64,000 nt of DNA from Candidatus Methanoplasma termitum (GTDB lineage: Archaea; Thermoplasmatota; Thermoplasmata; Methanomassiliicoccales; Methanomethylophilaceae), in contig NZ_CP010070.1 of NCBI RefSeq assembly GCF_000800805.1, positions 806,001 through 870,000 of the forward strand, written 5' to 3'. Within the stretch, counting starts at the first letter, position 1. Each line of letters begins with the position of its first letter. The position numbers and the translations under genes are program-made. The notes below the pieces were generated by a model. The model was not told where the DNA came from and searched no databases. It saw only the letters and a list, made by a program, of their open reading frames with translations. Positions 1-64,000 of this stretch are shown here, piece after piece.

Positions 1-81
1 TATCGATCCGGCCTTTAGAAATAGCAAGACCCTCATAGCTCGGCCATGCAGAAGAGATCTTTTTAATAAAGGAAATTGAAA

Positions 82-98
82 GAGGGGTGTTACCCCTC
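82..98 (-). terminator. Hairpin downstream of por operon
   Basis: A perfect 7-bp inverted repeat (GAGGGGT / ACCCCTC, 3-nt loop) lies 7 bp beyond the porB stop codon. On the minus strand it is followed by a weakly T-rich stretch. It probably marks the 3' end of the porCDAB transcript. Positions 1-81 show no gene. Confidence 0.5.
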
Positions 99-105
99 GT
101 TTATC

Positions 106-1056
106 TTAAAGTTTGCAGAGTTTCAGGAGTGATTCCCACTTCTTATCCAGTTCTGCCTGCATGCTCTCGACCACAGACTTCCACTTGTCGCCCTTGAGGT
201 GGCTGAATCTGCCCTGAGAGTTGATCCACTCGGTCACCGGCTTCTTCTCGGCCTTACCGTCGGCGATCCTTTGGCTTTCAGGAGACAAATTGTAATTGAT
301 ACCGTTCTCCACTTCATACAAAGGCCAGATGCAGGTCTCGACCGCAAGCCTCGATATCGATATGGATTCTTCTGTTGCGAACCTCCATCCTCTCGGACAG
401 GGAGTTATGGCGTTGATGAATGTGGGGCCTTCTGTCTCGAATGCTCTCTGTGCTTTTTGGATCATGTCCTTCCATGCGTGGGGTGCTGCCTGAGCGGCAT
501 ACGGTATGCCGTGAGCCGCCATTATCCTCGTCATGTCCTTGGGGAACTCTTTCTTCCCATACGCGACGTCGCCTGCCCAGGACGTGGTGGTCGACGCCCC
601 GATGCCGGTTGCACTCGATCTCTGGATACCTGTGTTCATGTAGGCCTCGTTGTTGAGACAGACGTAAAGCATGTTGTGGCCTCTCTCCGCGGCACCCGAA
701 AGTGCCTGCAGACCGATGTCGTATGTTCCGCCGTCGCCTGCGAAGGTCACGAACTTCACATCCTCTTTTACTTTCCCCTGTCTCTTCAGGGCTTTGTAAG
801 CGGTCTCCACTCCCGCACATGTCGCTGCGGCGTTGCCGAATGCTGTGTGTATGTACGGCGTTTTCCACGAAGTATACGGGAACAGTGTTGTCGACACCTG
901 CAGGCATCCTGTGGCTGCCGACACTACTACATTCTTCTCCGTACCCATTAGTATCTGTTTCGCAATTACCGACTCGGTGCAGCCTGCGCACAGCCTGTGG
1001 CCGCTTGCAAGTCTGACCGGTATCTTGTTGAGCTCCTGTAATGTCACCGCGGTCAT
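106..1056 (-). CDS. porB: Pyruvate:ferredoxin oxidoreductase, beta subunit
   Basis: This is the thiamine-diphosphate subunit of the four-subunit pyruvate:ferredoxin oxidoreductase, which interconverts pyruvate + CoA and acetyl-CoA + CO2 with ferredoxin in the cytoplasm. The N-terminal CAGCTES cysteine motif and the ThDP/Mg motif beginning GDGGTYDIG are visible, followed by the NNEAYMNTG segment. The 316-residue length is normal. I place the start at the ATG at 1056, which overlaps the porA stop by 4 bp; the longer open frame upstream lies inside porA. It is last in the porC-D-A-B operon and ends with TAA before a hairpin. Confidence 0.95.
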   Translation of the reverse strand: MTAVTLQELNKIPVRLASGHRLCAGCTESVIAKQILMGTEKNVVVSAATGCLQVSTTLFPYTSWKTPYIHTAFGNAAATCAGVETAYKALKRQGKVKEDVKFVTFAGDGGTYDIGLQALSGAAERGHNMLYVCLNNEAYMNTGIQRSSATGIGASTTTSWAGDVAYGKKEFPKDMTRIMAAHGIPYAAQAAPHAWKDMIQKAQRAFETEGPTFINAITPCPRGWRFATEESISISRLAVETCIWPLYEVENGINYNLSPESQRIADGKAEKKPVTEWINSQGRFSHLKGDKWKSVVESMQAELDKKWESLLKLCKL

Positions 1057-2219
1057 TCTTTCACCCCCAGGTAGTTGATCCTCTTTGCTTTTCCCTTCTC
1101 TACATCCCTGAATACTGAAATGAAATCGGAGACCATTGTGTCCGCTCCGCCAAGTCCATAGATGTAGTTGTACATCTTCGGCATGCTCTCGTTCTCCAGT
1201 GCTGCGGCGACGACCTCCGGGAACATCGGGCCATATGATCCGATGCTCAGGTGCTTGTCCATAACGATGACCGCTTTCTTTCCTTTCATGAGCTTTGCCA
1301 GCTCTGCGATCGGCCACGGCCTGAACATGCGGGGCATCGCTACTCCGACTTTCTTTCCTTCCTTGCGCAGCTGATCGACCGCCTCCTTCATAGTCCCGAA
1401 AGTGGATCCGAGGACGATAGCGATATATTCCGCATCATCGCACTTGTATTCCTCGACGATCTTGTACTTCCTGCCGGATATCTTCTCGAAATCGTTGAAC
1501 ACGTCCTGCGCCACCTTAGGCACATGGTGCATCGCCACGACCATCTGATATTTGTGCGGGAAGTAGAACATCGGCCCGTCCATCAGGTTGTGGGAGACCG
1601 GGTGCTTCACGTCAAGAAGCGGGTGCAGAGGCTTGAACTCTCCGACGAACTTCCTGACATCTTTCTCGTCGAGGGGAGTTATCCTCTCTATTGCATGAGT
1701 AAGTATGAATCCATCAAGATTGACCAGCACCGGCAGCTGAACACTGTGGTGTTCGGCGATCCTCGTTGCCATTATTGACAGGTCGTACGCTTCCTGAACG
1801 TTCTCGGAGAACAACGATATCCATCCGCAGTCCCTTGCGGACATTACGTCACCGTGGTCGTTGTGGATGTCGATCGGACCGCTGACCGCCCTGTTGGCGA
1901 CCGCCATTACCAATGGGACCCTCATCGAGGCCGCTATCGGCAGCATCTCCCACATGAACGCGAGTCCCTGTGAGGCCGTCGCAGTGAATGTCCTCGCCCC
2001 TGCGGATGAGGATGTCGTACAAAGCGTGAGGGCGCTGTGTTCAGACTCTACGCAGACGAACTCTGTCGAAACATGGCCGTCGGCGACATATTCTGAGTAT
2101 TTCTCCACTATTATGGTCTGTGGTGTGATCGGGTATGCCGCGACCACATCGGGATTTATCTGTTTCCATGCGAGTGCGATCGCAGAGTCGCCGTTTATTG
2201 CGATATCTTCCTGCTTCAT
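1053..2219 (-). CDS. porA: Pyruvate:ferredoxin oxidoreductase, alpha subunit
   Basis: This is the alpha subunit of the pyruvate:ferredoxin oxidoreductase and carries the pyrimidine-binding half of the ThDP site and the CoA region. The first 60 residues hold the family signature AYPITPQT and the STEFVCVESEHSA stretch, and a conserved catalytic-loop type segment follows. About 388 residues is the expected size. The start is the ATG at 2219, three bases after the porD stop; an upstream in-frame extension overlaps porD and was discarded. The gene is co-transcribed with porC, porD and porB and ends in TGA. Confidence 0.95.
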   Translation of the reverse strand: MKQEDIAINGDSAIALAWKQINPDVVAAYPITPQTIIVEKYSEYVADGHVSTEFVCVESEHSALTLCTTSSSAGARTFTATASQGLAFMWEMLPIAASMRVPLVMAVANRAVSGPIDIHNDHGDVMSARDCGWISLFSENVQEAYDLSIMATRIAEHHSVQLPVLVNLDGFILTHAIERITPLDEKDVRKFVGEFKPLHPLLDVKHPVSHNLMDGPMFYFPHKYQMVVAMHHVPKVAQDVFNDFEKISGRKYKIVEEYKCDDAEYIAIVLGSTFGTMKEAVDQLRKEGKKVGVAMPRMFRPWPIAELAKLMKGKKAVIVMDKHLSIGSYGPMFPEVVAAALENESMPKMYNYIYGLGGADTMVSDFISVFRDVEKGKAKRINYLGVKE

Positions 2220-2221
2220 GT

Positions 2222-2503
2222 TTACTCCCCCTTCATTGTTATTGCATTTTTGGGGCAGACCTTCGCACAAATGCCGCAACCCTTGCAGTGCGTCATCTTC
2301 AATCCCTTGATCTTGCCGTTCTCCGTCATGATGCTGTCATCCGGGCAGTATATCCAACAACTAAGACAGTTTATACATTTGTCCTTATCGAGATATGGGA
2401 TCTGGCCTCTCCAGTCGCCAGTGTGGAATCTCTCGGAGTTCCCCGCCTCTATGACGCGGTCCCCGACAATGAAATCTTTATAGTTAGCTAAGTTGACCAT
2501 CAT
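2222..2503 (-). CDS. porD: Pyruvate:ferredoxin oxidoreductase, delta (ferredoxin) subunit
   Basis: This small subunit (93 aa) carries two [4Fe-4S] clusters that pass electrons from the ThDP centre to free ferredoxin. Two CxxCxxCxxxC(P) motifs are clear: CINCLSCWIYCP in the middle and CKGCGICAKVCP near the C terminus. The ATG at 2503 overlaps the porC stop as ATGATG/TGA; a second in-frame ATG follows directly, so either may be used. It sits between porC and porA in a tight operon, as in many methanogens. Confidence 0.95.
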   Translation of the reverse strand: MMVNLANYKDFIVGDRVIEAGNSERFHTGDWRGQIPYLDKDKCINCLSCWIYCPDDSIMTENGKIKGLKMTHCKGCGICAKVCPKNAITMKGE

Positions 2504-3057
2504 TTCACCTCTTCATACGCCCTTTTGAGGGCCGCCACGTTCTGAAGTATCACTTTTTCTTTGAGTTTGCCTTCGAACTTTGCTTTCATATGGTCCTCTA
2601 TCTCTTTGTACTCGATTATCGGCCTTATTTTTACAAGTGCGCCGAGCATTGATGTGTTGACCATCGGGCGGCCTATCTCCTCTACCGATATCTTCGTCGC
2701 ATCTACCGCATGGCATTCCGCATTCGTGCCTATCGCATCCTGAAGTTCGAATGAGGAACCGCGATAATTCGCTATTATGGTCCCATTTTCCTTGAGACCT
2801 TTTCCTACATCGACCTTGCCGATCAGCGACGGGTCGATCACAATCACTATGTCAGGCTCGTATACCTGTGTGTGAACTCTTATTGGGTTTCCCGATATCC
2901 TTGCAAATGCTCTTATCGGGGCTCCCATTCTCTCGGGGCCGAATTCGGGGAAAGCTTTGACGTATTTCCCTGCGTGTATGGCTGTCTCGGCGAGAATCTC
3001 GTTCGCCGTGACCACTCCTTGGCCCCCCCTTCCATGCCAACATATTTCTGTATCCAT
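2500..3057 (-). CDS. porC: Pyruvate:ferredoxin oxidoreductase, gamma subunit
   Basis: This is the gamma subunit (185 aa) of pyruvate:ferredoxin oxidoreductase. The WHGRGGQGVVTA glycine-rich start, the FPEFGPERMGAP segment and the later GRPMVNTSMLGAL segment are typical of the family. It is the first gene of porCDAB. Its upstream region (3058-3196) is AT-rich and must contain the operon promoter; the IS630 element begins only about 140 bp upstream of the start codon, so it could affect por expression. Confidence 0.95.
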   Translation of the reverse strand: MDTEICWHGRGGQGVVTANEILAETAIHAGKYVKAFPEFGPERMGAPIRAFARISGNPIRVHTQVYEPDIVIVIDPSLIGKVDVGKGLKENGTIIANYRGSSFELQDAIGTNAECHAVDATKISVEEIGRPMVNTSMLGALVKIRPIIEYKEIEDHMKAKFEGKLKEKVILQNVAALKRAYEEVK

Positions 3058-3194
3058 GTTGAATCAACTGAAGTACCGAATACTCATATCTGATTTAAAC
3101 CTTTCATTGTGATGTTCCATTCTTTGTTTTACTAAATTCATATTTTTTTGCTGATTTTTGTGTTAAATAATCATATATTTTACGAATTTCGAAG

Positions 3195-3213
3195 TATAGT
3201 TGCGAACCTAACT
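3195..3213. repeat. Left terminal inverted repeat of IS630 element
   Basis: The 19-bp sequence starts TATAG and ends CGAACCTAACT. It matches the reverse complement of 4282-4300 at all but 3 positions, including 11 consecutive identical bases. The flanking TA is the usual duplicated target of IS630/Tc1-type elements. Confidence 0.8.
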
Positions 3214-4298
3214 TATTTGAATGATTAAGTTCATATCTCTTTCATGGCGGGAATTGAACTGATACCGATCTCGAAGCCTGTCGACCTGAAGTTCATCGAA
3301 GGAAAGCTGAAAGAGATAGAGGCAGAGAGCAAGAAACAAAAGAAAGCGGGCGAAAGACTTGAGTTCATCAGATTGAGGTATCTTGGATATTCGGTCCCGG
3401 AAGCGTGCATGATCAAAGGCATAACCATTCAGACCGGATACAATTGGCAGAGTTCCTGGAACGAGAACGGCATTGATTCCGTAATGCCTAACTACGGAGG
3501 CGGGAGACCCTCCGCCATGACCCTTGAACAGAAAGAAAGGTTCAGGGATGCGGTGGCAAGGGACATGATGACCACCGTTGAGGCCGGGGCGTTCGTAAGA
3601 GAACATTTCGGTATCGAATTCACTCCGAAACACATCCGTTCCATGCTCAGGTCCATGGGATTCAGACATGCCAAGCCGTATGATGTCGATTATCGGCGCC
3701 CTGCCGATGCGGAAGGCATTTTAAAAAAAGACTCGGAACAGCGCTGGACTCTGTGAGCCTGAACGATATCGCCTGGGGGTTCGCAGACGAATCCGCACAG
3801 AGGATCAGCGTAAACACCGCAAGAGTGTGGTCGTTGGGAAGACCCGTTCGAAAGATGAACTCCGATCGTGTGAACGCCAACACATTCGGGTTCTATGCGA
3901 TCAACGGTAATTCTTCCGTGCTGTTCCCGGAATCATCCAAAGGCGCTGACATGTGTGCTTTTCTTGATGCGATCCGCGCAGCCAACGGAAACACGAAAGT
4001 GCTGATGATATTGGATAACGGCAGGATCCATCATACAAAGGCAGTGAGATCCCATGCGGCCGAACTCAATATCGAGTTCCTTTTCCTTCCGCCGTATTCT
4101 CCGCAGTTCAATCCGATCGAATTCATATGGAAGACCGTCAAAGCAAGGGTCTCCGGTATGTTCCTTCTCTGCAAAGATCATCTGGTGGAGTTTGTTAAAG
4201 AGACATTCATGAAAGAATCCCTGAAAATGAGCTATGCTGAAGGATGGAAGAGGACTTTTTTAATCGACCATGAGTCTAAATAGTTAGGTTCGTGATTA
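3197..4298 (+). mobile_element. IS630-family insertion sequence (complete)
   Basis: The element is about 1.1 kb, bounded by near-identical terminal inverted repeats and TA dinucleotides. It contains a single transposase encoded in two overlapping phases. Both ends and the catalytic triad are present, so it looks capable of movement. It lies between the divergent porCDAB and ppsA genes. The boundaries follow the assumption that TA is the duplicated target; they could shift by two bases. Confidence 0.85.
3244..4283 (+). CDS. IS630-family transposase, made by -1 ribosomal frameshifting
   Basis: Two overlapping frames (3244-3756 and 3753-4283) form one DDE transposase of about 345 aa. The first encodes the helix-turn-helix region. 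The second encodes the catalytic domain with GFADES (first Asp), LDNGRIHHT (second Asp) and YSPQFNPIEF (Glu). A run of seven A followed by G at 3723-3730 allows a -1 slip that reads LKKRLGTALDSV straight into the DDE domain, as is common in IS630 elements. It ends in TAG, the only TAG terminator among the protein genes I checked in the window, inside the right inverted repeat. I treat it as functional rather than broken. Confidence 0.85.
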
Positions 4299-4300
4299 TA
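4282..4300. repeat. Right terminal inverted repeat of IS630 element
   Basis: This is the reverse-complement partner of 3195-3213 (AGTTAGGTTCG core). It overlaps the last two bases of the transposase TAG stop codon. Confidence 0.8.
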
Positions 4301-4451
4301 ATCTGCATATTGTGAATACGCTTGTATCTGTCCATAATCTACTCTTTTTTTAGTAGTTTGGAAAAAACATATTAAAATGATGAACCCATACCGAGGCTTG
4401 GTGATAGGGCAACAGTCCTGCTCTGAAACTTCTTCCAAGAGTGTAATTCCC

Positions 4452-6761
4452 ATGGACAAGAAGATAGTAGATGTTAACGAACTGCGCGTTGATGACATAC
4501 CCTATGTAGGAGGAAAAGGAGCTAACCTCGGGGAGCTCACTTCGGCAGGTTTTCCTGTCCCGGGCGCATTCGTCCTGACGACCGTTGCCTATGACTACTT
4601 TTTGGAAAAAAGTAAAATAATGGGAAAAATAGAAAAAGAGCTGAAAAGCATCGATAAAAGTTCTGACCAAAGCCTTGCAGACGCTTCTAAACGCATCAGA
4701 GCTCTCTTCGAGGCGCACGAGATCCCTGAAGACTTGAAAAAGGAAATCATATCAAGCTACAGGATAGTTGTTCCCAAAGGAAAAACAGGTTTTGTCGCCG
4801 TAAGGTCGAGCGCAACCGCCGAGGATCTTCCCGATGCGAGTTTCGCGGGACAACAGGAAACATTCCTTAACGTCAAAGACGAGAACGACCTCATTGACAA
4901 GATCAGAAAATGCTGGTCGTCCCTTTTCACGGCGAGAGCGATATCTTACAGAGAGAAACAGGGATTCGCTCACAGCGTGGTCAAGCTGGCCGTAGTTGTA
5001 CAAAAAATGGTGAACTCCGAAGTATCGGGGATAATGTTCACGGTCGATCCGCACAGCGGTGCGAAGAACATAATCATCGAGGCTGGGTACGGCCTCGGAG
5101 AGGCCATCGTGGGCGGCGAAGTGACACCCGACACATATGATGTGGACAAGTCGAAGATGGCCATCACAAAAAAGAGGATCTCCACTCAGAAATGGAGATA
5201 TATAAGGGGGCCGGACGGCGGGAATGTCAAAGAGGACGTACCGGCCAGTGATGAAAAGAAACAGAAGATAGAGGACCGCCGCATCCTTGAAATAGCGGAG
5301 ATAGGCCGCCAGGTAGAGATACACTATCAGAGGCCGATGGACATGGAATGGTGTATCGAAGGGGGGAAGGTCTACCTTGTACAGGCGAGACCGATCACTG
5401 CAGTAGGGAATTCCGGAGGCAACAGTGTGAAAGATGATGTTTCTGGGGAGAGCATTCTCCTATCGGGACTGGGTGCAAGCCCGGGTTTCGCAACAGGTAC
5501 GGTCAAGATATATGATGAGAAAATGAGTCTCGACGTTGTAAAGGACGGAGATATCCTTGTAACGAAAATGACTATGCCGGATATGGTCCCTGCAATGAGC
5601 AGGTCCGTCGCCATCGTCACCGATGAGGGAGGTATGACCTGCCACGCTGCGATAATCTCGAGAGAATTGGGCACGCCTTGCGTGGTGGGCACAGGAAGCG
5701 CCACGAATGTCCTGAAGGACGGCGATGTCATAACGGTCGACGGAACGACCGGTACTATCTACAAAGGAGAGATCAAGAAGAAACAGGAGACGGAGAGCCA
5801 CGCAACTGGTACTGTCTCCGCAGAGTTCATCCCCATCACAGGGACCAAGGTAATGGTCAACATGAGTATGCCTGCCAAGGCCGATGAGGTCGCAAAACTT
5901 CCATGCGACGGCGTGGGTCTCATGAGGAGCGAGTTCCTTTTCACAAATTATATCGGAGAGCACCCCTGTGCGGTCATCGATGACGGGAGAACGGACCAAT
6001 TGATAGACAAACTGTCAGACGGGATAGCAAAGACCGCCAGGGCCTTCTATCCCAGGCCGGTCATCCTCAGGACCTCCGACTTCAAGACCAACGAATACCG
6101 CGACATGAAGGGCGGAGCGGATTACGAACCCAACGAAGAGAACCCCATGATAGGGTGGAGAGGATGTTCCAGATACATCTCTAAGAATTACAGGGACGCA
6201 TTCATTTGCGAGCTCAGAGCGATCAAAAAGGCACGCGACGAGTTGGGGATGAAGAACATCTTCGTCATGCTGCCTTTTGTCAGGACCATATTCGAGGTCG
6301 AAGAGATAGTCGGTATGATGGAAAGTGTCGGCCTCAAGAGAGGGCCGGACTTCAAGCTCTATTTCATGGCGGAGATCCCGGTGAACATTTTCATGGCAGA
6401 GGAGTTCTGCAAGTACTGCGACGCATTCTCGATAGGTTCCAACGACCTTACGCAGCTTATCCTCGGATGCGACCGTGATTCGGATATCCTCGGACGCATG
6501 GGCTACTTTGATGAGAGGAACCCGGGCGTGAAGGCGGCGATATCACACTTGATCAAAGTGGCTCACAAGAACGGAAAGACAGTTGGGATATGCGGTCAGG
6601 GACCTTCAGTATATCCGGAATTGGTCGAGTTCCTTGTCGAAGAAGGTATCGATTCGATATCCCTGAATCCTGATACATTCGTGAAGACCAAAAGGAATAT
6701 CGCATCTGCGGAGCAGAGGATATTGCTCAAAACCCTTAGGGAAATGGACAGCAAGAAGTGA
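4452..6761 (+). CDS. ppsA: Phosphoenolpyruvate synthase
   Basis: The enzyme converts pyruvate + ATP to PEP + AMP + Pi, the first gluconeogenic step after pyruvate:ferredoxin oxidoreductase, whose operon is just upstream in divergent orientation. The order of domains is the N-terminal ATP-grasp (GGKGANLGEL, then VRSSATAEDLP), the swivelling phosphohistidine domain with GGMTCHAAIISREL (catalytic His) around residue 395, and the C-terminal PEP/pyruvate barrel with GSNDLTQ and GICGQGPS. At 769 aa it has the usual length. I choose the ATG at 4452 because homology begins at MDKKIVDVNEL; 25 more in-frame codons upstream look non-conserved. Confidence 0.95.
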   Translation: MDKKIVDVNELRVDDIPYVGGKGANLGELTSAGFPVPGAFVLTTVAYDYFLEKSKIMGKIEKELKSIDKSSDQSLADASKRIRALFEAHEIPEDLKKEIISSYRIVVPKGKTGFVAVRSSATAEDLPDASFAGQQETFLNVKDENDLIDKIRKCWSSLFTARAISYREKQGFAHSVVKLAVVVQKMVNSEVSGIMFTVDPHSGAKNIIIEAGYGLGEAIVGGEVTPDTYDVDKSKMAITKKRISTQKWRYIRGPDGGNVKEDVPASDEKKQKIEDRRILEIAEIGRQVEIHYQRPMDMEWCIEGGKVYLVQARPITAVGNSGGNSVKDDVSGESILLSGLGASPGFATGTVKIYDEKMSLDVVKDGDILVTKMTMPDMVPAMSRSVAIVTDEGGMTCHAAIISRELGTPCVVGTGSATNVLKDGDVITVDGTTGTIYKGEIKKKQETESHATGTVSAEFIPITGTKVMVNMSMPAKADEVAKLPCDGVGLMRSEFLFTNYIGEHPCAVIDDGRTDQLIDKLSDGIAKTARAFYPRPVILRTSDFKTNEYRDMKGGADYEPNEENPMIGWRGCSRYISKNYRDAFICELRAIKKARDELGMKNIFVMLPFVRTIFEVEEIVGMMESVGLKRGPDFKLYFMAEIPVNIFMAEEFCKYCDAFSIGSNDLTQLILGCDRDSDILGRMGYFDERNPGVKAAISHLIKVAHKNGKTVGICGQGPSVYPELVEFLVEEGIDSISLNPDTFVKTKRNIASAEQRILLKTLREMDSKK

Positions 6762-7619
6762 TCATCGATCTTTGACCCGATGATTTTCATCCTCGATAAG
6801 TCTCTTATTGAGGCCGTCCGCCTGCTCCTGAGGGAGCAGCATTGTTGTCATTTCCATAAAGGGGTGCTTTGCGCCCTCAATTATCTTTACATCATCAAGG
6901 GTCCTGAGGCCCCACTTCTCGGCGGTCTTCTCCAACCCCAGTTTTACATCGAGGTTGTTCGGCTCCAGAACGATCGCATTGAATGTCTCGAGACCGGCCC
7001 TCTTTGCCGCCATGATCCGGTGGTGGCCGTCCACGACAAGGAATCCGTTCCTTCTCTTTACCAGTACCAAGGGTTCGTTCAGCCCTCTCTTTATCTCGAA
7101 CTGGCGTCCGATCAGTTCGTCCATGTACACTTCCTTTTGAGTGGGGATGAGTTCTTTTATCGGAACCTCTTGATTGGAAATCTTAAGTCTTATCCCATTC
7201 TGCTGCTCGAGCAGATTCTTCACGGACATGACCTTGGCGGGCCTTGATTTTTCTATTTGGGATCTTACAATATCAATGTTCGAGATAATACCGACGATCT
7301 TCTTTTCTTCATTGACCACGGGGAGGTTCCTCAGACCGTATCTGAAAAGTACCCTGGTCGCATCATCTATCGACATTGACGGGACCACGCAAAGCGTTCC
7401 GTGCTTCATGACCTCCCTTATTTTTGAGTTGGGTCTGTCCACGAATCTCAGCAACTCTTTTGCCGTGACGAACCCCAACAGATATCCGTTCTCCGCAATG
7501 GGGAACCCATGGAAACTCGAATTGATTATTTTCTCCATGACCTGTGTTACGGTCATGTCCGGAGTTACCGTTTGAACGTTTCTGATCATGTAGTCTGCGA
7601 CAGTCGGGCTTTGCGTCAT
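6762..7619 (-). CDS. CBS-domain protein with ParB/sulfiredoxin-like domain
   Basis: This is a cytoplasmic protein of 285 aa. The N-terminal 120 residues form a CBS pair (VADYMIRNVQTV..., then REVMKHGTLCVV...), normally a sensor of adenylate nucleotides or S-adenosylmethionine. The C-terminal half is a ParB/Srx-fold domain with the signature DGHHRIMAAKRAG. Similar CBS-ParB fusions are frequent in methanogens. The archaeal free-serine kinase SerK uses the same ParB-like fold, so a small-molecule kinase or nucleotide-linked role is possible, but nothing here decides it. The gene is convergent with ppsA; the two stop codons abut. Confidence 0.75.
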   Translation of the reverse strand: MTQSPTVADYMIRNVQTVTPDMTVTQVMEKIINSSFHGFPIAENGYLLGFVTAKELLRFVDRPNSKIREVMKHGTLCVVPSMSIDDATRVLFRYGLRNLPVVNEEKKIVGIISNIDIVRSQIEKSRPAKVMSVKNLLEQQNGIRLKISNQEVPIKELIPTQKEVYMDELIGRQFEIKRGLNEPLVLVKRRNGFLVVDGHHRIMAAKRAGLETFNAIVLEPNNLDVKLGLEKTAEKWGLRTLDDVKIIEGAKHPFMEMTTMLLPQEQADGLNKRLIEDENHRVKDR

Positions 7620-7690
7620 ATCAATACCTTATCTTAGAGGTGAATGAAAAACCCTTTGACAGAATTAAATAACATTAAATATTATATTTA

Positions 7691-7726
7691 TGTTACTAAG
7701 TATCACGAATTGCAAAAATAGTAACA
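7691..7726. promoter_or_regulatory. Inverted repeat before first ABC importer
   Basis: The repeat TGTTACTA / TAGTAACA (8 bp, spacer 20 bp) ends 10 bp before the start of the substrate-binding protein gene and overlaps its probable transcription start. The half-site resembles the published NikR half-site (GTGTTAC), but the spacing is longer than the reported 13-14 bp. It is likely an operator; the regulator is unknown. Confidence 0.4.
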
Positions 7727-7736
7727 TGAGGATAAA

Positions 7737-8903
7737 ATGAATGTTAAGATCATCTCATTGGTTTCGGTCCTGATCCTGTTCTCGGGATTGTCGGTGGTCG
7801 TATTCAGTGACAATTCGAACGGCGCTGACTCTACTACTACGATCACCGACGGCACCGGAAAGACATTCACTTATGCCAGGCCCGCGGAGCACATTGTTAC
7901 AATGGGCTACGCCTCCACGCTTACCGTTGCGATGCTCGGAGAGACGGACAAGATAATCGCTGTGGACACATACTCGACATACAATTACACAAAAGATGAA
8001 CGCTTGGCAGGCCTTAACGCGTTGAATCTCGGCAGCATTTACACCTCATCGAATAACGACAACATCGTGGCGCAGCTGGTTCAATTGGTGGGAAAGGGAA
8101 AAATGAGCCTTGGCGATACCATAATATTGACAACTTACTCGAACGCGCTTACGTTGCGCGATCTGCTCAACGGTATCGGTTTCGACCATGTGCTTGTTTA
8201 CGGCGTACCGACCTCTCCGATAACCAGCTATGAACAGGTCAAAGACTTCATCAGCGACATATCCGTGATCGTCAAAGGAGATACATCTTCTCTTGTCGGG
8301 AATATGGAAGCGGTGGAAAACACCGTCATCAACGGGTTGAAAGGAACATCCGAGAGACCGCCGGCTCTGTTCGTCTGGTATAATAAAACCTCGGGGTATT
8401 CAGTCGGCAACACAGGCTCCATTGCCGTTTCCCTGATCGAGGCGGCCGGTGGCACCAATATCGCATACAGCCCGAACAGCGCAACGACATATGGGGACAA
8501 GAACACAATTGTACAACTGGTCGAGTCACATCCAAACACTATCATCTTCCTGCAGGACACATACATAAAGGACGGCCACACGGTCGGCGATTTCAGAAAC
8601 GATGTGCTCGGAGGCGATGCCGGCATACCGATCGTGATCGTAGATTCCAAATGGAATAACTATGACACAGATGCCGCAAGCGGGTTGTGGGTCTTCGCAT
8701 GCGCATTGCACCCGGAAATATTCCAGGGTGCCATGCCAAGTGCCGACGGATCCTCAACATTGTATGTCATACCCATACAGGCTTCGAGAGCCGGCACCGT
8801 CGGCGGATCCTCCAGCTCTGATCTGGCACTATACGCTATAGCCGGACTTTTGGTCGGACTTATCATTCTTGGATTTGCATATTTCTACCTCAGGAGGCCA
8901 TAA
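7737..8903 (+). CDS. Membrane-anchored ABC substrate-binding protein (FecB/BtuF type)
   Basis: This is the first gene of a three-gene importer of the iron-siderophore/cobalamin class. It has an N-terminal signal sequence (residues 1-30), a periplasmic-binding-protein fold of the BtuF type (HIVTMGYASTL... and IIAVDTYSTYN), and a C-terminal Ser-rich linker followed by a transmembrane helix and RR, so it is tethered to the outside of the membrane. The start ATG at 7737 has a GAGG ribosome-binding site. The permease begins 64 bp downstream. The substrate could be a corrinoid, haem or metal chelate; the sequence does not tell which. Confidence 0.85.
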   Translation: MNVKIISLVSVLILFSGLSVVVFSDNSNGADSTTTITDGTGKTFTYARPAEHIVTMGYASTLTVAMLGETDKIIAVDTYSTYNYTKDERLAGLNALNLGSIYTSSNNDNIVAQLVQLVGKGKMSLGDTIILTTYSNALTLRDLLNGIGFDHVLVYGVPTSPITSYEQVKDFISDISVIVKGDTSSLVGNMEAVENTVINGLKGTSERPPALFVWYNKTSGYSVGNTGSIAVSLIEAAGGTNIAYSPNSATTYGDKNTIVQLVESHPNTIIFLQDTYIKDGHTVGDFRNDVLGGDAGIPIVIVDSKWNNYDTDAASGLWVFACALHPEIFQGAMPSADGSSTLYVIPIQASRAGTVGGSSSSDLALYAIAGLLVGLIILGFAYFYLRRP

Positions 8904-8966
8904 ACAGATGGAACACAACGGATGTGTTCGATCGGCCTTTTTCCGCATTGTAACGGGGCTGAGTTG

Positions 8967-9992
8967 ATGATACCCGACCCGGACAGAAAGAGGAAAAGGT
9001 TGCTTTTGACGGTTGCGACACTTACATTGATATTGATATTCTCTGTCTTCCTGGGTCTGTCATGGGCACCCGATCATTTGTCACTCTCGGATGTTTGGCA
9101 TGTGCTTATCGGCAAAGGTACCTGGGCCGATGGCATTATCGTTAATTCCAACTCTAAGAGGGTTATCTTCGGTGCCTTTGTGGGTGCGGCCCTGGGCGTA
9201 ACAGGCGGAATAATGCAGGCCGTATTCAGGAACCCTCTTGCATCACCGTACATACTGGGTCTGTCGTCCGGAGCTTCATTGGGTGCGGCGATCGCCATAT
9301 TGTTCTCGATACCGATCATACCTTTGGCAATAACACAGCCGCTGCTGGCATTCGTGTTCTGTCTCGGAACGATGTTCCTTGTATACATGTTATCAAGGAG
9401 CGGGGGCAGCGTGAGGACGGAGACCCTGATACTTGCCGGTGTCGCGATATCATCCCTGATGACTGCCGCAGTATCATTCCTAACATACATCGCGCCGAGC
9501 GAACAGATGGGCAGTATCGTCTTCTGGTCCATGGGGAACCTCGGCACTGTCACGTGGGAAGAGATGGCATTTGCGATCCCGATAATAACTGTCGGCATAG
9601 CTGTCATGCTTACGCAGTCTAAGAGCCTGAACGCCATGATGCTCGGCGATTATCACGCAATGGACCTCGGAGTAGATGTCAGAAGGGCCCGGATCTTCCT
9701 TTTGGTCGTGTCTTCTCTGGTTGTCGCTGCCGCCGTGGCATTCGTAGGGGCTATAGGTTTTGTCGGATTGGTCATACCGCATATCTTCAGATTGTTCCTG
9801 GGGCCGGATAATCGTCTGATCCTTCCGCTAAGTGCCTTCGGGGGCGCTACATTCATTTTATTATGCGATTACGTAGCCCATCTCGGCTCCTCGCTCTACG
9901 GAGTTATGCCCATAGGCATCATTACCTCATTCATCGGAGCTCCGTTCTTTATATATCTGCTTTCCAGAAAGAGAAGCGAGGTGGGATGGTGA
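8967..9992 (+). CDS. ABC importer permease, FecCD family
   Basis: This is a polytopic permease of about 341 aa with the FecCD/BtuC architecture of around ten helices. Recognisable segments are GITGGIMQAVFRNPLASPY-like (GAALGVTGGIMQ, then NPLASPYILGLSSGAS) and GFVGLVIPH, the conserved ATPase-coupling and pore regions. I choose the ATG at 8967 over an upstream alternative because the conserved hydrophobic N terminus follows it. It overlaps the ATPase gene by 7 bp. It is a paralogue of the permease at 30.2 kb. Confidence 0.9.
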   Translation: MIPDPDRKRKRLLLTVATLTLILIFSVFLGLSWAPDHLSLSDVWHVLIGKGTWADGIIVNSNSKRVIFGAFVGAALGVTGGIMQAVFRNPLASPYILGLSSGASLGAAIAILFSIPIIPLAITQPLLAFVFCLGTMFLVYMLSRSGGSVRTETLILAGVAISSLMTAAVSFLTYIAPSEQMGSIVFWSMGNLGTVTWEEMAFAIPIITVGIAVMLTQSKSLNAMMLGDYHAMDLGVDVRRARIFLLVVSSLVVAAAVAFVGAIGFVGLVIPHIFRLFLGPDNRLILPLSAFGGATFILLCDYVAHLGSSLYGVMPIGIITSFIGAPFFIYLLSRKRSEVGW

Positions 9993-10777
9993 GCCTTCTC
10001 GATATTGAATCGCTTTCATACAAATATGATGAGAAAATAGTTCTCGATCAGATAACGCTCGGCATAAAGGGCGGAGAGATAATAGGGATACTCGGACCGA
10101 ACGGATGCGGAAAGACCACTCTTCTAAAGAACCTTAACAGGAACCTGAAGCCTCACGGCGGCTGCGTCTTGATCGAAGGGACCGACATCGACGGCATCTC
10201 AAAGAGAGAGATCGCGCAGAGCATCGCCGCGGTCCCTCAATCGAATGAGATAAGGTTCGCTTTTACCGTAAAGGAAATAGTGACAATGGGCAGGATGCCT
10301 TTCCAGGAATCCTTCAGGGGGGAAACGCGAGATGATCTTACTATTATAGAAAAAGCGATGGAGCAGACCGGCCTGACAAGGTTCGCCGACCGATACGTTA
10401 ACACGCTCAGCGGGGGAGAAAGGCAGCGTGCTATAATCGCCAGAGCAATTACCCAGACGCCTAAGATAATACTCATGGATGAACCCACTTTGCACTTGGA
10501 CATTAACATGCAGTTCGAGGTCCTCGACCTGATCCAGAGACTTTCAAGAGAGAATGATCTCGCTGTTGTAATAGTCTCGCACGATCTTCCCATGGTCACA
10601 AGGTACTGCGACCGCGTGGTGCTTATCCATGATCATAAGATCTTTGCCATGGGGACCCCTGAAGAGACCCTTACTAAAGAGAATATGAGGATCGTATTCA
10701 ACGTCGATGCAGAGTTGGAAAAGGACCCGCGCACCGGAAAGACCACCGTACGTCTTTTCGGCTCATACAGGGAATAA
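9986..10777 (+). CDS. ABC importer ATP-binding protein (FecE/BtuD type)
   Basis: This is a 263-residue ATPase with Walker A GPNGCGKTT, signature LSGGERQRA, Walker B IILMDEPT and the H-loop SHDLPM. It energises the importer encoded by the two preceding genes. The ATG at 9986 overlaps the permease stop codon; the longer open frame upstream lies inside the permease gene. It ends with TAA, 67 bp before tRNA-Asp. The C terminus is ordinary, unlike the His-rich tail of the paralogue at 31.3 kb. Confidence 0.92.
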   Translation: MVSLLDIESLSYKYDEKIVLDQITLGIKGGEIIGILGPNGCGKTTLLKNLNRNLKPHGGCVLIEGTDIDGISKREIAQSIAAVPQSNEIRFAFTVKEIVTMGRMPFQESFRGETRDDLTIIEKAMEQTGLTRFADRYVNTLSGGERQRAIIARAITQTPKIILMDEPTLHLDINMQFEVLDLIQRLSRENDLAVVIVSHDLPMVTRYCDRVVLIHDHKIFAMGTPEETLTKENMRIVFNVDAELEKDPRTGKTTVRLFGSYRE

Positions 10778-10844
10778 GGAATCTGGCTTCTTATCGGGGT
10801 CTGAAAGAACCATTAAATATTATTTCTTATTATCAGAGCTTACT

Positions 10845-10920
10845 GCCCTGGTAGTGTAGCGGCCTATCATGAAGCCCTGTCGAGGCTTCGACTCGGATTC
10901 GAATTCCGGCCAGGGCGCCA
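10845..10920 (+). tRNA. tRNA-Asp (GTC)
   Basis: This is a complete cloverleaf. The acceptor stem GCCCTGG pairs with CCAGGGC, the discriminator is G and CCA is encoded. The anticodon loop CTGTCGA gives GTC between AAGCC and GGCTT. The T-loop is TTCGAAT. The D and anticodon arms are almost identical to tRNA-Glu at 32.6 kb, a normal Asp/Glu similarity. A promoter-like AT-rich stretch precedes it. Confidence 0.95.
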
Positions 10921-10998
10921 TTGTTTCCGAATTTTGTAACGCAACGAACGAAACTCATAACCGAAAATTCTTTTTATCATATACACTACCCCGCTATC

Positions 10999-11340
10999 AT
11001 GCGTTTCGTGCTCAGAAGCAAGATCCACAGAGCGACCGTCACCGAGACAAGGCTCGATTACGAAGGGAGCATTACTGTAGATGAGGTTCTTTTGGAAAAG
11101 GTCGGGATATGGGCCGGAGAAAGGGTCATGATCGCCGATGTCGACAACGGCGCGCGCTTTGAAACATATGTCGTCAAAGGAGAGAAGGGGAGCGGCATAA
11201 TTGCGCTCAACGGCGCTGCGGCGAGACTCTGCGAGAAAGGCGATAAGATAATCATAATGGGTTATGAGCTGACCTCGGAACCTATCAAAGCCAAGATAGT
11301 CCTTGTAGACAGCAACAATAAAGCTGTCAAGGAATTGTGA
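10999..11340 (+). CDS. panD: Aspartate 1-decarboxylase, pyruvoyl type
   Basis: PanD converts L-aspartate to beta-alanine for coenzyme A synthesis. It is made as a proenzyme that cleaves itself to form a pyruvoyl group. The self-cleavage site YEGS puts the pyruvoyl precursor at Ser24. The active-site Lys (RSKIHRA), the NGARFETY segment and the NGAAARL motif are all present. The 113-aa length is typical. The start ATG lies about 25 bp below a TATA box (TTTTTATCATATA, 10971-10983), suggesting a leaderless mRNA. Most archaea use a PLP enzyme (MfnA) for this step, so a bacterial-type panD suggests transfer or a lineage trait. Its stop overlaps rnhA. Confidence 0.9.
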
Positions 11341-11741
11341 TGTACCAGATATTCTCCGACGGAGGATCGAGAGGTAATCCGGGGCCTTCTGCATATGCGA
11401 TCGTTGTGACAAAGGACGATAAAGTGATATTCAAAGGCTCGGAGTATTTGGGAATAAACACCAACAACTATGCCGAGTACCGCGGACTGATCGCAGGTCT
11501 GACCAAAGCGATCGAATTGAAGGCCGAGAACGTGGATTTCATAATGGATTCTCAGCTTGTAATAAAACAGATGAACGGCGAGTATAAGGTCAAGGCGGAG
11601 AACATAAAGAACCTCTATCTGGACGCTAAAGCACTGTCATCGATGATCCCCAATATAAGATTCAGGAATGTCAGACGGACGGAAATGCTCATTCCAATGG
11701 CCGATGCTTTACTGAATATCGAATTGGATAACCATCAGTGA
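11340..11741 (+). CDS. rnhA: Ribonuclease H, type 1
   Basis: This 133-aa enzyme is expected to cut the RNA strand of RNA:DNA hybrids. The four acidic residues of the RNase H1 active site are recognisable: Asp7 in FSDGGSRGNPGPS, Glu46 in NYAEYRGL, Asp70 in IMDSQLV and Asp122 in PMADALL. The ATG shares a base with the panD stop (TGATG), so the two are translationally coupled. The 3' end overlaps the convergent hisS by 7 bp. Confidence 0.9.
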   Translation: MYQIFSDGGSRGNPGPSAYAIVVTKDDKVIFKGSEYLGINTNNYAEYRGLIAGLTKAIELKAENVDFIMDSQLVIKQMNGEYKVKAENIKNLYLDAKALSSMIPNIRFRNVRRTEMLIPMADALLNIELDNHQ

Positions 11742-12982
11742 TCGATCTCGGCCTTAAGGCGGCTTATTTTCACCAACTTCTGCTCACCTGATGACATGTC
11801 TCTCAACGTGACGGAGTTGTTCTTCATTTCTTCGCTTCCTACGATAACGACGAACTTCGAACCAATCGATGAAGCATATTTCATCGCTTTCGCCATCTTC
11901 CTGTCAGCAAGATCTATGTCGGCGGATATTCCTTCCTTCCTGAGCATGCCGACGATCTCGAACGCTTTCATCTTCATGTCATCAGACACCGATATAACAT
12001 AAGCATCCATCTTCTTTGATTGAAATACTGCGCCTTCTTTCTCAAGTGCCAGCAGTACTCTGTCGAACCCTATCGCAAAGCCTGTGGAGAATACTTTCTC
12101 TCCTCCGAATAACTCCGATAATGTATAAGATCCGCCTCCGCAGACCTGCTTCTCCGCGCCCAACGCGGGGGCCTCTACCTCGAATACCATCCCCGTATAG
12201 TAATCGAGGCCGCGGACGACCCCCATGTCTATCTCGGGAGCATCTATTCCCATCGCAGACAGATATGAAAGGACCTGTTTCAAATATTCCGATTCCTCGC
12301 CCGGGACTTTACTCAGAACTTCGACGCCGCCGACCGTCTCTGTCAGTTCGAATATCGAGTCCGCGTCGGCTCTGGCGACGCCTGCCGCTTCCATCAGCGG
12401 CCATGCTTCATCATAGAGCTTCTTATCCAATTTCTGCAGGATCTCCGGCATTTTCTCAGATATTACTCCCGCCTGTGTGAGCTTTCTTTTCAGTATGCCG
12501 ATGTGGCCGATGCGCGCCTTATATTCTTTCAAACCGAGATCCTTGATCATTGTGGTCGCAGCGGCAACTACTTCCGCATCTGTCTGCGGAGTGGCTGTGC
12601 CGATTATTTCCATGCCAAACTGGAAGAACTCTCTGTATCTTCCGCTCTGCGGCCTTTCGTATCTGAAACATTGACCGAAATAGAATACCTTGATGGGTTT
12701 CGGCTCGTTGCTCATGCTGTTCACGAAGAACCTCATCGTGGGCGCCGTCAGCTCCGGCCTGAGTGCCAGATCCCTGTCTCCTTTGTCTTTGAACGCGTAC
12801 AGCTCGTTGAGGATGTTGAGCCCCGATTTAAGAATGAACAGTTCCGCTTCCTCGAAGATCGGCGTCTGTATCTCTCTGAATCCGAATCTCTTTGCGGTCC
12901 GCCTCAGGACACCTTCATAGAACCTTCTCCTTTCCATCTCATCCGGCAGGAAATCCCTTGTGCCCCTGGGGCTTTGCAACAT
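11735..12982 (-). CDS. hisS: Histidyl-tRNA synthetase
   Basis: This class II aminoacyl-tRNA synthetase of 415 aa begins MLQSPRGTRDFLPDE. Motif 2 (YFGQCFRYERPQSGR), the histidine-A motifs (VVRGLDYYTGMVFE and the GGGSYTLSELFGG segment) and motif 3 (GFAIGFDRV) are present, followed by an anticodon-binding domain (VSDDMKMKAFEIV...). It is convergent with panD-rnhA and overlaps rnhA by 7 bp. The start ATG at 12982 matches homology at the first residues. Confidence 0.95.
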   Translation of the reverse strand: MLQSPRGTRDFLPDEMERRRFYEGVLRRTAKRFGFREIQTPIFEEAELFILKSGLNILNELYAFKDKGDRDLALRPELTAPTMRFFVNSMSNEPKPIKVFYFGQCFRYERPQSGRYREFFQFGMEIIGTATPQTDAEVVAAATTMIKDLGLKEYKARIGHIGILKRKLTQAGVISEKMPEILQKLDKKLYDEAWPLMEAAGVARADADSIFELTETVGGVEVLSKVPGEESEYLKQVLSYLSAMGIDAPEIDMGVVRGLDYYTGMVFEVEAPALGAEKQVCGGGSYTLSELFGGEKVFSTGFAIGFDRVLLALEKEGAVFQSKKMDAYVISVSDDMKMKAFEIVGMLRKEGISADIDLADRKMAKAMKYASSIGSKFVVIVGSEEMKNNSVTLRDMSSGEQKLVKISRLKAEIDH

Positions 12983-13056
12983 ATGGTGAGCGATGGATTG
13001 AGAATATATTAGGATGTTGTATGTCGCAGATTGGGAATTCTCATTTTTTTATAGAA

Positions 13057-13407
13057 TCATTCAGAGCTTATATCCACTAAAATACGCCCACACGTTTCTT
13101 TTAACTCTGGAACTAAGTTCGTTATCGTTTTCCAAAGGTATCTTTTGTTTACAGCCCCATAATTATGGACAATAACATCTCTGAATCCTGCAATGTCTTT
13201 CCATGGTATGTCCCTGTTATCATTTGTCACCCCAAATGATAGAGACTTCACTGCTTCCCCTATCTGGATGATACTGAAGGCACAGCTCTTTTGATAAATG
13301 TTGCTTTCAAGAAAATCCGCTTCGTCGTTGCCAAAGAATTCAATGCATTCTTCGATATCATTGCAACATTCTATTATTTTATTCAAAAGAAGTTGATCAT
13401 TCTTCAT
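13057..13407 (-). CDS. hepT: HepT-like toxin (DUF86, putative RNase)
   Basis: This is a 116-aa alpha-helical HEPN-family protein. It carries the diagnostic RX4HXY motif as RDVIVHNY at residues 76-83, the catalytic centre of HepT ribonuclease toxins. It overlaps the upstream nucleotidyltransferase gene by 11 bp, the standard antitoxin-then-toxin order of MntA/HepT modules. In characterised systems MntA adds AMP to the Tyr of this motif to silence the toxin; that is family knowledge. Confidence 0.85.
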   Translation of the reverse strand: MKNDQLLLNKIIECCNDIEECIEFFGNDEADFLESNIYQKSCAFSIIQIGEAVKSLSFGVTNDNRDIPWKDIAGFRDVIVHNYGAVNKRYLWKTITNLVPELKETCGRILVDISSE

Positions 13408-13708
13408 AAACGATTACTCCTTCTGACAGGACCGCGTTCAGAAAGTCTGGCTTTAGAGATTTTGTGTCAACAAGATCGATCTCGCGTCCAACGGCGTAGC
13501 GTAAATCCTGAAAGAATCCGGACAATGCCAGCAGATCTTGTATTCTCCCGGGTTCAATGCAGAAATCATAGTCGCTGTTTTCGTCGTAGTCCCCTCTTGC
13601 GACTGAACCGAAAAGATACACTTTAGCAACCCCGTATCGCTCCGCTACCGGTGCCACTATTTCTTTTAGTTCACCGATAGAGTATATCTTTTTTTTCGCT
13701 GACGGCAT
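13397..13708 (-). CDS. mntA: MntA-type nucleotidyltransferase antitoxin
   Basis: This 103-aa minimal nucleotidyltransferase has the GSX10DXD motif: Gly34-Ser35, Asp46 and Asp48 in GSVARGDYDENSDYDF. It is the first gene of a two-gene module with hepT. It probably neutralises HepT by AMPylation. The start ATG at 13708 is preceded by an AT-rich segment that could serve as promoter. No remnant of a larger mobile element is seen on either side. Confidence 0.85.
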   Translation of the reverse strand: MPSAKKKIYSIGELKEIVAPVAERYGVAKVYLFGSVARGDYDENSDYDFCIEPGRIQDLLALSGFFQDLRYAVGREIDLVDTKSLKPDFLNAVLSEGVIVYEE

Positions 13709-13762
13709 AATAATGATATTGCCCTCAGATAGTTAAAAACTTTGGAAGATCCCCTCTTCGAC

Positions 13763-14863
13763 TCATCTTTTCACAATAATTGTAAGGATGTCCTCATCCT
13801 CTACGACATGATCCATTCCGACCGTCTGTCCGGGGAACTTAGCACTCTTCCCCCAGACCATCGCATATCTGAAATTATTCCTGAAATCCCTGTGTATGAC
13901 CTCGCAAACGTCCCCGACCGTGTTCCCCCTCTTAACAATTAGAGGTTCCGCCATATCCGCCTCTTTCCCCTGGGGTTTGAGGTAAATACGTATCATCTCG
14001 ATAGTGTCGTAAAGCGTTTGTTTCAGCTCCTCTATTCCAAAGCCTGTGACCGCCGATACCGCGACGGTCCTGTACTCAGGATATAATGATTGAGCATATT
14101 CCAATTCTCCGGGTTTAGCCAGATCCACCTTGTTTATCGCCATCACGCACTTGACGTAAACTCTGTTCCCGGCGAGGACATCCAGCATCTGTTCCACATT
14201 GATGTCCTCCCTCACTACTATTGTTGCGTTGATGTGGCCGTATGCGGCGGCCATGTCCCTGATCGTTTCAACATCGATCTTCGTCAGCTTGACCGTCGGT
14301 TTAACAGAAAGACCGCCTTGGGCCGAACCTGTGATAACTACATCCGGTTTGTATTGATTCATCCTTATGGCTGCGTTATAGAGTTCTTTAAGAAGAACAT
14401 CCATCTTGGGATTGAAAACATCGACCACCAGGAGTATCACATCGGATGCCCTTGCCGCGGCAATGACCTCTCTTCCCCTTCCTTTTCCTCTCGAAGCGTC
14501 CTTGATCAGACCGGGCATATCCAGGATCTGGATCTTCGCATGATTGTATTCCAAAACGCCGGGAATTATATCCAAAGTTGTGAAATGGTATGCTCCCACT
14601 TCTGATTTCGCCCCTGTGAGCTGATTGAGGAGTGTGGACTTTCCCACCGAAGGGAATCCTACGAGAGCGACGGTGGCATCCCCGGCTTTCTTGACATAGA
14701 AGCCTTTTGTCGGCCCCTTAGAAGATCTTCTTTTCTCTTCTTCAGCTGTCAGGCGCGCTATCTTCGCCTTCAGTTTTCCGATGTGGGCCTCCGTGGATTT
14801 ATTGTATTTAGTGTTGGATATCTGTTCCTCCAACTCTTTGATCTGCTCATCAATGGTTGCCAC
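13763..14863 (-). CDS. DRG/Rbg-family GTPase
   Basis: This ribosome-associated GTPase of the OBG superfamily (developmentally regulated GTP-binding protein type) is universal in archaea and eukaryotes. It has an N-terminal helical segment, then G1 (GFPSVGKST), G3 (DMPGL), a basic GRGREV loop, G4 (NKVD), and a C-terminal TGS domain. I choose the GTG at 14863 because it has a strong GGAGG seven bases upstream and gives the usual 366-aa product beginning VATIDEQIKELEE. Confidence 0.92.
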   Translation of the reverse strand: MATIDEQIKELEEQISNTKYNKSTEAHIGKLKAKIARLTAEEEKRRSSKGPTKGFYVKKAGDATVALVGFPSVGKSTLLNQLTGAKSEVGAYHFTTLDIIPGVLEYNHAKIQILDMPGLIKDASRGKGRGREVIAAARASDVILLVVDVFNPKMDVLLKELYNAAIRMNQYKPDVVITGSAQGGLSVKPTVKLTKIDVETIRDMAAAYGHINATIVVREDINVEQMLDVLAGNRVYVKCVMAINKVDLAKPGELEYAQSLYPEYRTVAVSAVTGFGIEELKQTLYDTIEMIRIYLKPQGKEADMAEPLIVKRGNTVGDVCEVIHRDFRNNFRYAMVWGKSAKFPGQTVGMDHVVEDEDILTIIVKR

Positions 14864-14991
14864 GGTTCCCTCCTGATTGTGTGATAGTTGTGTGATAGTC
14901 AACAAGTATAATTAGGTTTTATCCGGTCAATCAAAAATATCCGTCTGAACGTACGATAGTTTTTAATCGGTTCAGTGTGTGGGGTCTTTCC

Positions 14992-16200
14992 ATGAATGGT
15001 ACTGCGGATGCGAAGACCATCGACATGAAATGGTTCGGAAAATGGACACCGATCCAAATACTCGGAGTTTTCGGGTCCTTAGTGGTCGCTATTGTCCTGA
15101 CGTTATTCGGATTCGGTAACGGGTGTATGTGTTTCGGCGCATTGATAATAGCGGTCATACTCTACATGGTGCCCCGCATGCTGGGCGTAGAGCACATCAA
15201 GCTGATGGCGTTGGTCGGGGTATTGTTCCTTGCTGTTACCCTGATCGTCGGAGGGCTGCTCATTGCACCTGATTTTGTAAAGAACAATCAAGGTAACCCA
15301 CCAGACAACAACTATTTTACCGATGTCCAATTCAATTATGATATTCCCGGCTACGATAACGGAGTACAGATAACCGCCAGTATAAAAGAAGGGGTTGACA
15401 TGACCTCAAAAGAGGTTTACTTCCAGTATGCTGCCGTAAGCGGCATAGTGCTGGGAGGAACGGTCAACGGTTCGTCGAAGGACGATATCAGGCTGGATCT
15501 GAGCGGGCCAACCTTTATCCCACTCAATTCCGGCACTTTACACATCGGCGGACTTGTAGTAAAAGATGTGACTGACAGCGATAACCCGGTTCCTGTCGAT
15601 GATTCGCGCACGCGTTCCTCTTTCCTGACCGGAGCGTTCGACGGCAGCATTACGGGCCTTGCACTGGTGGGGACCTTTATGAGCGTCATAACCATCGTTA
15701 TCATGTTCTTCATAATCATGATCCTCTCAAATGTGATGAAGGGCAGGATGGAGAAGACCAGAGAGCAGATGGAGAAGGACGGCAGACTGTACCCGCGGGG
15801 CCATGGAAGATGCCAAAAGTGCGGTTCGTTGGTCCTTCCGGGAGAGGTCACATGCAGGAAGTGCGGAGAGTACATCGACCGTCCCGATGAGATAAAACCT
15901 GATAAGAAGGATTTCTTCGAGTGCTCGGAATGCGGTGCGGAGGTCCCGGCGGACGCAAAGCAATGTCCGAAGTGCGGCGCGGCATTCGATGAAGAAGATG
16001 AGGTCGTTATCACACCCGCGGAACATACCGCTGAGGCTCCCGTCAATGACAAAGAGTCGGCATCAAAAAGCAAATCTGTACAAGAGGATTCTCGCTCATC
16101 GGGCAGAGAACCGGTTGTGTGCCCCGAGTGCGGAGAGGTCTCTCCGGCGGGAGCGTGGTTCTGTCCGAGGTGCGGCAAATCCTTTGATGAGAAGAAATAA
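14992..16200 (+). CDS. Membrane protein with three C-terminal zinc ribbons
   Basis: I do not recognise a characterised family. Three N-terminal hydrophobic helices (about residues 22-100) are followed by an extracytoplasmic beta-rich domain, another helix (about 225-245), and a long cytoplasmic tail. The tail holds three zinc-ribbon units, each a CxxCG pair (CQKCGSLV...CRKCGEY, CSECGAEV...CPKCGAA, CPECGEVS...CPRCGKS), joined by acidic and Ser/Lys-rich linkers. The ATG at 14992 has a TATA-like TTTTTAAT about 30 bp upstream. It may recruit partners through the ribbons; function unknown. Confidence 0.7.
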   Translation: MNGTADAKTIDMKWFGKWTPIQILGVFGSLVVAIVLTLFGFGNGCMCFGALIIAVILYMVPRMLGVEHIKLMALVGVLFLAVTLIVGGLLIAPDFVKNNQGNPPDNNYFTDVQFNYDIPGYDNGVQITASIKEGVDMTSKEVYFQYAAVSGIVLGGTVNGSSKDDIRLDLSGPTFIPLNSGTLHIGGLVVKDVTDSDNPVPVDDSRTRSSFLTGAFDGSITGLALVGTFMSVITIVIMFFIIMILSNVMKGRMEKTREQMEKDGRLYPRGHGRCQKCGSLVLPGEVTCRKCGEYIDRPDEIKPDKKDFFECSECGAEVPADAKQCPKCGAAFDEEDEVVITPAEHTAEAPVNDKESASKSKSVQEDSRSSGREPVVCPECGEVSPAGAWFCPRCGKSFDEKK

Positions 16201-16273
16201 ACTGTTTAAACTTCCATTTTCTTTTTCAATCTAAAGCAATAAAATAAATAAGATTCGGAGGATACACTTTTGG

Positions 16274-18295
16274 ATGCCCTCTAACAATATTGAAGATTAT
16301 TCCGAAGGGAATACGCAAGCCCATAAAATGGCGGCTAAACAGCAAGAGATCTCTGTAACAGAGTTCTTCGAAAAGAACAAACACATCCTCGGTTTCGATT
16401 CGAGATCTAAGTCCCTTATGATGGGGATCAAAGAAGCGGTCGATAACTCTCTGGACGCCTGCGAGGAAGCGGGATTCCTGCCCGATATCTACGTACGGGT
16501 GGAACGTCTTCAGGAAGAAGAGGAGTACAGGATAACGGTCGAAGATAACGGACCCGGGATCATCCATAAGATGATACCCAATGTTTTCGGGCGTCTGCTT
16601 TACGGTTCGAGATTCCACGCCCTCAGACAGTCGAGGGGGCAGCAGGGTATCGGTATCTCCGCGACAGTTATGTACGGCAACATCTCAACGGGAAAACCCG
16701 CCCATGTCGAGTCAAAGATCGAAGGGAAGGACGAAGTGGCCTGGAAGATGGACATCACTATCGATACCAAGACCAACCGCCCTATCGTAAAGAACGACGT
16801 TGCATTCATCTGGGAAGGGAAAGACCACGGTACAAAGATCGAATACACCACAAAGGGGAGGTACATCACCGGAAAGCAGTCGATCTTCGAATACCTTAGG
16901 AACACTGCCATCGTCAACCCCCACACCAAGATCGAGTTCCATGACCCCGAAGGGAAGAAGTACATATTCGAAAGGGCGACCGAACAGATGCCTCCGAAGT
17001 CAAAGGAGATCAAACCGCACCCCGAAGGAATGGAGATCGGGGATCTGATGAAATACACTCAGAACACTCAGCAGAAAACGGTCAATGCATTCCTAAAGAA
17101 CGATTTCTCAAGGATAACAGAGAGGATCGCAGACGAGATCCTCACAAAAGCAGGCGTCGATCCTTCGATGAAACCTTCGGCGCTTTCGAGAGATCAATGT
17201 AAGGCGATACTCTCGGCGATCACGCAGGTCAAGATAATGGCTCCTCAGACCGATTGCCTGTCACCGATCGGAGACACTCTGATCAAAAAGGGGCTCATGC
17301 ATGTTCTGGATGGGCTGAGGCCCGATTACTATGCGACCCCCGTTTCCCGTTCCCCGAAGTCTGTGAACGGTAACCCGTTCATAGTCGAGGCGGGGATAGT
17401 GTACGGCGGCGAGATACCGTCCGATGATCAGGTCACGATACTCAGATTCGCGAACCGCGTTCCGCTGCTGTATCAGCAGGGAGCGTGCGCAATAACAAAA
17501 GCCATCTCGGAAGTAGATTGGAGACGCTACGGATTGGAACAGAGAGGCGGAAAGGGGATACCTTTCGGCCCAGCTATAATATTGGTCCATGTTGCATCCA
17601 CAAAGGTCCCGTTCACATCCGAGGGCAAGGAAGCGATAGCCTCTTTTGCCGAACTTCAGAGTGAGATAGAACAGGCTCTGAGACTATGTGCCAGAAATCT
17701 AAAGAGCCACTTGAACAAAATGGAAAGGAAGACTAAGACCGGCGCTAAATTCCAGATCGTTCAGGAGATCATTCCTGCGATAGCAAAGAAGTCATCGGCA
17801 ATGCTCAACAGGCCGATGCCCGACCTCAGCAGGACCATCAGTAAGATCATGAACGTCGTATGGATCAAAGCTGAGAAAAAGAAGGATCCGCAGAAGGGTT
17901 TTGTTATCACATACACCATCCACAACTACACAACACAGGAGCGTACGATCGGGTTGCATACGCATCTTCCGAAGAGCTGCGCTAACTTGACGCTCTTCTC
18001 TAACCCGTATTTCGTCAACAACATGACCGATGACGGAAAGGTCATGTGGGAGGTAAAAAACATACAGCCCTCTACATCGCTCACGATATCATTTGAGTTG
18101 AAAGGAGAGTTGGCAGATACCTTCGATGCCGATGATGTGTACATCTCGGGCATCAATCCGGTATTAGTGATGGGGGCCGAAGCGCTTCCCGGGGATTGGG
18201 GGATAAAAGGATTGGAGATAATCGAGAGCGACGAGAACATCCCTGCAGATGACGAAGAAGAGGAAACGGAGGCTGAAGACCTTGGCGACGAATGA
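16274..18295 (+). CDS. top6B: DNA topoisomerase VI subunit B
   Basis: This is the ATPase subunit of the type IIB topoisomerase, which relaxes and decatenates DNA by two-strand passage. It has a GHKL (Bergerat) ATPase with [14 protein letters not shown] (N box) and DNGPGI (G1 box), then RQQG-type G2 (SRGQQGIG), the helix-two-turn-helix region, a transducer domain, and a C-terminal Ig-like extension. It has 673 aa. The acidic C-terminal tail overlaps the start of top6A, making a two-gene operon. Confidence 0.95.
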
Positions 18296-19376
18296 AAGAC
18301 AGACCACGGCAATGAATAACCTCACATCCATTGTGGGTAAAATTTATGATCAATTAGATGCCGGCAGCGTGCCGCTGATGGAGCTCCCCCTCAGGTCTAA
18401 GAAGAACATCGAATTCGACACTCAGCACAACGTATGGAAATACGGTGACCTGAGGACCAACCGTACGGCGAAAACAGTTCAGGGAGCACAAATGATGCTC
18501 AGAACTGTTTACACAGCGGATTTCATCAACGAGATGATTAAAGAGAACAAATCCTCTACATTGAGGGAAATGTACTATATATCCGAAGGATGGGAGCATG
18601 CAAAGTTCAATACCCAGGACGAAAGCAACCTTCTCGCCGAAGATCTGGAGATCATCTCAAGATGTATGAGGGAGGACTTCAAGCTCAGACCCGAGGAAAG
18701 CGGTGCGCACGTGTATGGGAACCTTGACATAAGCACGATGACAAAGAAGGGAATGAAGAAGTTCAACTGCATCGATGATGTTGCAGAGACCGGTTTCGCT
18801 GTTCCCTATAATGTGGAGAAAGAGAACTTCGAGATCGTCGGCAGCGATGCAAAATTCATCATGGCGATAGAAACAGGCGGTATGTTCGCAAGGCTTATCG
18901 AGAACGGTTTCCCCGAAAGGTATGGGGCGATACTTGTTCACCTCAGCGGACAGCCGGCAAGAAGCACGAGGCGTTTGATAAAGAGGCTGAATGAAGAGAG
19001 GAACCTGCCCGTGACCGTGTTCACCGACGGCGACCCGTGGTCGTTCAGGATATTCGCTTCCGTTGCATACGGCGCTATCAAAACGGCGCACATATCAGAA
19101 TATCTGGCGACACCGACCGCACAATTCATCGGGATAACGGCATCCGACATTCTGAATTATGATCTGCCCACCGACAAGCTCTCAGACAAAGATGTCGGTG
19201 CCCTGAATGCCGAGCTGTCCGACCCGAGATTCAATGACGGGTTCTGGGACAGTGAGATCAAAGCCATGCTGGAGATGAAAAAGAAGTCTGAGCAGCAGGC
19301 TCTGGCGAAATACGGTCTCGACTTCGTGACGGACAATTATCTCCCCGAGAAACTTACAGATATGGGAGTCTTGTAA
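18282..19376 (+). CDS. top6A: DNA topoisomerase VI subunit A (Spo11-like)
   Basis: This is the catalytic DNA-cleaving subunit. The active-site tyrosine is in [10 protein letters not shown], and the Toprim domain has its acidic residues, including FTDGDPWSF. The start is uncertain. A TTG at 18282 has GGAGG nine bases upstream and places conserved residues ([11 protein letters not shown]) near the N terminus. An ATG at 18249 (further inside top6B) and one at 18312 are alternatives. About 364 aa fits the family. It ends with TAA before a strong terminator hairpin. Confidence 0.93.
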
Positions 19377-19394
19377 ATCAAAAAAAATAATTTT

Positions 19395-19414
19395 ATCGGC
19401 CCAATGGGGCCGAT
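19395..19414. terminator. Bidirectional terminator between top6A and lysS
   Basis: A perfect 8-bp stem (ATCGGCCC / GGGCCGAT, 4-nt loop) is followed by CTGTTTTT on the plus strand and preceded by an A-rich run that gives T on the minus strand. It separates two convergent genes. Confidence 0.7.
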
Positions 19415-19423
19415 CTGTTTTTC

Positions 19424-20980
19424 TCAGGTGTGTCTTACTGCCTGAATGAACCTGTTTATCACGAACTGCTTGTCCATGCTTGCCAAGAACGGACCTACTC
19501 TTGGGCCTGCGGGCTTTCCGATCAACACCATATATATCACTTTGAAAGCCGCTTTAACGCCTGTGGGGGTCTCCTTTCCCGTCTCGGTTATTATCTGGCT
19601 TATCGTATCCGCATCCCAGTTGGCATCGTTAAGCCTTTCCACCAGCTTCTGGAAGAATACTTTATCTCCCATTGTTATTTCTGTCCCGCAAGGGATCGTC
19701 GGATATACGTAGAATTTCACATCGTCAGGTGCGAACCCATTTAGCCAGTACCTTACGCAGTCGACTCGCTTCCTCAGTCTTTCTATATCCTCTTCTTTTG
19801 CTTTGGACATGTCCGTTGTCCTGCCGAGTATGGCCAATACATCCTCAAAAGTACTTGCCATCTGCACGACGCTGACCAAGTGCCTGTACGGGACCTGCAG
19901 GGGCATCTCTGTCGGAACATGGTTATGCTGCGCTATCTCGTATGCCCGTAAGGAATTCTCTCCCACCTCCTTTGATTTGTACCCCTCTGTGAAGAATATC
20001 CTCTCCATCCTGTCATACTCATCGGTCATTTCCACGACCCCGATACCGGGATCGTAATCGATTGATTTATTGGGCTGGATCCTCAGGAAAAGATAATTGA
20101 CAACCTCCGGCGGCATCATGCCGATAGCATCAAGACCAGTAACGGACGAACCCGTCGATTTATGCATCTGGCCGACGCCTTTGAGCTGTACGAATTCATA
20201 TGGTATGGGAAGCGGCGGTTCGATACCGTATATCTCTCTGGCGATCCTTTCGCCGGTATCATATGATCCGCCCGCGGCAGCATGGTCTTTGCCAAATGGT
20301 TCGGCTGATGTCCCGAATATCAACCATTTGGCGGGCCATTCCAGTCTCCACGTCAGCTTTCCGTCGCCTTTGGTTATGTCTGCGATACCGTGGTATCCGC
20401 ATTTGCACTGATACTCCACCGTCGGATAGGAATAGGTCTCGAATATGGGATTGGTGAATTTTCCGCAGTCCTTGCAGACGGGGTTGTACGGGGCATAGTC
20501 CTCTTTCTGCTCTTTCCCGGATACCTCGTGCAGTATCTGGATTATTTCTTTCCTCTTTTTGAAGCATAGATCTATCGCCTGAGCGAATTTACCCTGCTCA
20601 TAAAGCTCGTGCGTCCATATCACCTCGCAGTCGATGTCGAGGGACTCCACCGCATCAAGGAAGTTCTGTATGAAGTGGTGGGCGAAATTGTGATGTTTTC
20701 CGCAAGGGCACGGTATCTGGGATATCGGCTTGTTGACATGCTCCTCATATGATTCGGGCAGGAAGTCGGAACGTTTTTTCAACTGGTCGAATGAATCAAT
20801 AAGATAGATCATGCGTACATTCTCATTCAGTTCCTTTACTGCGCTCCTTATCGACTCCGCAGTAATAGCTTCCCTAAGACTCCCAACATGTATGGTGCCT
20901 GAGGGGCTGATACCCGCCGCTATCAGCGGCTTTTCGCATGTATCAGCGACATCTTTCGCAATAACGTCTGCCCAGTGCAT
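19424..20980 (-). CDS. lysS: Lysyl-tRNA synthetase, class I
   Basis: This is the archaeal class I LysRS of about 518 aa. The HIGH-like motif is SGTIHVGS near residue 30, and the KMSKS-like motif is MHKSTGS near residue 280. Zinc-binding cysteine pairs (CPCG; CKDCG; CKCG) lie between them. I choose the ATG at 20980, giving MHWADVIAKDV, because the upstream 24 codons show no conservation. Class I LysRS is frequent in methanogens and is relevant here because some pyrrolysine users carry it; it does not itself charge tRNA-Pyl. Confidence 0.95.
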   Translation of the reverse strand: MHWADVIAKDVADTCEKPLIAAGISPSGTIHVGSLREAITAESIRSAVKELNENVRMIYLIDSFDQLKKRSDFLPESYEEHVNKPISQIPCPCGKHHNFAHHFIQNFLDAVESLDIDCEVIWTHELYEQGKFAQAIDLCFKKRKEIIQILHEVSGKEQKEDYAPYNPVCKDCGKFTNPIFETYSYPTVEYQCKCGYHGIADITKGDGKLTWRLEWPAKWLIFGTSAEPFGKDHAAAGGSYDTGERIAREIYGIEPPLPIPYEFVQLKGVGQMHKSTGSSVTGLDAIGMMPPEVVNYLFLRIQPNKSIDYDPGIGVVEMTDEYDRMERIFFTEGYKSKEVGENSLRAYEIAQHNHVPTEMPLQVPYRHLVSVVQMASTFEDVLAILGRTTDMSKAKEEDIERLRKRVDCVRYWLNGFAPDDVKFYVYPTIPCGTEITMGDKVFFQKLVERLNDANWDADTISQIITETGKETPTGVKAAFKVIYMVLIGKPAGPRVGPFLASMDKQFVINRFIQAVRHT

Positions 20981-21091
20981 TCTTACCACGCGTGTAACAT
21001 TACAACTATAAAAGAGATTTTCGGTCGTTTGCTGGATATTTCTGCCTGTCACCTCGGTAGGTTTTTATATTGATGCTTAATTCCTTTACTT

Positions 21092-21256
21092 ATGGCAAAA
21101 GAGAAGAACAGCGGATTCTCATCATCAGCGGGGCTGATGAGGTACTTTGACGTGGAAGACGACAGAGGCCTCAAGATCAACCCGAGACTGGTCATCGGTG
21201 CCGCTATCGCTTTTACAGTTCTGATCTTGCTGTTGCCGGTATTCATCCCGATGTAA
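21092..21256 (+). CDS. secG: Preprotein translocase subunit Sec61-beta (SecG)
   Basis: This 54-aa tail-anchored membrane protein is the beta subunit of the archaeal SecYE-beta translocon. The soluble N terminus has the diagnostic SSAGLMRYFD motif and NPRLVIG, followed by one C-terminal transmembrane helix. A TATA box (TTTTTATAT, 21062-21070) about 25 bp upstream of the ATG predicts a leaderless transcript. The divergent neighbour is lysS; the convergent one is a cation antiporter. Confidence 0.95.
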   Translation: MAKEKNSGFSSSAGLMRYFDVEDDRGLKINPRLVIGAAIAFTVLILLLPVFIPM

Positions 21257-21292
21257 GTTCATATCTTCTTCACCAGTTTAGACGTCTGCACA

Positions 21293-22561
21293 TCATGATG
21301 CGTCGACCCGGGTTGACCCATACTCTTTTCTGATCGCCCATGCCAGAAGCGGCGGGGCTATTATCGTCGTTGATACCGCCATCACTATTACCGCACCGTA
21401 GATCTCGGAAGACATCACCCCGGATGCCAATCCGATCGATGCCACGATCATCCCTACCTCGCCGCGGGGTACCATCCCCATCCCGATAATGTTCCTTGAA
21501 CCCTTGGATATGGTTCTGTCCCCCACCCTTGCACCTATGCTGCAGCCGATATACTTTGTTGCTATGGCAAGGAGTATTATCACAACAGCCAGGATTATCA
21601 CGGGCCCGTTGTCCAGACTTCCAAGGTTCACTTGCATACCCACATTTAGGAAGAAGAAGGAGATGAAAAGGGCTGTTATCGGTTCCATCTTCTCCTTAAG
21701 GTTCCACTCGTCCGCTTTGTCTGCCAGAAGCATGCCGCCGAAGAATGCACCGACTATCGCTGCGAGCCCGATCAGATCCGAAAGCCACGACAGGCCCAGG
21801 CAGACCACTATCGCGATGATGAGCATGCTCGTACCGGGACCGCTGCTTCTTTTTTTAACGGCAGGGCTCTTTTCCTTTCTTTCGTTGAAATATTTCGACA
21901 GCCGGGGAACACCCCATAGCGCGGCCGCTATCGCAAGAAGAACAAAGAGGATCGCCTCAATGGTTGTAAGCGCGATATCGAACGCTGCCGATTCGCCTGT
22001 CGCGGTCATTCCCACAACTATGGCAAGGACCACCATTCCCTGAACATCATCGATCACCGCAGCGCCGATGATTATCCTTGCTTCCTTGGTATCGACCAGA
22101 TTCATATCTTTTATCACGCGGGCGGTAACGCTGACGCTTGTCGCAACGAGCGCCGCTCCCAGGAACAATGCGTGCGTGAGGTTCCCGTCGTATATTTGTA
22201 TCAATGCGAACCCCGCCACAAACGGGATTATCACACCCATCGTCGCCACAAGTGTAGCGGCCTTACCGACAGACAGCAACCCCCTTACCTTTGTCTCCAG
22301 ACCTATCGAGAACAGAAGGAATATCACTCCAAGCTCTGCAAAGAGTTTCACGACCTCATAATTCTGGTTCGAATCGTTCCCTATCTCTACGCTCAGCATC
22401 CCGAGGAAGGACCATTCGCCGAATATCAGGTTGGCGATGATTATCCCCACTATTATCTCGCCTATGAGCCCGGGTACGCCGAAGCGATCGAAAACATAGG
22501 AGCCTATACGGGCCAGGACTATCAGCACCACTAACATTATGAGTATAGAGCCGAAGTCCAT
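21293..22561 (-). CDS. CPA2-family cation:proton antiporter
   Basis: This membrane protein of 422 aa has about 12 helices and belongs to the NapA/KefB branch of monovalent cation/proton antiporters. The paired Asp motif IDDVQGM in the middle of the protein is the ion-binding site of electrogenic members. The N-terminal GVPGLIGEIIVGII and FLLFSIGLET segments are family hallmarks. No C-terminal TrkA-N domain is attached. It probably exports Na+ or K+, but the ion cannot be read from the sequence. Confidence 0.88.
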   Translation of the reverse strand: MDFGSILIMLVVLIVLARIGSYVFDRFGVPGLIGEIIVGIIIANLIFGEWSFLGMLSVEIGNDSNQNYEVVKLFAELGVIFLLFSIGLETKVRGLLSVGKAATLVATMGVIIPFVAGFALIQIYDGNLTHALFLGAALVATSVSVTARVIKDMNLVDTKEARIIIGAAVIDDVQGMVVLAIVVGMTATGESAAFDIALTTIEAILFVLLAIAAALWGVPRLSKYFNERKEKSPAVKKRSSGPGTSMLIIAIVVCLGLSWLSDLIGLAAIVGAFFGGMLLADKADEWNLKEKMEPITALFISFFFLNVGMQVNLGSLDNGPVIILAVVIILLAIATKYIGCSIGARVGDRTISKGSRNIIGMGMVPRGEVGMIVASIGLASGVMSSEIYGAVIVMAVSTTIIAPPLLAWAIRKEYGSTRVDAS

Positions 22562-22630
22562 GGGAGATGATGTTGTTCATCATTTATAATATTGGCATAG
22601 AAAAATCATGGAAATGGTTTGGGTGGGGGT

Positions 22631-23959
22631 TTATTTGAATTTGAATTTGAATGGCGTAGTCTTGGTTACGTTGGTCAGGGATGTGTCCGAACCAGAAGCT
22701 GCCTGCGCTGCGACAGATGATGTCACAGTGGGTGCACTCTTGAAGGCGCAGTCATATGCCTCAAGGCCATCATCCGGGATGACCATTATACAATCCGCAG
22801 ACATATCGGACATCAGTTCATCGCATATGCACAGGCCGGGGATGGTTATCTTCAGCATCTCTATCTCATCGGCTATCGCAATGATCGTGGGGCCTGTCAC
22901 TGTCTCTGAATTCTTTTCCGCAACGGCACAGGGCACTGCTTCCGTTACGTTGATAACCCCTTTTGTCTTATGAACAACAGGGATCTGTTCTGCGATCGGA
23001 AGTGCGGCTTCCGCAGGTTTTGACCCGGAAGTTGCGGCCGTCTGTGCGGCTGTGGATTTACCGTTGAAAGACGACAGCTCTTCTGTCGCACCGACGTTCA
23101 TCTTTGCAACATCTGTCGGCCTCTTGCCTTCGACATGCAATCCTGCGGGAACCTCGGCTGTGTGAACTTTTTTGATCACAACCTTTTCAACATATATCGG
23201 CTCTTCTTTGATAGGCACCTTTTTCTCTTCTGTTTTTGTCGTTTCTTCTGCTGCGGTCGTGTCCTCCACTTCATAATCGGAGGGCTCCGCATACCCGATG
23301 ATCGTTTCTTTCATCATTATGGGCGCCGCGGCATCTGCCGAAGTAAATGCCATATCAGCCTGTTTCTTCACAAAGACCTGCTCTTCAAGGACCGGATCAA
23401 CAACCTCTCTGCAAGAGAGGGGAGAGTATAGCTCTGCCTCTTCCAGTTCCTTTTCGAACGAATCATTCTTCTTGATTATTATCTGGAAGTCGATCTCTTC
23501 ATAGACCGGCCTTCTTTTTGCATTGTTGAAGATGTCTGCCGGCTGAGTATAATCCATCGGTTCCGGTTCGGGCTCGGACCTCACCGGTACCGTGAATGAA
23601 TCCGCGCGTTTGCTGCCGCTGACGAAACTGCCTCCGGCCATTCTGACCATTTTAGGCTCATCATCGTCAAAGAACGCTGTATCCGGCTGGATCGTTATGT
23701 AAACATCCTGTTTTTCAGGAGTATTGTACACATAATATCCTTCTCTATTCAGCTGTTTGACCGCTTCGGACCTTATCGTCTCCTGCGGCCTTGCCGTTCT
23801 TCCGGGCGCTACTGCCGTCTCGTTGGACGCAGTGAAACCCGGGTGTCTTTGTTTCACTTCCGCTTGCATAGCGGGCTTGATTGTTTGTTGACCAAGCATC
23901 CGCTTCAAAAAGCTCCTCTGCGAGCTTACGCTGTCATTATTGCCTGAGTTACCACCCAT
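22631..23959 (-). CDS. Large intrinsically disordered protein, unknown
   Basis: I do not recognise this 442-aa protein. It has no signal peptide or transmembrane helix. The composition is low-complexity: rich in Glu, Lys, Thr, Ala, Pro and Val, with blocks such as EPEPEPMD and EETTKTEEKK. Three cysteines (CICDE..., DCIMV, YDCAF) cluster near the C terminus. It ends in an alternating PFKFKFK tail. The start is clear (ATG at 23959). It lies alone between the antiporter and nikR. It could be a scaffold or a cell-envelope-associated filament; no evidence selects one. Confidence 0.6.
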   Translation of the reverse strand: MGGNSGNNDSVSSQRSFLKRMLGQQTIKPAMQAEVKQRHPGFTASNETAVAPGRTARPQETIRSEAVKQLNREGYYVYNTPEKQDVYITIQPDTAFFDDDEPKMVRMAGGSFVSGSKRADSFTVPVRSEPEPEPMDYTQPADIFNNAKRRPVYEEIDFQIIIKKNDSFEKELEEAELYSPLSCREVVDPVLEEQVFVKKQADMAFTSADAAAPIMMKETIIGYAEPSDYEVEDTTAAEETTKTEEKKVPIKEEPIYVEKVVIKKVHTAEVPAGLHVEGKRPTDVAKMNVGATEELSSFNGKSTAAQTAATSGSKPAEAALPIAEQIPVVHKTKGVINVTEAVPCAVAEKNSETVTGPTIIAIADEIEMLKITIPGLCICDELMSDMSADCIMVIPDDGLEAYDCAFKSAPTVTSSVAAQAASGSDTSLTNVTKTTPFKFKFK

Positions 23960-24020
23960 GCTACCATCCCATCCGAGGAAAGGGTATGAAGTATAGATAT
24001 TAAAAAGTTATAGTTGCACC

Positions 24021-24404
24021 TTAACTCTTTACGAAGGTAACATAGTCTGCTTTCCCGATAGAATGTATTTCTTTGAGCATTGAGGACAGTTTTTTAGCTT
24101 CGCTTGAGATGACCATTACTTCCAGACATTTTTGATCCTTTAGGTGTGAGTGAAGCTGCGTTCTTATCTCATTTTGATGTTTTGCTTGGATCATATTCAT
24201 CCAAGGATCGCTGTGATCTTTTTTTACGACTATCAATACGCCCTCGATGGTCCCCTCCATGTCCTCCATCGTCTGCGCTTCCGCTTTTGCGGCGTTTATC
24301 GCTCTCCTCACGGCTTCGCTTCTTCCCTTCAAACCGAATATCGATTGGATCTCGTCCAACTCCTTTGCGCTCTCTTCGCTCAGAGAAATGCTTACGATCA
24401 CCAT
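24021..24404 (-). CDS. nikR: Nickel-responsive transcriptional regulator NikR
   Basis: This 127-aa regulator has an N-terminal ribbon-helix-helix DNA-binding domain (VSISLSEESAKELDEI) and a C-terminal ACT-like nickel-binding domain. The four nickel ligands of E. coli NikR have counterparts: His76, His85, His87 and Cys93 (in KHQNEI and HSHLKDQKC). With nickel bound it would repress uptake genes. It is divergent from a ZIP transporter and lies 4.4 kb from larBCE and 15 kb from the F430 operon, so it is the natural candidate regulator of the nickel genes here. Confidence 0.93.
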   Translation of the reverse strand: MVIVSISLSEESAKELDEIQSIFGLKGRSEAVRRAINAAKAEAQTMEDMEGTIEGVLIVVKKDHSDPWMNMIQAKHQNEIRTQLHSHLKDQKCLEVMVISSEAKKLSSMLKEIHSIGKADYVTFVKS

Positions 24405-24413
24405 CTCTTCACC

Positions 24414-24475
24414 TTGTTAACAAATCGGTGATTAGTAATACAAAGTTAATAACATTATCATAATCTTTTAATAAC
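24414..24475. promoter_or_regulatory. Divergent promoter of nikR and ZIP transporter with repeats
   Basis: The 92-bp spacer holds a perfect 10-bp palindrome TTGTTAACAA (24414-24423) just before nikR. It also holds two direct copies of TTAATAAC (24446-24453 and 24468-24475) 22 bp apart, two helical turns. These are plausible operator elements. The binding protein (NikR or another) is inference. Confidence 0.45.
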
Positions 24476-24496
24476 TATCTTTTATTTTTGTTATTG

Positions 24497-25276
24497 ATGG
24501 ATACTATCGTCGAGTTCCTTGTCTTTGTGGCTGTGATACTTATTGTATCATTTGTCGGTGCATATCTGCCGATGACCACCCGGGCAACCGACAAACAGAT
24601 GCATCTGATGATCGCATTCAGTACGGGGGTCTTCCTCGGGATACTATTCCTCATACTATTTCCGGAAGCGGTCCGAGAGAGCGACGCTTACGGCATCGAC
24701 ATAATGACGGTGATGTACGTAGCGCTTGCGGGTTTCCTTTTAATGTTCACTGTTGACTTCTTGATGAAACACTACAAAAAAGCGGAATGCGACTGCGATG
24801 ACTGCTTGGATCACCACTCTCACAGCGTCACATCTCTGTCCGCCTTTTTCGGCCTGTCGATACATGCCGCACTTGACGGTCTCGCTCTTGCGACCGCATT
24901 CACATTGGATGCGTCGGTCGGAGTAGTGATACTGCTTGCCCTGAGCATACACAAGGCAGCGGAGGTGTTCTCACTTTCATCCACTTTCCTGCTTGCGGGG
25001 GGAAGAAAGAGATCCATGACATACATGACGGTATTCTGCCTGATCACGCCAATTGCGGCGCTGGTATCGTATCTGCTGCTCGGAGGTGCCGAGAGCAACA
25101 TAACCGGTCCGGCCTTTGCATTCTCGGCAGGAGTGTTCATGTTCGTAACAATGCTGCACATGATACCTGAAGCATTCCACAGAAAAGACATCAAGATAAG
25201 TTCGCTTTTGCTTATGCTGATCGGTCTGTTGATAATTTTGTGCGTCGTAATTCTAATGGGTAATTCGGGGCTTTGA
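24497..25276 (+). CDS. ZIP-family metal transporter
   Basis: This is a divalent metal permease of 259 aa with about eight helices. The two conserved metal-binding helices read SIHAALDGLALATAF and SIHKAAEVFSL. A Cys/His-rich loop (CDCDDCLDHHSHS) between helices 3 and 4 is the usual cytoplasmic metal-binding loop. The ATG at 24497 is preferred over a weak in-frame codon three codons earlier. ZIP proteins usually carry Zn or Fe, and some carry Ni; divergence from nikR makes nickel possible but unproven. Confidence 0.88.
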   Translation: MDTIVEFLVFVAVILIVSFVGAYLPMTTRATDKQMHLMIAFSTGVFLGILFLILFPEAVRESDAYGIDIMTVMYVALAGFLLMFTVDFLMKHYKKAECDCDDCLDHHSHSVTSLSAFFGLSIHAALDGLALATAFTLDASVGVVILLALSIHKAAEVFSLSSTFLLAGGRKRSMTYMTVFCLITPIAALVSYLLLGGAESNITGPAFAFSAGVFMFVTMLHMIPEAFHRKDIKISSLLLMLIGLLIILCVVILMGNSGL

Positions 25277-25347
25277 GGTAAAATGTTCGACAATTGACGG
25301 ATATGGTTGTGTACAGCTTTATATATTATGATAAATTTTTGCCGATT

Positions 25348-25920
25348 ATGGCTGATAATGAATCACCATCAATAAGAAAAATCGCCAACCCCGCAGGCCT
25401 AGGTCTGCTTGGTTTCGGAATGACAACTGTATTGCTATCTTTCCACAACCTTGGTCTATACTCAGTGGACTCGATGATCGTCTCCATGGGAATATTCTAC
25501 GGTGGAATAGCTCAAGTGATAGCAGGAATACTGGAATACAAGAACGGTAACACCTTCGGAACTGTGGCATTCACCTCATACGGTCTGTTCTGGCTGACAT
25601 TCGTGGGAGTCAACACCGCAGGCCTGACCGGGCTGACTGCCGGGAATCCATCTTCTCTAGGCTTGTTCTTTGCGATCTGGGGAGTCCTTACGCTGTTCCT
25701 ATTCATAGGAACTCTGAAGGGAACCCGCGCACTGCAGGTGGTCTTCCTAACGCTGACCATACTGTTCTTCGTAGTCGCGATCAGATTCGGCACCCAGAAC
25801 GCCGATGTTGCCTACGTTGCAGGTGTCATAGGGATAATCTGCGGCGGAAGTGCAATGTACACGGCATTCGGTGAGGTTCTGAACGAGCAGCACGGGAAGA
25901 CGATTTTGCCTTTGGGATGA
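25348..25920 (+). CDS. Acetate/succinate transporter family protein (GPR1/FUN34/YaaH)
   Basis: This membrane protein of 190 aa has six helices of the AceTr family. The N-terminal signature NPAGLGLLGFGMT and the FYGGIAQVIAGILEYKNGNTFG stretch are diagnostic. Family members move acetate or other small carboxylates, or ammonium, by proton symport or as channels. The ATG at 25348 follows a TATA box (TTTATATATTA, 25318-25328) at leaderless spacing. A poly-T run (25933-25940) just after the stop may terminate it. Confidence 0.88.
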   Translation: MADNESPSIRKIANPAGLGLLGFGMTTVLLSFHNLGLYSVDSMIVSMGIFYGGIAQVIAGILEYKNGNTFGTVAFTSYGLFWLTFVGVNTAGLTGLTAGNPSSLGLFFAIWGVLTLFLFIGTLKGTRALQVVFLTLTILFFVVAIRFGTQNADVAYVAGVIGIICGGSAMYTAFGEVLNEQHGKTILPLG

Positions 25921-25932
25921 TTCCAAAGCAAA

Positions 25933-25940
25933 CTTTTTTT
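25933..25940 (+). terminator. Poly-T terminator after acetate transporter gene
   Basis: A C followed by seven T residues lies just after the TGA of the transporter gene in the convergent spacer with larE. Oligo-T tracts are typical archaeal terminators. Confidence 0.4.
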
Positions 25941-25966
25941 AAAACCCTTTGAACTTTTTCCTGATC

Positions 25967-26773
25967 TCAGAGGTTTTCATTCATGCTTCCTGTACGATAC
26001 CCCAAAACGTCCAGAGATACATAAGTGAACCCAATATCTTTGAATTTGGCATGGATCTTTCTTCTGTTCGCTTCGACGGACATCAATTTGAAGCCTTCTG
26101 CATCGGTCTCTATCCTGGCAAGGTCGCTGTGATACCGCACCCTTACCTGACTGAACCCCATTTCGATCAAAAATTGCTCCGCCCTGTCCACCATTTCCAA
26201 ACGCTGTTTGTCGATCTTCGTGCCGTATGGGAACCTTGTGTAAAGGCAGGCAAAGGGCTGTTTGTTCCAAGTAGGCAGTCCGAGACCCTTAGACAGTTCG
26301 CGGATCTCCTGTTTATTCAATCCGACATCGCACAGCGGACTTCTCACACCCAGCTCGGCAACGGCTTGCCTGCCGGGACGATAATCCCCGACATCATCCG
26401 CATTGGAACCGTCCAAAACGTTAGCCGTGTCGTATTCCTTTGCGACGGCAAGGATCTTTGTAAAGATCTCTCTTTTACATAAGTAGCATCGGTTGACCGG
26501 GTTCTCAGAGAAACCTTCTATGTCCAATTCTTCGGTGTCGCATGTTATGTGCGTGATGTTCTCTTTTTTGCAAAAGGCGGAGCATTCCTCCGATTCACGT
26601 TTGGGGAAAGAGTATGAATGCGCCGTGACGGCGATGACATTGTCCCCAAGAACATCATGAGCGACCTTCAGAAGAAATGTGGAGTCCACACCGCCGGAGA
26701 ACGCCACCGCCGCACTTCCCATCTCTTTCAGAGAAGTTTTCAAGCGCCTGTACTTTTCTTCTGCGGCGGTCAT
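25967..26773 (-). CDS. larE: LarE, sacrificial sulfur transferase for the nickel-pincer cofactor
   Basis: LarE adds two sulfurs to pyridinium-3,5-dicarboxylate mononucleotide, in characterised enzymes by giving up its own cysteine sulfur. The PP-loop ATP site SGGVDS, the CYLC and GSNADD segments, and the conserved Cys in KQPFACLYTRFPYG (equivalent to the sacrificial Cys176 of Lactiplantibacillus) are all present. Length is 268 aa. It is the last gene of larB-larC-larE and overlaps larC by 4 bp. Retention of the Cys suggests the sacrificial mechanism rather than the [4Fe-4S] version. Confidence 0.93.
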   Translation of the reverse strand: MTAAEEKYRRLKTSLKEMGSAAVAFSGGVDSTFLLKVAHDVLGDNVIAVTAHSYSFPKRESEECSAFCKKENITHITCDTEELDIEGFSENPVNRCYLCKREIFTKILAVAKEYDTANVLDGSNADDVGDYRPGRQAVAELGVRSPLCDVGLNKQEIRELSKGLGLPTWNKQPFACLYTRFPYGTKIDKQRLEMVDRAEQFLIEMGFSQVRVRYHSDLARIETDAEGFKLMSVEANRRKIHAKFKDIGFTYVSLDVLGYRTGSMNENL

Positions 26774-27984
26774 TCGGCATCCCTTTTATCATTCAGGTGC
26801 AGCCATATCCTGCGTTCCGTTTCCTGTATGGACAGGCCATGCTTATCGGCAATAGATGCTACATCCTCATATTCCAGCTTGGACCTCTTTACGCCGTACC
26901 CTTCGCCGGTCTTAACTCTCACATCTCCGAGAGGTGTACTGTATGTTTTGATATTCCTTTCCAAAACATAACGGTCGAGAACACTCTTTCTGACACCGAA
27001 TGTGTTCGTATGCCTCAGCATAAGAGCTGCGAAATGCTCCGCTTCGTCTTCACTGCAGATGCAGGAGATCATAGTTCCCAAGCGGCCTTTTTTCATCATT
27101 ATGGGTGTAGAAAAAACATCTTTAGCGCCTGCTTCTGTGATCTTTTGAACGGCGTAACTCAAAGCCTCGGCGGTCATATCGTCTATATTACAGGATAATT
27201 CAGCAACGCGCTCATTTGGACCGTTCTCTGAATTGCCGGCATCGCCCATGAATATGCGGAGACAGTTAGCTGTTTCGAAATCCTTCTTCCCCATACCGCA
27301 GCCGATCTTCCGAACGGTCATCTTCGGCATCGGTCCGAACTCATCTGCAAAATGTGCCAGCAGAGCCGCACCGGTGGGAGTGCACAATTCTCCGTTTATG
27401 TTCCCTCCATATATGGGGATGTTCCGCAAAAGGTGAGCGGTCGCCGGGGCAGGTACCGGCATTACGCCGTGAGAACAGCGGACGGTTCCGCTTCCGACGT
27501 TTATCGATGAGACGATCACTCTGTCCGGAGAAAGTTCTTCCATTAACAGGCAGACACCGACGATATCTGCGACGGCATCCATGTTGCCGACCTCGTGGAA
27601 GTGTATTTTATTGACGGGGCATCCGTGTACTTTGGATTCCGCTTCCGCGATGCTGCTGTATATCTCAAGTGCTTGTTGTTTTACCTTTTTTGATATGGGG
27701 AGACCTACTAAGATATCCTCGATGTCACGCATCGTGGTATGAGAATGATGATGGTGTGCCGGCCCGTCATCGGTCTCTTCCGTCCTTCCGTGGACAAAGA
27801 CCGAAATATGTGTTCCGTTGATCCCGCATTTGGATACTGACCTCACATCCAAATGAACGCCTTCCAATCCCAAACTGTTCATTCTGTCGATGAATGCGTC
27901 TTTTTCCGGCAACAGCTCCAGCAATGCGGACATCAACATATCTCCCGCCGCGCCCATGTTGCATTCTATGTAGAGTATTTTCAT
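26770..27984 (-). CDS. larC: LarC, nickel insertion enzyme for the pincer cofactor
   Basis: LarC is the CTP-dependent cyclometallase that inserts nickel into the dithiolated pyridinium nucleotide, completing the nickel-pincer nucleotide (NPN). The N terminus reads YIECNMGAAGDM; KIHFHEVGNMDAV and a His-rich insert (AHHHHSH) follow. It is one continuous 404-aa frame, unlike the frameshifted larC1/larC2 of Lactiplantibacillus. The ATG overlaps the larB stop by one base. Confidence 0.93.
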   Translation of the reverse strand: MKILYIECNMGAAGDMLMSALLELLPEKDAFIDRMNSLGLEGVHLDVRSVSKCGINGTHISVFVHGRTEETDDGPAHHHHSHTTMRDIEDILVGLPISKKVKQQALEIYSSIAEAESKVHGCPVNKIHFHEVGNMDAVADIVGVCLLMEELSPDRVIVSSINVGSGTVRCSHGVMPVPAPATAHLLRNIPIYGGNINGELCTPTGAALLAHFADEFGPMPKMTVRKIGCGMGKKDFETANCLRIFMGDAGNSENGPNERVAELSCNIDDMTAEALSYAVQKITEAGAKDVFSTPIMMKKGRLGTMISCICSEDEAEHFAALMLRHTNTFGVRKSVLDRYVLERNIKTYSTPLGDVRVKTGEGYGVKRSKLEYEDVASIADKHGLSIQETERRIWLHLNDKRDAE

Positions 27985-28754
27985 TATACTCCCTTCATCC
28001 TGTTGATACGGCTGGCCACAACGCCGGCGCCGAACCCGTTGTCAATGTTCACCACAGAGATGCCGACCGCACAGGAGTTCAGCATCGTAAGCAACGCCGA
28101 TAATCCCTCAAAATTCGCACCGTAGCCGACGCTGGTCGGAACTGCTATTATGGGGCAGCTTGCGATCCCCCCGACCACGCTGGGAAGTGCTCCTTCCATG
28201 CCGGCCACTGCTATTATGACCCTGGCCTCGATGATGACGTCCAATCTTGCAAGGAGGCGATGAAGTCCCGCCACGCCGACATCGTATATGCGCGTTACTT
28301 TATTACCCAGGATCTCGGCGGTCAATGCCGCTTCTTCACACACCGCCATATCGCTTGTTCCGGCGCTTACAATAACGATATTCCCCACTTGCTGACGTTT
28401 TTCACCGGGCAAAGCAATACCCAGCTGAGGGATGACGTGATAATCCATTGGGATATTTTGCTCTGCGATGAAATCCGCTGTTGTCTGAGAGATCCTTGTG
28501 ACAATGACATTCCTTGCGCCGTTCTTGCGCATATCCGATAGTATGCCGGCTATCTGTTCCGGCGTTTTGTTCTTGCCGTAGATGGTCTCGCACATACCCT
28601 GCCTCAAAGAACGGTGATAATCCACTTTTGCATAATCCAGATCTGAAAATGGCTCAGCCCGAAGTTTTTCAATGACCTGTTCGGGCGTTAACTTCCCGGA
28701 TTTCACTGAACGCAGCAAATTCAGAATATCTTCCTGTTCTGTTGATTTTTCCAT
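27984..28754 (-). CDS. larB: LarB, NaAD carboxylase/hydrolase of the nickel-pincer pathway
   Basis: LarB carboxylates nicotinic acid adenine dinucleotide and splits it to make the first NPN intermediate. The C-terminal PurE-like half shows VSAGTSD, VAGMEGALPSVVGG and VPTSVGYGA, diagnostic for LarB. I choose the ATG at 28754 (MEKSTEQEDIL, 256 aa), which has GGGAG upstream; the 47-codon upstream extension looks non-coding. It leads larBCE and is divergent from an ABC importer across a 186-bp spacer. No larA is in the window, so the enzyme that uses the cofactor is elsewhere. Confidence 0.93.
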   Translation of the reverse strand: MEKSTEQEDILNLLRSVKSGKLTPEQVIEKLRAEPFSDLDYAKVDYHRSLRQGMCETIYGKNKTPEQIAGILSDMRKNGARNVIVTRISQTTADFIAEQNIPMDYHVIPQLGIALPGEKRQQVGNIVIVSAGTSDMAVCEEAALTAEILGNKVTRIYDVGVAGLHRLLARLDVIIEARVIIAVAGMEGALPSVVGGIASCPIIAVPTSVGYGANFEGLSALLTMLNSCAVGISVVNIDNGFGAGVVASRINRMKGV

Positions 28755-28908
28755 CTTGCGTTTCTCCCTTATTTTTCCGTTATTTATTCTCGCTTGATCT
28801 GCAGCACAATGGTAGAGGTACTTTTTCAATATTGCTTTCCCAGATACCGCCGATGAAGAGAGAGAAGCGAACGAATGAAGGGGGCTCTTTGTCATACCGA
28901 AGAGGTGC

Positions 28909-28935
28909 GTAATATTAAATAAAAATTCGTGTTAC
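28909..28935. promoter_or_regulatory. Inverted repeat GTAATAT-N13-GTGTTAC before ABC importer
   Basis: The left half GTAATAT and right half GTGTTAC are separated by 13 bp and end 6 bp before the importer start codon. The same arrangement with a 14-bp spacer (GTAATAT-N14-ATATTAC) lies upstream of cfbC. Published NikR sites in deltaproteobacteria and archaea use GTGTTAC/GTAACAC halves with 13-14 bp between them, though with the halves in the opposite order. A NikR operator is a reasonable but unproved reading. Confidence 0.45.
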
Positions 28936-28940
28936 TCAAT

Positions 28941-30167
28941 ATGATGAATAATAAAATCATTGCTACTGCGGTCTTGATCGTCGTTGCTGTTATTTTAGCA
29001 GGCCTTTACATAGCGACCGAGCATGAAAGCAATGATGACGGCATCCTCTACAATACATCCGGCCAGACAGTGGTCGATGCCGTCGGCAGGACCGTGCCTC
29101 TGCCTGATACGCTTGATCATGGAATTGTCACCATCGGAAGCGCCGGGCCTTTGAGATTCATTTCCTGCTTCGACGCATGCAAAAAGGTCATAGAGGTCGA
29201 TGAGGGAGATATCAAAGACAGCAAGAACGGAAGAGCTTACTCTTATTCCTACCCCTTTGACGAACTCACAAGATATCACGCAGATAATGCGCTTGAATCC
29301 CGCACAGCGGAATCCATAGGGAATCTCGGCCCAAGCCTGATAGTTGTTCAGGAAAGTGTCTGGAATGATTACAACAACAATTGCAATATTCTTGCAAAAA
29401 GATGTGCATTGATCGTCATAAAAACACAAGACGCGTTCAATTTCTCCGATGAGAACGGAGGGCTTTCCGCCGATATCAAGAACACATTCAACATCCTCGG
29501 AAAGGCCTTGGGAGAAGAGGAGAGAGCGGCAGAGGTGATCATCGGCATCGAATCCATCATCAGCGATCTCAGATCTTTGACCGGAACATCCAACGATAAC
29601 GTGTATGTCGCCGGCGTAACGATACAAGGCAGCAACACTCTGAACACCACATTCCCGATATATGTGCCTCTCGATCTGGTAAAAGGCAACAATGCATACA
29701 AAGGGGAGAACATCGGGGGGAAAGTAACGCTCAACATAGAGAACTTTACTCAAATGAACATTCAAAAAGTAGTGATAGACCCCTCGTCCTCGGACAAGAT
29801 CAAGGAACAGAGCAGTCAGCTTGTGTTAGAGTACCTGTACAAGCTGAATGCGAACAGCAACACAAATGACCGGATACGTCTGTACATAACCGTTCCGACC
29901 ATCTGGGACAGTATAAATTACGACAGCTCGCTTGCGAGTGCATATTATCTTGCATATCTGCTGTACGGCACCATTTCCCAGGATCAATTGACAGAGAAGA
30001 TCAACAATGTCTTCACGACCTTTTATGGAGATCGGGGGGAGAATGTGTTTGCCGACATGACAGCATTCTTTGAACAGAAATCGGCTGCGAACGGTGTAGA
30101 GATGCCCCTTCTCAAAGAGGTCTTTATCACCGAGAACAACGGCGTCTACAGCTTAGCCGCAGCATAA
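28941..30167 (+). CDS. ABC substrate-binding protein, probable metal or metal-chelate importer
   Basis: This extracytoplasmic binding protein of about 408 aa has an N-terminal membrane anchor (IIATAVLIVVAVILAGLYIA). The start of its fold (VVDAVGRTVPLPDTLDHGIVTIG) is typical of the iron/nickel/cobalamin class of binding proteins. Unlike the paralogue at 7.7 kb it has no C-terminal transmembrane helix. I choose the ATG at 28941; a second ATG follows directly. Divergence from larBCE and the His-rich tail of its ATPase suggest a nickel compound as substrate; that is inference. Confidence 0.85.
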   Translation: MMNNKIIATAVLIVVAVILAGLYIATEHESNDDGILYNTSGQTVVDAVGRTVPLPDTLDHGIVTIGSAGPLRFISCFDACKKVIEVDEGDIKDSKNGRAYSYSYPFDELTRYHADNALESRTAESIGNLGPSLIVVQESVWNDYNNNCNILAKRCALIVIKTQDAFNFSDENGGLSADIKNTFNILGKALGEEERAAEVIIGIESIISDLRSLTGTSNDNVYVAGVTIQGSNTLNTTFPIYVPLDLVKGNNAYKGENIGGKVTLNIENFTQMNIQKVVIDPSSSDKIKEQSSQLVLEYLYKLNANSNTNDRIRLYITVPTIWDSINYDSSLASAYYLAYLLYGTISQDQLTEKINNVFTTFYGDRGENVFADMTAFFEQKSAANGVEMPLLKEVFITENNGVYSLAAA

Positions 30168-30190
30168 TTGGCAATACGGAAAACGATACT

Positions 30191-31282
30191 ATGCTGATCG
30201 AAAAACGCGAGATGATCAAAAAAGAACCCCTGGACACCTCTGAGGGATACCTTCGGTACTCGCGCAAGAAGTGGCTTTTCCTCGGCATTCTGGCTGTTAT
30301 CCTTGTCATCTTGTCCCTTTTTACGATCAAATTAGGAACAACAGATCTGTCATTTTGGGATATATTGCAATACATTTTCCATCCTGATAAGTCATGGGAC
30401 AGTTCGGTCGTATGGAATCTCCGTCTTAGGCTGATCGTTGCGGCCATATTGGCCGGATCCGCTTTGGGAGTGGCGGGAAGCGTTATGCAGAGCATACTGA
30501 GGAATCCTTTGGCATCGCCGTTCACACTGGGGCTGTCCAACGCCGCCGCATTCGGTGCCTCTCTTGGCATATTATTCCTTCAGGGAGGAGTGATGATAGG
30601 AACGACCGCGGCTTATGCGACGATATCCAACCCCCTCCTCGTGACCGTGCTGGCGTTCATATTCGCCATGGCTGCCACCGGGATAATGATCCTTTTGGTA
30701 AAATTGACAGAATGCACGCCGGAAACAATAATCTTGGCCGGTCTGGCGATAAGCTCGATATTCTCTGCCGGGTTGGCATTCCTTCAATTCATCGCAAACG
30801 ATGTCGCACTGTCCGGGATAGTCTTCTGGCAGTTCGGCAGCCTAAGCAAGGTCACGTGGAACAATCTCTACATCATCGCAGCAGTGTTGATAATCTCCGC
30901 CTTATATTTCATTTACAAACGCTGGGACTATAACGCCATGGAGGCGGGAGAGGATGTCGCTTCCGGGCTCGGCGTGAACATAAAGAACACCCGATATGTC
31001 GGCCTTATCGTTTGTGCGATCCTCACCGCCGTAGTTGTTTCTTTCATGGGCGTGATAGGGTTTATCGGCCTTATAGGGCCGCACATTGTAAAAAGGGTCA
31101 TCGGCAACGATAACAGATATGTGTTGCTGGGATCCATGCTTGTGGGGTCGATAGTATTGCTGATAGCATACGTCATCGGTTCCTACGCTTTCTATACCGA
31201 GATACCTGTGGGGATAATCACATCGGCCGTCGGCGGGCCTTTATTCATTCTTATACTTCTAAGGGGGCGCAGGAAGAGATGA
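30191..31282 (+). CDS. ABC importer permease, FecCD family
   Basis: This integral membrane permease of 363 aa is a paralogue of the one at 9.0 kb. Conserved segments are GSVMQSILRNPLASPFTLGLS, the TPETIILAGLAISS helix and GFIGLIGPHIVKR. An N-terminal cytoplasmic stretch of about 35 residues precedes the first helix. It begins 23 bp after the binding-protein gene and overlaps the ATPase start by 4 bp, so the three genes form one transcription unit. Confidence 0.92.
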   Translation: MLIEKREMIKKEPLDTSEGYLRYSRKKWLFLGILAVILVILSLFTIKLGTTDLSFWDILQYIFHPDKSWDSSVVWNLRLRLIVAAILAGSALGVAGSVMQSILRNPLASPFTLGLSNAAAFGASLGILFLQGGVMIGTTAAYATISNPLLVTVLAFIFAMAATGIMILLVKLTECTPETIILAGLAISSIFSAGLAFLQFIANDVALSGIVFWQFGSLSKVTWNNLYIIAAVLIISALYFIYKRWDYNAMEAGEDVASGLGVNIKNTRYVGLIVCAILTAVVVSFMGVIGFIGLIGPHIVKRVIGNDNRYVLLGSMLVGSIVLLIAYVIGSYAFYTEIPVGIITSAVGGPLFILILLRGRRKR

Positions 31283-32094
31283 TCGAGGTAAAGGATGTAA
31301 GTTTCTCATACGGGTCCAAGAAGATCCTTGATAAAGTATCATTCCGCGCGGGGGAGAATCAGATAATATCGGTCCTGGGGCCGAACGGTGCGGGAAAGAC
31401 AACATTGCTGAAATGCATATGCGGCATTCTTGAACCGTCTGATGGAAGCATTCTGGTCGATGATATCAGCATTTCGGATCTTAAAGGAAAAGAGTTGGCA
31501 AAAAGGGTCGCTTTCGTTCCGCAGAGCGCTCCGGTGACGAGGCTGAGCGTATTCGACTCTGTTCTTTTGGGAAGGAGACCGCATATCGAATGGACGGCAA
31601 CGCAGTCGGACATAGACAAAGTGAGTTCTGTGATCGATACTCTGGGAATGTCGCATCTTTCGTTAAGATATATGGATCGCATCAGCGGAGGAGAGTTCCA
31701 GAAGGCACTGATCGCAAGAGCGATAGTCCAGGAGCCGAAAATATTGATCCTTGACGAACCGAGCAACAATCTGGACATATCTAATCAACACACGACCATG
31801 CATATGGTCGAGCATGTTGTCAGATCAAGAGGCATGTGCACGATAATGACCATGCACGACATCAATCTGGCAGTCCATTACTCAGACCGCTTCCTGTTCT
31901 TGAAGGAGGGGGAAGTGGTTGCCTTCGGAGGTGTTGAGATAATCACCGAAGATCTCATAAAGAATGTGTATGGGATGCATGCGGAGATCGTCTATCATAA
32001 GGGAGTTCCGTTCGTAGTGCCTCGAGAATCGTCAAAATATGAGCATTTGGCCGACCATCGGCATCCTCACGACATACACGATCATATTCACTGA
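31279..32094 (+). CDS. ABC importer ATPase with His-rich C-terminal tail
   Basis: This FecE-type ATPase of 271 aa has Walker A GPNGAGKTT, signature ISGGEFQKA, Walker B ILILDEPS and an H-loop (MTMHDIN). The last 17 residues contain seven histidines and three aspartates (HRHPHDIHDHIH), absent from the paralogue at 10 kb. Such tails bind Ni, Co or Zn in other metal transport and metallochaperone proteins, so this supports transport or sensing of a transition metal, most simply nickel given the neighbours. It is convergent with the FmdE-like gene. Confidence 0.9.
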   Translation: MIEVKDVSFSYGSKKILDKVSFRAGENQIISVLGPNGAGKTTLLKCICGILEPSDGSILVDDISISDLKGKELAKRVAFVPQSAPVTRLSVFDSVLLGRRPHIEWTATQSDIDKVSSVIDTLGMSHLSLRYMDRISGGEFQKALIARAIVQEPKILILDEPSNNLDISNQHTTMHMVEHVVRSRGMCTIMTMHDINLAVHYSDRFLFLKEGEVVAFGGVEIITEDLIKNVYGMHAEIVYHKGVPFVVPRESSKYEHLADHRHPHDIHDHIH

Positions 32095-32095
32095 T

Positions 32096-32620
32096 TTATC
32101 TGTCGTATTGTTGATAACAGTCGGAACAGTATTTTTTTCCGGAACTGAGCCTGATCTTGTCCTCTCTGCAATATTCGCCGCATTTATCGCATTTGATACT
32201 GTCAAAGTGTCTTGCTTTCTCGGGTATCGCATAATTGGGGACTCGGAACTCAACGATCTCGTTCGCCGGAGCTGTCAGTATTGTCCTGACAGACGCTTCT
32301 CTGTCTTTGGACCAATCCCTCTGTTTGAACAGCACTCTTACGCTTTTACCTGTTCTCCTGTCAAAGAAGGAATATGCCATCTTGCCGGACGGCCTGAGTA
32401 TGAGATTTGCTTTCCCTATAGTGCATGATATCATGCACTGAACGCAGTCCAGCCCGCAGGCATCGTTCTCTGCGACGCAAACGATCTCTTCATCGGCCGC
32501 CCTTGAAATAGGTATACCCAGCGCCTCCATACCTAACTCTGTCGCCCTGTATCCCATCGCAAGTCCGGGGCAGGCATGTCCATGAAATCTAACGCATTCA
32601 TTCCAGAGTTCATTGTTCAC
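32096..32620 (-). CDS. FmdE-family protein with C-terminal zinc ribbon
   Basis: This 174-aa protein is homologous to subunit E of formylmethanofuran dehydrogenase but is encoded away from the other subunits. The N-terminal FHGHACPGLAMGYRA motif and ENDACGLDCVQ are the FmdE signature. A four-Cys zinc ribbon (CDKCGEYC...CSDC) ends it. Open frame extends into tRNA-Glu, so the real start must lie later; GTG at 32620 before NNELWNEC is the best choice. Stand-alone FmdE proteins are poorly understood; a redox or metal-trafficking role is a guess. Confidence 0.82.
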   Translation of the reverse strand: MNNELWNECVRFHGHACPGLAMGYRATELGMEALGIPISRAADEEIVCVAENDACGLDCVQCMISCTIGKANLILRPSGKMAYSFFDRRTGKSVRVLFKQRDWSKDREASVRTILTAPANEIVEFRVPNYAIPEKARHFDSIKCDKCGEYCREDKIRLSSGKKYCSDCYQQYDR

Positions 32621-32646
32621 GATAACACCCTTATAATTTGGATTAG

Positions 32647-32719
32647 TGCTCCCGCCGGGATTTGAACCCGAGTCGAAGCCTCGAGAGGGCTTCATGATTG
32701 GCCGCTACACTACAGGAGC
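32647..32719 (-). tRNA. tRNA-Glu (CTC)
   Basis: The cloverleaf is complete. Acceptor GCTCCTG pairs with CGGGAGC (one G-T pair), the anticodon loop CTCTCGA gives CTC between AAGCC and GGCTT, and the T-loop is TTCAAAT. The discriminator is A. CCA is not encoded. The D, anticodon and variable regions are nearly identical to tRNA-Asp at 10.8 kb. Confidence 0.95.
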
Positions 32720-32762
32720 TTATTTTCCAACAATACGATGTTGCTAATATAACTTTCTAATG

Positions 32763-33560
32763 TCACGGATCGTTGAAACAGATGTCTGGACGGTATGCCT
32801 GCATCCTCTTATGTCCCATCTTCGACACTGTGCATCTGATCTCCGAGACCTTAGATATATCGATGGCCGCATCTTTTGCGATCTGCTCGTCGGAAAGGCC
32901 AAATGACATGCCGTTCAGAATAATATCCAGATGGCGGTATGTTATTCCCATCTCTTCCTCGTCGGTCTGTCCTTCCCAAAGGCCGGCGGTCGGGACCTTC
33001 TCTATTACTTTTTTCGGAACACCGATGATCTCTGCGACCTGCCAGACCTGAGTCTTATACAGATCGATTATCGGACCTATATCGTATGCTCCGTCGCCGA
33101 ATTTTGTGAAGTACCCCATCATGTATTCGCTGCGGTTCGATGTGCCAGCAACAAGATAGTTCAGCTTCTTTGCTCTGTTGTACAGGACGATCATCCTGCA
33201 CCTTGCCGATATATTGCCCCTTTCTAAAGGCGCTCTTACATCTGATGCGAGCGTTTTCGTAAATGCTTCTATCGCGGGCTGCACATTGACCACTTCGTAT
33301 CCTATGTTCCAAGATCTGCTCATTTCTTCCGTGTGGTCACGGTCCTCTCGGGGAGTGAGCACAGACGGCATGAATATGCCCAGAACATTATCCGGGCCTA
33401 TCGCATCTGCGCAAAGCTTCGCCGTTACCGCAGAATCCAGACCCCCGCTGACGCCCATAACGATACCTTTACAGCCGGTTCTCTTCACGACCCCCCTTAT
33501 GAAATCGACTATCTCGTCGACATCCTTTTCGGTGATTGTGTGGAGAGCCTTGACGACCAT
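32763..33560 (-). CDS. nadE: NH3-dependent NAD synthetase
   Basis: This enzyme amidates nicotinic acid adenine dinucleotide (NaAD) to NAD+. The PP-loop SGGLDSAV, the GTSNRSE segment and FTKFGDGAYDI are diagnostic. At 265 aa it lacks a fused glutaminase domain, so it uses ammonia or glutamine nitrogen delivered by another protein. It is divergent from a nitrilase-family amidohydrolase. NaAD is also the substrate of LarB, encoded 4 kb away. Confidence 0.95.
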   Translation of the reverse strand: MVVKALHTITEKDVDEIVDFIRGVVKRTGCKGIVMGVSGGLDSAVTAKLCADAIGPDNVLGIFMPSVLTPREDRDHTEEMSRSWNIGYEVVNVQPAIEAFTKTLASDVRAPLERGNISARCRMIVLYNRAKKLNYLVAGTSNRSEYMMGYFTKFGDGAYDIGPIIDLYKTQVWQVAEIIGVPKKVIEKVPTAGLWEGQTDEEEMGITYRHLDIILNGMSFGLSDEQIAKDAAIDISKVSEIRCTVSKMGHKRMQAYRPDICFNDP

Positions 33561-33638
33561 ATCAGTAAATGTGCTTTTGTTTATTAATTAATCCTCTTTT
33601 CTCATAAGTATTATGTTCTGGCGCAGTAATGAGGGGCC

Positions 33639-34451
33639 ATGGGCTTAAGACTGGCATTGTGCCAATACAAAGCGGAAGTCGGCGATGTGGGTACGAATCT
33701 CAATAAGATAATGGCTGTGGTCTCTCAGACCAAGTCGGATGTGTACATTTTCCCTGAACTTTTCCTTACCGGATACGGTGCCGATTACGCTCCGCTCTCG
33801 AGCGATGTGCAATATGCCATAGATAAGATGAGACTGTGGTGTATGGAAAAGAATATCGCAATAATGGTCGGTGCTCCTTCATACTCTGCCAACGGCATAA
33901 GGAACTCTCTCTTCTTCATAACGCCGAAGGAGTTGACAAGATATGATAAACTATACTTGGCGCGTTTCGGCATATATTCTGAGAAAGAATTCGTCAGAGG
34001 CGACAGACCTGTTGTCTGCTCATTTGGGGACATTATATTCGGCCTTTCGATATGCTATGACATCTTCTTCCCCGAGGTATACAGGAACTATGCTCTCGCC
34101 TGCGCAGATGTGAACATATGTATTGCGGCTTCCGCCGTACCTTCCAAAGAATATTTGGACAGGATCCTGCCGGCACGTTCGCTTGAGAACCTTGTTTACA
34201 CTGTCTTCGTTAACGGGACCGGAACCGCCGGAGATCTGAATTTCTATGGCACGTCCAGACTTGTAGGTCCGCTTGGCGACACATTGAGCGGTCTCGAAGA
34301 AGATGAGGGCGTGTTGTGTGTTTATGTGGATAGCGATGTTGTCAAGAACGCAAGAAAGGAAAGAAGACATCTTGATGACAGGAGAATAGATATCGCATGG
34401 ATACCCGATGAACATCCATCGCCTGAATTTGATAAAGAATGCGGCTCATGA
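33639..34451 (+). CDS. Carbon-nitrogen hydrolase (nitrilase superfamily)
   Basis: This cytoplasmic amidohydrolase of 270 aa has the Glu-Lys-Cys triad intact: Glu40 in FPELF, Lys104 in YDKLYL and Cys139 in SICYD. Substrate cannot be read from sequence. Because nadE is divergent and lacks its own glutaminase domain, and because fused NAD synthetases use a nitrilase-type glutaminase, this protein could supply ammonia to NadE; omega-amidase or another amidase role is equally open. Its 3' end faces cfbB. Confidence 0.85.
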   Translation: MGLRLALCQYKAEVGDVGTNLNKIMAVVSQTKSDVYIFPELFLTGYGADYAPLSSDVQYAIDKMRLWCMEKNIAIMVGAPSYSANGIRNSLFFITPKELTRYDKLYLARFGIYSEKEFVRGDRPVVCSFGDIIFGLSICYDIFFPEVYRNYALACADVNICIAASAVPSKEYLDRILPARSLENLVYTVFVNGTGTAGDLNFYGTSRLVGPLGDTLSGLEEDEGVLCVYVDSDVVKNARKERRHLDDRRIDIAWIPDEHPSPEFDKECGS

Positions 34452-34482
34452 GGGTCGGCGAGGAATACTCAAACCGTTTGTG

Positions 34483-35805
34483 TCACTCACATATTTCGGT
34501 GATCCTGCCGATCCAATCGTCTGTCGACAGGGCATGCTGATACATGTATGTCCCTATCGAATTCCTGCATATCATCCCGTCTTTGTTCCCCACTATACCG
34601 CCGCCCCTTAAGATGTCAAACCCGAACTCACACCCCGACCCGGGTCGGACCGTGGAGTAATGAAATTCATGACCTTTTATCGTACCGTCGAAGAGTCTGC
34701 ATTTTCCATTTGAACCTGCGACCACATATGACGGACCGTGTCTTTTCCCCGCGACATCGGCTTCCGCATCGAATATACCGGCCGCCTTGTATGTCATGCC
34801 TTCGGAAACTATCGACGAACACATGGTGAGCATCCCCCCGCACTCCCCGATCATTACCTTGTTATCTTCGCATGCGGTTCTCAGCCCTTGAAAGAAATCC
34901 CGATTCTCAGATAAGGTCTCCAGATGCAGCTCCGGATATCCTCCTCCGAGATAATATATGTCCGCATCGGGGAGCATATCTCCGTTAAGAGGGCTGAAAT
35001 TCTTTATCTTTATGCCGGATGCCATCATACATTCGATATTCTCTTTGTAATAAAAACAAAAAGCGTCATCGACAGGCACCGCTGCGGTAAGGCCGGTGTC
35101 CCTCTTCACATAGAGATCGTCAACATCGTTCGTTTCCGGGCCGTAACATATCTCGACCAGCTGATCCAGATCCAATTCTTCGACCATGCGCTCCATGCTG
35201 TCAAGAGTATTTTTATCCGATGATCTGTCTTTGCTCAACCCGAGATGCCTTTCCGGTATCGCACGGTCGGCATCCCTTCTGACCATCCCCAGCACATTTA
35301 TGCCTATTTCCTCCATCGCATCCTTCAATTTATTCTCATGTTGATCTCCCGAGATGTTGTTTATTATCACTCCGGCTATGTCTATCTCCTTATCATACGA
35401 CATAAAGCCTTTGACGATCGCCGCGGCGCTCCTGGTGAGGGACCTTGCATTGACCACAAGTACTACCGGGAACCCAAGTAATTTTGCCAATTCTGCGGTC
35501 GACCCCGAATCATCCTTCCCCGACCTCCCCTCATATAGTCCACGCACCCCTTCTACAATGGAAATGTCCGCCCCCTTTGATCCATGAACTGCGACCTTTT
35601 TCACAACATCCTTCGGCATCATGAATGAATCCAAGTTCCTGGAGCATCTTCCCGTGGCGGACCTGTGGTACATCGTGTCGATAAAATCGGGACCCACTTT
35701 GAAACCCTGCACCCTCATGCTTTTGGACAGTTTACTCATCAGCCCGGTGGAGATGGAGGTCTTTCCGACACCTGATCCCGTGCCGGCGATAACCACTCCT
35801 TTCAT
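34483..35805 (-). CDS. cfbB: CfbB, Ni-sirohydrochlorin a,c-diamide synthase
   Basis: CfbB amidates the a and c side chains of Ni-sirohydrochlorin with glutamine and ATP, the second step of F430 synthesis. The protein (440 aa) has a dethiobiotin-synthetase-like ATPase (AGTGSGVGKTS, then EGVRGLYEG) and a C-terminal class I glutamine amidotransferase with the catalytic Cys in MIGECGGML. Homology is to cobyrinate a,c-diamide synthase; the operon context decides for F430. It is last in cfbC-A-E-D-B and its ATG overlaps the cfbD stop. No in-frame TAG. Confidence 0.93.
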   Translation of the reverse strand: MKGVVIAGTGSGVGKTSISTGLMSKLSKSMRVQGFKVGPDFIDTMYHRSATGRCSRNLDSFMMPKDVVKKVAVHGSKGADISIVEGVRGLYEGRSGKDDSGSTAELAKLLGFPVVLVVNARSLTRSAAAIVKGFMSYDKEIDIAGVIINNISGDQHENKLKDAMEEIGINVLGMVRRDADRAIPERHLGLSKDRSSDKNTLDSMERMVEELDLDQLVEICYGPETNDVDDLYVKRDTGLTAAVPVDDAFCFYYKENIECMMASGIKIKNFSPLNGDMLPDADIYYLGGGYPELHLETLSENRDFFQGLRTACEDNKVMIGECGGMLTMCSSIVSEGMTYKAAGIFDAEADVAGKRHGPSYVVAGSNGKCRLFDGTIKGHEFHYSTVRPGSGCEFGFDILRGGGIVGNKDGMICRNSIGTYMYQHALSTDDWIGRITEICE

Positions 35806-36875
35806 GCTATCTCCTTCAGCAACTCTCTTATGGTGTCCCCGGTCTCGGTGTGTACTATGTTCCTTACGTTCATGACCATCGCATGAGAAGATATCTCTCC
35901 TACCGCATCATATCCTTTTGAAAGATAATTGGACAACTGTCTGGGCTGATCCGTTATCAATATCTGCCCTTTTTTTTCAAGATGGGGATATGCATGAGGT
36001 ATTCCGGCTATGACCAGCAGATCGGGACGGAATCCGTCGACCTTTTCTTTAAGAACATTTCCGATCACGGCATATTCGTCCAGCCCGCCTGCGATATCCA
36101 CTGATATTCCCTTATCGGTCAGCTCGGACAGGATGTCCGAAGCGTATCCTCTGATCTTCGGAAGCCCCTTTTGAGGGTCCAGATTGGCTATGTATCTGGT
36201 CTTCCCTCCCAATTTCCTATTTGCTTCGTCCACTGCCAGGAACACATCCGCAAACCTGTATGCAAGCTCTTTCTTTGACACCGAGACCACTGCCAGCCTG
36301 CCGTTGTCTGTGAGACAATCAATGATCTTTTTTGCTACACCTATTTTAGTCGGGCCGTTAGAGGGCGGAAGGTAATCAACGGAAGCCGTGCCTCTTTCCT
36401 TTTCCATCTTTGTGGCCATCGATAAAAGATACTTCTGACGGTCAGCTTCTCCAATCGAGATCATGCCGGCTTTGGCCGATGCGTCGACGGCCCTTATTGC
36501 TCCTGCGGTGTTGTCGCCCATACAGCCGTGGCAGTCGACGAATATCGTCTTGTATCTTACGCCAGACCTCTTTATGGATGTTTCCATGTCCTCACCTATG
36601 ATCATACTGGAACATGTCCCTATGACCGCCACGGTCCTGGGGCAGAACATTCTTTCTACCTCTTTTAGCACAGCCACCAGTTTTTCGGATGCCCCGAATA
36701 TCAGATCGTTCTCGTCCATAGCGGATGTCACGACCCTTATTCCCGTATCCTCTATCATCCTCGATACCATGAACCCACATCCTGCGGGCCCGTGTATCAC
36801 CACTGCATCCACACCTATGTCCCTGAGCATGTAAATTGCCGCTATTATCGGATTCGGCCTCGGATGTATGCTCAT
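35802..36875 (-). CDS. cfbD: CfbD, NifD-like component of the F430 reductive cyclase
   Basis: CfbD is the catalytic partner of the NifH-like CfbC. Together they reduce and cyclise Ni-sirohydrochlorin a,c-diamide to 15,17-seco-F430-seco-acid, a nitrogenase-like six-electron reaction. The 357-aa protein has the expected cysteine segments (HGPAGCGFM, GTCSSMIIG, DCHGCMGD) for the [4Fe-4S] site. The ATG and stop overlap cfbE and cfbB as ATGA. The reading frame is intact with no TAG. Start ATG at 36875 gives MSIHPRPNPIIAA, the conserved N terminus. Confidence 0.93.
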   Translation of the reverse strand: MSIHPRPNPIIAAIYMLRDIGVDAVVIHGPAGCGFMVSRMIEDTGIRVVTSAMDENDLIFGASEKLVAVLKEVERMFCPRTVAVIGTCSSMIIGEDMETSIKRSGVRYKTIFVDCHGCMGDNTAGAIRAVDASAKAGMISIGEADRQKYLLSMATKMEKERGTASVDYLPPSNGPTKIGVAKKIIDCLTDNGRLAVVSVSKKELAYRFADVFLAVDEANRKLGGKTRYIANLDPQKGLPKIRGYASDILSELTDKGISVDIAGGLDEYAVIGNVLKEKVDGFRPDLLVIAGIPHAYPHLEKKGQILITDQPRQLSNYLSKGYDAVGEISSHAMVMNVRNIVHTETGDTIRELLKEIA

Positions 36876-38065
36876 TGGTATCCCTCTTTGATGATCCTGA
36901 GAATGACTCTTTTTTCTTTCGGCGTGTCTGCGCCGTCATCAAGGCAGAACTCCGCACCTTTATCCTCGACCATTTCCTTTATTTCCCGCACATCCATTTT
37001 TTCACAGACATTACGGCTCATGGGTTCCAACATCACTATTGTGTCTTTCAGCAGTCCCATATACCCCAAAATATCCAGGGTCTTCGCGACCGACATCCTG
37101 GATATCCCCGGATTCCTTTCCGTTATCTCCCACCCGATCTCTGTGCGCTTGACCTCTCCTCTTCCCGGGACACCGTTGAATGTCTCCAGGCCTCTTATCG
37201 CCTGCTCAGCCGGGACCCTCAACTCATAGCAGGCCTCCAGCACCGCTTCGATCGTGTCGAGATACTGCAGGTGTAGGTAACTTCCATGCAGGAACAGCTC
37301 ATGCTCACCATCATAGTTTACCTTTATTTTGGTGGGTTTACCGATCTCCGGCCCGCTTACGACGCTTACTCTGCCTCCGAAATATATCAGGCCGTCCCGA
37401 TATTTGCTCCATATGTGTGATTCAGATCTTGGGACGATGTTCTTTCCGTCCGAAAAAATAGAGGCCTTGGCGTCCGAGGCCTTCCTGGTGTTCGCTGCTA
37501 TCCGATAATCTTCGGCAAGGTTCGTTATTATCGCCATCTCGGCCTTCCCGCTGCCTCCGAGTGATACTTCTGCTATCACCGCATCATGACCTTTCGGAAG
37601 CTTCAGCAGCGATGTGGGTGCTATGCTGACCCTCTTCTCGATCGTGTGTGTCCCGCCTTTCCACTCCCCTTGGCCTCTGGAAGTGTGGAGGAATATACTT
37701 CTGCCGTCTATCGAAAGTATGTGTGCCAGAAGGTAGCAGCAGCTTGTCTTTCCTTTCACTCCCGTGACTTCGATCCTCGATCCTCCGTCGATGAATCCGC
37801 CTACCGCTTCATGGAATGTTCTTCTTTCATCATATGTCACATCATTCAGGAACATGTCAGGACAGTGTACCGGCATCAGTAGGAGATCGAAATGACCTTT
37901 CGGCATTTTATCGTGTACTGATATCCCGTACTCCCTGAGGTCGGACATTATGTCCTCTTTTGCTTTGCCGTAGACATCTACACAATCAACGGAGCATCCT
38001 CTTTTCGAATATTCCTGAGCCAATATCTCTCCGCCGTGCACTATATCCAAAATGAGAATGTTCAT
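36872..38065 (-). CDS. cfbE: CfbE, Mur-ligase-like coenzyme F430 synthetase
   Basis: CfbE closes the last ring of F430 by ATP-dependent activation of a carboxylate. The 397-aa protein resembles a MurC/D-type ligase: the ATP loop reads GVKGKTSCCYLL, followed by the central domain and a C-terminal domain beginning near FNGVPGRGEV. I choose the ATG at 38065, which overlaps the cfbA stop as ATGA; an in-frame codon three positions earlier is less likely. No in-frame TAG. Confidence 0.92.
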   Translation of the reverse strand: MNILILDIVHGGEILAQEYSKRGCSVDCVDVYGKAKEDIMSDLREYGISVHDKMPKGHFDLLLMPVHCPDMFLNDVTYDERRTFHEAVGGFIDGGSRIEVTGVKGKTSCCYLLAHILSIDGRSIFLHTSRGQGEWKGGTHTIEKRVSIAPTSLLKLPKGHDAVIAEVSLGGSGKAEMAIITNLAEDYRIAANTRKASDAKASIFSDGKNIVPRSESHIWSKYRDGLIYFGGRVSVVSGPEIGKPTKIKVNYDGEHELFLHGSYLHLQYLDTIEAVLEACYELRVPAEQAIRGLETFNGVPGRGEVKRTEIGWEITERNPGISRMSVAKTLDILGYMGLLKDTIVMLEPMSRNVCEKMDVREIKEMVEDKGAEFCLDDGADTPKEKRVILRIIKEGYQ

Positions 38066-38847
38066 GCCTGCCACCGGCCCATGATCTTCTCTGCGATCAC
38101 GTCTGTAAGTCTTGGATCGCTGCCTATCGGCGCTGCGTACCTTACGGTTATACTTCGGCCGTCGTGAACAAGCGAGTCCTCAGATATCCAGTCGGCAAGA
38201 CGTATCTTCTTTGGAATATCGTTTTTGAGGTGCGCCCCCAGTGAAATGAACAGAGGCAGCACTATTATCTCGTCCACATCTTGCGATATCATCTCGTTAA
38301 ATACGGATTCGACTGTCGGCTCATCGAATTCGTTGAATGCACACCTCACATTCTCATACCCCATTTTAGTCAATTGATCCGCTTGGAAAGTAACGGTCTC
38401 TTTATTGTACGGCAGCCTGGAACCGTGCCCTACAACCATTATCATCCTGCTGCCTTTACCTGAGGTCAGTTCATCTATCCTTTCGGAAAGTATCGTTGCC
38501 AAAAGCGGATCGTTCCCAAATGGCTACCAGAGTTCTATGAAAATGTTTTTGCCTTTCTTTTTTACAGAGGCTTTGTTCGCGCCGTGAGGCATGCCCAGTT
38601 TTTCAGGGATGTCCCGCATGATATGCAGTCCGCAGGCGATGAAGAACGGGATCGCAACGACATGGTCGATACCATCTTTGACCATATCCTCAAGGACGTC
38701 CTCCACAAGCGGATATGTTGTCTCGTTGAATCCTATGTAGACATTCCTGAATCCTTTTCCTTCAAGCCTTTTCTTCTGCTCTTCCATGACCCATTTATTG
38801 TAGTTATATCTGGATCCGTGGCCGATTATCATTATTCCTTTTTTCAT
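38062..38847 (-). CDS. cfbA: CfbA, tandem sirohydrochlorin nickelochelatase with one in-frame amber codon
   Basis: CfbA inserts Ni2+ into sirohydrochlorin, the first F430 step. The usual enzyme is a homodimer of a roughly 130-aa CbiX-type domain; here two domains are fused in one 261-codon frame. Each domain has both catalytic histidines (IGHGSRYNYN with GLHIMRDIP; VGHGSRLPYN with GAHLKNDIP). Codon 108 (38524-38526) is TAG. The flanks IFIELW-TAG-PFGNDPLL align without a gap to ITVRYA-A-PIGSDPRL of the second domain, so the amber lies inside the fold. The start ATG (38847) lies one base after the cfbC TGA, and the TGA stop overlaps cfbE. Pyrrolysine at codon 108 is the simplest reading. Confidence 0.9.
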
Positions 38848-38848
38848 A

Positions 38849-39676
<828 letters not shown>

Positions 39677-39685
39677 TCATATTTA

Positions 39686-39713
39686 GTAATATTTGTTATA
39701 ATAACAATATTAC
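39686..39713. promoter_or_regulatory. Dyad operator upstream of the F430 operon
   Basis: This is an almost perfect 28-bp palindrome, GTAATAT-N14-ATATTAC, whose inner part (TGTTAT A ATAACA) is itself palindromic. It lies 28-55 bp upstream of the cfbC ATG, overlapping the expected BRE/TATA region of the minus-strand promoter. It shares half-sites and spacing with the repeat before the ABC importer at 28.9 kb. Confidence 0.5.
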
Positions 39714-39907
39714 CAACTCTCAGAGTTGAAAATAAACTAAGTCCATGATGACGTCAACGACAACGAAATTATCGACCATTTCTCAAGCTCTGCGCCGTCA
39801 CTGAAATATACGTACGTGTTGCGTTTCCCGCGTGATGTTCAGACAATCCAGCGGGAAATATCACATTAGAAAGGTATTAATTCAAGAATAAGTTTGTAGG
39901 CGCCAAG
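39714..39907. other. Gene-free spacer with inverted repeats
   Basis: No convincing gene. Two inverted repeats are present: CAACTCT-C-AGAGTTG (39715-39729) and, further on, TTTCCCGC / GCGGGAAA separated by 19 nt, which could form a hairpin in either transcript. A 19-codon frame starting near 39752 is probably chance. The right end must contain the tRNA-Ser promoter. Confidence 0.35.
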
Positions 39908-39990
39908 GCCGAGATAGTCTAGCCCGGTACGGCGCGAGCCTGGAAAGCTCGTGGGAACTTCCCTCGGGAGTTCGAATCTCCCTCTCGGCG
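39908..39990 (+). tRNA. tRNA-Ser (GGA)
   Basis: Acceptor GCCGAGA pairs with TCTCGGC and the discriminator is G. The anticodon loop CTGGAAA gives GGA between CGAGC and GCTCG. The long variable arm (TGGGAACTTCCCTC region) is typical of tRNA-Ser. The T-loop is TTCGAAT. Two Cs but no full CCA follow. Confidence 0.95.
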
Positions 39991-40137
39991 CCTTTTCCTT
40001 TCAGACGAATGCGCTTTTATATCTCCCGATCCACTCTCAATTCTCCCCTTGATTAATAATCCTTAACATAAATAATTTAATGATTAACATTAAATATTAT
40101 TCGACGTATGTTGTATTCAAGGATGTGAGAAATATCC

Positions 40138-40185
40138 ATGGAACAGAAACATAAAGCGGCGTATATCGCAGGGGCAGAAGTATGA
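40138..40185 (+). CDS. Possible 15-codon leader ORF overlapping ABC gene
   Basis: A short frame, MEQKHKAAYIAGAEV, starts with ATG at 40138, has a GGATGTGAG stretch upstream, and ends in a TGA that overlaps the ABC ATPase start codon (ATGA). The arrangement would couple translation of the two. It could equally be chance or the remnant of a lost gene. Confidence 0.25.
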   Translation: MEQKHKAAYIAGAEV

Positions 40186-41120
40186 CAAGCAACTGTCCAA
40201 TAGAAATAGTGAGTCTGCGTAAAGAATATAAAGGATTCTTTGCGGTAGATGATTTATCCTTAAATGTTGAGAAGAATAGTTTTACCGGTTTCCTCGGGCC
40301 GAACGGTGCCGGAAAAAGTACGACCCTGAAGATATTGACACATCTGACAAATGCGACATCTGGAGAAGCTTACATCAACGGCATAGATGTCACAAAAAAT
40401 GCAGAGGGTGCGCTGTCAGATGTAGGCACAGTCTTGGAAACGCCTGAGTTTTATTCTTATTTGACACCGGTTGAAACAATGACGTATCTCGGAAAGATCA
40501 ACGGCATGACCAAAGAGTCGCTTTCCGCAAAGATCCCAGAGATTCTGGAGAAAGTAAAGATGGAGGAATGGGGCGACAAACGCATAGGAACATTCTCAAA
40601 GGGGATGAAACAGCGTATCGCTATCGGTCAATCATTGCTTACGGATCCCTCCGTGATAATATTTGACGAACCGACCTCTGGCCTTGACCCAAGAGGGATG
40701 ATCGAGGTGCGCGGGGTTCTGAAGTCACTCAAGACTCATGACCTCACGATCTTCATGAGTTCCCATATGTTGTATGAGGTAAGCGACCTTTGCGACAGGG
40801 TAGCGCTGATCAATCATGGCAAACTCATTGTACATGATACCACCGAGAGAATAATGAATGCCGGAGGGACCAGGGTCGTCAAGATCAAGGTGATCAACCA
40901 CAGCGAGGTTACATCTCAAACCGTAAAGGACATCGGAGCACTGACAAATGTTGAGAGTGTTGATCTTGACAGTGGCAACATCGAGATACACCTGAACGGC
41001 GGAGATCGCGATCAGGCATCGCTTCTCAAGGACATCACTGCAATGGGGCTAAATGTGTATAGCATAACAAACGACAATCTTGAGTCTATCTATCTGGACC
41101 TGATAAAGGAGTCGAGGTGA
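40182..41120 (+). CDS. ABC-2 type transporter ATP-binding protein
   Basis: This is the ATPase (312 aa) of an ABC exporter. It has Walker A GPNGAGKST, Q-loop region, signature FSKGMKQR, Walker B VIIFDEPTSGLDP and H-loop MSSHML, with a C-terminal extension of about 90 residues like those in drug and bacteriocin exporters. It pairs with the permease that begins 5 bp later. Substrate unknown. Confidence 0.9.
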   Translation: MTSNCPIEIVSLRKEYKGFFAVDDLSLNVEKNSFTGFLGPNGAGKSTTLKILTHLTNATSGEAYINGIDVTKNAEGALSDVGTVLETPEFYSYLTPVETMTYLGKINGMTKESLSAKIPEILEKVKMEEWGDKRIGTFSKGMKQRIAIGQSLLTDPSVIIFDEPTSGLDPRGMIEVRGVLKSLKTHDLTIFMSSHMLYEVSDLCDRVALINHGKLIVHDTTERIMNAGGTRVVKIKVINHSEVTSQTVKDIGALTNVESVDLDSGNIEIHLNGGDRDQASLLKDITAMGLNVYSITNDNLESIYLDLIKESR

Positions 41121-41124
41121 TATC

Positions 41125-41958
41125 ATGGACAGTTCTATTAAGAATCACACAATAGAAATTGGTATCAGGAACGACCTCAGGCAGATCTGTGTTGTCACAA
41201 GATACGAGATATTGAGACACTTGCGAAGCAAGAAGATGTATGCATTTGCAGGAATTGCGGTTTTGCTGTTGGTTCTGATCACAGGATTGGGAATGGCTCT
41301 CGATGGGGGACTTTCCAAAGACCCACAGGAGTTCATGAGCGGATATGTGTCACTAATAAGCCTATTTGTAATCGTTGGAGTGTCATTGTTCTGCGCTTCC
41401 ACGTTGTCATCAGAATTCGAAGAGCGTACGGCGCTACTTATATTTCCCAGACCTATGAAAAGGGTCTCACTTTTCATCGGAAAGGCGATGGCTTGTTACA
41501 TAGTATGTGGCGGCGTGATAATACTTTACTATTTTGTGAGTATGATCATTTCATTATTGAACACCGGAAGCGTATATCCTGCCGCATTCGCGTCGCTTGG
41601 ACTTGCGCTGTTATTCATGCTCGGTACTGGCGGATTTGCGTTGCTTATGAGTTCCCTCTTCAACAAAGGAGCCATTGCTGTGATAATAACGATTGCAGCA
41701 TTGCTTCTGATATTCAACATTATTGATGGAATGAGCAGTATGTTCAATTTCGAACCGGTGTTCAGCATTACATATGCCGGCGCAGATATATCGAATGTCA
41801 TAAACGGAAATGTAACAAACTCAGTCTACATGGATGCGCTCGGGGGATATATAACATACTTCTACCCGTCGCATGGACTGGCCATTGCAATAATGGTCGT
41901 GTGGGCAACCGTTACTACATCATTATCCGCTCTGTTGTTCATAAGGAGGGAGTTCTGA
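41125..41958 (+). CDS. ABC-2 type transporter permease
   Basis: This permease of 277 aa has six predicted helices. The N-terminal cytoplasmic helix ends RYEILRHLRSKKMYAF, typical of ABC-2 permeases, and the SSEFEERTALLIFPRPMKR loop is the coupling helix region. It forms a two-gene exporter with the ATPase upstream. Candidate substrates include lipids, peptides or toxic compounds; nothing in the sequence chooses. Confidence 0.88.
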   Translation: MDSSIKNHTIEIGIRNDLRQICVVTRYEILRHLRSKKMYAFAGIAVLLLVLITGLGMALDGGLSKDPQEFMSGYVSLISLFVIVGVSLFCASTLSSEFEERTALLIFPRPMKRVSLFIGKAMACYIVCGGVIILYYFVSMIISLLNTGSVYPAAFASLGLALLFMLGTGGFALLMSSLFNKGAIAVIITIAALLLIFNIIDGMSSMFNFEPVFSITYAGADISNVINGNVTNSVYMDALGGYITYFYPSHGLAIAIMVVWATVTTSLSALLFIRREF

Positions 41959-42040
41959 TGCTCCCTCCTCTTTTTATTCATTCTAATGGCAGAAGGTCGA
42001 TCCCCGGAAATGCCATTGCCGATTCAGAGTGGGTGGTCTT

Positions 42041-42559
42041 ATGAGCGACACTTTGGATAAACTGAATAAGATCAGCTGGTTCGTTGGAATTGTAGTAAAA
42101 ATATTGATGGCCCTGATTGTGTGCGCGATAGTGGTTGTTATCGCATTGGCGATAGTGGCCGCTGTCAACATCGATTTCGTGCTGGATAATGTATCCGGTC
42201 TGACATCCGGAAGCCAGGTCGCAATACTGGCCGTGTGTGTGATCGTGATACTGATCCTCATGTTCGTGATACTGTATTACATCGACCACTTCTTCATGAA
42301 TATCCGCAAGAACAACACCCCTTTCAACGAAGCAAGCGTGAAGGACCTGAAGATATTGGCCATACTGACATTGAAATTAACGATCGCACAGGCGGTCATC
42401 GGGGCGGTGCTGGCAGGTACGATCTTTGCCTCGCAGGACCTCCCTTCGGTGATCGGGTTCAACCCGCTTTCGCTGTTCATAGCCGGGGTGATCTATGTCC
42501 TGTATCTTGTCTTCAAGTACGGAGTGGACCTTCAAAAAGAGGCGGACGAGACATTGTGA
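42041..42559 (+). CDS. DUF2975-like membrane protein
   Basis: This 172-aa protein has four hydrophobic helices. The layout resembles DUF2975 proteins: a first pair of helices, a YYIDHFFMNIRKNNTPFNEASVKDLK loop and a second pair. The next gene, 4 bp downstream, encodes a small Cro-type regulator, the usual DUF2975 partner. The ATG at 42041 is preferred. These pairs are common in Firmicutes and gut archaea; the function is not established, possibly stress or envelope sensing through the regulator. Confidence 0.7.
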   Translation: MSDTLDKLNKISWFVGIVVKILMALIVCAIVVVIALAIVAAVNIDFVLDNVSGLTSGSQVAILAVCVIVILILMFVILYYIDHFFMNIRKNNTPFNEASVKDLKILAILTLKLTIAQAVIGAVLAGTIFASQDLPSVIGFNPLSLFIAGVIYVLYLVFKYGVDLQKEADETL

Positions 42560-42563
42560 TAGC

Positions 42564-42776
42564 ATGGCGATAATACTCAGGCTTGACAGAGTGATGGCTG
42601 ATAGGAAGATGTCCCTCAATGAGCTTGCCGAGAGGGTCGGGATATCCAATGTCAATCTTTCCAACATAAAGACCGGAAAGATCAGTGCGATACGTTTCTC
42701 CACCCTGAACGCCATATGTTCCACATTGAAATGCCAGCCCGGAGACATATTGGAGTTCGTAGAGGACAAAGATTAA
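42564..42776 (+). CDS. Small Cro/C1-type helix-turn-helix regulator
   Basis: This 70-aa protein consists almost entirely of an HTH domain (MSLNELAERVGISNVNLSNI...). It matches the HTH_26 type often encoded next to DUF2975 membrane proteins. ATG at 42564, 4 bp after the membrane-protein stop, stop TAA. It probably regulates its own operon; the membrane partner may modulate it. Confidence 0.85.
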   Translation: MAIILRLDRVMADRKMSLNELAERVGISNVNLSNIKTGKISAIRFSTLNAICSTLKCQPGDILEFVEDKD

Positions 42777-42870
42777 CGGATTGTCTCAAACTCCGGCAAC
42801 TGCAGGACTTTTTTATTCTTTCACCACAAAATGAGTGTTTTTAGTATTTTGAATAACTTCTATAATATGT

Positions 42871-42921
42871 TAGTGAACCGGAGGATATGCATTGACGTTA
42901 CATTCGAGATCGGGGACGCTT
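42871..42921. repeat. Copy A of a 51-bp repeat (fragment of the gene at 43.6 kb)
   Basis: This segment is identical at 48 of 51 positions to 43676-43726, which is coding sequence of the ACT-like regulatory gene. Here it stands in a 260-bp spacer without a gene. The two copies are 805 bp apart and flank the flavodoxin gene. It looks like a gene remnant. GC-rich inverted repeats (CGACCG/CGGTCG; GCGGGC/GCCCGC) follow it. Confidence 0.8.
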
Positions 42922-43036
42922 ATCGACCGTCCGTGATGCGGGCTGCGGTCGGATGCCCGCAGGAAAAATGGACGTTTTGCTCAGAAAGTTAAAGACCGTG
43001 CATGACGTACGGTCATACACCAGGGGAGAAACACGG

Positions 43037-43465
43037 ATGAGGACCTTGATTGCATATGCGACAAAGACCGGTGCGGCAAAAGAATGCGCCGAGATGCTGG
43101 CGGAAAAGATCGGAGACTGTACACTATTTGATCTTGAGGGTGGTGCACCGCATATTGACGACTATGATTTCATAATCGTCGGCACGGGGATCAGAGCAGG
43201 GAGGGCGTACAAACCGTTCAAAGACTTCCTTGAGAAGAATAACAAGACCCTTCTTTCAAAAAGGAGGGCATTCTATATCTGCGGTGTACGAGTGAAGGAT
43301 TACCGGGACGAGATCAACAATAACATTTCAAAAGAACTGAGAGATGCTGCCGTTGTGGTCAAAGGGTTCGGCGGCAAACCCGTGCTTAAAAAGGCGGTCG
43401 ACCAAAGCTGGATGCTTGTTGATGAAGTGAATGCCTTCGCTCAGACCATAAAGGGACTGTCCTGA
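43037..43465 (+). CDS. Flavodoxin-domain protein
   Basis: This 142-aa protein is a long-chain-type flavodoxin domain. The FMN phosphate loop is YATKTGAAKECA at the N terminus; FIIVGTGIRAGRAYKPFKDFLEKN matches the second flavin loop of HemG-like and archaeal flavodoxins. It is probably a cytoplasmic electron carrier. The ATG at 43037 follows GGATG-type sequence; upstream codons in frame overlap the repeat remnant and were not used. Confidence 0.8.
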   Translation: MRTLIAYATKTGAAKECAEMLAEKIGDCTLFDLEGGAPHIDDYDFIIVGTGIRAGRAYKPFKDFLEKNNKTLLSKRRAFYICGVRVKDYRDEINNNISKELRDAAVVVKGFGGKPVLKKAVDQSWMLVDEVNAFAQTIKGLS

Positions 43466-43557
43466 TACCATAAAACCTGTTGGTAATCGGTATTTCCGTT
43501 AAATAGTAGTATACGTTTATGTCAAACTGGTAAATAAAAACCCAGAGTGGTATTGAA

Positions 43558-44052
43558 ATGATGGTTAATGCACAACTCTACGTGAAGGACCTCCCGGGAC
43601 GGCTAGTGGAATCTCTGGAGCCCATTTCATTGGTCAACGGTAACATCGTCGGCGTTGTACACGATCGTGAACAGATAGTGAACCAGAGGATATGCATTGA
43701 CGTTACATTCGAGATCAGGGACACTTCGGAACTTGACAGGCTGAAAGCGATATGGAAATCAAAAGATGTACAGATAGCAAAGATCGGTTCGGTGTACAAG
43801 ACCCATACGATGGAGTACATGCTGGTGGGAAAATTCAAAGCTTCTTTCATTGAGTCCCTTTTGGACGAAGCGGCAAAAACGATCACGTTAGAATCTGTCG
43901 ATGTCAACTATTCATCAAAGGATGCAAGTTCTGCGACCAGGACCGCTATGATCACTGCCGAGCTCATAAGCGAGGGCGACCTCAAAAAATTCGATGCGTT
44001 CTTTGCCGATGCTTGCAAGAAAAGCAACATCGTCTATATCAGGGGGCTTTGA
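43558..44052 (+). CDS. ACT-like regulatory protein linked to homoserine dehydrogenase
   Basis: This 164-aa protein begins with an ACT-like fold ([32 protein letters not shown]), typical of amino-acid-binding regulators. The second half is a further alpha/beta segment. It lies directly upstream of the homoserine dehydrogenase gene (1 bp between them), so it probably gives feedback control by threonine or isoleucine. Part of its coding sequence (43676-43726) is duplicated upstream at 42871. Confidence 0.75.
43676..43726. repeat. Copy B of the 51-bp repeat, inside the ACT-like gene
   Basis: 48 of 51 positions match copy A at 42871-42921; all three differences are G in copy A and A here. This is the coding copy ([14 protein letters not shown]). 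Confidence 0.8.
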
Positions 44053-44053
44053 A

Positions 44054-45076
44054 ATGAGAATAATGATGTCGGGGTTCGGAACGGTCGGGCAGGGCTTCGC
44101 CGAGGTCCTGATACTCAAGAGAGGATTCCTCGAGGAGAAATACGGTAAAGTGGTCAAAATAGTCGGGGTCATGGACTCTTCCACTTATGCCGCCGATGCA
44201 TCCGGATTAAGTCCGAAAGACCTTTTGGAGAGGAAGAGATCGACGGGGAAAGTGGGAACTTCAAAATATCAGGACCCAAAGAAAGTAATGGACTCTATAG
44301 AGTACGATCTGCTTGTAGAGGTCACCCCCACCGACATAAAGACCGGCGGAGTGGGACTGAAGAACATAAGGTATGCCCTCCAGTCCGGAAAAGATGTCAT
44401 AACGGTCAACAAAGGGCCGCTGGCACTTAACTTCTGCGAACTCGTTGCGTTGGCAAAACAGAACGGATGCAAGTTCCGTTTCGAGGGGTCGGTGGGCGGA
44501 GCGATGCCCATAATCAACCTGTGCAGAGAGTGCCTTGTCGGAGAGAAGATCTCATCCATCCGCGGTATATTCAACGGAACGTGCAACTTCATCCTCAGCA
44601 AGATGGATAACGGGCAGTCTTTCGAACAGGCTTTGAAAGAGGCGCAGCAGATGGGTTATGCGGAGGCCGATCCGACGAATGATATCGAAGGATATGACAG
44701 CGCATGCAAGGTCGCCATACTCGCAAATTCCATATTCAGAAAAAGTGTCACATTGTCAGATGTGAAAATAACAGGCATATCCTCCGTAACAAGCGAGGCT
44801 ATCGCATTGGCGGCATCGAACAACAAGGTGATCAGGCTCATCGGAGAGGTCTCCGACGAGAGATTAGAGGTCGCCCCGCGCCTTGTACCAAAGGGGCATC
44901 CTCTCAGCATCACAGGCACGTTGAACGCCGCGCAGGTCGTAACGGATCTGGCCGGGCCGGTATCTATCTCCGGCAAAGGTGCCGGGAGCATTGAGACAGC
45001 GTCGGCGATATTGAGCGATCTCGTTTCCATAATGGATGACAGAAAGGAGCGTAGGGAAAGATGTCAGAATCAGTGA
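44054..45076 (+). CDS. hom: Homoserine dehydrogenase
   Basis: The enzyme reduces aspartate semialdehyde to homoserine for threonine, methionine and isoleucine. The N-terminal nucleotide site ([16 protein letters not shown]), the TVNKGPLAL motif and the GTCNFILS...[20 protein letters not shown] signature are present. It has 340 aa and lacks an ACT domain of its own, which fits the separate ACT-like gene upstream. It overlaps the citramalate synthase start by 16 bp. Confidence 0.93.
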
Positions 45077-46635
45077 TGATCTATGATACCACGCTGAGAG
45101 ACGGTGCGCAGAGCGAGGGAGTGTCATTCTCCCCAGAAGATTCGCTGGAGGTCCTAAAGAAATTGGACGAATTCGGCGTGGATTTCGTCGAGGGCGGATG
45201 GCCGGGATCGGCGCCGAAAGTAGATGAGTTCTTCAAGCTGGCAAGCAAGATCAAGCTTAAGAACACTAAGCTGACGGCGTTCGGCAGCACAGGGAAATTC
45301 GGCACTCCCGCAAAGAACGACCAGAACCTGAAGAACCTTGCGGCATGCCCGGTAGAGTGGTGCTGCATATTCGGCAAGAGCTGGGATTTCCAGGTGACAA
45401 GTGCGCTGTGCATACTTCCCGAGCAAAACCTCGATCTTATCAGGAACAGCATCAGATTCCTTAAGGACTCCGGAAAAAGAGTGATGTTCGATGCAGAGCA
45501 CTTCTTCGACGGCTACATCAACAACAAAGAATATGCGCTCAGCACTTTGAAGGCCGCCGTTGACGGAGGAGCCGAGTGGCTGGTCCTCTGCGATACTAAC
45601 GGCGGAACAATGATGGAAGTTATAGCAGACGCCGTAGAGGATGTTCTCCTTACTTTTGAGATCCCGGTGGGGATACACTGCCACAATGATTCGGACCTCG
45701 CAGTGGCAAATTCGCTTGTGGCAGTTGAAAGAGGCGCCACAATGGTCCAAGGCACGATTAACGGAATAGGAGAGAGGACAGGCAACGCCAATCTCTGCTC
45801 CATAATGGCCAATCTTGAACTCAAACTGGAATATGAGCTCAACATAAAGGATATCGGCCAGCTTACGGAATTATCGACGTTCGTGTCGGAGACCGCCAAC
45901 CTTGCTCCGGTCCCGGGTATGCCGTTCGTCGGAGAGAAGGCCTTCGCCCATAAGGGAGGAGTTCATGTTTCTGCGATAGCGAGGGATCCGAGGACATATG
46001 AGCACATAGCACCGGAGTGCGTAGGCAACAAGCGCAGGATCCTGATATCTGATATGGCGGGAAGGGCCAGCATCTCCGAGAAACTGAAGGACTTCGGAAT
46101 AGATATCGGAACGGAAGAGAGTCAGGCCATAGTCAATCAGATCAAGGCCCTGGAAGCGCAGGGTTACCAATTCGAGGGTGCCGATGCAAGCTTCGAGCTT
46201 TTGGTCAGAAGGTTCAAAGGGGAGTTGGAAAGCCCGTTCAAGGTGACCGGGTTCAGAGTGTTCATAGACAACATCGGGGACAAGGTCAGTTCCGAAGCAA
46301 GCGTAAAGGTGATGGACTCGAACGGAAATGAGGAACACACCGCATCTAACGGCGACGGTCCGGTCAATGCATTGGATAATGCTCTCAGAAAAGCGCTTTC
46401 TTCATTGTTCCCGGTAACAGACCGCATAAGACTGACAGATTACAAGGTACGTGTGCTTGACGGAAAATCGGCAACCGCGGCATCGGTAAGGGTTCTGATA
46501 AGATCGACGGACGGAAAGAACAGCTGGACAACTGTCGGCGTATCGGAAAACGTGATCGAGGCCAGCTTATATGCTCTGATCGATTCCATCGAATACGCAA
46601 TTCATAAAAATACAGATAAGGAAGTCGCACAATGA
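45061..46635 (+). CDS. cimA: (R)-citramalate synthase
   Basis: This enzyme condenses pyruvate and acetyl-CoA to citramalate, the threonine-independent route to 2-oxobutyrate and isoleucine. The HMGL-type barrel shows [15 protein letters not shown] at the start and [15 protein letters not shown] in the centre. The C-terminal LeuA regulatory domain (residues about 370-520) includes [15 protein letters not shown]. At 524 aa it belongs to the long CimA type rather than 2-isopropylmalate or homocitrate synthase. Pyruvate and acetyl-CoA supply would come from Por. Confidence 0.9.
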
Positions 46636-46904
46636 ACAGAGTAGTAGTGACGCTCGTGGGGAAGGATCATACCGGGATAATTGCTGCGGTATGCAACTAT
46701 TTCGCTGATAATGATATCAACATCCTTGAGATCAAACAGACCACCGCCCAGGATTACATCAACATGATGATGATCGTTGATGTCGAAAAATGCACCAAAC
46801 AGTTCTCTGATATAGCCATCGGGCTCGATATCGTGGGAAAGAAGGTCGGCTGTATAATCAAGGCGCAGCATGAAGAGATCTTCAATATGATGCACAGGAT
46901 CTGA
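46632..46904 (+). CDS. ACT-domain protein (UPF0237)
   Basis: This 90-aa single ACT domain ([32 protein letters not shown]) belongs to UPF0237. Its genes are usually paired with UPF0210, as here: the partner begins 4 bp later. It overlaps cimA by 4 bp. It is probably a small-molecule sensor of amino-acid metabolism; the ligand is not established. Confidence 0.88.
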
Positions 46905-46908
46905 GGTT

Positions 46909-48273
46909 ATGGTAGAACTCAACGAAGTGTTCGAGACGAACACAATGATACGTGACGAGAACCTGGATGTCAGAACGATAACAATGGGGATCGGCCTGCT
47001 GGATTGCTGCGATTCCGATGTGGATATCCTTTGCGACAATATTTACAAAAAGATAACGGCAGTAGCAAAGGACCTTGTCAAGATAGGGGACGAGATCGGT
47101 ATCGATTACGGCATCCCCATAATAAACAAAAGGATCTCGGTCACACCTATCTCCCTGGTCGGTGCGTCTTCATGCAGAACCCGCAACGATTTTGTAAAGA
47201 TCGCAGAGACCTTAGAAAGAGCCGCCTGTAACGTCGGCGTCAACTTCCTCGGCGGATATTCTGCGTTGGTCCAGAAAGGCATGTCGGCGGCGGACCGGCT
47301 TCTGATCGAATCTATACCTTACGCTCTTGCCAACACAGAACATATATGCAGCTCTGTGAGCCTTGCTTCCACGAAAACCGGGATCGACATGGATGCCGTA
47401 AAGCTGATGGGCAGAGTAATAAAAGAAACTGCGGAAGCGACCAAGGACAGGGACTCCATCGGATGTGCCAAACTTGTGGTCTTCTGCAACCCCGCGGACG
47501 ATAACCCGTTCATGGCGGGAGCATTCCACGGCGTTACGGAAACAGACACAGTGATCAACGTAGGGGTCAGCGGGCCCGGCGTAGTGAAGAATGCCATATC
47601 AAAGGTCAAAGGACAGAATTTCGAGGTCCTTTGCGAAACGGTGAAGAAAACAGCATTCAAGGTCACAAGGGTCGGACAGTTAGTTGCCAAAGAGGCCTCC
47701 AGGCGCCTCAATGTCCCATTCGGGATAGTGGACCTTTCCCTTGCCCCGACACCTGCCATCGGCGACAGTATCGCAGATATCATACAGGAGATGGGGGTCG
47801 AGTACGTCGGCGCACCCGGAACAACCGCTGCGCTGGCTATATTGAATGACCAAGTGAAGAAGGGCGGCGTGATGGCGTCATCTTATGTCGGAGGATTAAG
47901 CGGCGCGTTCATCCCTGTGTCGGAGGACAGATCGATGGCCTATGCCGCAGAGATCGGCGCCCTGAGCATCGATAAACTTGAAGCGATGACCTGCGTTTGC
48001 TCGGTGGGATTGGATATGATCCCCATACCAGGGGACACGCCCGCAGAGACGATCTCGGGCATAATAGCTGATGAAATGGCCATAGGAATGGTCAATCAGA
48101 AGACCACCGCGGTCAGACTCATACCCGTCATCGGAAAGAAGGCGGGAGAGACAGTAGAGTTCGGCGGGCTGTTGGGGAACTCGACGATAATGCCTGTGAA
48201 CAAATACGGCTGCAAGGATTTCATCGACCGCGGCGGAAGGATCCCCGCCCCCATCCACAGCTTCAAGAATTAA
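46909..48273 (+). CDS. UPF0210/PFL-family protein
   Basis: This conserved cytoplasmic protein of 454 aa (DUF711) is related in fold to pyruvate formate-lyase-type barrels but has no glycyl radical. Conserved stretches include [11 protein letters not shown]-like (TITMGIGLL), [16 protein letters not shown], and [14 protein letters not shown]. It always occurs with UPF0237 in many bacteria and archaea. The last gene of the ACT-hom-cimA-ACT operon. Function is not known. Confidence 0.88.
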
Positions 48274-48323
48274 TAAGCGCAATCTACCTATATTGGAAAT
48301 ACAGTTCCGATTAAAGGGATCAA

Positions 48324-48413
48324 ATGAAGACTTGGCAGATCATAGCTTTGGCGGCCGTTGCGGGGATCGTACTGTTCCTCGCCGGTTCATATTCACTTGG
48401 ATGGAACATCTGA
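48324..48413 (+). CDS. Small single-helix membrane protein (29 aa)
   Basis: A short frame starting MKTWQIIALAAVAG has one hydrophobic helix (about residues 4-24) and the short tail SLGWNI. An AAAGGGAT stretch lies 6 bp upstream of the ATG. It lies 50 bp after the UPF0210 gene. The helix and ribosome-binding site favour a real microprotein, but conservation cannot be judged. The rest of the spacer (48414-48605) shows no gene; it contains the hairpin TGCGTTC-A-GAACGCA. Confidence 0.4.
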   Translation: MKTWQIIALAAVAGIVLFLAGSYSLGWNI

Positions 48414-48605
48414 TACGTCGGCAGCCGATGCTGATGGGACCTTTTAATCAAATTATTGCTTAGCGAGCATTAGGATTCTATGTTCTTACTTTACAAAAAA
48501 AGTATTCAGTTGACAAATATAGAAGATTTCAAAGAACATGAAATGAAAAAATGAGAAGAGTTGCGTTCAGAACGCAGTTTAAAGATATCAGCTAGTTACG
48601 CAAGG

Positions 48606-48774
48606 TGGGAGTAGAGGGATTTGAACCCCCGTCAGCGGGTTTCCACCACGGAGGGAGCTACCCTCCGCGAAATTATGAGTCATCGCTCCAGTTATTCATC
48701 AACTGTCAGCAAGCTCTTTTCAATCACGCTCGATAACTGGAGCCCGCCAGTCTGCCAGGTTAGCCTATACTCCC
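48606..48774 (-). tRNA. tRNA-Trp (CCA) with 96-nt intron
   Basis: Exons are 48737-48774 and 48606-48640; the intron is 48641-48736, after anticodon-loop position 37. Acceptor GGGAGTA pairs with TACTCCC, the anticodon stem is GCGGG/CCCGC and the loop starts CTCCAG. Euryarchaeal tRNA-Trp introns are known box C/D guide RNAs. Here box C-like GTGATTGA, D' CTGA, C' TTGATGA and D-like ATGA can be seen, and the guide AACTGGAG pairs with the anticodon loop so that C34 lies five bases from box D. A strong CGGAGGG/CCCTCCG hairpin lies in the 3' part of the intron. One D-stem pair is mismatched. Confidence 0.9.
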
Positions 48775-48790
48775 TTAGTTGATCGTTAAA

Positions 48791-48898
48791 TCACTTCTTG
48801 CGTAACTTCGCTGCTCTCTTTCTTCTTCTCATTTTCTTCTTGCGCCATTTCCAACGCTGGTTACCGCGTTTTTTCCAGGCGCGTGAGCTTCTCTTCAT
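48791..48898 (-). CDS. rpl41e: Ribosomal protein eL41
   Basis: This 35-aa protein, MKRSSRAWKKRG..., has about half its residues as Lys or Arg, with a continuous basic helix (KKKMRRRKRAAKLRKK). That is the expected form of the minimal ribosomal protein eL41. ATG at 48898, TGA at 48791. It is tucked between tRNA-Arg and tRNA-Trp, all on the minus strand, and may share a transcript with one or both. Confidence 0.8.
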   Translation of the reverse strand: MKRSSRAWKKRGNQRWKWRKKKMRRRKRAAKLRKK

Positions 48899-48944
48899 GC
48901 TATTTCCTCTTGACGATGTCTGTCGCCGCAACGACGCATCTTTA

Positions 48945-49043
48945 GCGGGCCCGTCGGGACTTTCGGCCCCCTTGACAGGAACTTTCGAACCCGAGGCGTC
49001 TGGCTTAGAAGGCCAGCGCTATATCCTGGCTAAGCCACGGGCC
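48945..49043 (-). tRNA. tRNA-Arg (TCT) with 24-nt intron in the T-loop
   Basis: Acceptor GGGCCCG pairs perfectly with CGGGCCC. The anticodon loop CTTCTAA gives TCT between CTGGC and GCCAG. The T-stem TCGGG/CCCGA is separated by 31 nt rather than 7. The extra 24 nt (48959-48982) form a bulge-helix-bulge: T-stem, 3-nt bulge AGT, central helix TTCG/CGAA, 3-nt bulge AAA, inner helix GTTCC/GGGGC. Cutting each bulge after its second base restores the canonical T-loop TTCGAAT. The insertion is at position 59/60, an unusual site. Confidence 0.92.
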
Positions 49044-49095
49044 CCGCCAACCTTCATCTACTACTATCATTTAAAGGTTTACATGAGTTCTTGCA

Positions 49096-49665
49096 TTAAT
49101 GGCCGCCTGTCACAAAGTCGTACAGCGACCCATACCCAGAGAACATCAGTATCGCTTCAACAATACATATCAAAGCAAGCACCAACAGGAACGGCCACCA
49201 GTTGAAAAGTTTCCCGAAAAGCTTGATGATCGCTTCTGCGAAATTCATTATCATATACGCAATGGCACCAAGAACAAATGCGGCTATTATCCTCGGCCAC
49301 CCGGTTGCCATGAAGTCCAATGCGGTCCCCGCCAATCCGCCTAAGAATATGTATGCCAGCACCATTATCAGCAATGCGCCGATCACGGCGAAGTGAACAT
49401 CCCTGAACGGCCTGATCACCAGTGCAAAACCGGTTATCGCTATAATAGCGGAGGCGAACAACGCCCAATTTGCATATGACGATATGCTCAGAAAGATCAT
49501 TATCGCACCGAAAATGACCCCCAGCACCATTGCCGCTTTGTACTTCTTCGATGAATCGTCTTTGAGGTAGGCGTATACTATCAGCAACGCTATCAGCCCG
49601 CCCACAAAGAGCAATAATTCGGGAATATGCGTATTGACGAAATTCACCTCAGACTCAAAGCCCAT
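49096..49665 (-). CDS. Polytopic membrane protein, unknown
   Basis: I do not recognise this 189-aa protein. It has six hydrophobic helices, short loops and an amphipathic segment FAEAIIKLFGKLFNWWPF before the last helix. The N terminus (MGFESEVNFVNTHIPE) is probably outside. The start ATG at 49665 lies 54 bp from the divergent or upstream chelatase gene end. The fold resembles small DUF308-type membrane proteins, but I cannot confirm a family. Confidence 0.7.
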   Translation of the reverse strand: MGFESEVNFVNTHIPELLLFVGGLIALLIVYAYLKDDSSKKYKAAMVLGVIFGAIMIFLSISSYANWALFASAIIAITGFALVIRPFRDVHFAVIGALLIMVLAYIFLGGLAGTALDFMATGWPRIIAAFVLGAIAYMIMNFAEAIIKLFGKLFNWWPFLLVLALICIVEAILMFSGYGSLYDFVTGGH

Positions 49666-49719
49666 GAAGCAGAGTATCGTTTGAACATTAATTATACTAA
49701 CCCCGGATCGAAGGTCGAA

Positions 49720-51588
49720 TTACGCAGATTGCAGATCTTCCAATCTTATATATCTGGCATTCAACATCGCCGCGAGCTCGGCGGCATGGTTCACCTTTCC
49801 CGGTATCAGGCTTGAGTCCACGACCATCCACTCCGTGTTGGGTATATTCATCATTGCGGCCACCTTTCTGAGTTCCATGTCCGCATCCCTGCCCTTCTGC
49901 ACGGGGATCGTGGCCTCGCCGTCCGTTATCAGGATCACATAGCACCTCTCGTCCGGGTTCTTCCTGATATAGTTGAGCATGTAATCTTTTATCACCAGCA
50001 TCGCCGGACCGAGCGGCGTCCCGTCGCCGCATTCGGTGTTCTCGAGGACATCTGTTATCCCGGCGACGGAGCGGGTGAAAGGGACCGAGATCGTCACCGC
50101 TCCCGTCCTGAATGTCATCAGAGCTACCTTATCTCTATTGACGTAATTGTCCATCAGCATTGCCTTGACGCCGTTCTTTATGTCCTGCATCATTCCGCTC
50201 TTGACAAGGGAACCGCTGACGTCCACGGCGAAAAGGAAAGAGCATGAATCCCTCTTTATGCGTATCTTTTCCCTTATATCCTGGGACTCTATGCTTATAC
50301 TGAGGCCTTTGCTGTCCCGAGACCTTTGATGCGGTGCCGCCGCACGAACGGTAGCATCGAACGCAGGGTCGGTGGTCCTGCCGGCAGGTATCCTGAAACC
50401 GCGATATCTTCCGGCCCGTTTGTTTGTTGTTATGTCCTTTCTCTTTCCGGCCTTGCCGACTATTTTGCGGAGGCGTATCGCCTCCAGCTTATCCATGTCC
50501 TCGAACCTTTCCCTGACCGCACCGGTTATTTCGGCCACTGTTCCTAAGTTCTCGACTTCGTCGAATTCAAGGGATGTTTGACCTATTTCTTCCGTCTCGA
50601 CGATCTCCTCTTCATCCTCTTCGTTCTTGCCCTGTTCCCCTTCGGGCAGGGACATGGCGGCCTCTTTCACCTTCTCATCGACCGGGGCCTCTATCTTTTC
50701 CGGCTGGGTCGTATCCTTTTCTTTCATGACGTCGGCTCTCCTGTGAAGCAGACACAGAACAGCGGCATCCCTGATGTCCTCATTCGAGACCGCGGTACGT
50801 CCGTCAAGGGCCGCCAACGCTTTGGACACCTTTGCGATGGCTATATCGCCGCGGTGTCCTTTGACGTTGAGATCTATGCATATCTTGGCTATCATCCTGA
50901 GGTCGGATCTTGTCAGGACCACGCCGCTTATGATATTCTTTGCATCCTTTATCCTCTTCAGTACCTTTGCGTCATCCTCTGAATATCTTCCTGTGAATCC
51001 TTCGGGATCGGCATCGAATTCCAGATTAGATCGTATTATGTCTGTTCTGTCAGACCCTTCGTCGGCAGAATACGTTTGAACGCATATGTCGAACCTGTCT
51101 GCAACGGCATCCGGCAGCGCCTGTTCAGCCGGATCCATTGTTGCGAGAACGGTCGTTCTGAGCTCATATTCTGAGGATATGCCTTCTCTCTCAACCATCA
51201 CTTTCCCGGATTCGACGCATTCCAGTAAGGAGCTCAGCATCCTTGATTCAAAAAGATTCACGTTGTCCAGATACAGGATATTGCCGTCGGCCCTCTGCAG
51301 GATCCCTCCTTTGACCGTGGTCTTCCCGAATTTTATGGCCTCTTCGATGTCCAGACCTCCGAACAGCTGTTCATCGGTAACATTCAGAGGAACGTTTACG
51401 ATCTCTTTATCCCGGACCACATCCGCAAAAGACCTGACAAGAACGCTCTTTGCCGTTCCCGTCGGGCCTTTTATCAATACGCCGATAAGATCGTCGTTCG
51501 CCGCGGCGCACTCGAGTGCCTTCTTCGCATCCTCGGACCCTTTCACTGCGGAAAATGGGAACCTGCGCCTCAAATGTCCTGGAGGCAT
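49720..51588 (-). CDS. ChlD/BchD-like chelatase subunit (AAA+ and VWA)
   Basis: This 622-aa protein is the D-type subunit of a magnesium/cobalt-chelatase-like motor. It has an N-terminal AAA+ domain with Walker A GPTGTAKS but a modified Walker B (NILYLDNVNLFES), an acidic linker (about residues 300-350), and a C-terminal von Willebrand A domain with MIDAS motif DVSGS. It is encoded with the I-type subunit, which it overlaps by 19 bp. In archaea lacking chlorophyll these motors are thought to serve a CobN-type cobaltochelatase; no CobN is in the window, so the metal is open. Confidence 0.85.
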   Translation of the reverse strand: MPPGHLRRRFPFSAVKGSEDAKKALECAAANDDLIGVLIKGPTGTAKSVLVRSFADVVRDKEIVNVPLNVTDEQLFGGLDIEEAIKFGKTTVKGGILQRADGNILYLDNVNLFESRMLSSLLECVESGKVMVEREGISSEYELRTTVLATMDPAEQALPDAVADRFDICVQTYSADEGSDRTDIIRSNLEFDADPEGFTGRYSEDDAKVLKRIKDAKNIISGVVLTRSDLRMIAKICIDLNVKGHRGDIAIAKVSKALAALDGRTAVSNEDIRDAAVLCLLHRRADVMKEKDTTQPEKIEAPVDEKVKEAAMSLPEGEQGKNEEDEEEIVETEEIGQTSLEFDEVENLGTVAEITGAVRERFEDMDKLEAIRLRKIVGKAGKRKDITTNKRAGRYRGFRIPAGRTTDPAFDATVRAAAPHQRSRDSKGLSISIESQDIREKIRIKRDSCSFLFAVDVSGSLVKSGMMQDIKNGVKAMLMDNYVNRDKVALMTFRTGAVTISVPFTRSVAGITDVLENTECGDGTPLGPAMLVIKDYMLNYIRKNPDERCYVILITDGEATIPVQKGRDADMELRKVAAMMNIPNTEWMVVDSSLIPGKVNHAAELAAMLNARYIRLEDLQSA

Positions 51589-52604
51589 GCTATTAGTTCT
51601 CCGTCATCGAACCCGGTCTCTTCGAAGGGTTTCCTCTTCATGCGGTGCGTGAGGACCATCGGTGCAACCGTTGCTATATCCATTTTTCCTGCCTCTGCCC
51701 TTCCGTTCAAGGCGGCATTCGCTTTTGCCGCCCTTACCATTGTTATGTCCGCCCTGTGCCCTTCCATGTCAAAAAAGAGAGCGACGCGTGCGGCCATTGA
51801 TATTAGTTCCTTGTCTGCCTTGGAGTTTGCCAGGATCTTCCTGGCATTCAATATGCTGTCCTTGATCTTTTTCGTCTCATCCGCATACGACCGAGTGAAC
51901 CCTTTGGGGTCGGCATCGAAAGCCAACCTCCTCCCTATGATCTCTGTTCTTGTGGAAAGATCCTTCTCACCGCGTATCTCCACGCATAATCCGAATCTGT
52001 CCAAAAGCTGCGGCCTTATCTCACCCTCTTCGGGATTCATCGATCCGACCAGAATGAATTTTGATGGATGCTCAAAGGATATCCCCTCTCTTTCTACGTA
52101 GTTGACGCCCATCGCCGCTGCGTCAAGAAGAAGATCCACCATGTGGTCCTCCAGAAGGTTCACTTCATCGACGTAAAGAAGATTCCCGTTTGCCTGTGCC
52201 AGTACGCCGGGCTCGAATTTTTTCTTACCCGTTTGCAACACATGCTCTATATCCAATGTGCCGGCTATTCTGTCCTCGGTAGCACTCAGCGGCAGCTCGA
52301 CCACGCGCATATGGGATGTTTCCGATTCCAGCTTCTTTCCGGATGCGACTGCCTCTGCACAATTGGGACATAATCCCTTCCCGGACTTCGGATCGCAGCG
52401 ATATATGCAGTCTTTTACATGCTCGACCTCCGGAAGGACCTGGGCGAGAGACCTTACGGTGGTCGATTTCGCAGTTCCTTTTTCTCCCCTGATTAGGACC
52501 CCGCCTATTCCGGGGTCCACCACGTTCAGGAGCAGGGCGGCCTTCATCTGCTCCTGGCCGACAATAGCGGCAAAGGGGAATAACAATTTCTTTTCTTTCG
52601 ACAT
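51570..52604 (-). CDS. ChlI/BchI-like chelatase AAA+ ATPase
   Basis: This active AAA+ ATPase of 344 aa has Walker A GEKGTAKST, a four-Cys insert (CIYRCDPKSGKGLCPNCAEA), Walker B NLLYVDEVNLLEDH and sensor-1 VGSMNPEEGEIRPQLLDRFG. It forms hexamers that drive metal insertion by a partner chelatase. It leads a two-gene operon with the ChlD-like gene. The upstream spacer (52605-52808) contains AT-rich promoter sequence and no gene I can support. Confidence 0.88.
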   Translation of the reverse strand: MSKEKKLLFPFAAIVGQEQMKAALLLNVVDPGIGGVLIRGEKGTAKSTTVRSLAQVLPEVEHVKDCIYRCDPKSGKGLCPNCAEAVASGKKLESETSHMRVVELPLSATEDRIAGTLDIEHVLQTGKKKFEPGVLAQANGNLLYVDEVNLLEDHMVDLLLDAAAMGVNYVEREGISFEHPSKFILVGSMNPEEGEIRPQLLDRFGLCVEIRGEKDLSTRTEIIGRRLAFDADPKGFTRSYADETKKIKDSILNARKILANSKADKELISMAARVALFFDMEGHRADITMVRAAKANAALNGRAEAGKMDIATVAPMVLTHRMKRKPFEETGFDDGELIACLQDI

Positions 52605-52808
52605 AAGTTATGAAAAAGGCTATTTATTATTTAACTCTCCTGAACCGACTCTTTATCCTCAACTATTTGTTCCTTATTCATCTATTAGTTTGTTAGCACT
52701 ACAACATAGGTGGATCACTGCTTTAATGGAGTAGTTTCGGGTACTTTCGGACACCCCCCGATTTTATTTAAGTATAATGACCGAAGGTATAGTGTTTCGG
52801 CGAGTACA

Positions 52809-53228
52809 TTGACCGGTCCGGAACGAAATCATGGAACGATATCGGGAATCCCCGAATATGGGGATGATGAGCCCGACTACTATGAGTTCATAGGCATCAG
52901 ATGGTGTGAACTGTGCGGACGGCAGACATGCATATGCCCCAAGTACATCAGTTCACAGAGAGGGACGGTGCTTTGGATGCATGAGGATATGGGAGCGATG
53001 ATGATCGTCATAGACGATGATACTCAGCCTTGGGAGATGATAGGGCGCTGCTATCATGAGATAGACCCGGATAACGGAGCGGATTATGTGTATCAGTTGA
53101 TGGATCATATGACCGGGCCTCCGCACAACTGCATATTCCGGGTAAAGAGGGTCGGCGACAGATACACTTTGCCTGATGAGAACGGCCGTATGCGAAGGAT
53201 GGGATGGAAACCCCGGATAATAAATTGA
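52809..53228 (+). CDS. Cys-rich protein of unknown function
   Basis: I do not recognise a family. The protein (about 140 aa) is acidic and rich in Tyr, Trp and Met, with a cysteine cluster CELCGRQTCICP near the N terminus that may bind zinc. The start is uncertain. A TATA-like stretch (TTTAAGTATA, 52767 onward) fits a TTG start at 52809; a GTG at 52710 would add 33 residues but follows immediately after an in-frame TAG. It is convergent with the SUFU gene. Confidence 0.5.
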   Translation: MTGPERNHGTISGIPEYGDDEPDYYEFIGIRWCELCGRQTCICPKYISSQRGTVLWMHEDMGAMMIVIDDDTQPWEMIGRCYHEIDPDNGADYVYQLMDHMTGPPHNCIFRVKRVGDRYTLPDENGRMRRMGWKPRIIN

Positions 53229-53278
53229 TAATGGCGGGCGACCTGCAAAGGAATTGCGTTCTTAATGTTCCGGATTGA

Positions 53279-53920
53279 TCATTCTAACACATTTTTCCTT
53301 TTGATGTCGACCACCGTGTCGAAGTCCTCCGGGAACATATCCTCCAACGTTTCCGCGTCGTTCTCGATCTTGAAATCCATCTCATTCTTGTACAACGGTA
53401 TCAGTTGGTAGAAGTTCACTTCGCTTCCGTCCGGCATCTTGCATATTACCGCATCCCTGCCAAAGAAGTAGGGGAAGGTCAGCATCAGACCGCATAATTC
53501 GGTGTTATCCGCATACGGTTCCTCATTCGATACTGTGTGACCGTACCCCAGCCACGTATCGTACTCGCCAGGCAGACGGGCGCATGCTTTCAAACATCTT
53601 ATCGGCCAGTACCACCTCTCATCGTCGTTCTGTACCTCCCAGTCCGGAGGGAGCGTTATGAGGAGTTCAGCACGGTCTACGTTATTGTCTTTGAGTTCTT
53701 CCGGCACGTTCATGCGGTGTGCGCCCATCCCCATTGTCACAAGCGTATAGTGGTCGAACTCAGAGGTCGGATCGATTATGCATATATCCACATGGATATC
53801 CGGAGATACGATCTCATGGAACACGTGCTCAAAATCGCCGAACTGCGATATTATATGGGCCTCGATAGCATCCAATTCTTCGTCTGTATACAGCTCCGGC
53901 ATCTGCGTTTCTTCGGCCAT
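53279..53920 (-). CDS. SUFU (suppressor of fused)-domain protein
   Basis: This 213-aa protein matches the SUFU fold: HVDICIIDPTSEFDHYTLVTMGMGAHRMNVPEEL and the RAELLITLPPDW segment, then DDERWYWPIRCLK, are diagnostic. In prokaryotes SUFU domains often serve as immunity proteins against polymorphic toxins, or occur beside ankyrin proteins. It follows an ankyrin gene by 10 bp in the same direction. ATG at 53920; a GTG three codons earlier is possible. Confidence 0.82.
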   Translation of the reverse strand: MAEETQMPELYTDEELDAIEAHIISQFGDFEHVFHEIVSPDIHVDICIIDPTSEFDHYTLVTMGMGAHRMNVPEELKDNNVDRAELLITLPPDWEVQNDDERWYWPIRCLKACARLPGEYDTWLGYGHTVSNEEPYADNTELCGLMLTFPYFFGRDAVICKMPDGSEVNFYQLIPLYKNEMDFKIENDAETLEDMFPEDFDTVVDIKRKNVLE

Positions 53921-53930
53921 GCGGACCACA

Positions 53931-54896
53931 TCAGTGCTGGGCGCCGGAAATGATCAGCTGCTCCACGATCTCGGTGTATCCGTTCTCGGCCGCATAGTGC
54001 ATCGCACTGTGTTCCAGATTATCTGTTGCGTTGACATCGGCACCCTTCTCGATCAGCATCGCGGAGAAATCATTCTGCCCGCGCATTGCAGCGACGATCA
54101 GCGGCGACTCTCCGCTCTCGTTCTGGAAGTTCGCATCGGCGCCCTTTTCGATCAACGCCGCACCGAGGAACTTGTTGCCTCCGGCCGCCGCATAGTGTAA
54201 CGGCGAGTTGCCGTTAAGCAGTCTGAGGTTAGCGTCGGCGCCCGCATTCAGAAGCAGACGTGCGACCTGCAGATTGCCGTTAATGCAAGCTATGATCAAC
54301 GGTGACTCGCCGCCGTCGTTGACCGCATTGACGTCGGCTCCCGACTTTATCAGTGCCGACACTACTTCGCTCTGGCCGTTGTGGGCGGCCTGATGCAGAG
54401 GCGTGTTGCCGGAGATATCCTTGCCGTCTCCGCCGCTCAGCTTTGCTATTATGTCGCGCAGGCCGTTGGCTGTCGCATAATCCAATGCGGTATGTCCTTC
54501 ATTGTCCTTCTTTGTGGTATCCGCACCCAGTGATATCAAATAATTCGCCGCTTCGGTCCTGCCCTGCTGCAGTGTGTATATCAGCGGCGTCTTGCCGTAT
54601 TTATCGGTGGTGTTGACGTCCGCTCCCGCATCCACCAGCATTTTCATTATCTCTTTGTTGCCGCTTTTGGAAACGGCGTGCAGCGGCGTCGCGCTCTCGT
54701 TGTTGGCGAGAGACACGTCAGCGCCGTTATCGATCAGTATCTTGACGATGTCTCTGGCACCTTTGACCGAAGCATAGAATATTGGTGTTGATCCTGTTTG
54801 ATCGCGCTTGTTGTAATCAATGCCTCCCTTTTTAACAAAGGCTTCTACAATGCCTTTTTGCCCGTTCTTACAGGCGTTCAGGAATGTGTTATCCAT
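53931..54896 (-). CDS. Ankyrin-repeat protein
   Basis: This 321-aa protein consists of about nine ankyrin repeats, each around 33 residues with cores such as GSTPIFYASVKGARDIVK and GNTPLHQAAHNGQSEVV. It has no signal peptide or extra domain, so it is probably a cytoplasmic protein-binding scaffold. GGAGG lies 7 bases before the ATG. It lies 12 bp after a second ankyrin gene and before SUFU, making one operon. Confidence 0.9.
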   Translation of the reverse strand: MDNTFLNACKNGQKGIVEAFVKKGGIDYNKRDQTGSTPIFYASVKGARDIVKILIDNGADVSLANNESATPLHAVSKSGNKEIMKMLVDAGADVNTTDKYGKTPLIYTLQQGRTEAANYLISLGADTTKKDNEGHTALDYATANGLRDIIAKLSGGDGKDISGNTPLHQAAHNGQSEVVSALIKSGADVNAVNDGGESPLIIACINGNLQVARLLLNAGADANLRLLNGNSPLHYAAAGGNKFLGAALIEKGADANFQNESGESPLIVAAMRGQNDFSAMLIEKGADVNATDNLEHSAMHYAAENGYTEIVEQLIISGAQH

Positions 54897-54908
54897 TTTT
54901 AGTCCTCC

Positions 54909-56528
54909 TTACATTTTATTCAATAGTAATTTTACTAACGGTTCATTATTCTTTTGTGTTGCTATATCCAAAGCCATCTGCTTAACGTTGTTGACCGCTT
55001 TCGCATCGGCGCCGAACTCCAGCAGCATATCGCAGAGCGTTCTGGCTCCGTTCTTATCGTCGTTGCGGGCGGCATAATGCAGCGCTGTATCGCCGTTCTT
55101 ATCGGCGGCTGACACATCCGCACCTTGTTCCAGCATCATGAGCTGTATATTCTCCATCATCTCAAAGTCCCGGGCACATGCATGCATCAAGGGGGTCTCC
55201 CCGAATCGATTGGGGAGATTTATGTTGGGGCTGTTCTTCATGACCTCATCGATCACTTCTCCCTTAATCGTGCGGCCGTTATAGGCCATACCGCGAGAGG
55301 ATCTGCAGGCTGTATTCAAAATAGTGTTGCCGTCATCGTCCACGATCTGGTCGATCTTGAACCCGGCCGCTTTCATAGATCTGATGATCTTCTGTATGAC
55401 CTTTTCTTCGAACGTCTTCCCATTGGGAGATGTCTTCAGTTCCGGTTCAAATAGAAAACGTAATGCGACACGACCTTTTCCGTCCTTGAACGAAGGGTCC
55501 GCTCCATAGGAAAGCAACGCATCTACCGCATCCGCCTTGAGGTGAGCTACAGCGATCGCCAGTGCCGTGCGTCCGCCGAGTTTGTGCTCCTCTTCGTCCT
55601 TCAGGCCGTTCATGTCCACGCCTGTCCCGGCAATGGCCTTTATCGCCTCGACATCACCTTTCTCGGCAGCCTGATGCAGGGTCATGCCGCCTGCTGCAAC
55701 TGCGGCATTACCGCCGTCGGCCAATGTGCCGGACAGGAACGCTGCGATCTTCTTTGCATCTGATTCGACAGCTATATCCAACGGAGACCTGTCGTAGCTG
55801 TTCTTCTCGTCTTTATCCACGCCGCCGGCGACGAACGCCTTGACCGTACGGAAATAATCCTCCGCGTGCTGTACGGCCACATCATAATTCTTCTGCGCCT
55901 TCTCCGGAGTGTTCGTTACCCACTTCTTCACATATTCGGCTATTTCTGCTTCGTTCTTGCCGAGTTCTTTCTGGCGGCTCACTGCTTTCTCATACTCTTT
56001 CTTGGATGATTCGAGATCCTTTTTCTTATACTCTACATCCTTGATCGCATGCCTGACATATTCGCAGGCAATGTGTATCCCGGTGTTGCCGTCCTTGTCG
56101 GTCATGTTAAGCTTGGTGCCGCGTTCCGCAAGGGCCTCCACCATCTCTGCCGCACCGTTCTGCGCAGCATAGTGGTAACATGTCATGCCTCTGTTCTCAT
56201 CCTTGCGCAGGGCACTGACCTTGTTGTCGAGAAGCAGCAGCGTGGTCTTTGCCACTGCTCCTGCCGGCTTCTGGATGTACATGCTCTCATTCTGAATTGC
56301 CAAATGATGAAGCAATGTGTAACCGTAATCGCCGATAAATGAAGGAGATGCGCCCGCATTGAACAGCACCTGCAACGCTTCCGGATGCGCAAAATCAGCG
56401 GCCAAGACGGCCAGTTTATTGATATTGTCTTCCTGACCGCGATATGTCTCGATCGCTTTGGAATAGGATTCCAGCGCCGCATCGCGGTTATTCTGTTCAT
56501 ACTTGCTTTTGATCTCACGCTGATCCAT
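54909..56528 (-). CDS. Long ankyrin-repeat protein with helical insert
   Basis: This 539-aa protein has an N-terminal helical segment (QREIKSKYEQNNRDAALESYSKAIETY), ankyrin repeats, a coiled-coil-like insert of about 80 residues (KKKDLESSKKEYEKAVSRQ...), then further ankyrin repeats (GGRTALAIAVAHLKADAV, GDTALHYAARNDDKNG). It overlaps no gene; the next gene upstream ends 12 bp before its ATG at 56528. It is probably a binding scaffold in the same operon as the shorter ankyrin and SUFU genes. Confidence 0.88.
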   Translation of the reverse strand: MDQREIKSKYEQNNRDAALESYSKAIETYRGQEDNINKLAVLAADFAHPEALQVLFNAGASPSFIGDYGYTLLHHLAIQNESMYIQKPAGAVAKTTLLLLDNKVSALRKDENRGMTCYHYAAQNGAAEMVEALAERGTKLNMTDKDGNTGIHIACEYVRHAIKDVEYKKKDLESSKKEYEKAVSRQKELGKNEAEIAEYVKKWVTNTPEKAQKNYDVAVQHAEDYFRTVKAFVAGGVDKDEKNSYDRSPLDIAVESDAKKIAAFLSGTLADGGNAAVAAGGMTLHQAAEKGDVEAIKAIAGTGVDMNGLKDEEEHKLGGRTALAIAVAHLKADAVDALLSYGADPSFKDGKGRVALRFLFEPELKTSPNGKTFEEKVIQKIIRSMKAAGFKIDQIVDDDGNTILNTACRSSRGMAYNGRTIKGEVIDEVMKNSPNINLPNRFGETPLMHACARDFEMMENIQLMMLEQGADVSAADKNGDTALHYAARNDDKNGARTLCDMLLEFGADAKAVNNVKQMALDIATQKNNEPLVKLLLNKM

Positions 56529-56539
56529 TTTACATCCAC

Positions 56540-57091
56540 TCAAACACTGTTATTTTCGGCAAGTTTCTTTTTGTATTCCTCGAACGCCTGGCCGGTCAGC
56601 CCCGATGAAAGCCGTTTCGCCTGCTCCAGGATCCCTCTCTTTTTGTTAGGGTCTTGTTCTTTGGTCGAGCTCTGCAAGTGTGCATATATCGTAGCCAATA
56701 ATGCAATCTGCTCTGCGGCTTTCGGAAAACTCTTGCAAAAATCCGCATCCATCGGGGTCAGATAGGTCTTCTCTTCGATCTGCCTTACGGTAAGCCTGAT
56801 ATAGGTCTCGTTGTTCTCCTGTACCCCCTTCATTGTTGCTGGAGGTGCGGCCGGCGCGGATTTCAGCAATTGCAATGCTTGTTCGAATCGGGGGATGGCC
56901 AAAAGTGATTCGCCTGCACGGAGATGGCATATCCCGAGCGCGAACTGTGCGGTAGGGTTCTTTTCATATCCGGGCTCAGACAGGATCATGAATGCCTGAG
57001 CATCCCAACCCTGTCTCAGATATTTGACCGCAACAGCGGTCTGATCCACAGCAGTCACAGTCGTGTTTGAATTGAAGCTCATATCTTTCAT
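56540..57091 (-). CDS. TPR-like protein of the ankyrin operon
   Basis: I do not recognise a named family. The 183-aa protein is helical and contains a TPR-like pair (AVAVKYLRQGWDAQAFMILSE, then NPTAQFALGICHLRAGESLLAIPRFEQALQLL). A Pro/Ala linker follows and the C terminus is again helical. It is the first gene of the TPR-Ank-Ank-SUFU set. Start ATG at 57091; a second ATG three codons on is possible. Confidence 0.7.
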   Translation of the reverse strand: MKDMSFNSNTTVTAVDQTAVAVKYLRQGWDAQAFMILSEPGYEKNPTAQFALGICHLRAGESLLAIPRFEQALQLLKSAPAAPPATMKGVQENNETYIRLTVRQIEEKTYLTPMDADFCKSFPKAAEQIALLATIYAHLQSSTKEQDPNKKRGILEQAKRLSSGLTGQAFEEYKKKLAENNSV

Positions 57092-57231
57092 TCCTTTAAC
57101 ATCAACAGTACATATAAACTATACACGATGTTTTCTGATAGTTATGGGTTCGTTCAAATTTGTAGCATTCGATATGCCGCTGAATCACTTTTTGTATTCA
57201 CTGATAAATTCAGATAAGTAATAATTGAAGG

Positions 57232-57304
57232 TGGACAGAGCGAGATTCGAACTCGCGACCTCTACAATGCCAATGTAGCGATCTTCCAACTGATCTACCT
57301 GCCC
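57232..57304 (-). tRNA. tRNA-Ala (GGC)
   Basis: Acceptor GGGCAGG pairs with the 3' strand including a G3-T70 wobble, the alanine identity element. The anticodon loop TTGGCAT gives GGC between CTACA and TGTAG. The T-loop is TTCGAAT and the discriminator is A. CCA is not encoded in full. No intron. Confidence 0.95.
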
Positions 57305-57420
57305 GTTATGTCCTCTGAATGAAGAGCCATTATTAAATATTTGGCTTAATCGGCCATTGCCATATAATATGTGAAAAATGAAGATTTTAAGAAGTTTCAT
57401 ACGGTACGCGAACTCCGCTT

Positions 57421-60400
57421 TTACTTCAGGATAAGAGACAGATATTCTCTCCTGTGCTCCATTACCACGATCGCCGGAAGGCCTTTTGCGATGTTCCCGT
57501 CTTTGGCCGCCATGGTTATTGTTACAACGGAATCCTTTTTGGCTGCTATCCTGCGTTTGCCGTTCCTGTTGGTGGTCTTGATGCCGCTCCTGATATCTCC
57601 GTCCTTATCCACCCTGTAAGTTATGGCTGCGCCCTCGACTGCCTCGTCGGCTTTGGTCACAGTGACGAACAGCCCTGATCTTATCCACCAAAGGATCAGG
57701 AACAATATCAGCAGAAGCAACAGCAAAAGAAGCAACAACCACCAGAGCCAGTTCGTGTTCCCCGATAAGTTCGCTGTGTCGGGGCTCGCCTTATAGGTCA
57801 GGGTCACCTCCATCACAGTATCACTTGTCACATTAAGGGTGATATTCGCACCAGCAGAGGTACTTCCCGCCGCCAGCGTCGCGCCTGAGGCCTTGATCTC
57901 ATACTCGAACAGAACATATCCGTCTCTGTTGCTTCCCTGCAGATAGTACGTCGTGTTGCCGGACAGTCCGTTGACGGTGACAGGGTCTTCATTGGCAGGA
58001 ACCTCATAATTGCCGATCAATGTTTTATTCGAATCGAACAGCTTAACTGTAAAGAGTGTGCCGTCTCCTACCTTTACGCCATCCGGATCTATCGCTTCGG
58101 CGTATATCAGTAATGAAATGTTGCCGCCCTCCGCCTGCATCCATAGCGCAGTATATGTGGCATTGCCTGTAACATATGGTGTGGGTGTCGGATCCCAGCC
58201 GTTGAATCTCCAGCCGGGTTCTCCGGTCGGAGTGGGTGCGGCGGGGGTCGGATCGCCTAATTTCAATCCTGAGTACGTTACGGCACTGAATGTGCCGTGT
58301 GTGCCGGGGAGATACTTCACGGTGTATGATGTGGACGGCGGCGTTACAGGCGAGTCGCCGATGACAATACGCATCGACTGTTGAACGGCCGCATTGCCTG
58401 AACCATCGGTGACGTCGATCACCAGGAGATATGTTCCTTGTGACCTGTCGATGTCACCGTAACCGCCCGGAAGGGCGGTTGACGGATCCGCTGCATTGTA
58501 GTATTTGAATACGGCTTTGCTCCAGATGTCACCCTCGTATGAATCGATGATCGTTACCCCCTTGCTCTTAATTGCATCAAAAAATGCACTTTCCTGAGCC
58601 GGAAGCTGATCCTTGCCGACCTTGTATTCCTTTACGCCGGCCGGGATAGTGATGATCGGTGCGACCTTATCGGACACCTTTATCCCAAGTGTTATTTTTT
58701 CTGTATTCCCGTTGTTCCATGAAGCGGTCACCTCTAACAGTTGATCATAACCGGGAGTTATGGTATCAAAGCTGAGCGTCGTCAGGTCATAGCTGAGATG
58801 CAGACCCGACGTGACGTTGCTGACCTGGAAGCCCTGTCTCCAAGTGGTCGCTTGACTGAGCAGATTGTATATTGCCGCCCCATTAGATTTGGTGTGGTCT
58901 AAAGCCGCCGGCGAGGCATATGGTTCATTGACGGGAAGTTCTATATCTGTTGTCAGAAGGACCAATGTGTAGTTATCCGATCCCCATGCAGCATACAATG
59001 TTATAGATGCGGTTATCGGCGTGTTGAAGTCGAATGCCGTGTTTGGATCGGATGACAGATACCAGCGCAGGAATGTGCTGCCGGCAAGGGTCGGGTCCGC
59101 CGGCTTCACTGCTTTTCCGCCCTCCGGAACGATCTGTTGAGGAGGGACGGGCGAGCCGCCCATTGTATTGAATGTCACAGTGCACCCGCTGACATTTATC
59201 GTGAGTGTTTTCGGAAGCGAGACGTTCCCCGCAGGGTCGGTGTAGCCTATCGTGTAAGTGTAAGTTCCGATCGTATCGATATCCAACGCCGTGACGGGCG
59301 TGAATGTTATTTTTGATTGGTCAAACGGGTCTTGCGGATCGACGAAATTCACGCCGCTTCCGATGGATGTCCCGGGCACGATCAACGATTTGAAGTATTC
59401 ATTCCAACCGCCGGTGGGTATATCCTTGTGTACCTGCAACGTTATCACGATGTTGTCCAAAAGGGCCGCTGTCCTGTCGGCAACCGTTATGGTGCGGACA
59501 GCTGTTCCGATAAATCCTTCGGCATCCGGTGTGGATGTGTACGTTATGACATACACCCCTTTGGTGTTTGTATCAAGTGTTACTGGAGCTGTTATCTGGA
59601 ACTGTGTATTCAAAGAGAATGGTGATGGGGGATTGTGTGTGACGTTGGCGGTCATGTAGCTTGCGAAAGGATTGCCATTTAATGTTATGACAATGCTTGC
59701 TATGCCGACCGGTGACTCGTCATCGACAACGCGTCCTGACGCCCATGTCGCAGGGAAACCGTCTATCTTGTATTCCAATACCATATTTCCCGGCAGTGTA
59801 GGGAACACCTCGGGGGCGGTCGATTCTACTATCTTCACCGCAGCGGTGCGGCCGTTGTCGCTTGTGAACGGCCCCAGGTTGTATATGGTGCGCCCTTTCG
59901 CCATCTCGTTGTAGTTTACGGTGCTGCCATTTACGCCGGGTATGGTGAATCCGAAGGTAGATTCGTAGATCTCCCCATCAGGTAATAAGGCTGCTTTGAA
60001 CTTCAACGCTGTGACACCGGAAGGAAGGTCCCCACCAGTGTATAGTGTCCATGTAAGCGTGTCGTTACCCACCCTCAATTTTCCGGCAAGCGTGTCGTCG
60101 AGTGTGCTTATTGCATCTAATGTGTAGTATACGTCGAAATCGGGGCCGGCCTGCTTAACAACAGGGCCATGCCCATACGTGACCCATGTATCGCTTTGTG
60201 GAAGTATGAAGTACCCTACCGGATCGGTAATATCCGAGCCTGTCTGATTTTCGATGCGGAAAAGGAATTGACCGTCCCTTCCGACAACGATCTCGGGCAC
60301 CTGACTGTTTGGATCAAGAGGATTGTACGTTTTGAACGTCGCCGTGCTGTACGGCATATTGTAAACGTCCACACCCACCTGCATTTCAGCAAATGTTCCA

Positions 60401-62865
60401 GAAGTGACAACGAGGGAGATCGAAGCTATATCAGCACCACTAGAAAGGAAGTAACCTCCGCCACAGTGCCAGTTATTATCATTTATGCATGCCTGCGGCC
60501 TCCATACTGGAGCCAAAGAAGTTGTTGAAGAGGGCCAATTGACCTCGCCGGAGAAATTGGCTTGCTGTCCGGCATGCGCCCAGTCACTTGACGCCCATGC
60601 GACCTTTACAAGGTTGCCGCTCGTCCCTATCGGAGCAAAGGAAGATACTGTCGTCATTAAAGTTGCGTAAACAGCCTGCGTCCTCTTCATTGCTGGAATA
60701 TCATTCAGCTCAACCCCCTTGAACTCTACCGCCACGAGATAATAGGGGGAGTTGTTACCATAGAAAGCATCAATACTGGCGCTGTACGGCATGCCGTTCG
60801 AGTCCATGATAATACGCACATTAGTAGGAATGACCTGCACTTTACCGGTCCCATCCGCATTGTCCATTTCACAGGTGACGTACTTGTACGTGCCATCCGG
60901 GTTCTTAGCTGTAATGTCGGACGGCAGATCCAGATACTTATACGGGACACGGAACAGGATGACCGGATCGTAGAATGTCTTTATATCTGCATTGTCTAAA
61001 TTTGTCGTACCGATGGACGCACTCCCGCGCAGATATATTGTATCTCCGCGCTGAACTGTCTTCGTATTGCCGTTGAAATTGGCATTCTGGTCCAGCGATG
61101 TGCCGACATCGCCGACCAGACCATAGTTCAAACGATATGCATCGTTTATAATGATGCTATATGCGTTGCGTTGATTGAAGGTGTATCCACTAATATACAT
61201 GCCCACGGATCCCGGGGTCTTTGCATAGATACCTGCACCATCTTTCAGCCACACGAAGCTTGTCAGCTTTGCCGCTGCGCCGTTCTGCCCTATCGGCGCA
61301 TCCACACGACCGAGCATCTCAAAGATAGCTGAGTTGCTGTCAGACGAGCCAAGGCCGCCTCCGACACCCTCCCAGCTGGAACCCGAATAGTATGGATTGC
61401 CTATCTTAACGGTCTTCATGCTTTCGAAGGTCAGGGTGAAGTAATCCCCTGCGTTCAGAGGCACAGGCAATACAAAGGATGTTACTGCTGTTTTGCTGAC
61501 TGTGATCTGTGCTGTGTTACCATAGCTGTCTTCATACAGTATGTAACCCGTTGTTCCGTTGTCATCGTACGGAACAAAGCAAAGGTTGTAAGCATTGATG
61601 TTTAATGACTGCACCTGTACCTGCGCAGTCAATGCTGTGGCCGTGATATCTGTCCTGATAGCAACATCTTTTATCGATGGATCGAACTCCTTCAGCCAGA
61701 CCCTCGCAAACGGTTGGTTATCCTCTCCGCGGATGATGATTGAGTCATCTGCATACCATCTCCACGATTGTGCGCGCGGTGCAAGATACAGATCGAACGG
61801 CGTAAGTGTCAGCAATGCATCTGCGGACAGGTCCTTATCAATGACGGCACCTGCCTCGGCCGGAAGCAAACTCCCATAACCGTTGTGACTTGCATTGATG
61901 TGCATTGATCCCGGAGGGAAAACAAGAGGTGTTCCTGATGGGATTATTGCGCTGTTCCCCGTAACAGTGAGTTTGAACGGAAGGGAAATACTGCCCGCAG
62001 CCTCTGCGACCGTGAATTTCATCAGACCGCCGGTGTAATCGAATGTCATTCCGGCAGGCAGGCTGTCAGCCTGTGCAACAGTGAAAATATCATTCAAATT
62101 GACACCTTTTGAAACGAGGAAATCCGCCATTGTTTGACCACCGATAAGGGCTTCGTTGAGGTCGACGGTCACGGTTATATTCTTTAATGAGCCGGGGTAG
62201 CCTGAGGTACCGACCGCAAGAACTACATTCGCTTGCACGCCATCACATCTGAATGTGTTTTTCGTGCCTCCCATCGTCAAATTGATGAAATTTGCACCTA
62301 TGCCCTGATCAAGAGTGAGTTCGGCATTGATCGTCTTTGAGACTGTTGTACCTTCGGCAGTGAAATCGGCGGTGATAGCAGTGTAGTCTCCGCTCATCCC
62401 ATTGAAGACCATGTTATTCTTCAATTTGAAAGAAATATCAACAGCTGCCGCTATGTAATCATTGTTGATCGTTGAGAAAGTATATGTGAGCGTATTCTTG
62501 CCTCCGGCCGTGCCGGGTACGGGTGCTCCTACCTGCGCCGGCGGCATTGAGATGCCGGCATTGACGTCATAACAATCCGGATATGTGACAACAAGTTCGT
62601 ATGTGATATCTGTCGTCGACAAACTCATGACATATTCGGTCAGGTACCATGTGTCCATTTGAAGAGCAATATCGTCTTTCATCTGCCCATCTACGACCCA
62701 ACCGGCGTTGAGATCCTGTGGTAAAGGAGCCGCCTGGCTGCGTTCGTTGCTGTCTGTCAGAATCAATAACGACGATACGCTAATGACCAGCAACAGTCCG
62801 ATGATCAAAACTGTATTTAGCAACTTTCTTTTTGAATTATAAAACCTATTTGAATACTTTCTCAA
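57421..62865 (-). CDS. Giant surface protein with Ig-like and InlB-type repeats
   Basis: This protein of about 1,814 aa has an N-terminal signal or anchor helix (LLNTVLIIGLLLVISVSSLLIL), a very long Thr/Gly/Asn-rich beta-sheet extracellular region, and a poly-Leu transmembrane helix about 100 residues from the C terminus, followed by a beta-rich basic tail. Recognisable modules near the C terminus are an InlB B-repeat (VTFNTMGGSPVPPQQ... and VKYLPGTHGTFS... ending LYAAW/YTALW) and DUF5011/HYR-like domains (DVTDGSGNAA). It is an adhesin-like protein of the type abundant in gut methanogens. No ATG serves; TTG at 62865, or TTG at 62913, is the likely start. Confidence 0.8.
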   Translation of the reverse strand: MRKYSNRFYNSKRKLLNTVLIIGLLLVISVSSLLILTDSNERSQAAPLPQDLNAGWVVDGQMKDDIALQMDTWYLTEYVMSLSTTDITYELVVTYPDCYDVNAGISMPPAQVGAPVPGTAGGKNTLTYTFSTINNDYIAAAVDISFKLKNNMVFNGMSGDYTAITADFTAEGTTVSKTINAELTLDQGIGANFINLTMGGTKNTFRCDGVQANVVLAVGTSGYPGSLKNITVTVDLNEALIGGQTMADFLVSKGVNLNDIFTVAQADSLPAGMTFDYTGGLMKFTVAEAAGSISLPFKLTVTGNSAIIPSGTPLVFPPGSMHINASHNGYGSLLPAEAGAVIDKDLSADALLTLTPFDLYLAPRAQSWRWYADDSIIIRGEDNQPFARVWLKEFDPSIKDVAIRTDITATALTAQVQVQSLNINAYNLCFVPYDDNGTTGYILYEDSYGNTAQITVSKTAVTSFVLPVPLNAGDYFTLTFESMKTVKIGNPYYSGSSWEGVGGGLGSSDSNSAIFEMLGRVDAPIGQNGAAAKLTSFVWLKDGAGIYAKTPGSVGMYISGYTFNQRNAYSIIINDAYRLNYGLVGDVGTSLDQNANFNGNTKTVQRGDTIYLRGSASIGTTNLDNADIKTFYDPVILFRVPYKYLDLPSDITAKNPDGTYKYVTCEMDNADGTGKVQVIPTNVRIIMDSNGMPYSASIDAFYGNNSPYYLVAVEFKGVELNDIPAMKRTQAVYATLMTTVSSFAPIGTSGNLVKVAWASSDWAHAGQQANFSGEVNWPSSTTSLAPVWRPQACINDNNWHCGGGYFLSSGADIASISLVVTSGTFAEMQVGVDVYNMPYSTATFKTYNPLDPNSQVPEIVVGRDGQFLFRIENQTGSDITDPVGYFILPQSDTWVTYGHGPVVKQAGPDFDVYYTLDAISTLDDTLAGKLRVGNDTLTWTLYTGGDLPSGVTALKFKAALLPDGEIYESTFGFTIPGVNGSTVNYNEMAKGRTIYNLGPFTSDNGRTAAVKIVESTAPEVFPTLPGNMVLEYKIDGFPATWASGRVVDDESPVGIASIVITLNGNPFASYMTANVTHNPPSPFSLNTQFQITAPVTLDTNTKGVYVITYTSTPDAEGFIGTAVRTITVADRTAALLDNIVITLQVHKDIPTGGWNEYFKSLIVPGTSIGSGVNFVDPQDPFDQSKITFTPVTALDIDTIGTYTYTIGYTDPAGNVSLPKTLTINVSGCTVTFNTMGGSPVPPQQIVPEGGKAVKPADPTLAGSTFLRWYLSSDPNTAFDFNTPITASITLYAAWGSDNYTLVLLTTDIELPVNEPYASPAALDHTKSNGAAIYNLLSQATTWRQGFQVSNVTSGLHLSYDLTTLSFDTITPGYDQLLEVTASWNNGNTEKITLGIKVSDKVAPIITIPAGVKEYKVGKDQLPAQESAFFDAIKSKGVTIIDSYEGDIWSKAVFKYYNAADPSTALPGGYGDIDRSQGTYLLVIDVTDGSGNAAVQQSMRIVIGDSPVTPPSTSYTVKYLPGTHGTFSAVTYSGLKLGDPTPAAPTPTGEPGWRFNGWDPTPTPYVTGNATYTALWMQAEGGNISLLIYAEAIDPDGVKVGDGTLFTVKLFDSNKTLIGNYEVPANEDPVTVNGLSGNTTYYLQGSNRDGYVLFEYEIKASGATLAAGSTSAGANITLNVTSDTVMEVTLTYKASPDTANLSGNTNWLWWLLLLLLLLLLILFLILWWIRSGLFVTVTKADEAVEGAAITYRVDKDGDIRSGIKTTNRNGKRRIAAKKDSVVTITMAAKDGNIAKGLPAIVVMEHRREYLSLILK

Positions 62866-63033
62866 CAGAATAAGGCCCCCACTGATATAATATTGAAGAT
62901 AGGAAATAGCCAATACTATAAAAACTATGCTAAATAACTATTTTTGCTTACATTCGCAGGCATACCTCTCAAAAATATATTAAAAGAGAATGTTTTGAGA
63001 CTGATGTCAAAAAAGTGCTGGATGTCCTTTCTT

Positions 63034-64000
63034 TCAAAAGTCAGAGTTCAACGTTGACTGGAATCTCTGCATCTCGCCGGGTATGCGTGTCGGATACTTC
63101 CCGTTGACGCATGCCAGACAGAGTTCGCTTTCCGGTTTCTCGATAGCCTCAATGAGGCCTTCTATGCTGATATAGCCTAAGCTGTCCGCACCGATGATCT
63201 TGCAGACCTCCTCGGTGCTGCGTCCGTTGGCAACGAACTGATCCCTTGTTTTCATGTCGACGCCGTAATAGCACGGGGCAATTACAGGGGGACTACCGAT
63301 GCGGACGTGGACCTCTTTTGCCCCAGCTTTCCTAAGCATCTGGATCAATTTTTTGAGAGTTGTGCCTCTGACTATGCTGTCATCGACGATCACCATCTTT
63401 TTCCCCTCCACGGTACTCTTGATGGGATTCATTTTCATCGATACGGCTGCCTCTCTCTCCCTTTGATCCGGAAGGATGAACGTTCTTTCGGCAAAACGGT
63501 TCTTCATGAAGCCTTCTTCATAAGGTATGCCGGATGCGATCGAGAAACCTATCGCATGCGCACGCCCCGAATCCGGTATGGGCATGATCATATCCACATC
63601 CGCAGGGCATTCTCTCGCTAAGATCTCTCCTATCTTCTTCCTTACATCATAAACTTCTCTTTCATCTATCACCGAGTCGGGCCTGGCAAAGTAGACCCAT
63701 TCGAACATACAATAGGCCCTGTGCCTGTTCGATATGCTGGGATGCGAAATGAATTGATCCTGCATAACTTCGACGATCTCGCCGGGCGCCACATTCCTTA
63801 CGAAAGTTCCACCCATAGCATCTATTGCCGCACTTTCCGAGACCACCATGTGCCCTCCGCATATCTTACCGATACATAGAGGCCTGAGTCCGTATGGATC
63901 TCTGATACCAAAAAGTCTGTCATTTATCATAATAGCAAGCGCATAAGCGCCTTCCAGTTCCATCATCATGTTCTTCATGGACCTTATCGGATCACTACTT
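63034..64000 (-). CDS. purF: Amidophosphoribosyltransferase (5' part beyond window)
   Basis: This is the first committed enzyme of purine synthesis, converting PRPP and glutamine to phosphoribosylamine. The C-terminal two-thirds is visible: the glutaminase-domain segment YALAIMINDRLFGIRDPYGLRPL, then IPDSGRAHAIGFS, and the PRPP-binding motif VIVDDSIVRGTT. The frame stays open to the window edge, so the N-terminal Cys nucleophile lies outside. It ends in TGA. The 120-bp spacer on its 3' side contains the promoter of the giant surface protein gene. Confidence 0.95.
   Translation of the reverse strand, partial: SSDPIRSMKNMMMELEGAYALAIMINDRLFGIRDPYGLRPLCIGKICGGHMVVSESAAIDAMGGTFVRNVAPGEIVEVMQDQFISHPSISNRHRAYCMFEWVYFARPDSVIDEREVYDVRKKIGEILARECPADVDMIMPIPDSGRAHAIGFSIASGIPYEEGFMKNRFAERTFILPDQREREAAVSMKMNPIKSTVEGKKMVIVDDSIVRGTTLKKLIQMLRKAGAKEVHVRIGSPPVIAPCYYGVDMKTRDQFVANGRSTEEVCKIIGADSLGYISIEGLIEAIEKPESELCLACVNGKYPTRIPGEMQRFQSTLNSDF

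Follow-up and report, generated by a model that had tools for sequence, protein, structure and literature searches.

Three in-frame TAG codons in the coenzyme F430 genes cfbA and cfbC of Candidatus Methanoplasma termitum are probably decoded as pyrrolysine

The adjacent genes cfbA and cfbC of Candidatus Methanoplasma termitum are interrupted by three in-frame TAG codons (codon 108 of cfbA and codons 68 and 204 of cfbC) and by no other lesion. Their best explanation, which we regard as very likely on the strength of the genome sequence, is that pyrrolysine (Pyl)-tRNA reads all three, so that full-length CfbA and CfbC would be made. The initial annotation had already taken TAG as a sense codon here, and that reading is well supported, although only a little by the internal repeat and stop-type arguments offered for it, and not by the restart argument; it is supported mainly because the genome has a pyl cassette and avoids TAG as a terminator, because of the orthologues in sister species and because cfbC has two TAG codons.

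RESULTS

The cfb operon and its TAG codons

The window analysed is a stretch of 64,000 nucleotides (positions 806001–870000 of the 1,488,669-base single-contig genome). On its minus strand it carries, in order, cfbC, cfbA, cfbE, cfbD and a cfbB-like gene, the gene set that produces coenzyme F430, the cofactor of methyl-coenzyme M reductase. The features are as follows.

38849..39658, minus strand: cfbC, NifH-like ATPase subunit of Ni-sirohydrochlorin a,c-diamide reductive cyclase, 269 amino acids with two TAG codons read through
39455..39457, minus strand: cfbC codon 68, in-frame TAG; orthologues mostly have Asp/Glu
39047..39049, minus strand: cfbC codon 204, in-frame TAG; the most variable column in the aligned protein
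38062..38847, minus strand: cfbA, two-domain sirohydrochlorin nickelochelatase, 261 amino acids with one TAG read through (NCBIfam F430_CfbA, Pfam CbiX twice, translation)
38524..38526, minus strand: cfbA codon 108, in-frame TAG in the context CTCTGG TAG CCATTT; column variable across 37 orthologues, all of which lack TAG at this site
38437..38445, minus strand: cfbA codons 135 and 137, in-frame ATG at the start of domain 2, a possible restart
36872..38065, minus strand: cfbE, coenzyme F430 synthase (NCBIfam F430_CfbE 298 bits, cut-off 250); its ATG overlaps the cfbA TGA (ATGA)
35802..36875, minus strand: cfbD, reductive cyclase catalytic subunit (TIGR03282 376 bits, cut-off 268); ATGA overlap with cfbE
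34483..35805, minus strand: cfbB-like a,c-diamide synthase (NCBIfam cobB 431 bits, above cut-off); ATGA overlap with cfbD

The cfbB-like gene scores 467 bits with the NCBIfam model F430_CfbB, below its cut-off of 560. The cfbC/cfbA junction reads TGATATG and the three other junctions are ATGA overlaps, which suggests coupled translation; as the genes overlap or almost touch, termination at a TAG should harm the downstream genes too. Besides cfbA and cfbC, no gene in the window has a credible internal TAG. The count given in the initial annotation, three ambers in two neighbouring genes with no other stop type, is thus correct, and this stop-type pattern does count for something. The accompanying claim that random decay was excluded went too far: given the codons present, the probability that three of three nonsense mutations are TAG is 0.04–0.10 depending on the transition bias, which is marginal when taken alone.

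CfbA: fold and position of codon 108

As had been described, cfbA is a minus-strand frame of 261 codons, open to its TGA except for the one TAG at codon 108. Both halves of the protein fall within the NCBIfam equivalog family F430_CfbA, at 225 bits against a cut-off of 120, and this score, the invariant active-site histidines in each domain (H10/H75 in domain 1 and H141/H206 in domain 2) and the cfb neighbours identify it as a CfbA. The AlphaFold model (mean pLDDT 93) consists of two equal domains offset by 131 residues, which agrees with the internal repeat proposed earlier, and codon 108 pairs without a gap with Ala239. Each of these positions directly follows a strand (100–106 and 231–237) and precedes the last helix (114–127 and 245–260), so termination at codon 108 would cost domain 1 that helix. 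As a two-domain chelatase the model is closest to SirB, and each half resembles single-domain CfbA. The use of the repeat as a built-in control is valid but weak, since column 108 is variable across orthologues and an Ala in domain 2 therefore says little about what the position needs.

The statement that the second half of cfbA has only a TTG start is wrong, as ATG codons stand right at the beginning of domain 2 (codons 135 and 137); the argument against a restart consequently fails, and a separately made domain 2 had to be weighed. In addition, the genome encodes a second CfbA, intact and single-domain (sampled stretch L032:4132-4515, minus strand; 131 bits with F430_CfbA, cut-off 120), inside a hemB-hemL-hemC-cobA-hemD cluster. 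Its presence weakens any argument from essentiality that uses cfbA alone, and cfbA alone does not force read-through. In the same cluster, hemC (L032:6269-6321, minus strand, genome position about 739.3 kb) has an apparent frameshift at a TTTT run immediately ahead of PGQGAIAIA, which is either real or a sequencing error.

CfbC: family and paralogues

The cfbC product matches Pfam Fer4_NifH (284 bits), and its best NCBIfam match is F430_CfbC at 308 bits, below the 402-bit cut-off for membership; its identity is assigned from its NifH family and its gene neighbourhood (cfbA/E/D/B). In CfbC, residue 68 lies in a short helix and residue 204 in a strand. As TAG68 sits between the P-loop (9–16) and cysteines 91 and 127, the expected cluster holders, no CfbC fragment could function. 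The gene is the only free-standing CfbC copy in the genome, the only other close NifH domain being joined to NifD within a distinct nitrogenase-like pair. This pair (L088:1416-4861, plus strand, genome position about 362–365 kb) comprises the NifH-NifD fusion of 726 amino acids followed by a NifK/BchB-like protein, and many genomes of Methanomassiliicoccales have long frames that include a NifH domain like this one. With the only other close NifH domain of the genome fused to NifD and its own fragments useless, cfbC argues for read-through better than cfbA does, with the caveat that the NifH-NifD fusion scores above cfbC on the CfbC model (334 versus 308 bits).

Orthologues and conservation of the TAG sites

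The nearest relatives of cfbA come from metagenome-assembled genomes of the order Methanomassiliicoccales, most of them named Candidatus Methanoplasma. Most same-genus genomes have a two-domain CfbA (seven orthologues at 67–72% identity and one at 58%), and cfbC adjoins cfbA in same-genus genomes (six at 71–77%). The comparison with sister species that had been called for earlier has two sides: the reading frame is conserved past codon 108, but the TAG itself is shared by no orthologue. Among 37 CfbA and 33 CfbC relatives none has TAG at CfbA 108, CfbC 68 or CfbC 204. Conservation therefore does not extend to the codon, and the same-genus orthologues have sense codons at all three sites. Orthologues have Q, T, E, D, R, M, P or G at CfbA 108 and nearly any residue at CfbC 204; some relatives carry CAG at CfbA 108 and GAG at CfbC 68, a single step from TAG. 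A TAG in the single-domain cfbA of genus g10 was considered as a shared site and rejected, being an ordinary terminator after the last residue.

Conservation continues across every TAG. Identity to the genus is 0.71 for CfbA codons 109–133 (against 0.70 and 0.71 on either side) and 0.76, 0.77 and 0.67 for the CfbC blocks split by the TAG codons. None of the 44 near-invariant CfbA columns is altered, and three of 103 are in CfbC, all conservatively. Distances to outgroups are not elevated, and those to the genus are slightly above those of other members (CfbA 0.297 versus about 0.27; CfbC 0.264 versus about 0.22). Both genes thus show homology to a single family on both sides of each TAG, as is looked for in Pyl-containing proteins, and neither shows the conservation of TAG in orthologues that would mark a catalytic Pyl. 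Because the sites accept many residues, Pyl is most likely without a catalytic function in CfbA or CfbC. In variability, the three sites rank at 0.32, at 0.62 and at the very top among columns reachable by one mutation; restricted in this way, site variability is only marginal as a proof of tolerance and we discarded it as such.

Pyrrolysine machinery and use of TAG

The genome appears equipped to decode TAG as pyrrolysine. The genes pylD, pylC, pylB and pylS lie in a row at 598–612 kb, pylS and pylC identified by model (PylS_Cterm 269 bits, cut-off 178; a PylRS without the N-terminal domain) and pylB and pylD from their location and by reading their sequences. Beside pylS we spotted by eye a sequence resembling a tRNA, with CCTCTAAAGC, a CUA anticodon and an encoded CCA; ARAGORN made no call for this CTCTAAAGC sequence and a plain fold did not give the cloverleaf. 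In the same region mtmB carries a single in-frame TAG, located where this gene usually has it, and our searches returned no match to the MttB family. A ramA-like gene (genome position 609693-611306; L044:11694-13310, plus strand) follows a GGTGAT site and has TAG as codon 2 (ATG TAG TAT), where relatives carry Arg, Thr or Gly. This start would be useless without TAG decoding, and with it the second residue of the protein would be Pyl.

TAG usage was surveyed in 400 kb of evenly spaced genome stretches, or 464 kb with the window. In the 464 kb TAG terminates three of 224 genes, a rarity similar to the 1.6% reported for Ca. M. alvus, which Borrel et al. tie to constitutive, efficient decoding (PMC4153887). 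The 400-kb sample held one further internal-TAG gene with coding signal on both sides, a DUF1266 protein (L085:14292-15158, plus strand) with one in-frame TAG, which is another likely Pyl protein. TAG is therefore rare in this genome both as a terminator and as a sense codon. Read-through of TAA and TGA was unusable as a control for this census, as these are common terminators and neighbouring genes fuse.

Under the explanation that we favour, Pyl-tRNA(CUA) would decode TAG to yield CfbA with Pyl108 and CfbC with Pyl68 and Pyl204, ribosomes would terminate at the TGA ending each gene, and the TAG codons would have become fixed because an efficiently suppressed amber should be almost neutral in this cell.

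Alternative explanations

For cfbA, but not for cfbC, independent synthesis of domain 2 is a genuine competing explanation. Translation would stop at TAG108 and restart at ATG135 or ATG137, which stand exactly at the domain 2 start with AAAGG a few bases upstream, giving a stand-alone domain of about 127 amino acids while the N-terminal fragment is discarded. That is the size of a normal single-domain archaeal CfbA, a working homodimer; domain 2 on its own matches the F430_CfbA model over its full length, the single-domain structures 6m2a and 8i55 match one half of our model, and natural single-domain CfbAs exist in Methanomassiliicoccales and in this same genome. Yet codons 109–133, which would go untranslated, are conserved like the remainder, the GGTG sites present before cfbA and cfbE are absent before ATG135, the two cfbC TAG codons are left unexplained and TAG would have to terminate translation although the cell has the means to decode it; we consider this unlikely. 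Seen from a single genome, cfbA and cfbC may also have been inactivated recently, with F430 made by the hem-cluster CfbA, which passes the CfbA model at 131 bits versus 120, and by the NifH domain of the NifH-NifD fusion at 362 kb, which outscores cfbC on the CfbC model. Such pseudogenes would have to lack any frameshift, TAA or TGA, retain the P-loop, cysteines and histidines and remain conserved on every side of each TAG, in an otherwise intact operon of coupled layout; moreover, relatives retain both a free cfbC and the long NifH-containing fusion, so that the two are not obviously interchangeable, and we judge this account improbable.

The TAG codons could also serve as a control, the output of the F430 operon being gated by the level of Pyl-tRNA so that the cell would produce the cofactor only while its pyl/methylamine system is running. 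Their clustering (three of the four internal TAG codons in 464 kb fall within about 1 kb) and the coupled-looking gene starts fit such gating, to which we give little credence. The odds of the clustering were rejected as a test, being post hoc in a window picked for its TAG codons. Sequencing or assembly errors are very improbable: errors may occur in this genome, as the apparent hemC frameshift indicates, but here three independent substitutions to one codon within 1.6 kb, without an indel, would be needed, and the 400-kb sample produced only one other internal-TAG gene.

DISCUSSION

In the MtmB, MtbB and MttB methyltransferases the TAG codon is a conserved feature and Pyl takes part in catalysis. 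The same machinery that reads TAG as Pyl in these enzymes is proposed to do so for cfbA and cfbC, whose sites, in contrast, are variable and common to no relative. An archaeal code in which TAG generally stands for Pyl has reportedly been argued for in recent work. As for the protein itself, CfbA shares its fold and active-site histidines with the CfbA/SirB/CbiX chelatases (PDB 6m2a, 8i55 and 5zt7) and its two-domain layout with SirB; it differs in being an archaeal two-domain form whose first domain contains a TAG.

Additional Pyl proteins have already been predicted for Methanomassiliicoccales. The parts of the published accounts available to us list 16 predicted Pyl proteins beyond the methylamine methyltransferases in Ca. 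M. alvus (PMC4153887) and, in ISO4-H5, 46 genes with an in-frame amber, methyltransferases included, one being a predicted nitrogenase gene (PMC5011839). As far as these accounts go, the present genome resembles both in its order, its pyl cassette and the occurrence of TAG in genes with TAG-less homologues, core genes included, and it shares with Ca. M. alvus the low use of TAG as a terminator. The genes cfbA and cfbC are a further case, and the pathway is the addition: three TAG codons in two adjacent genes of one essential cofactor pathway set this genome apart from those accounts, in the parts of which we have seen neither gene is named. Our literature search, whose coverage is incomplete at gene level, found no paper treating pyrrolysine and CfbA together.

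If the TAG codons are decoded, automatic annotation would call the F430 genes broken in a methanogen that needs them, and F430 synthesis, and hence methane formation from any substrate, would need pyrrolysine. Borrel et al. suggested that essentiality of the pyl cassette could arise via other genes (PMC4153887), and with decoding in cfbA and cfbC the cassette would be essential beyond the use of methylamines.
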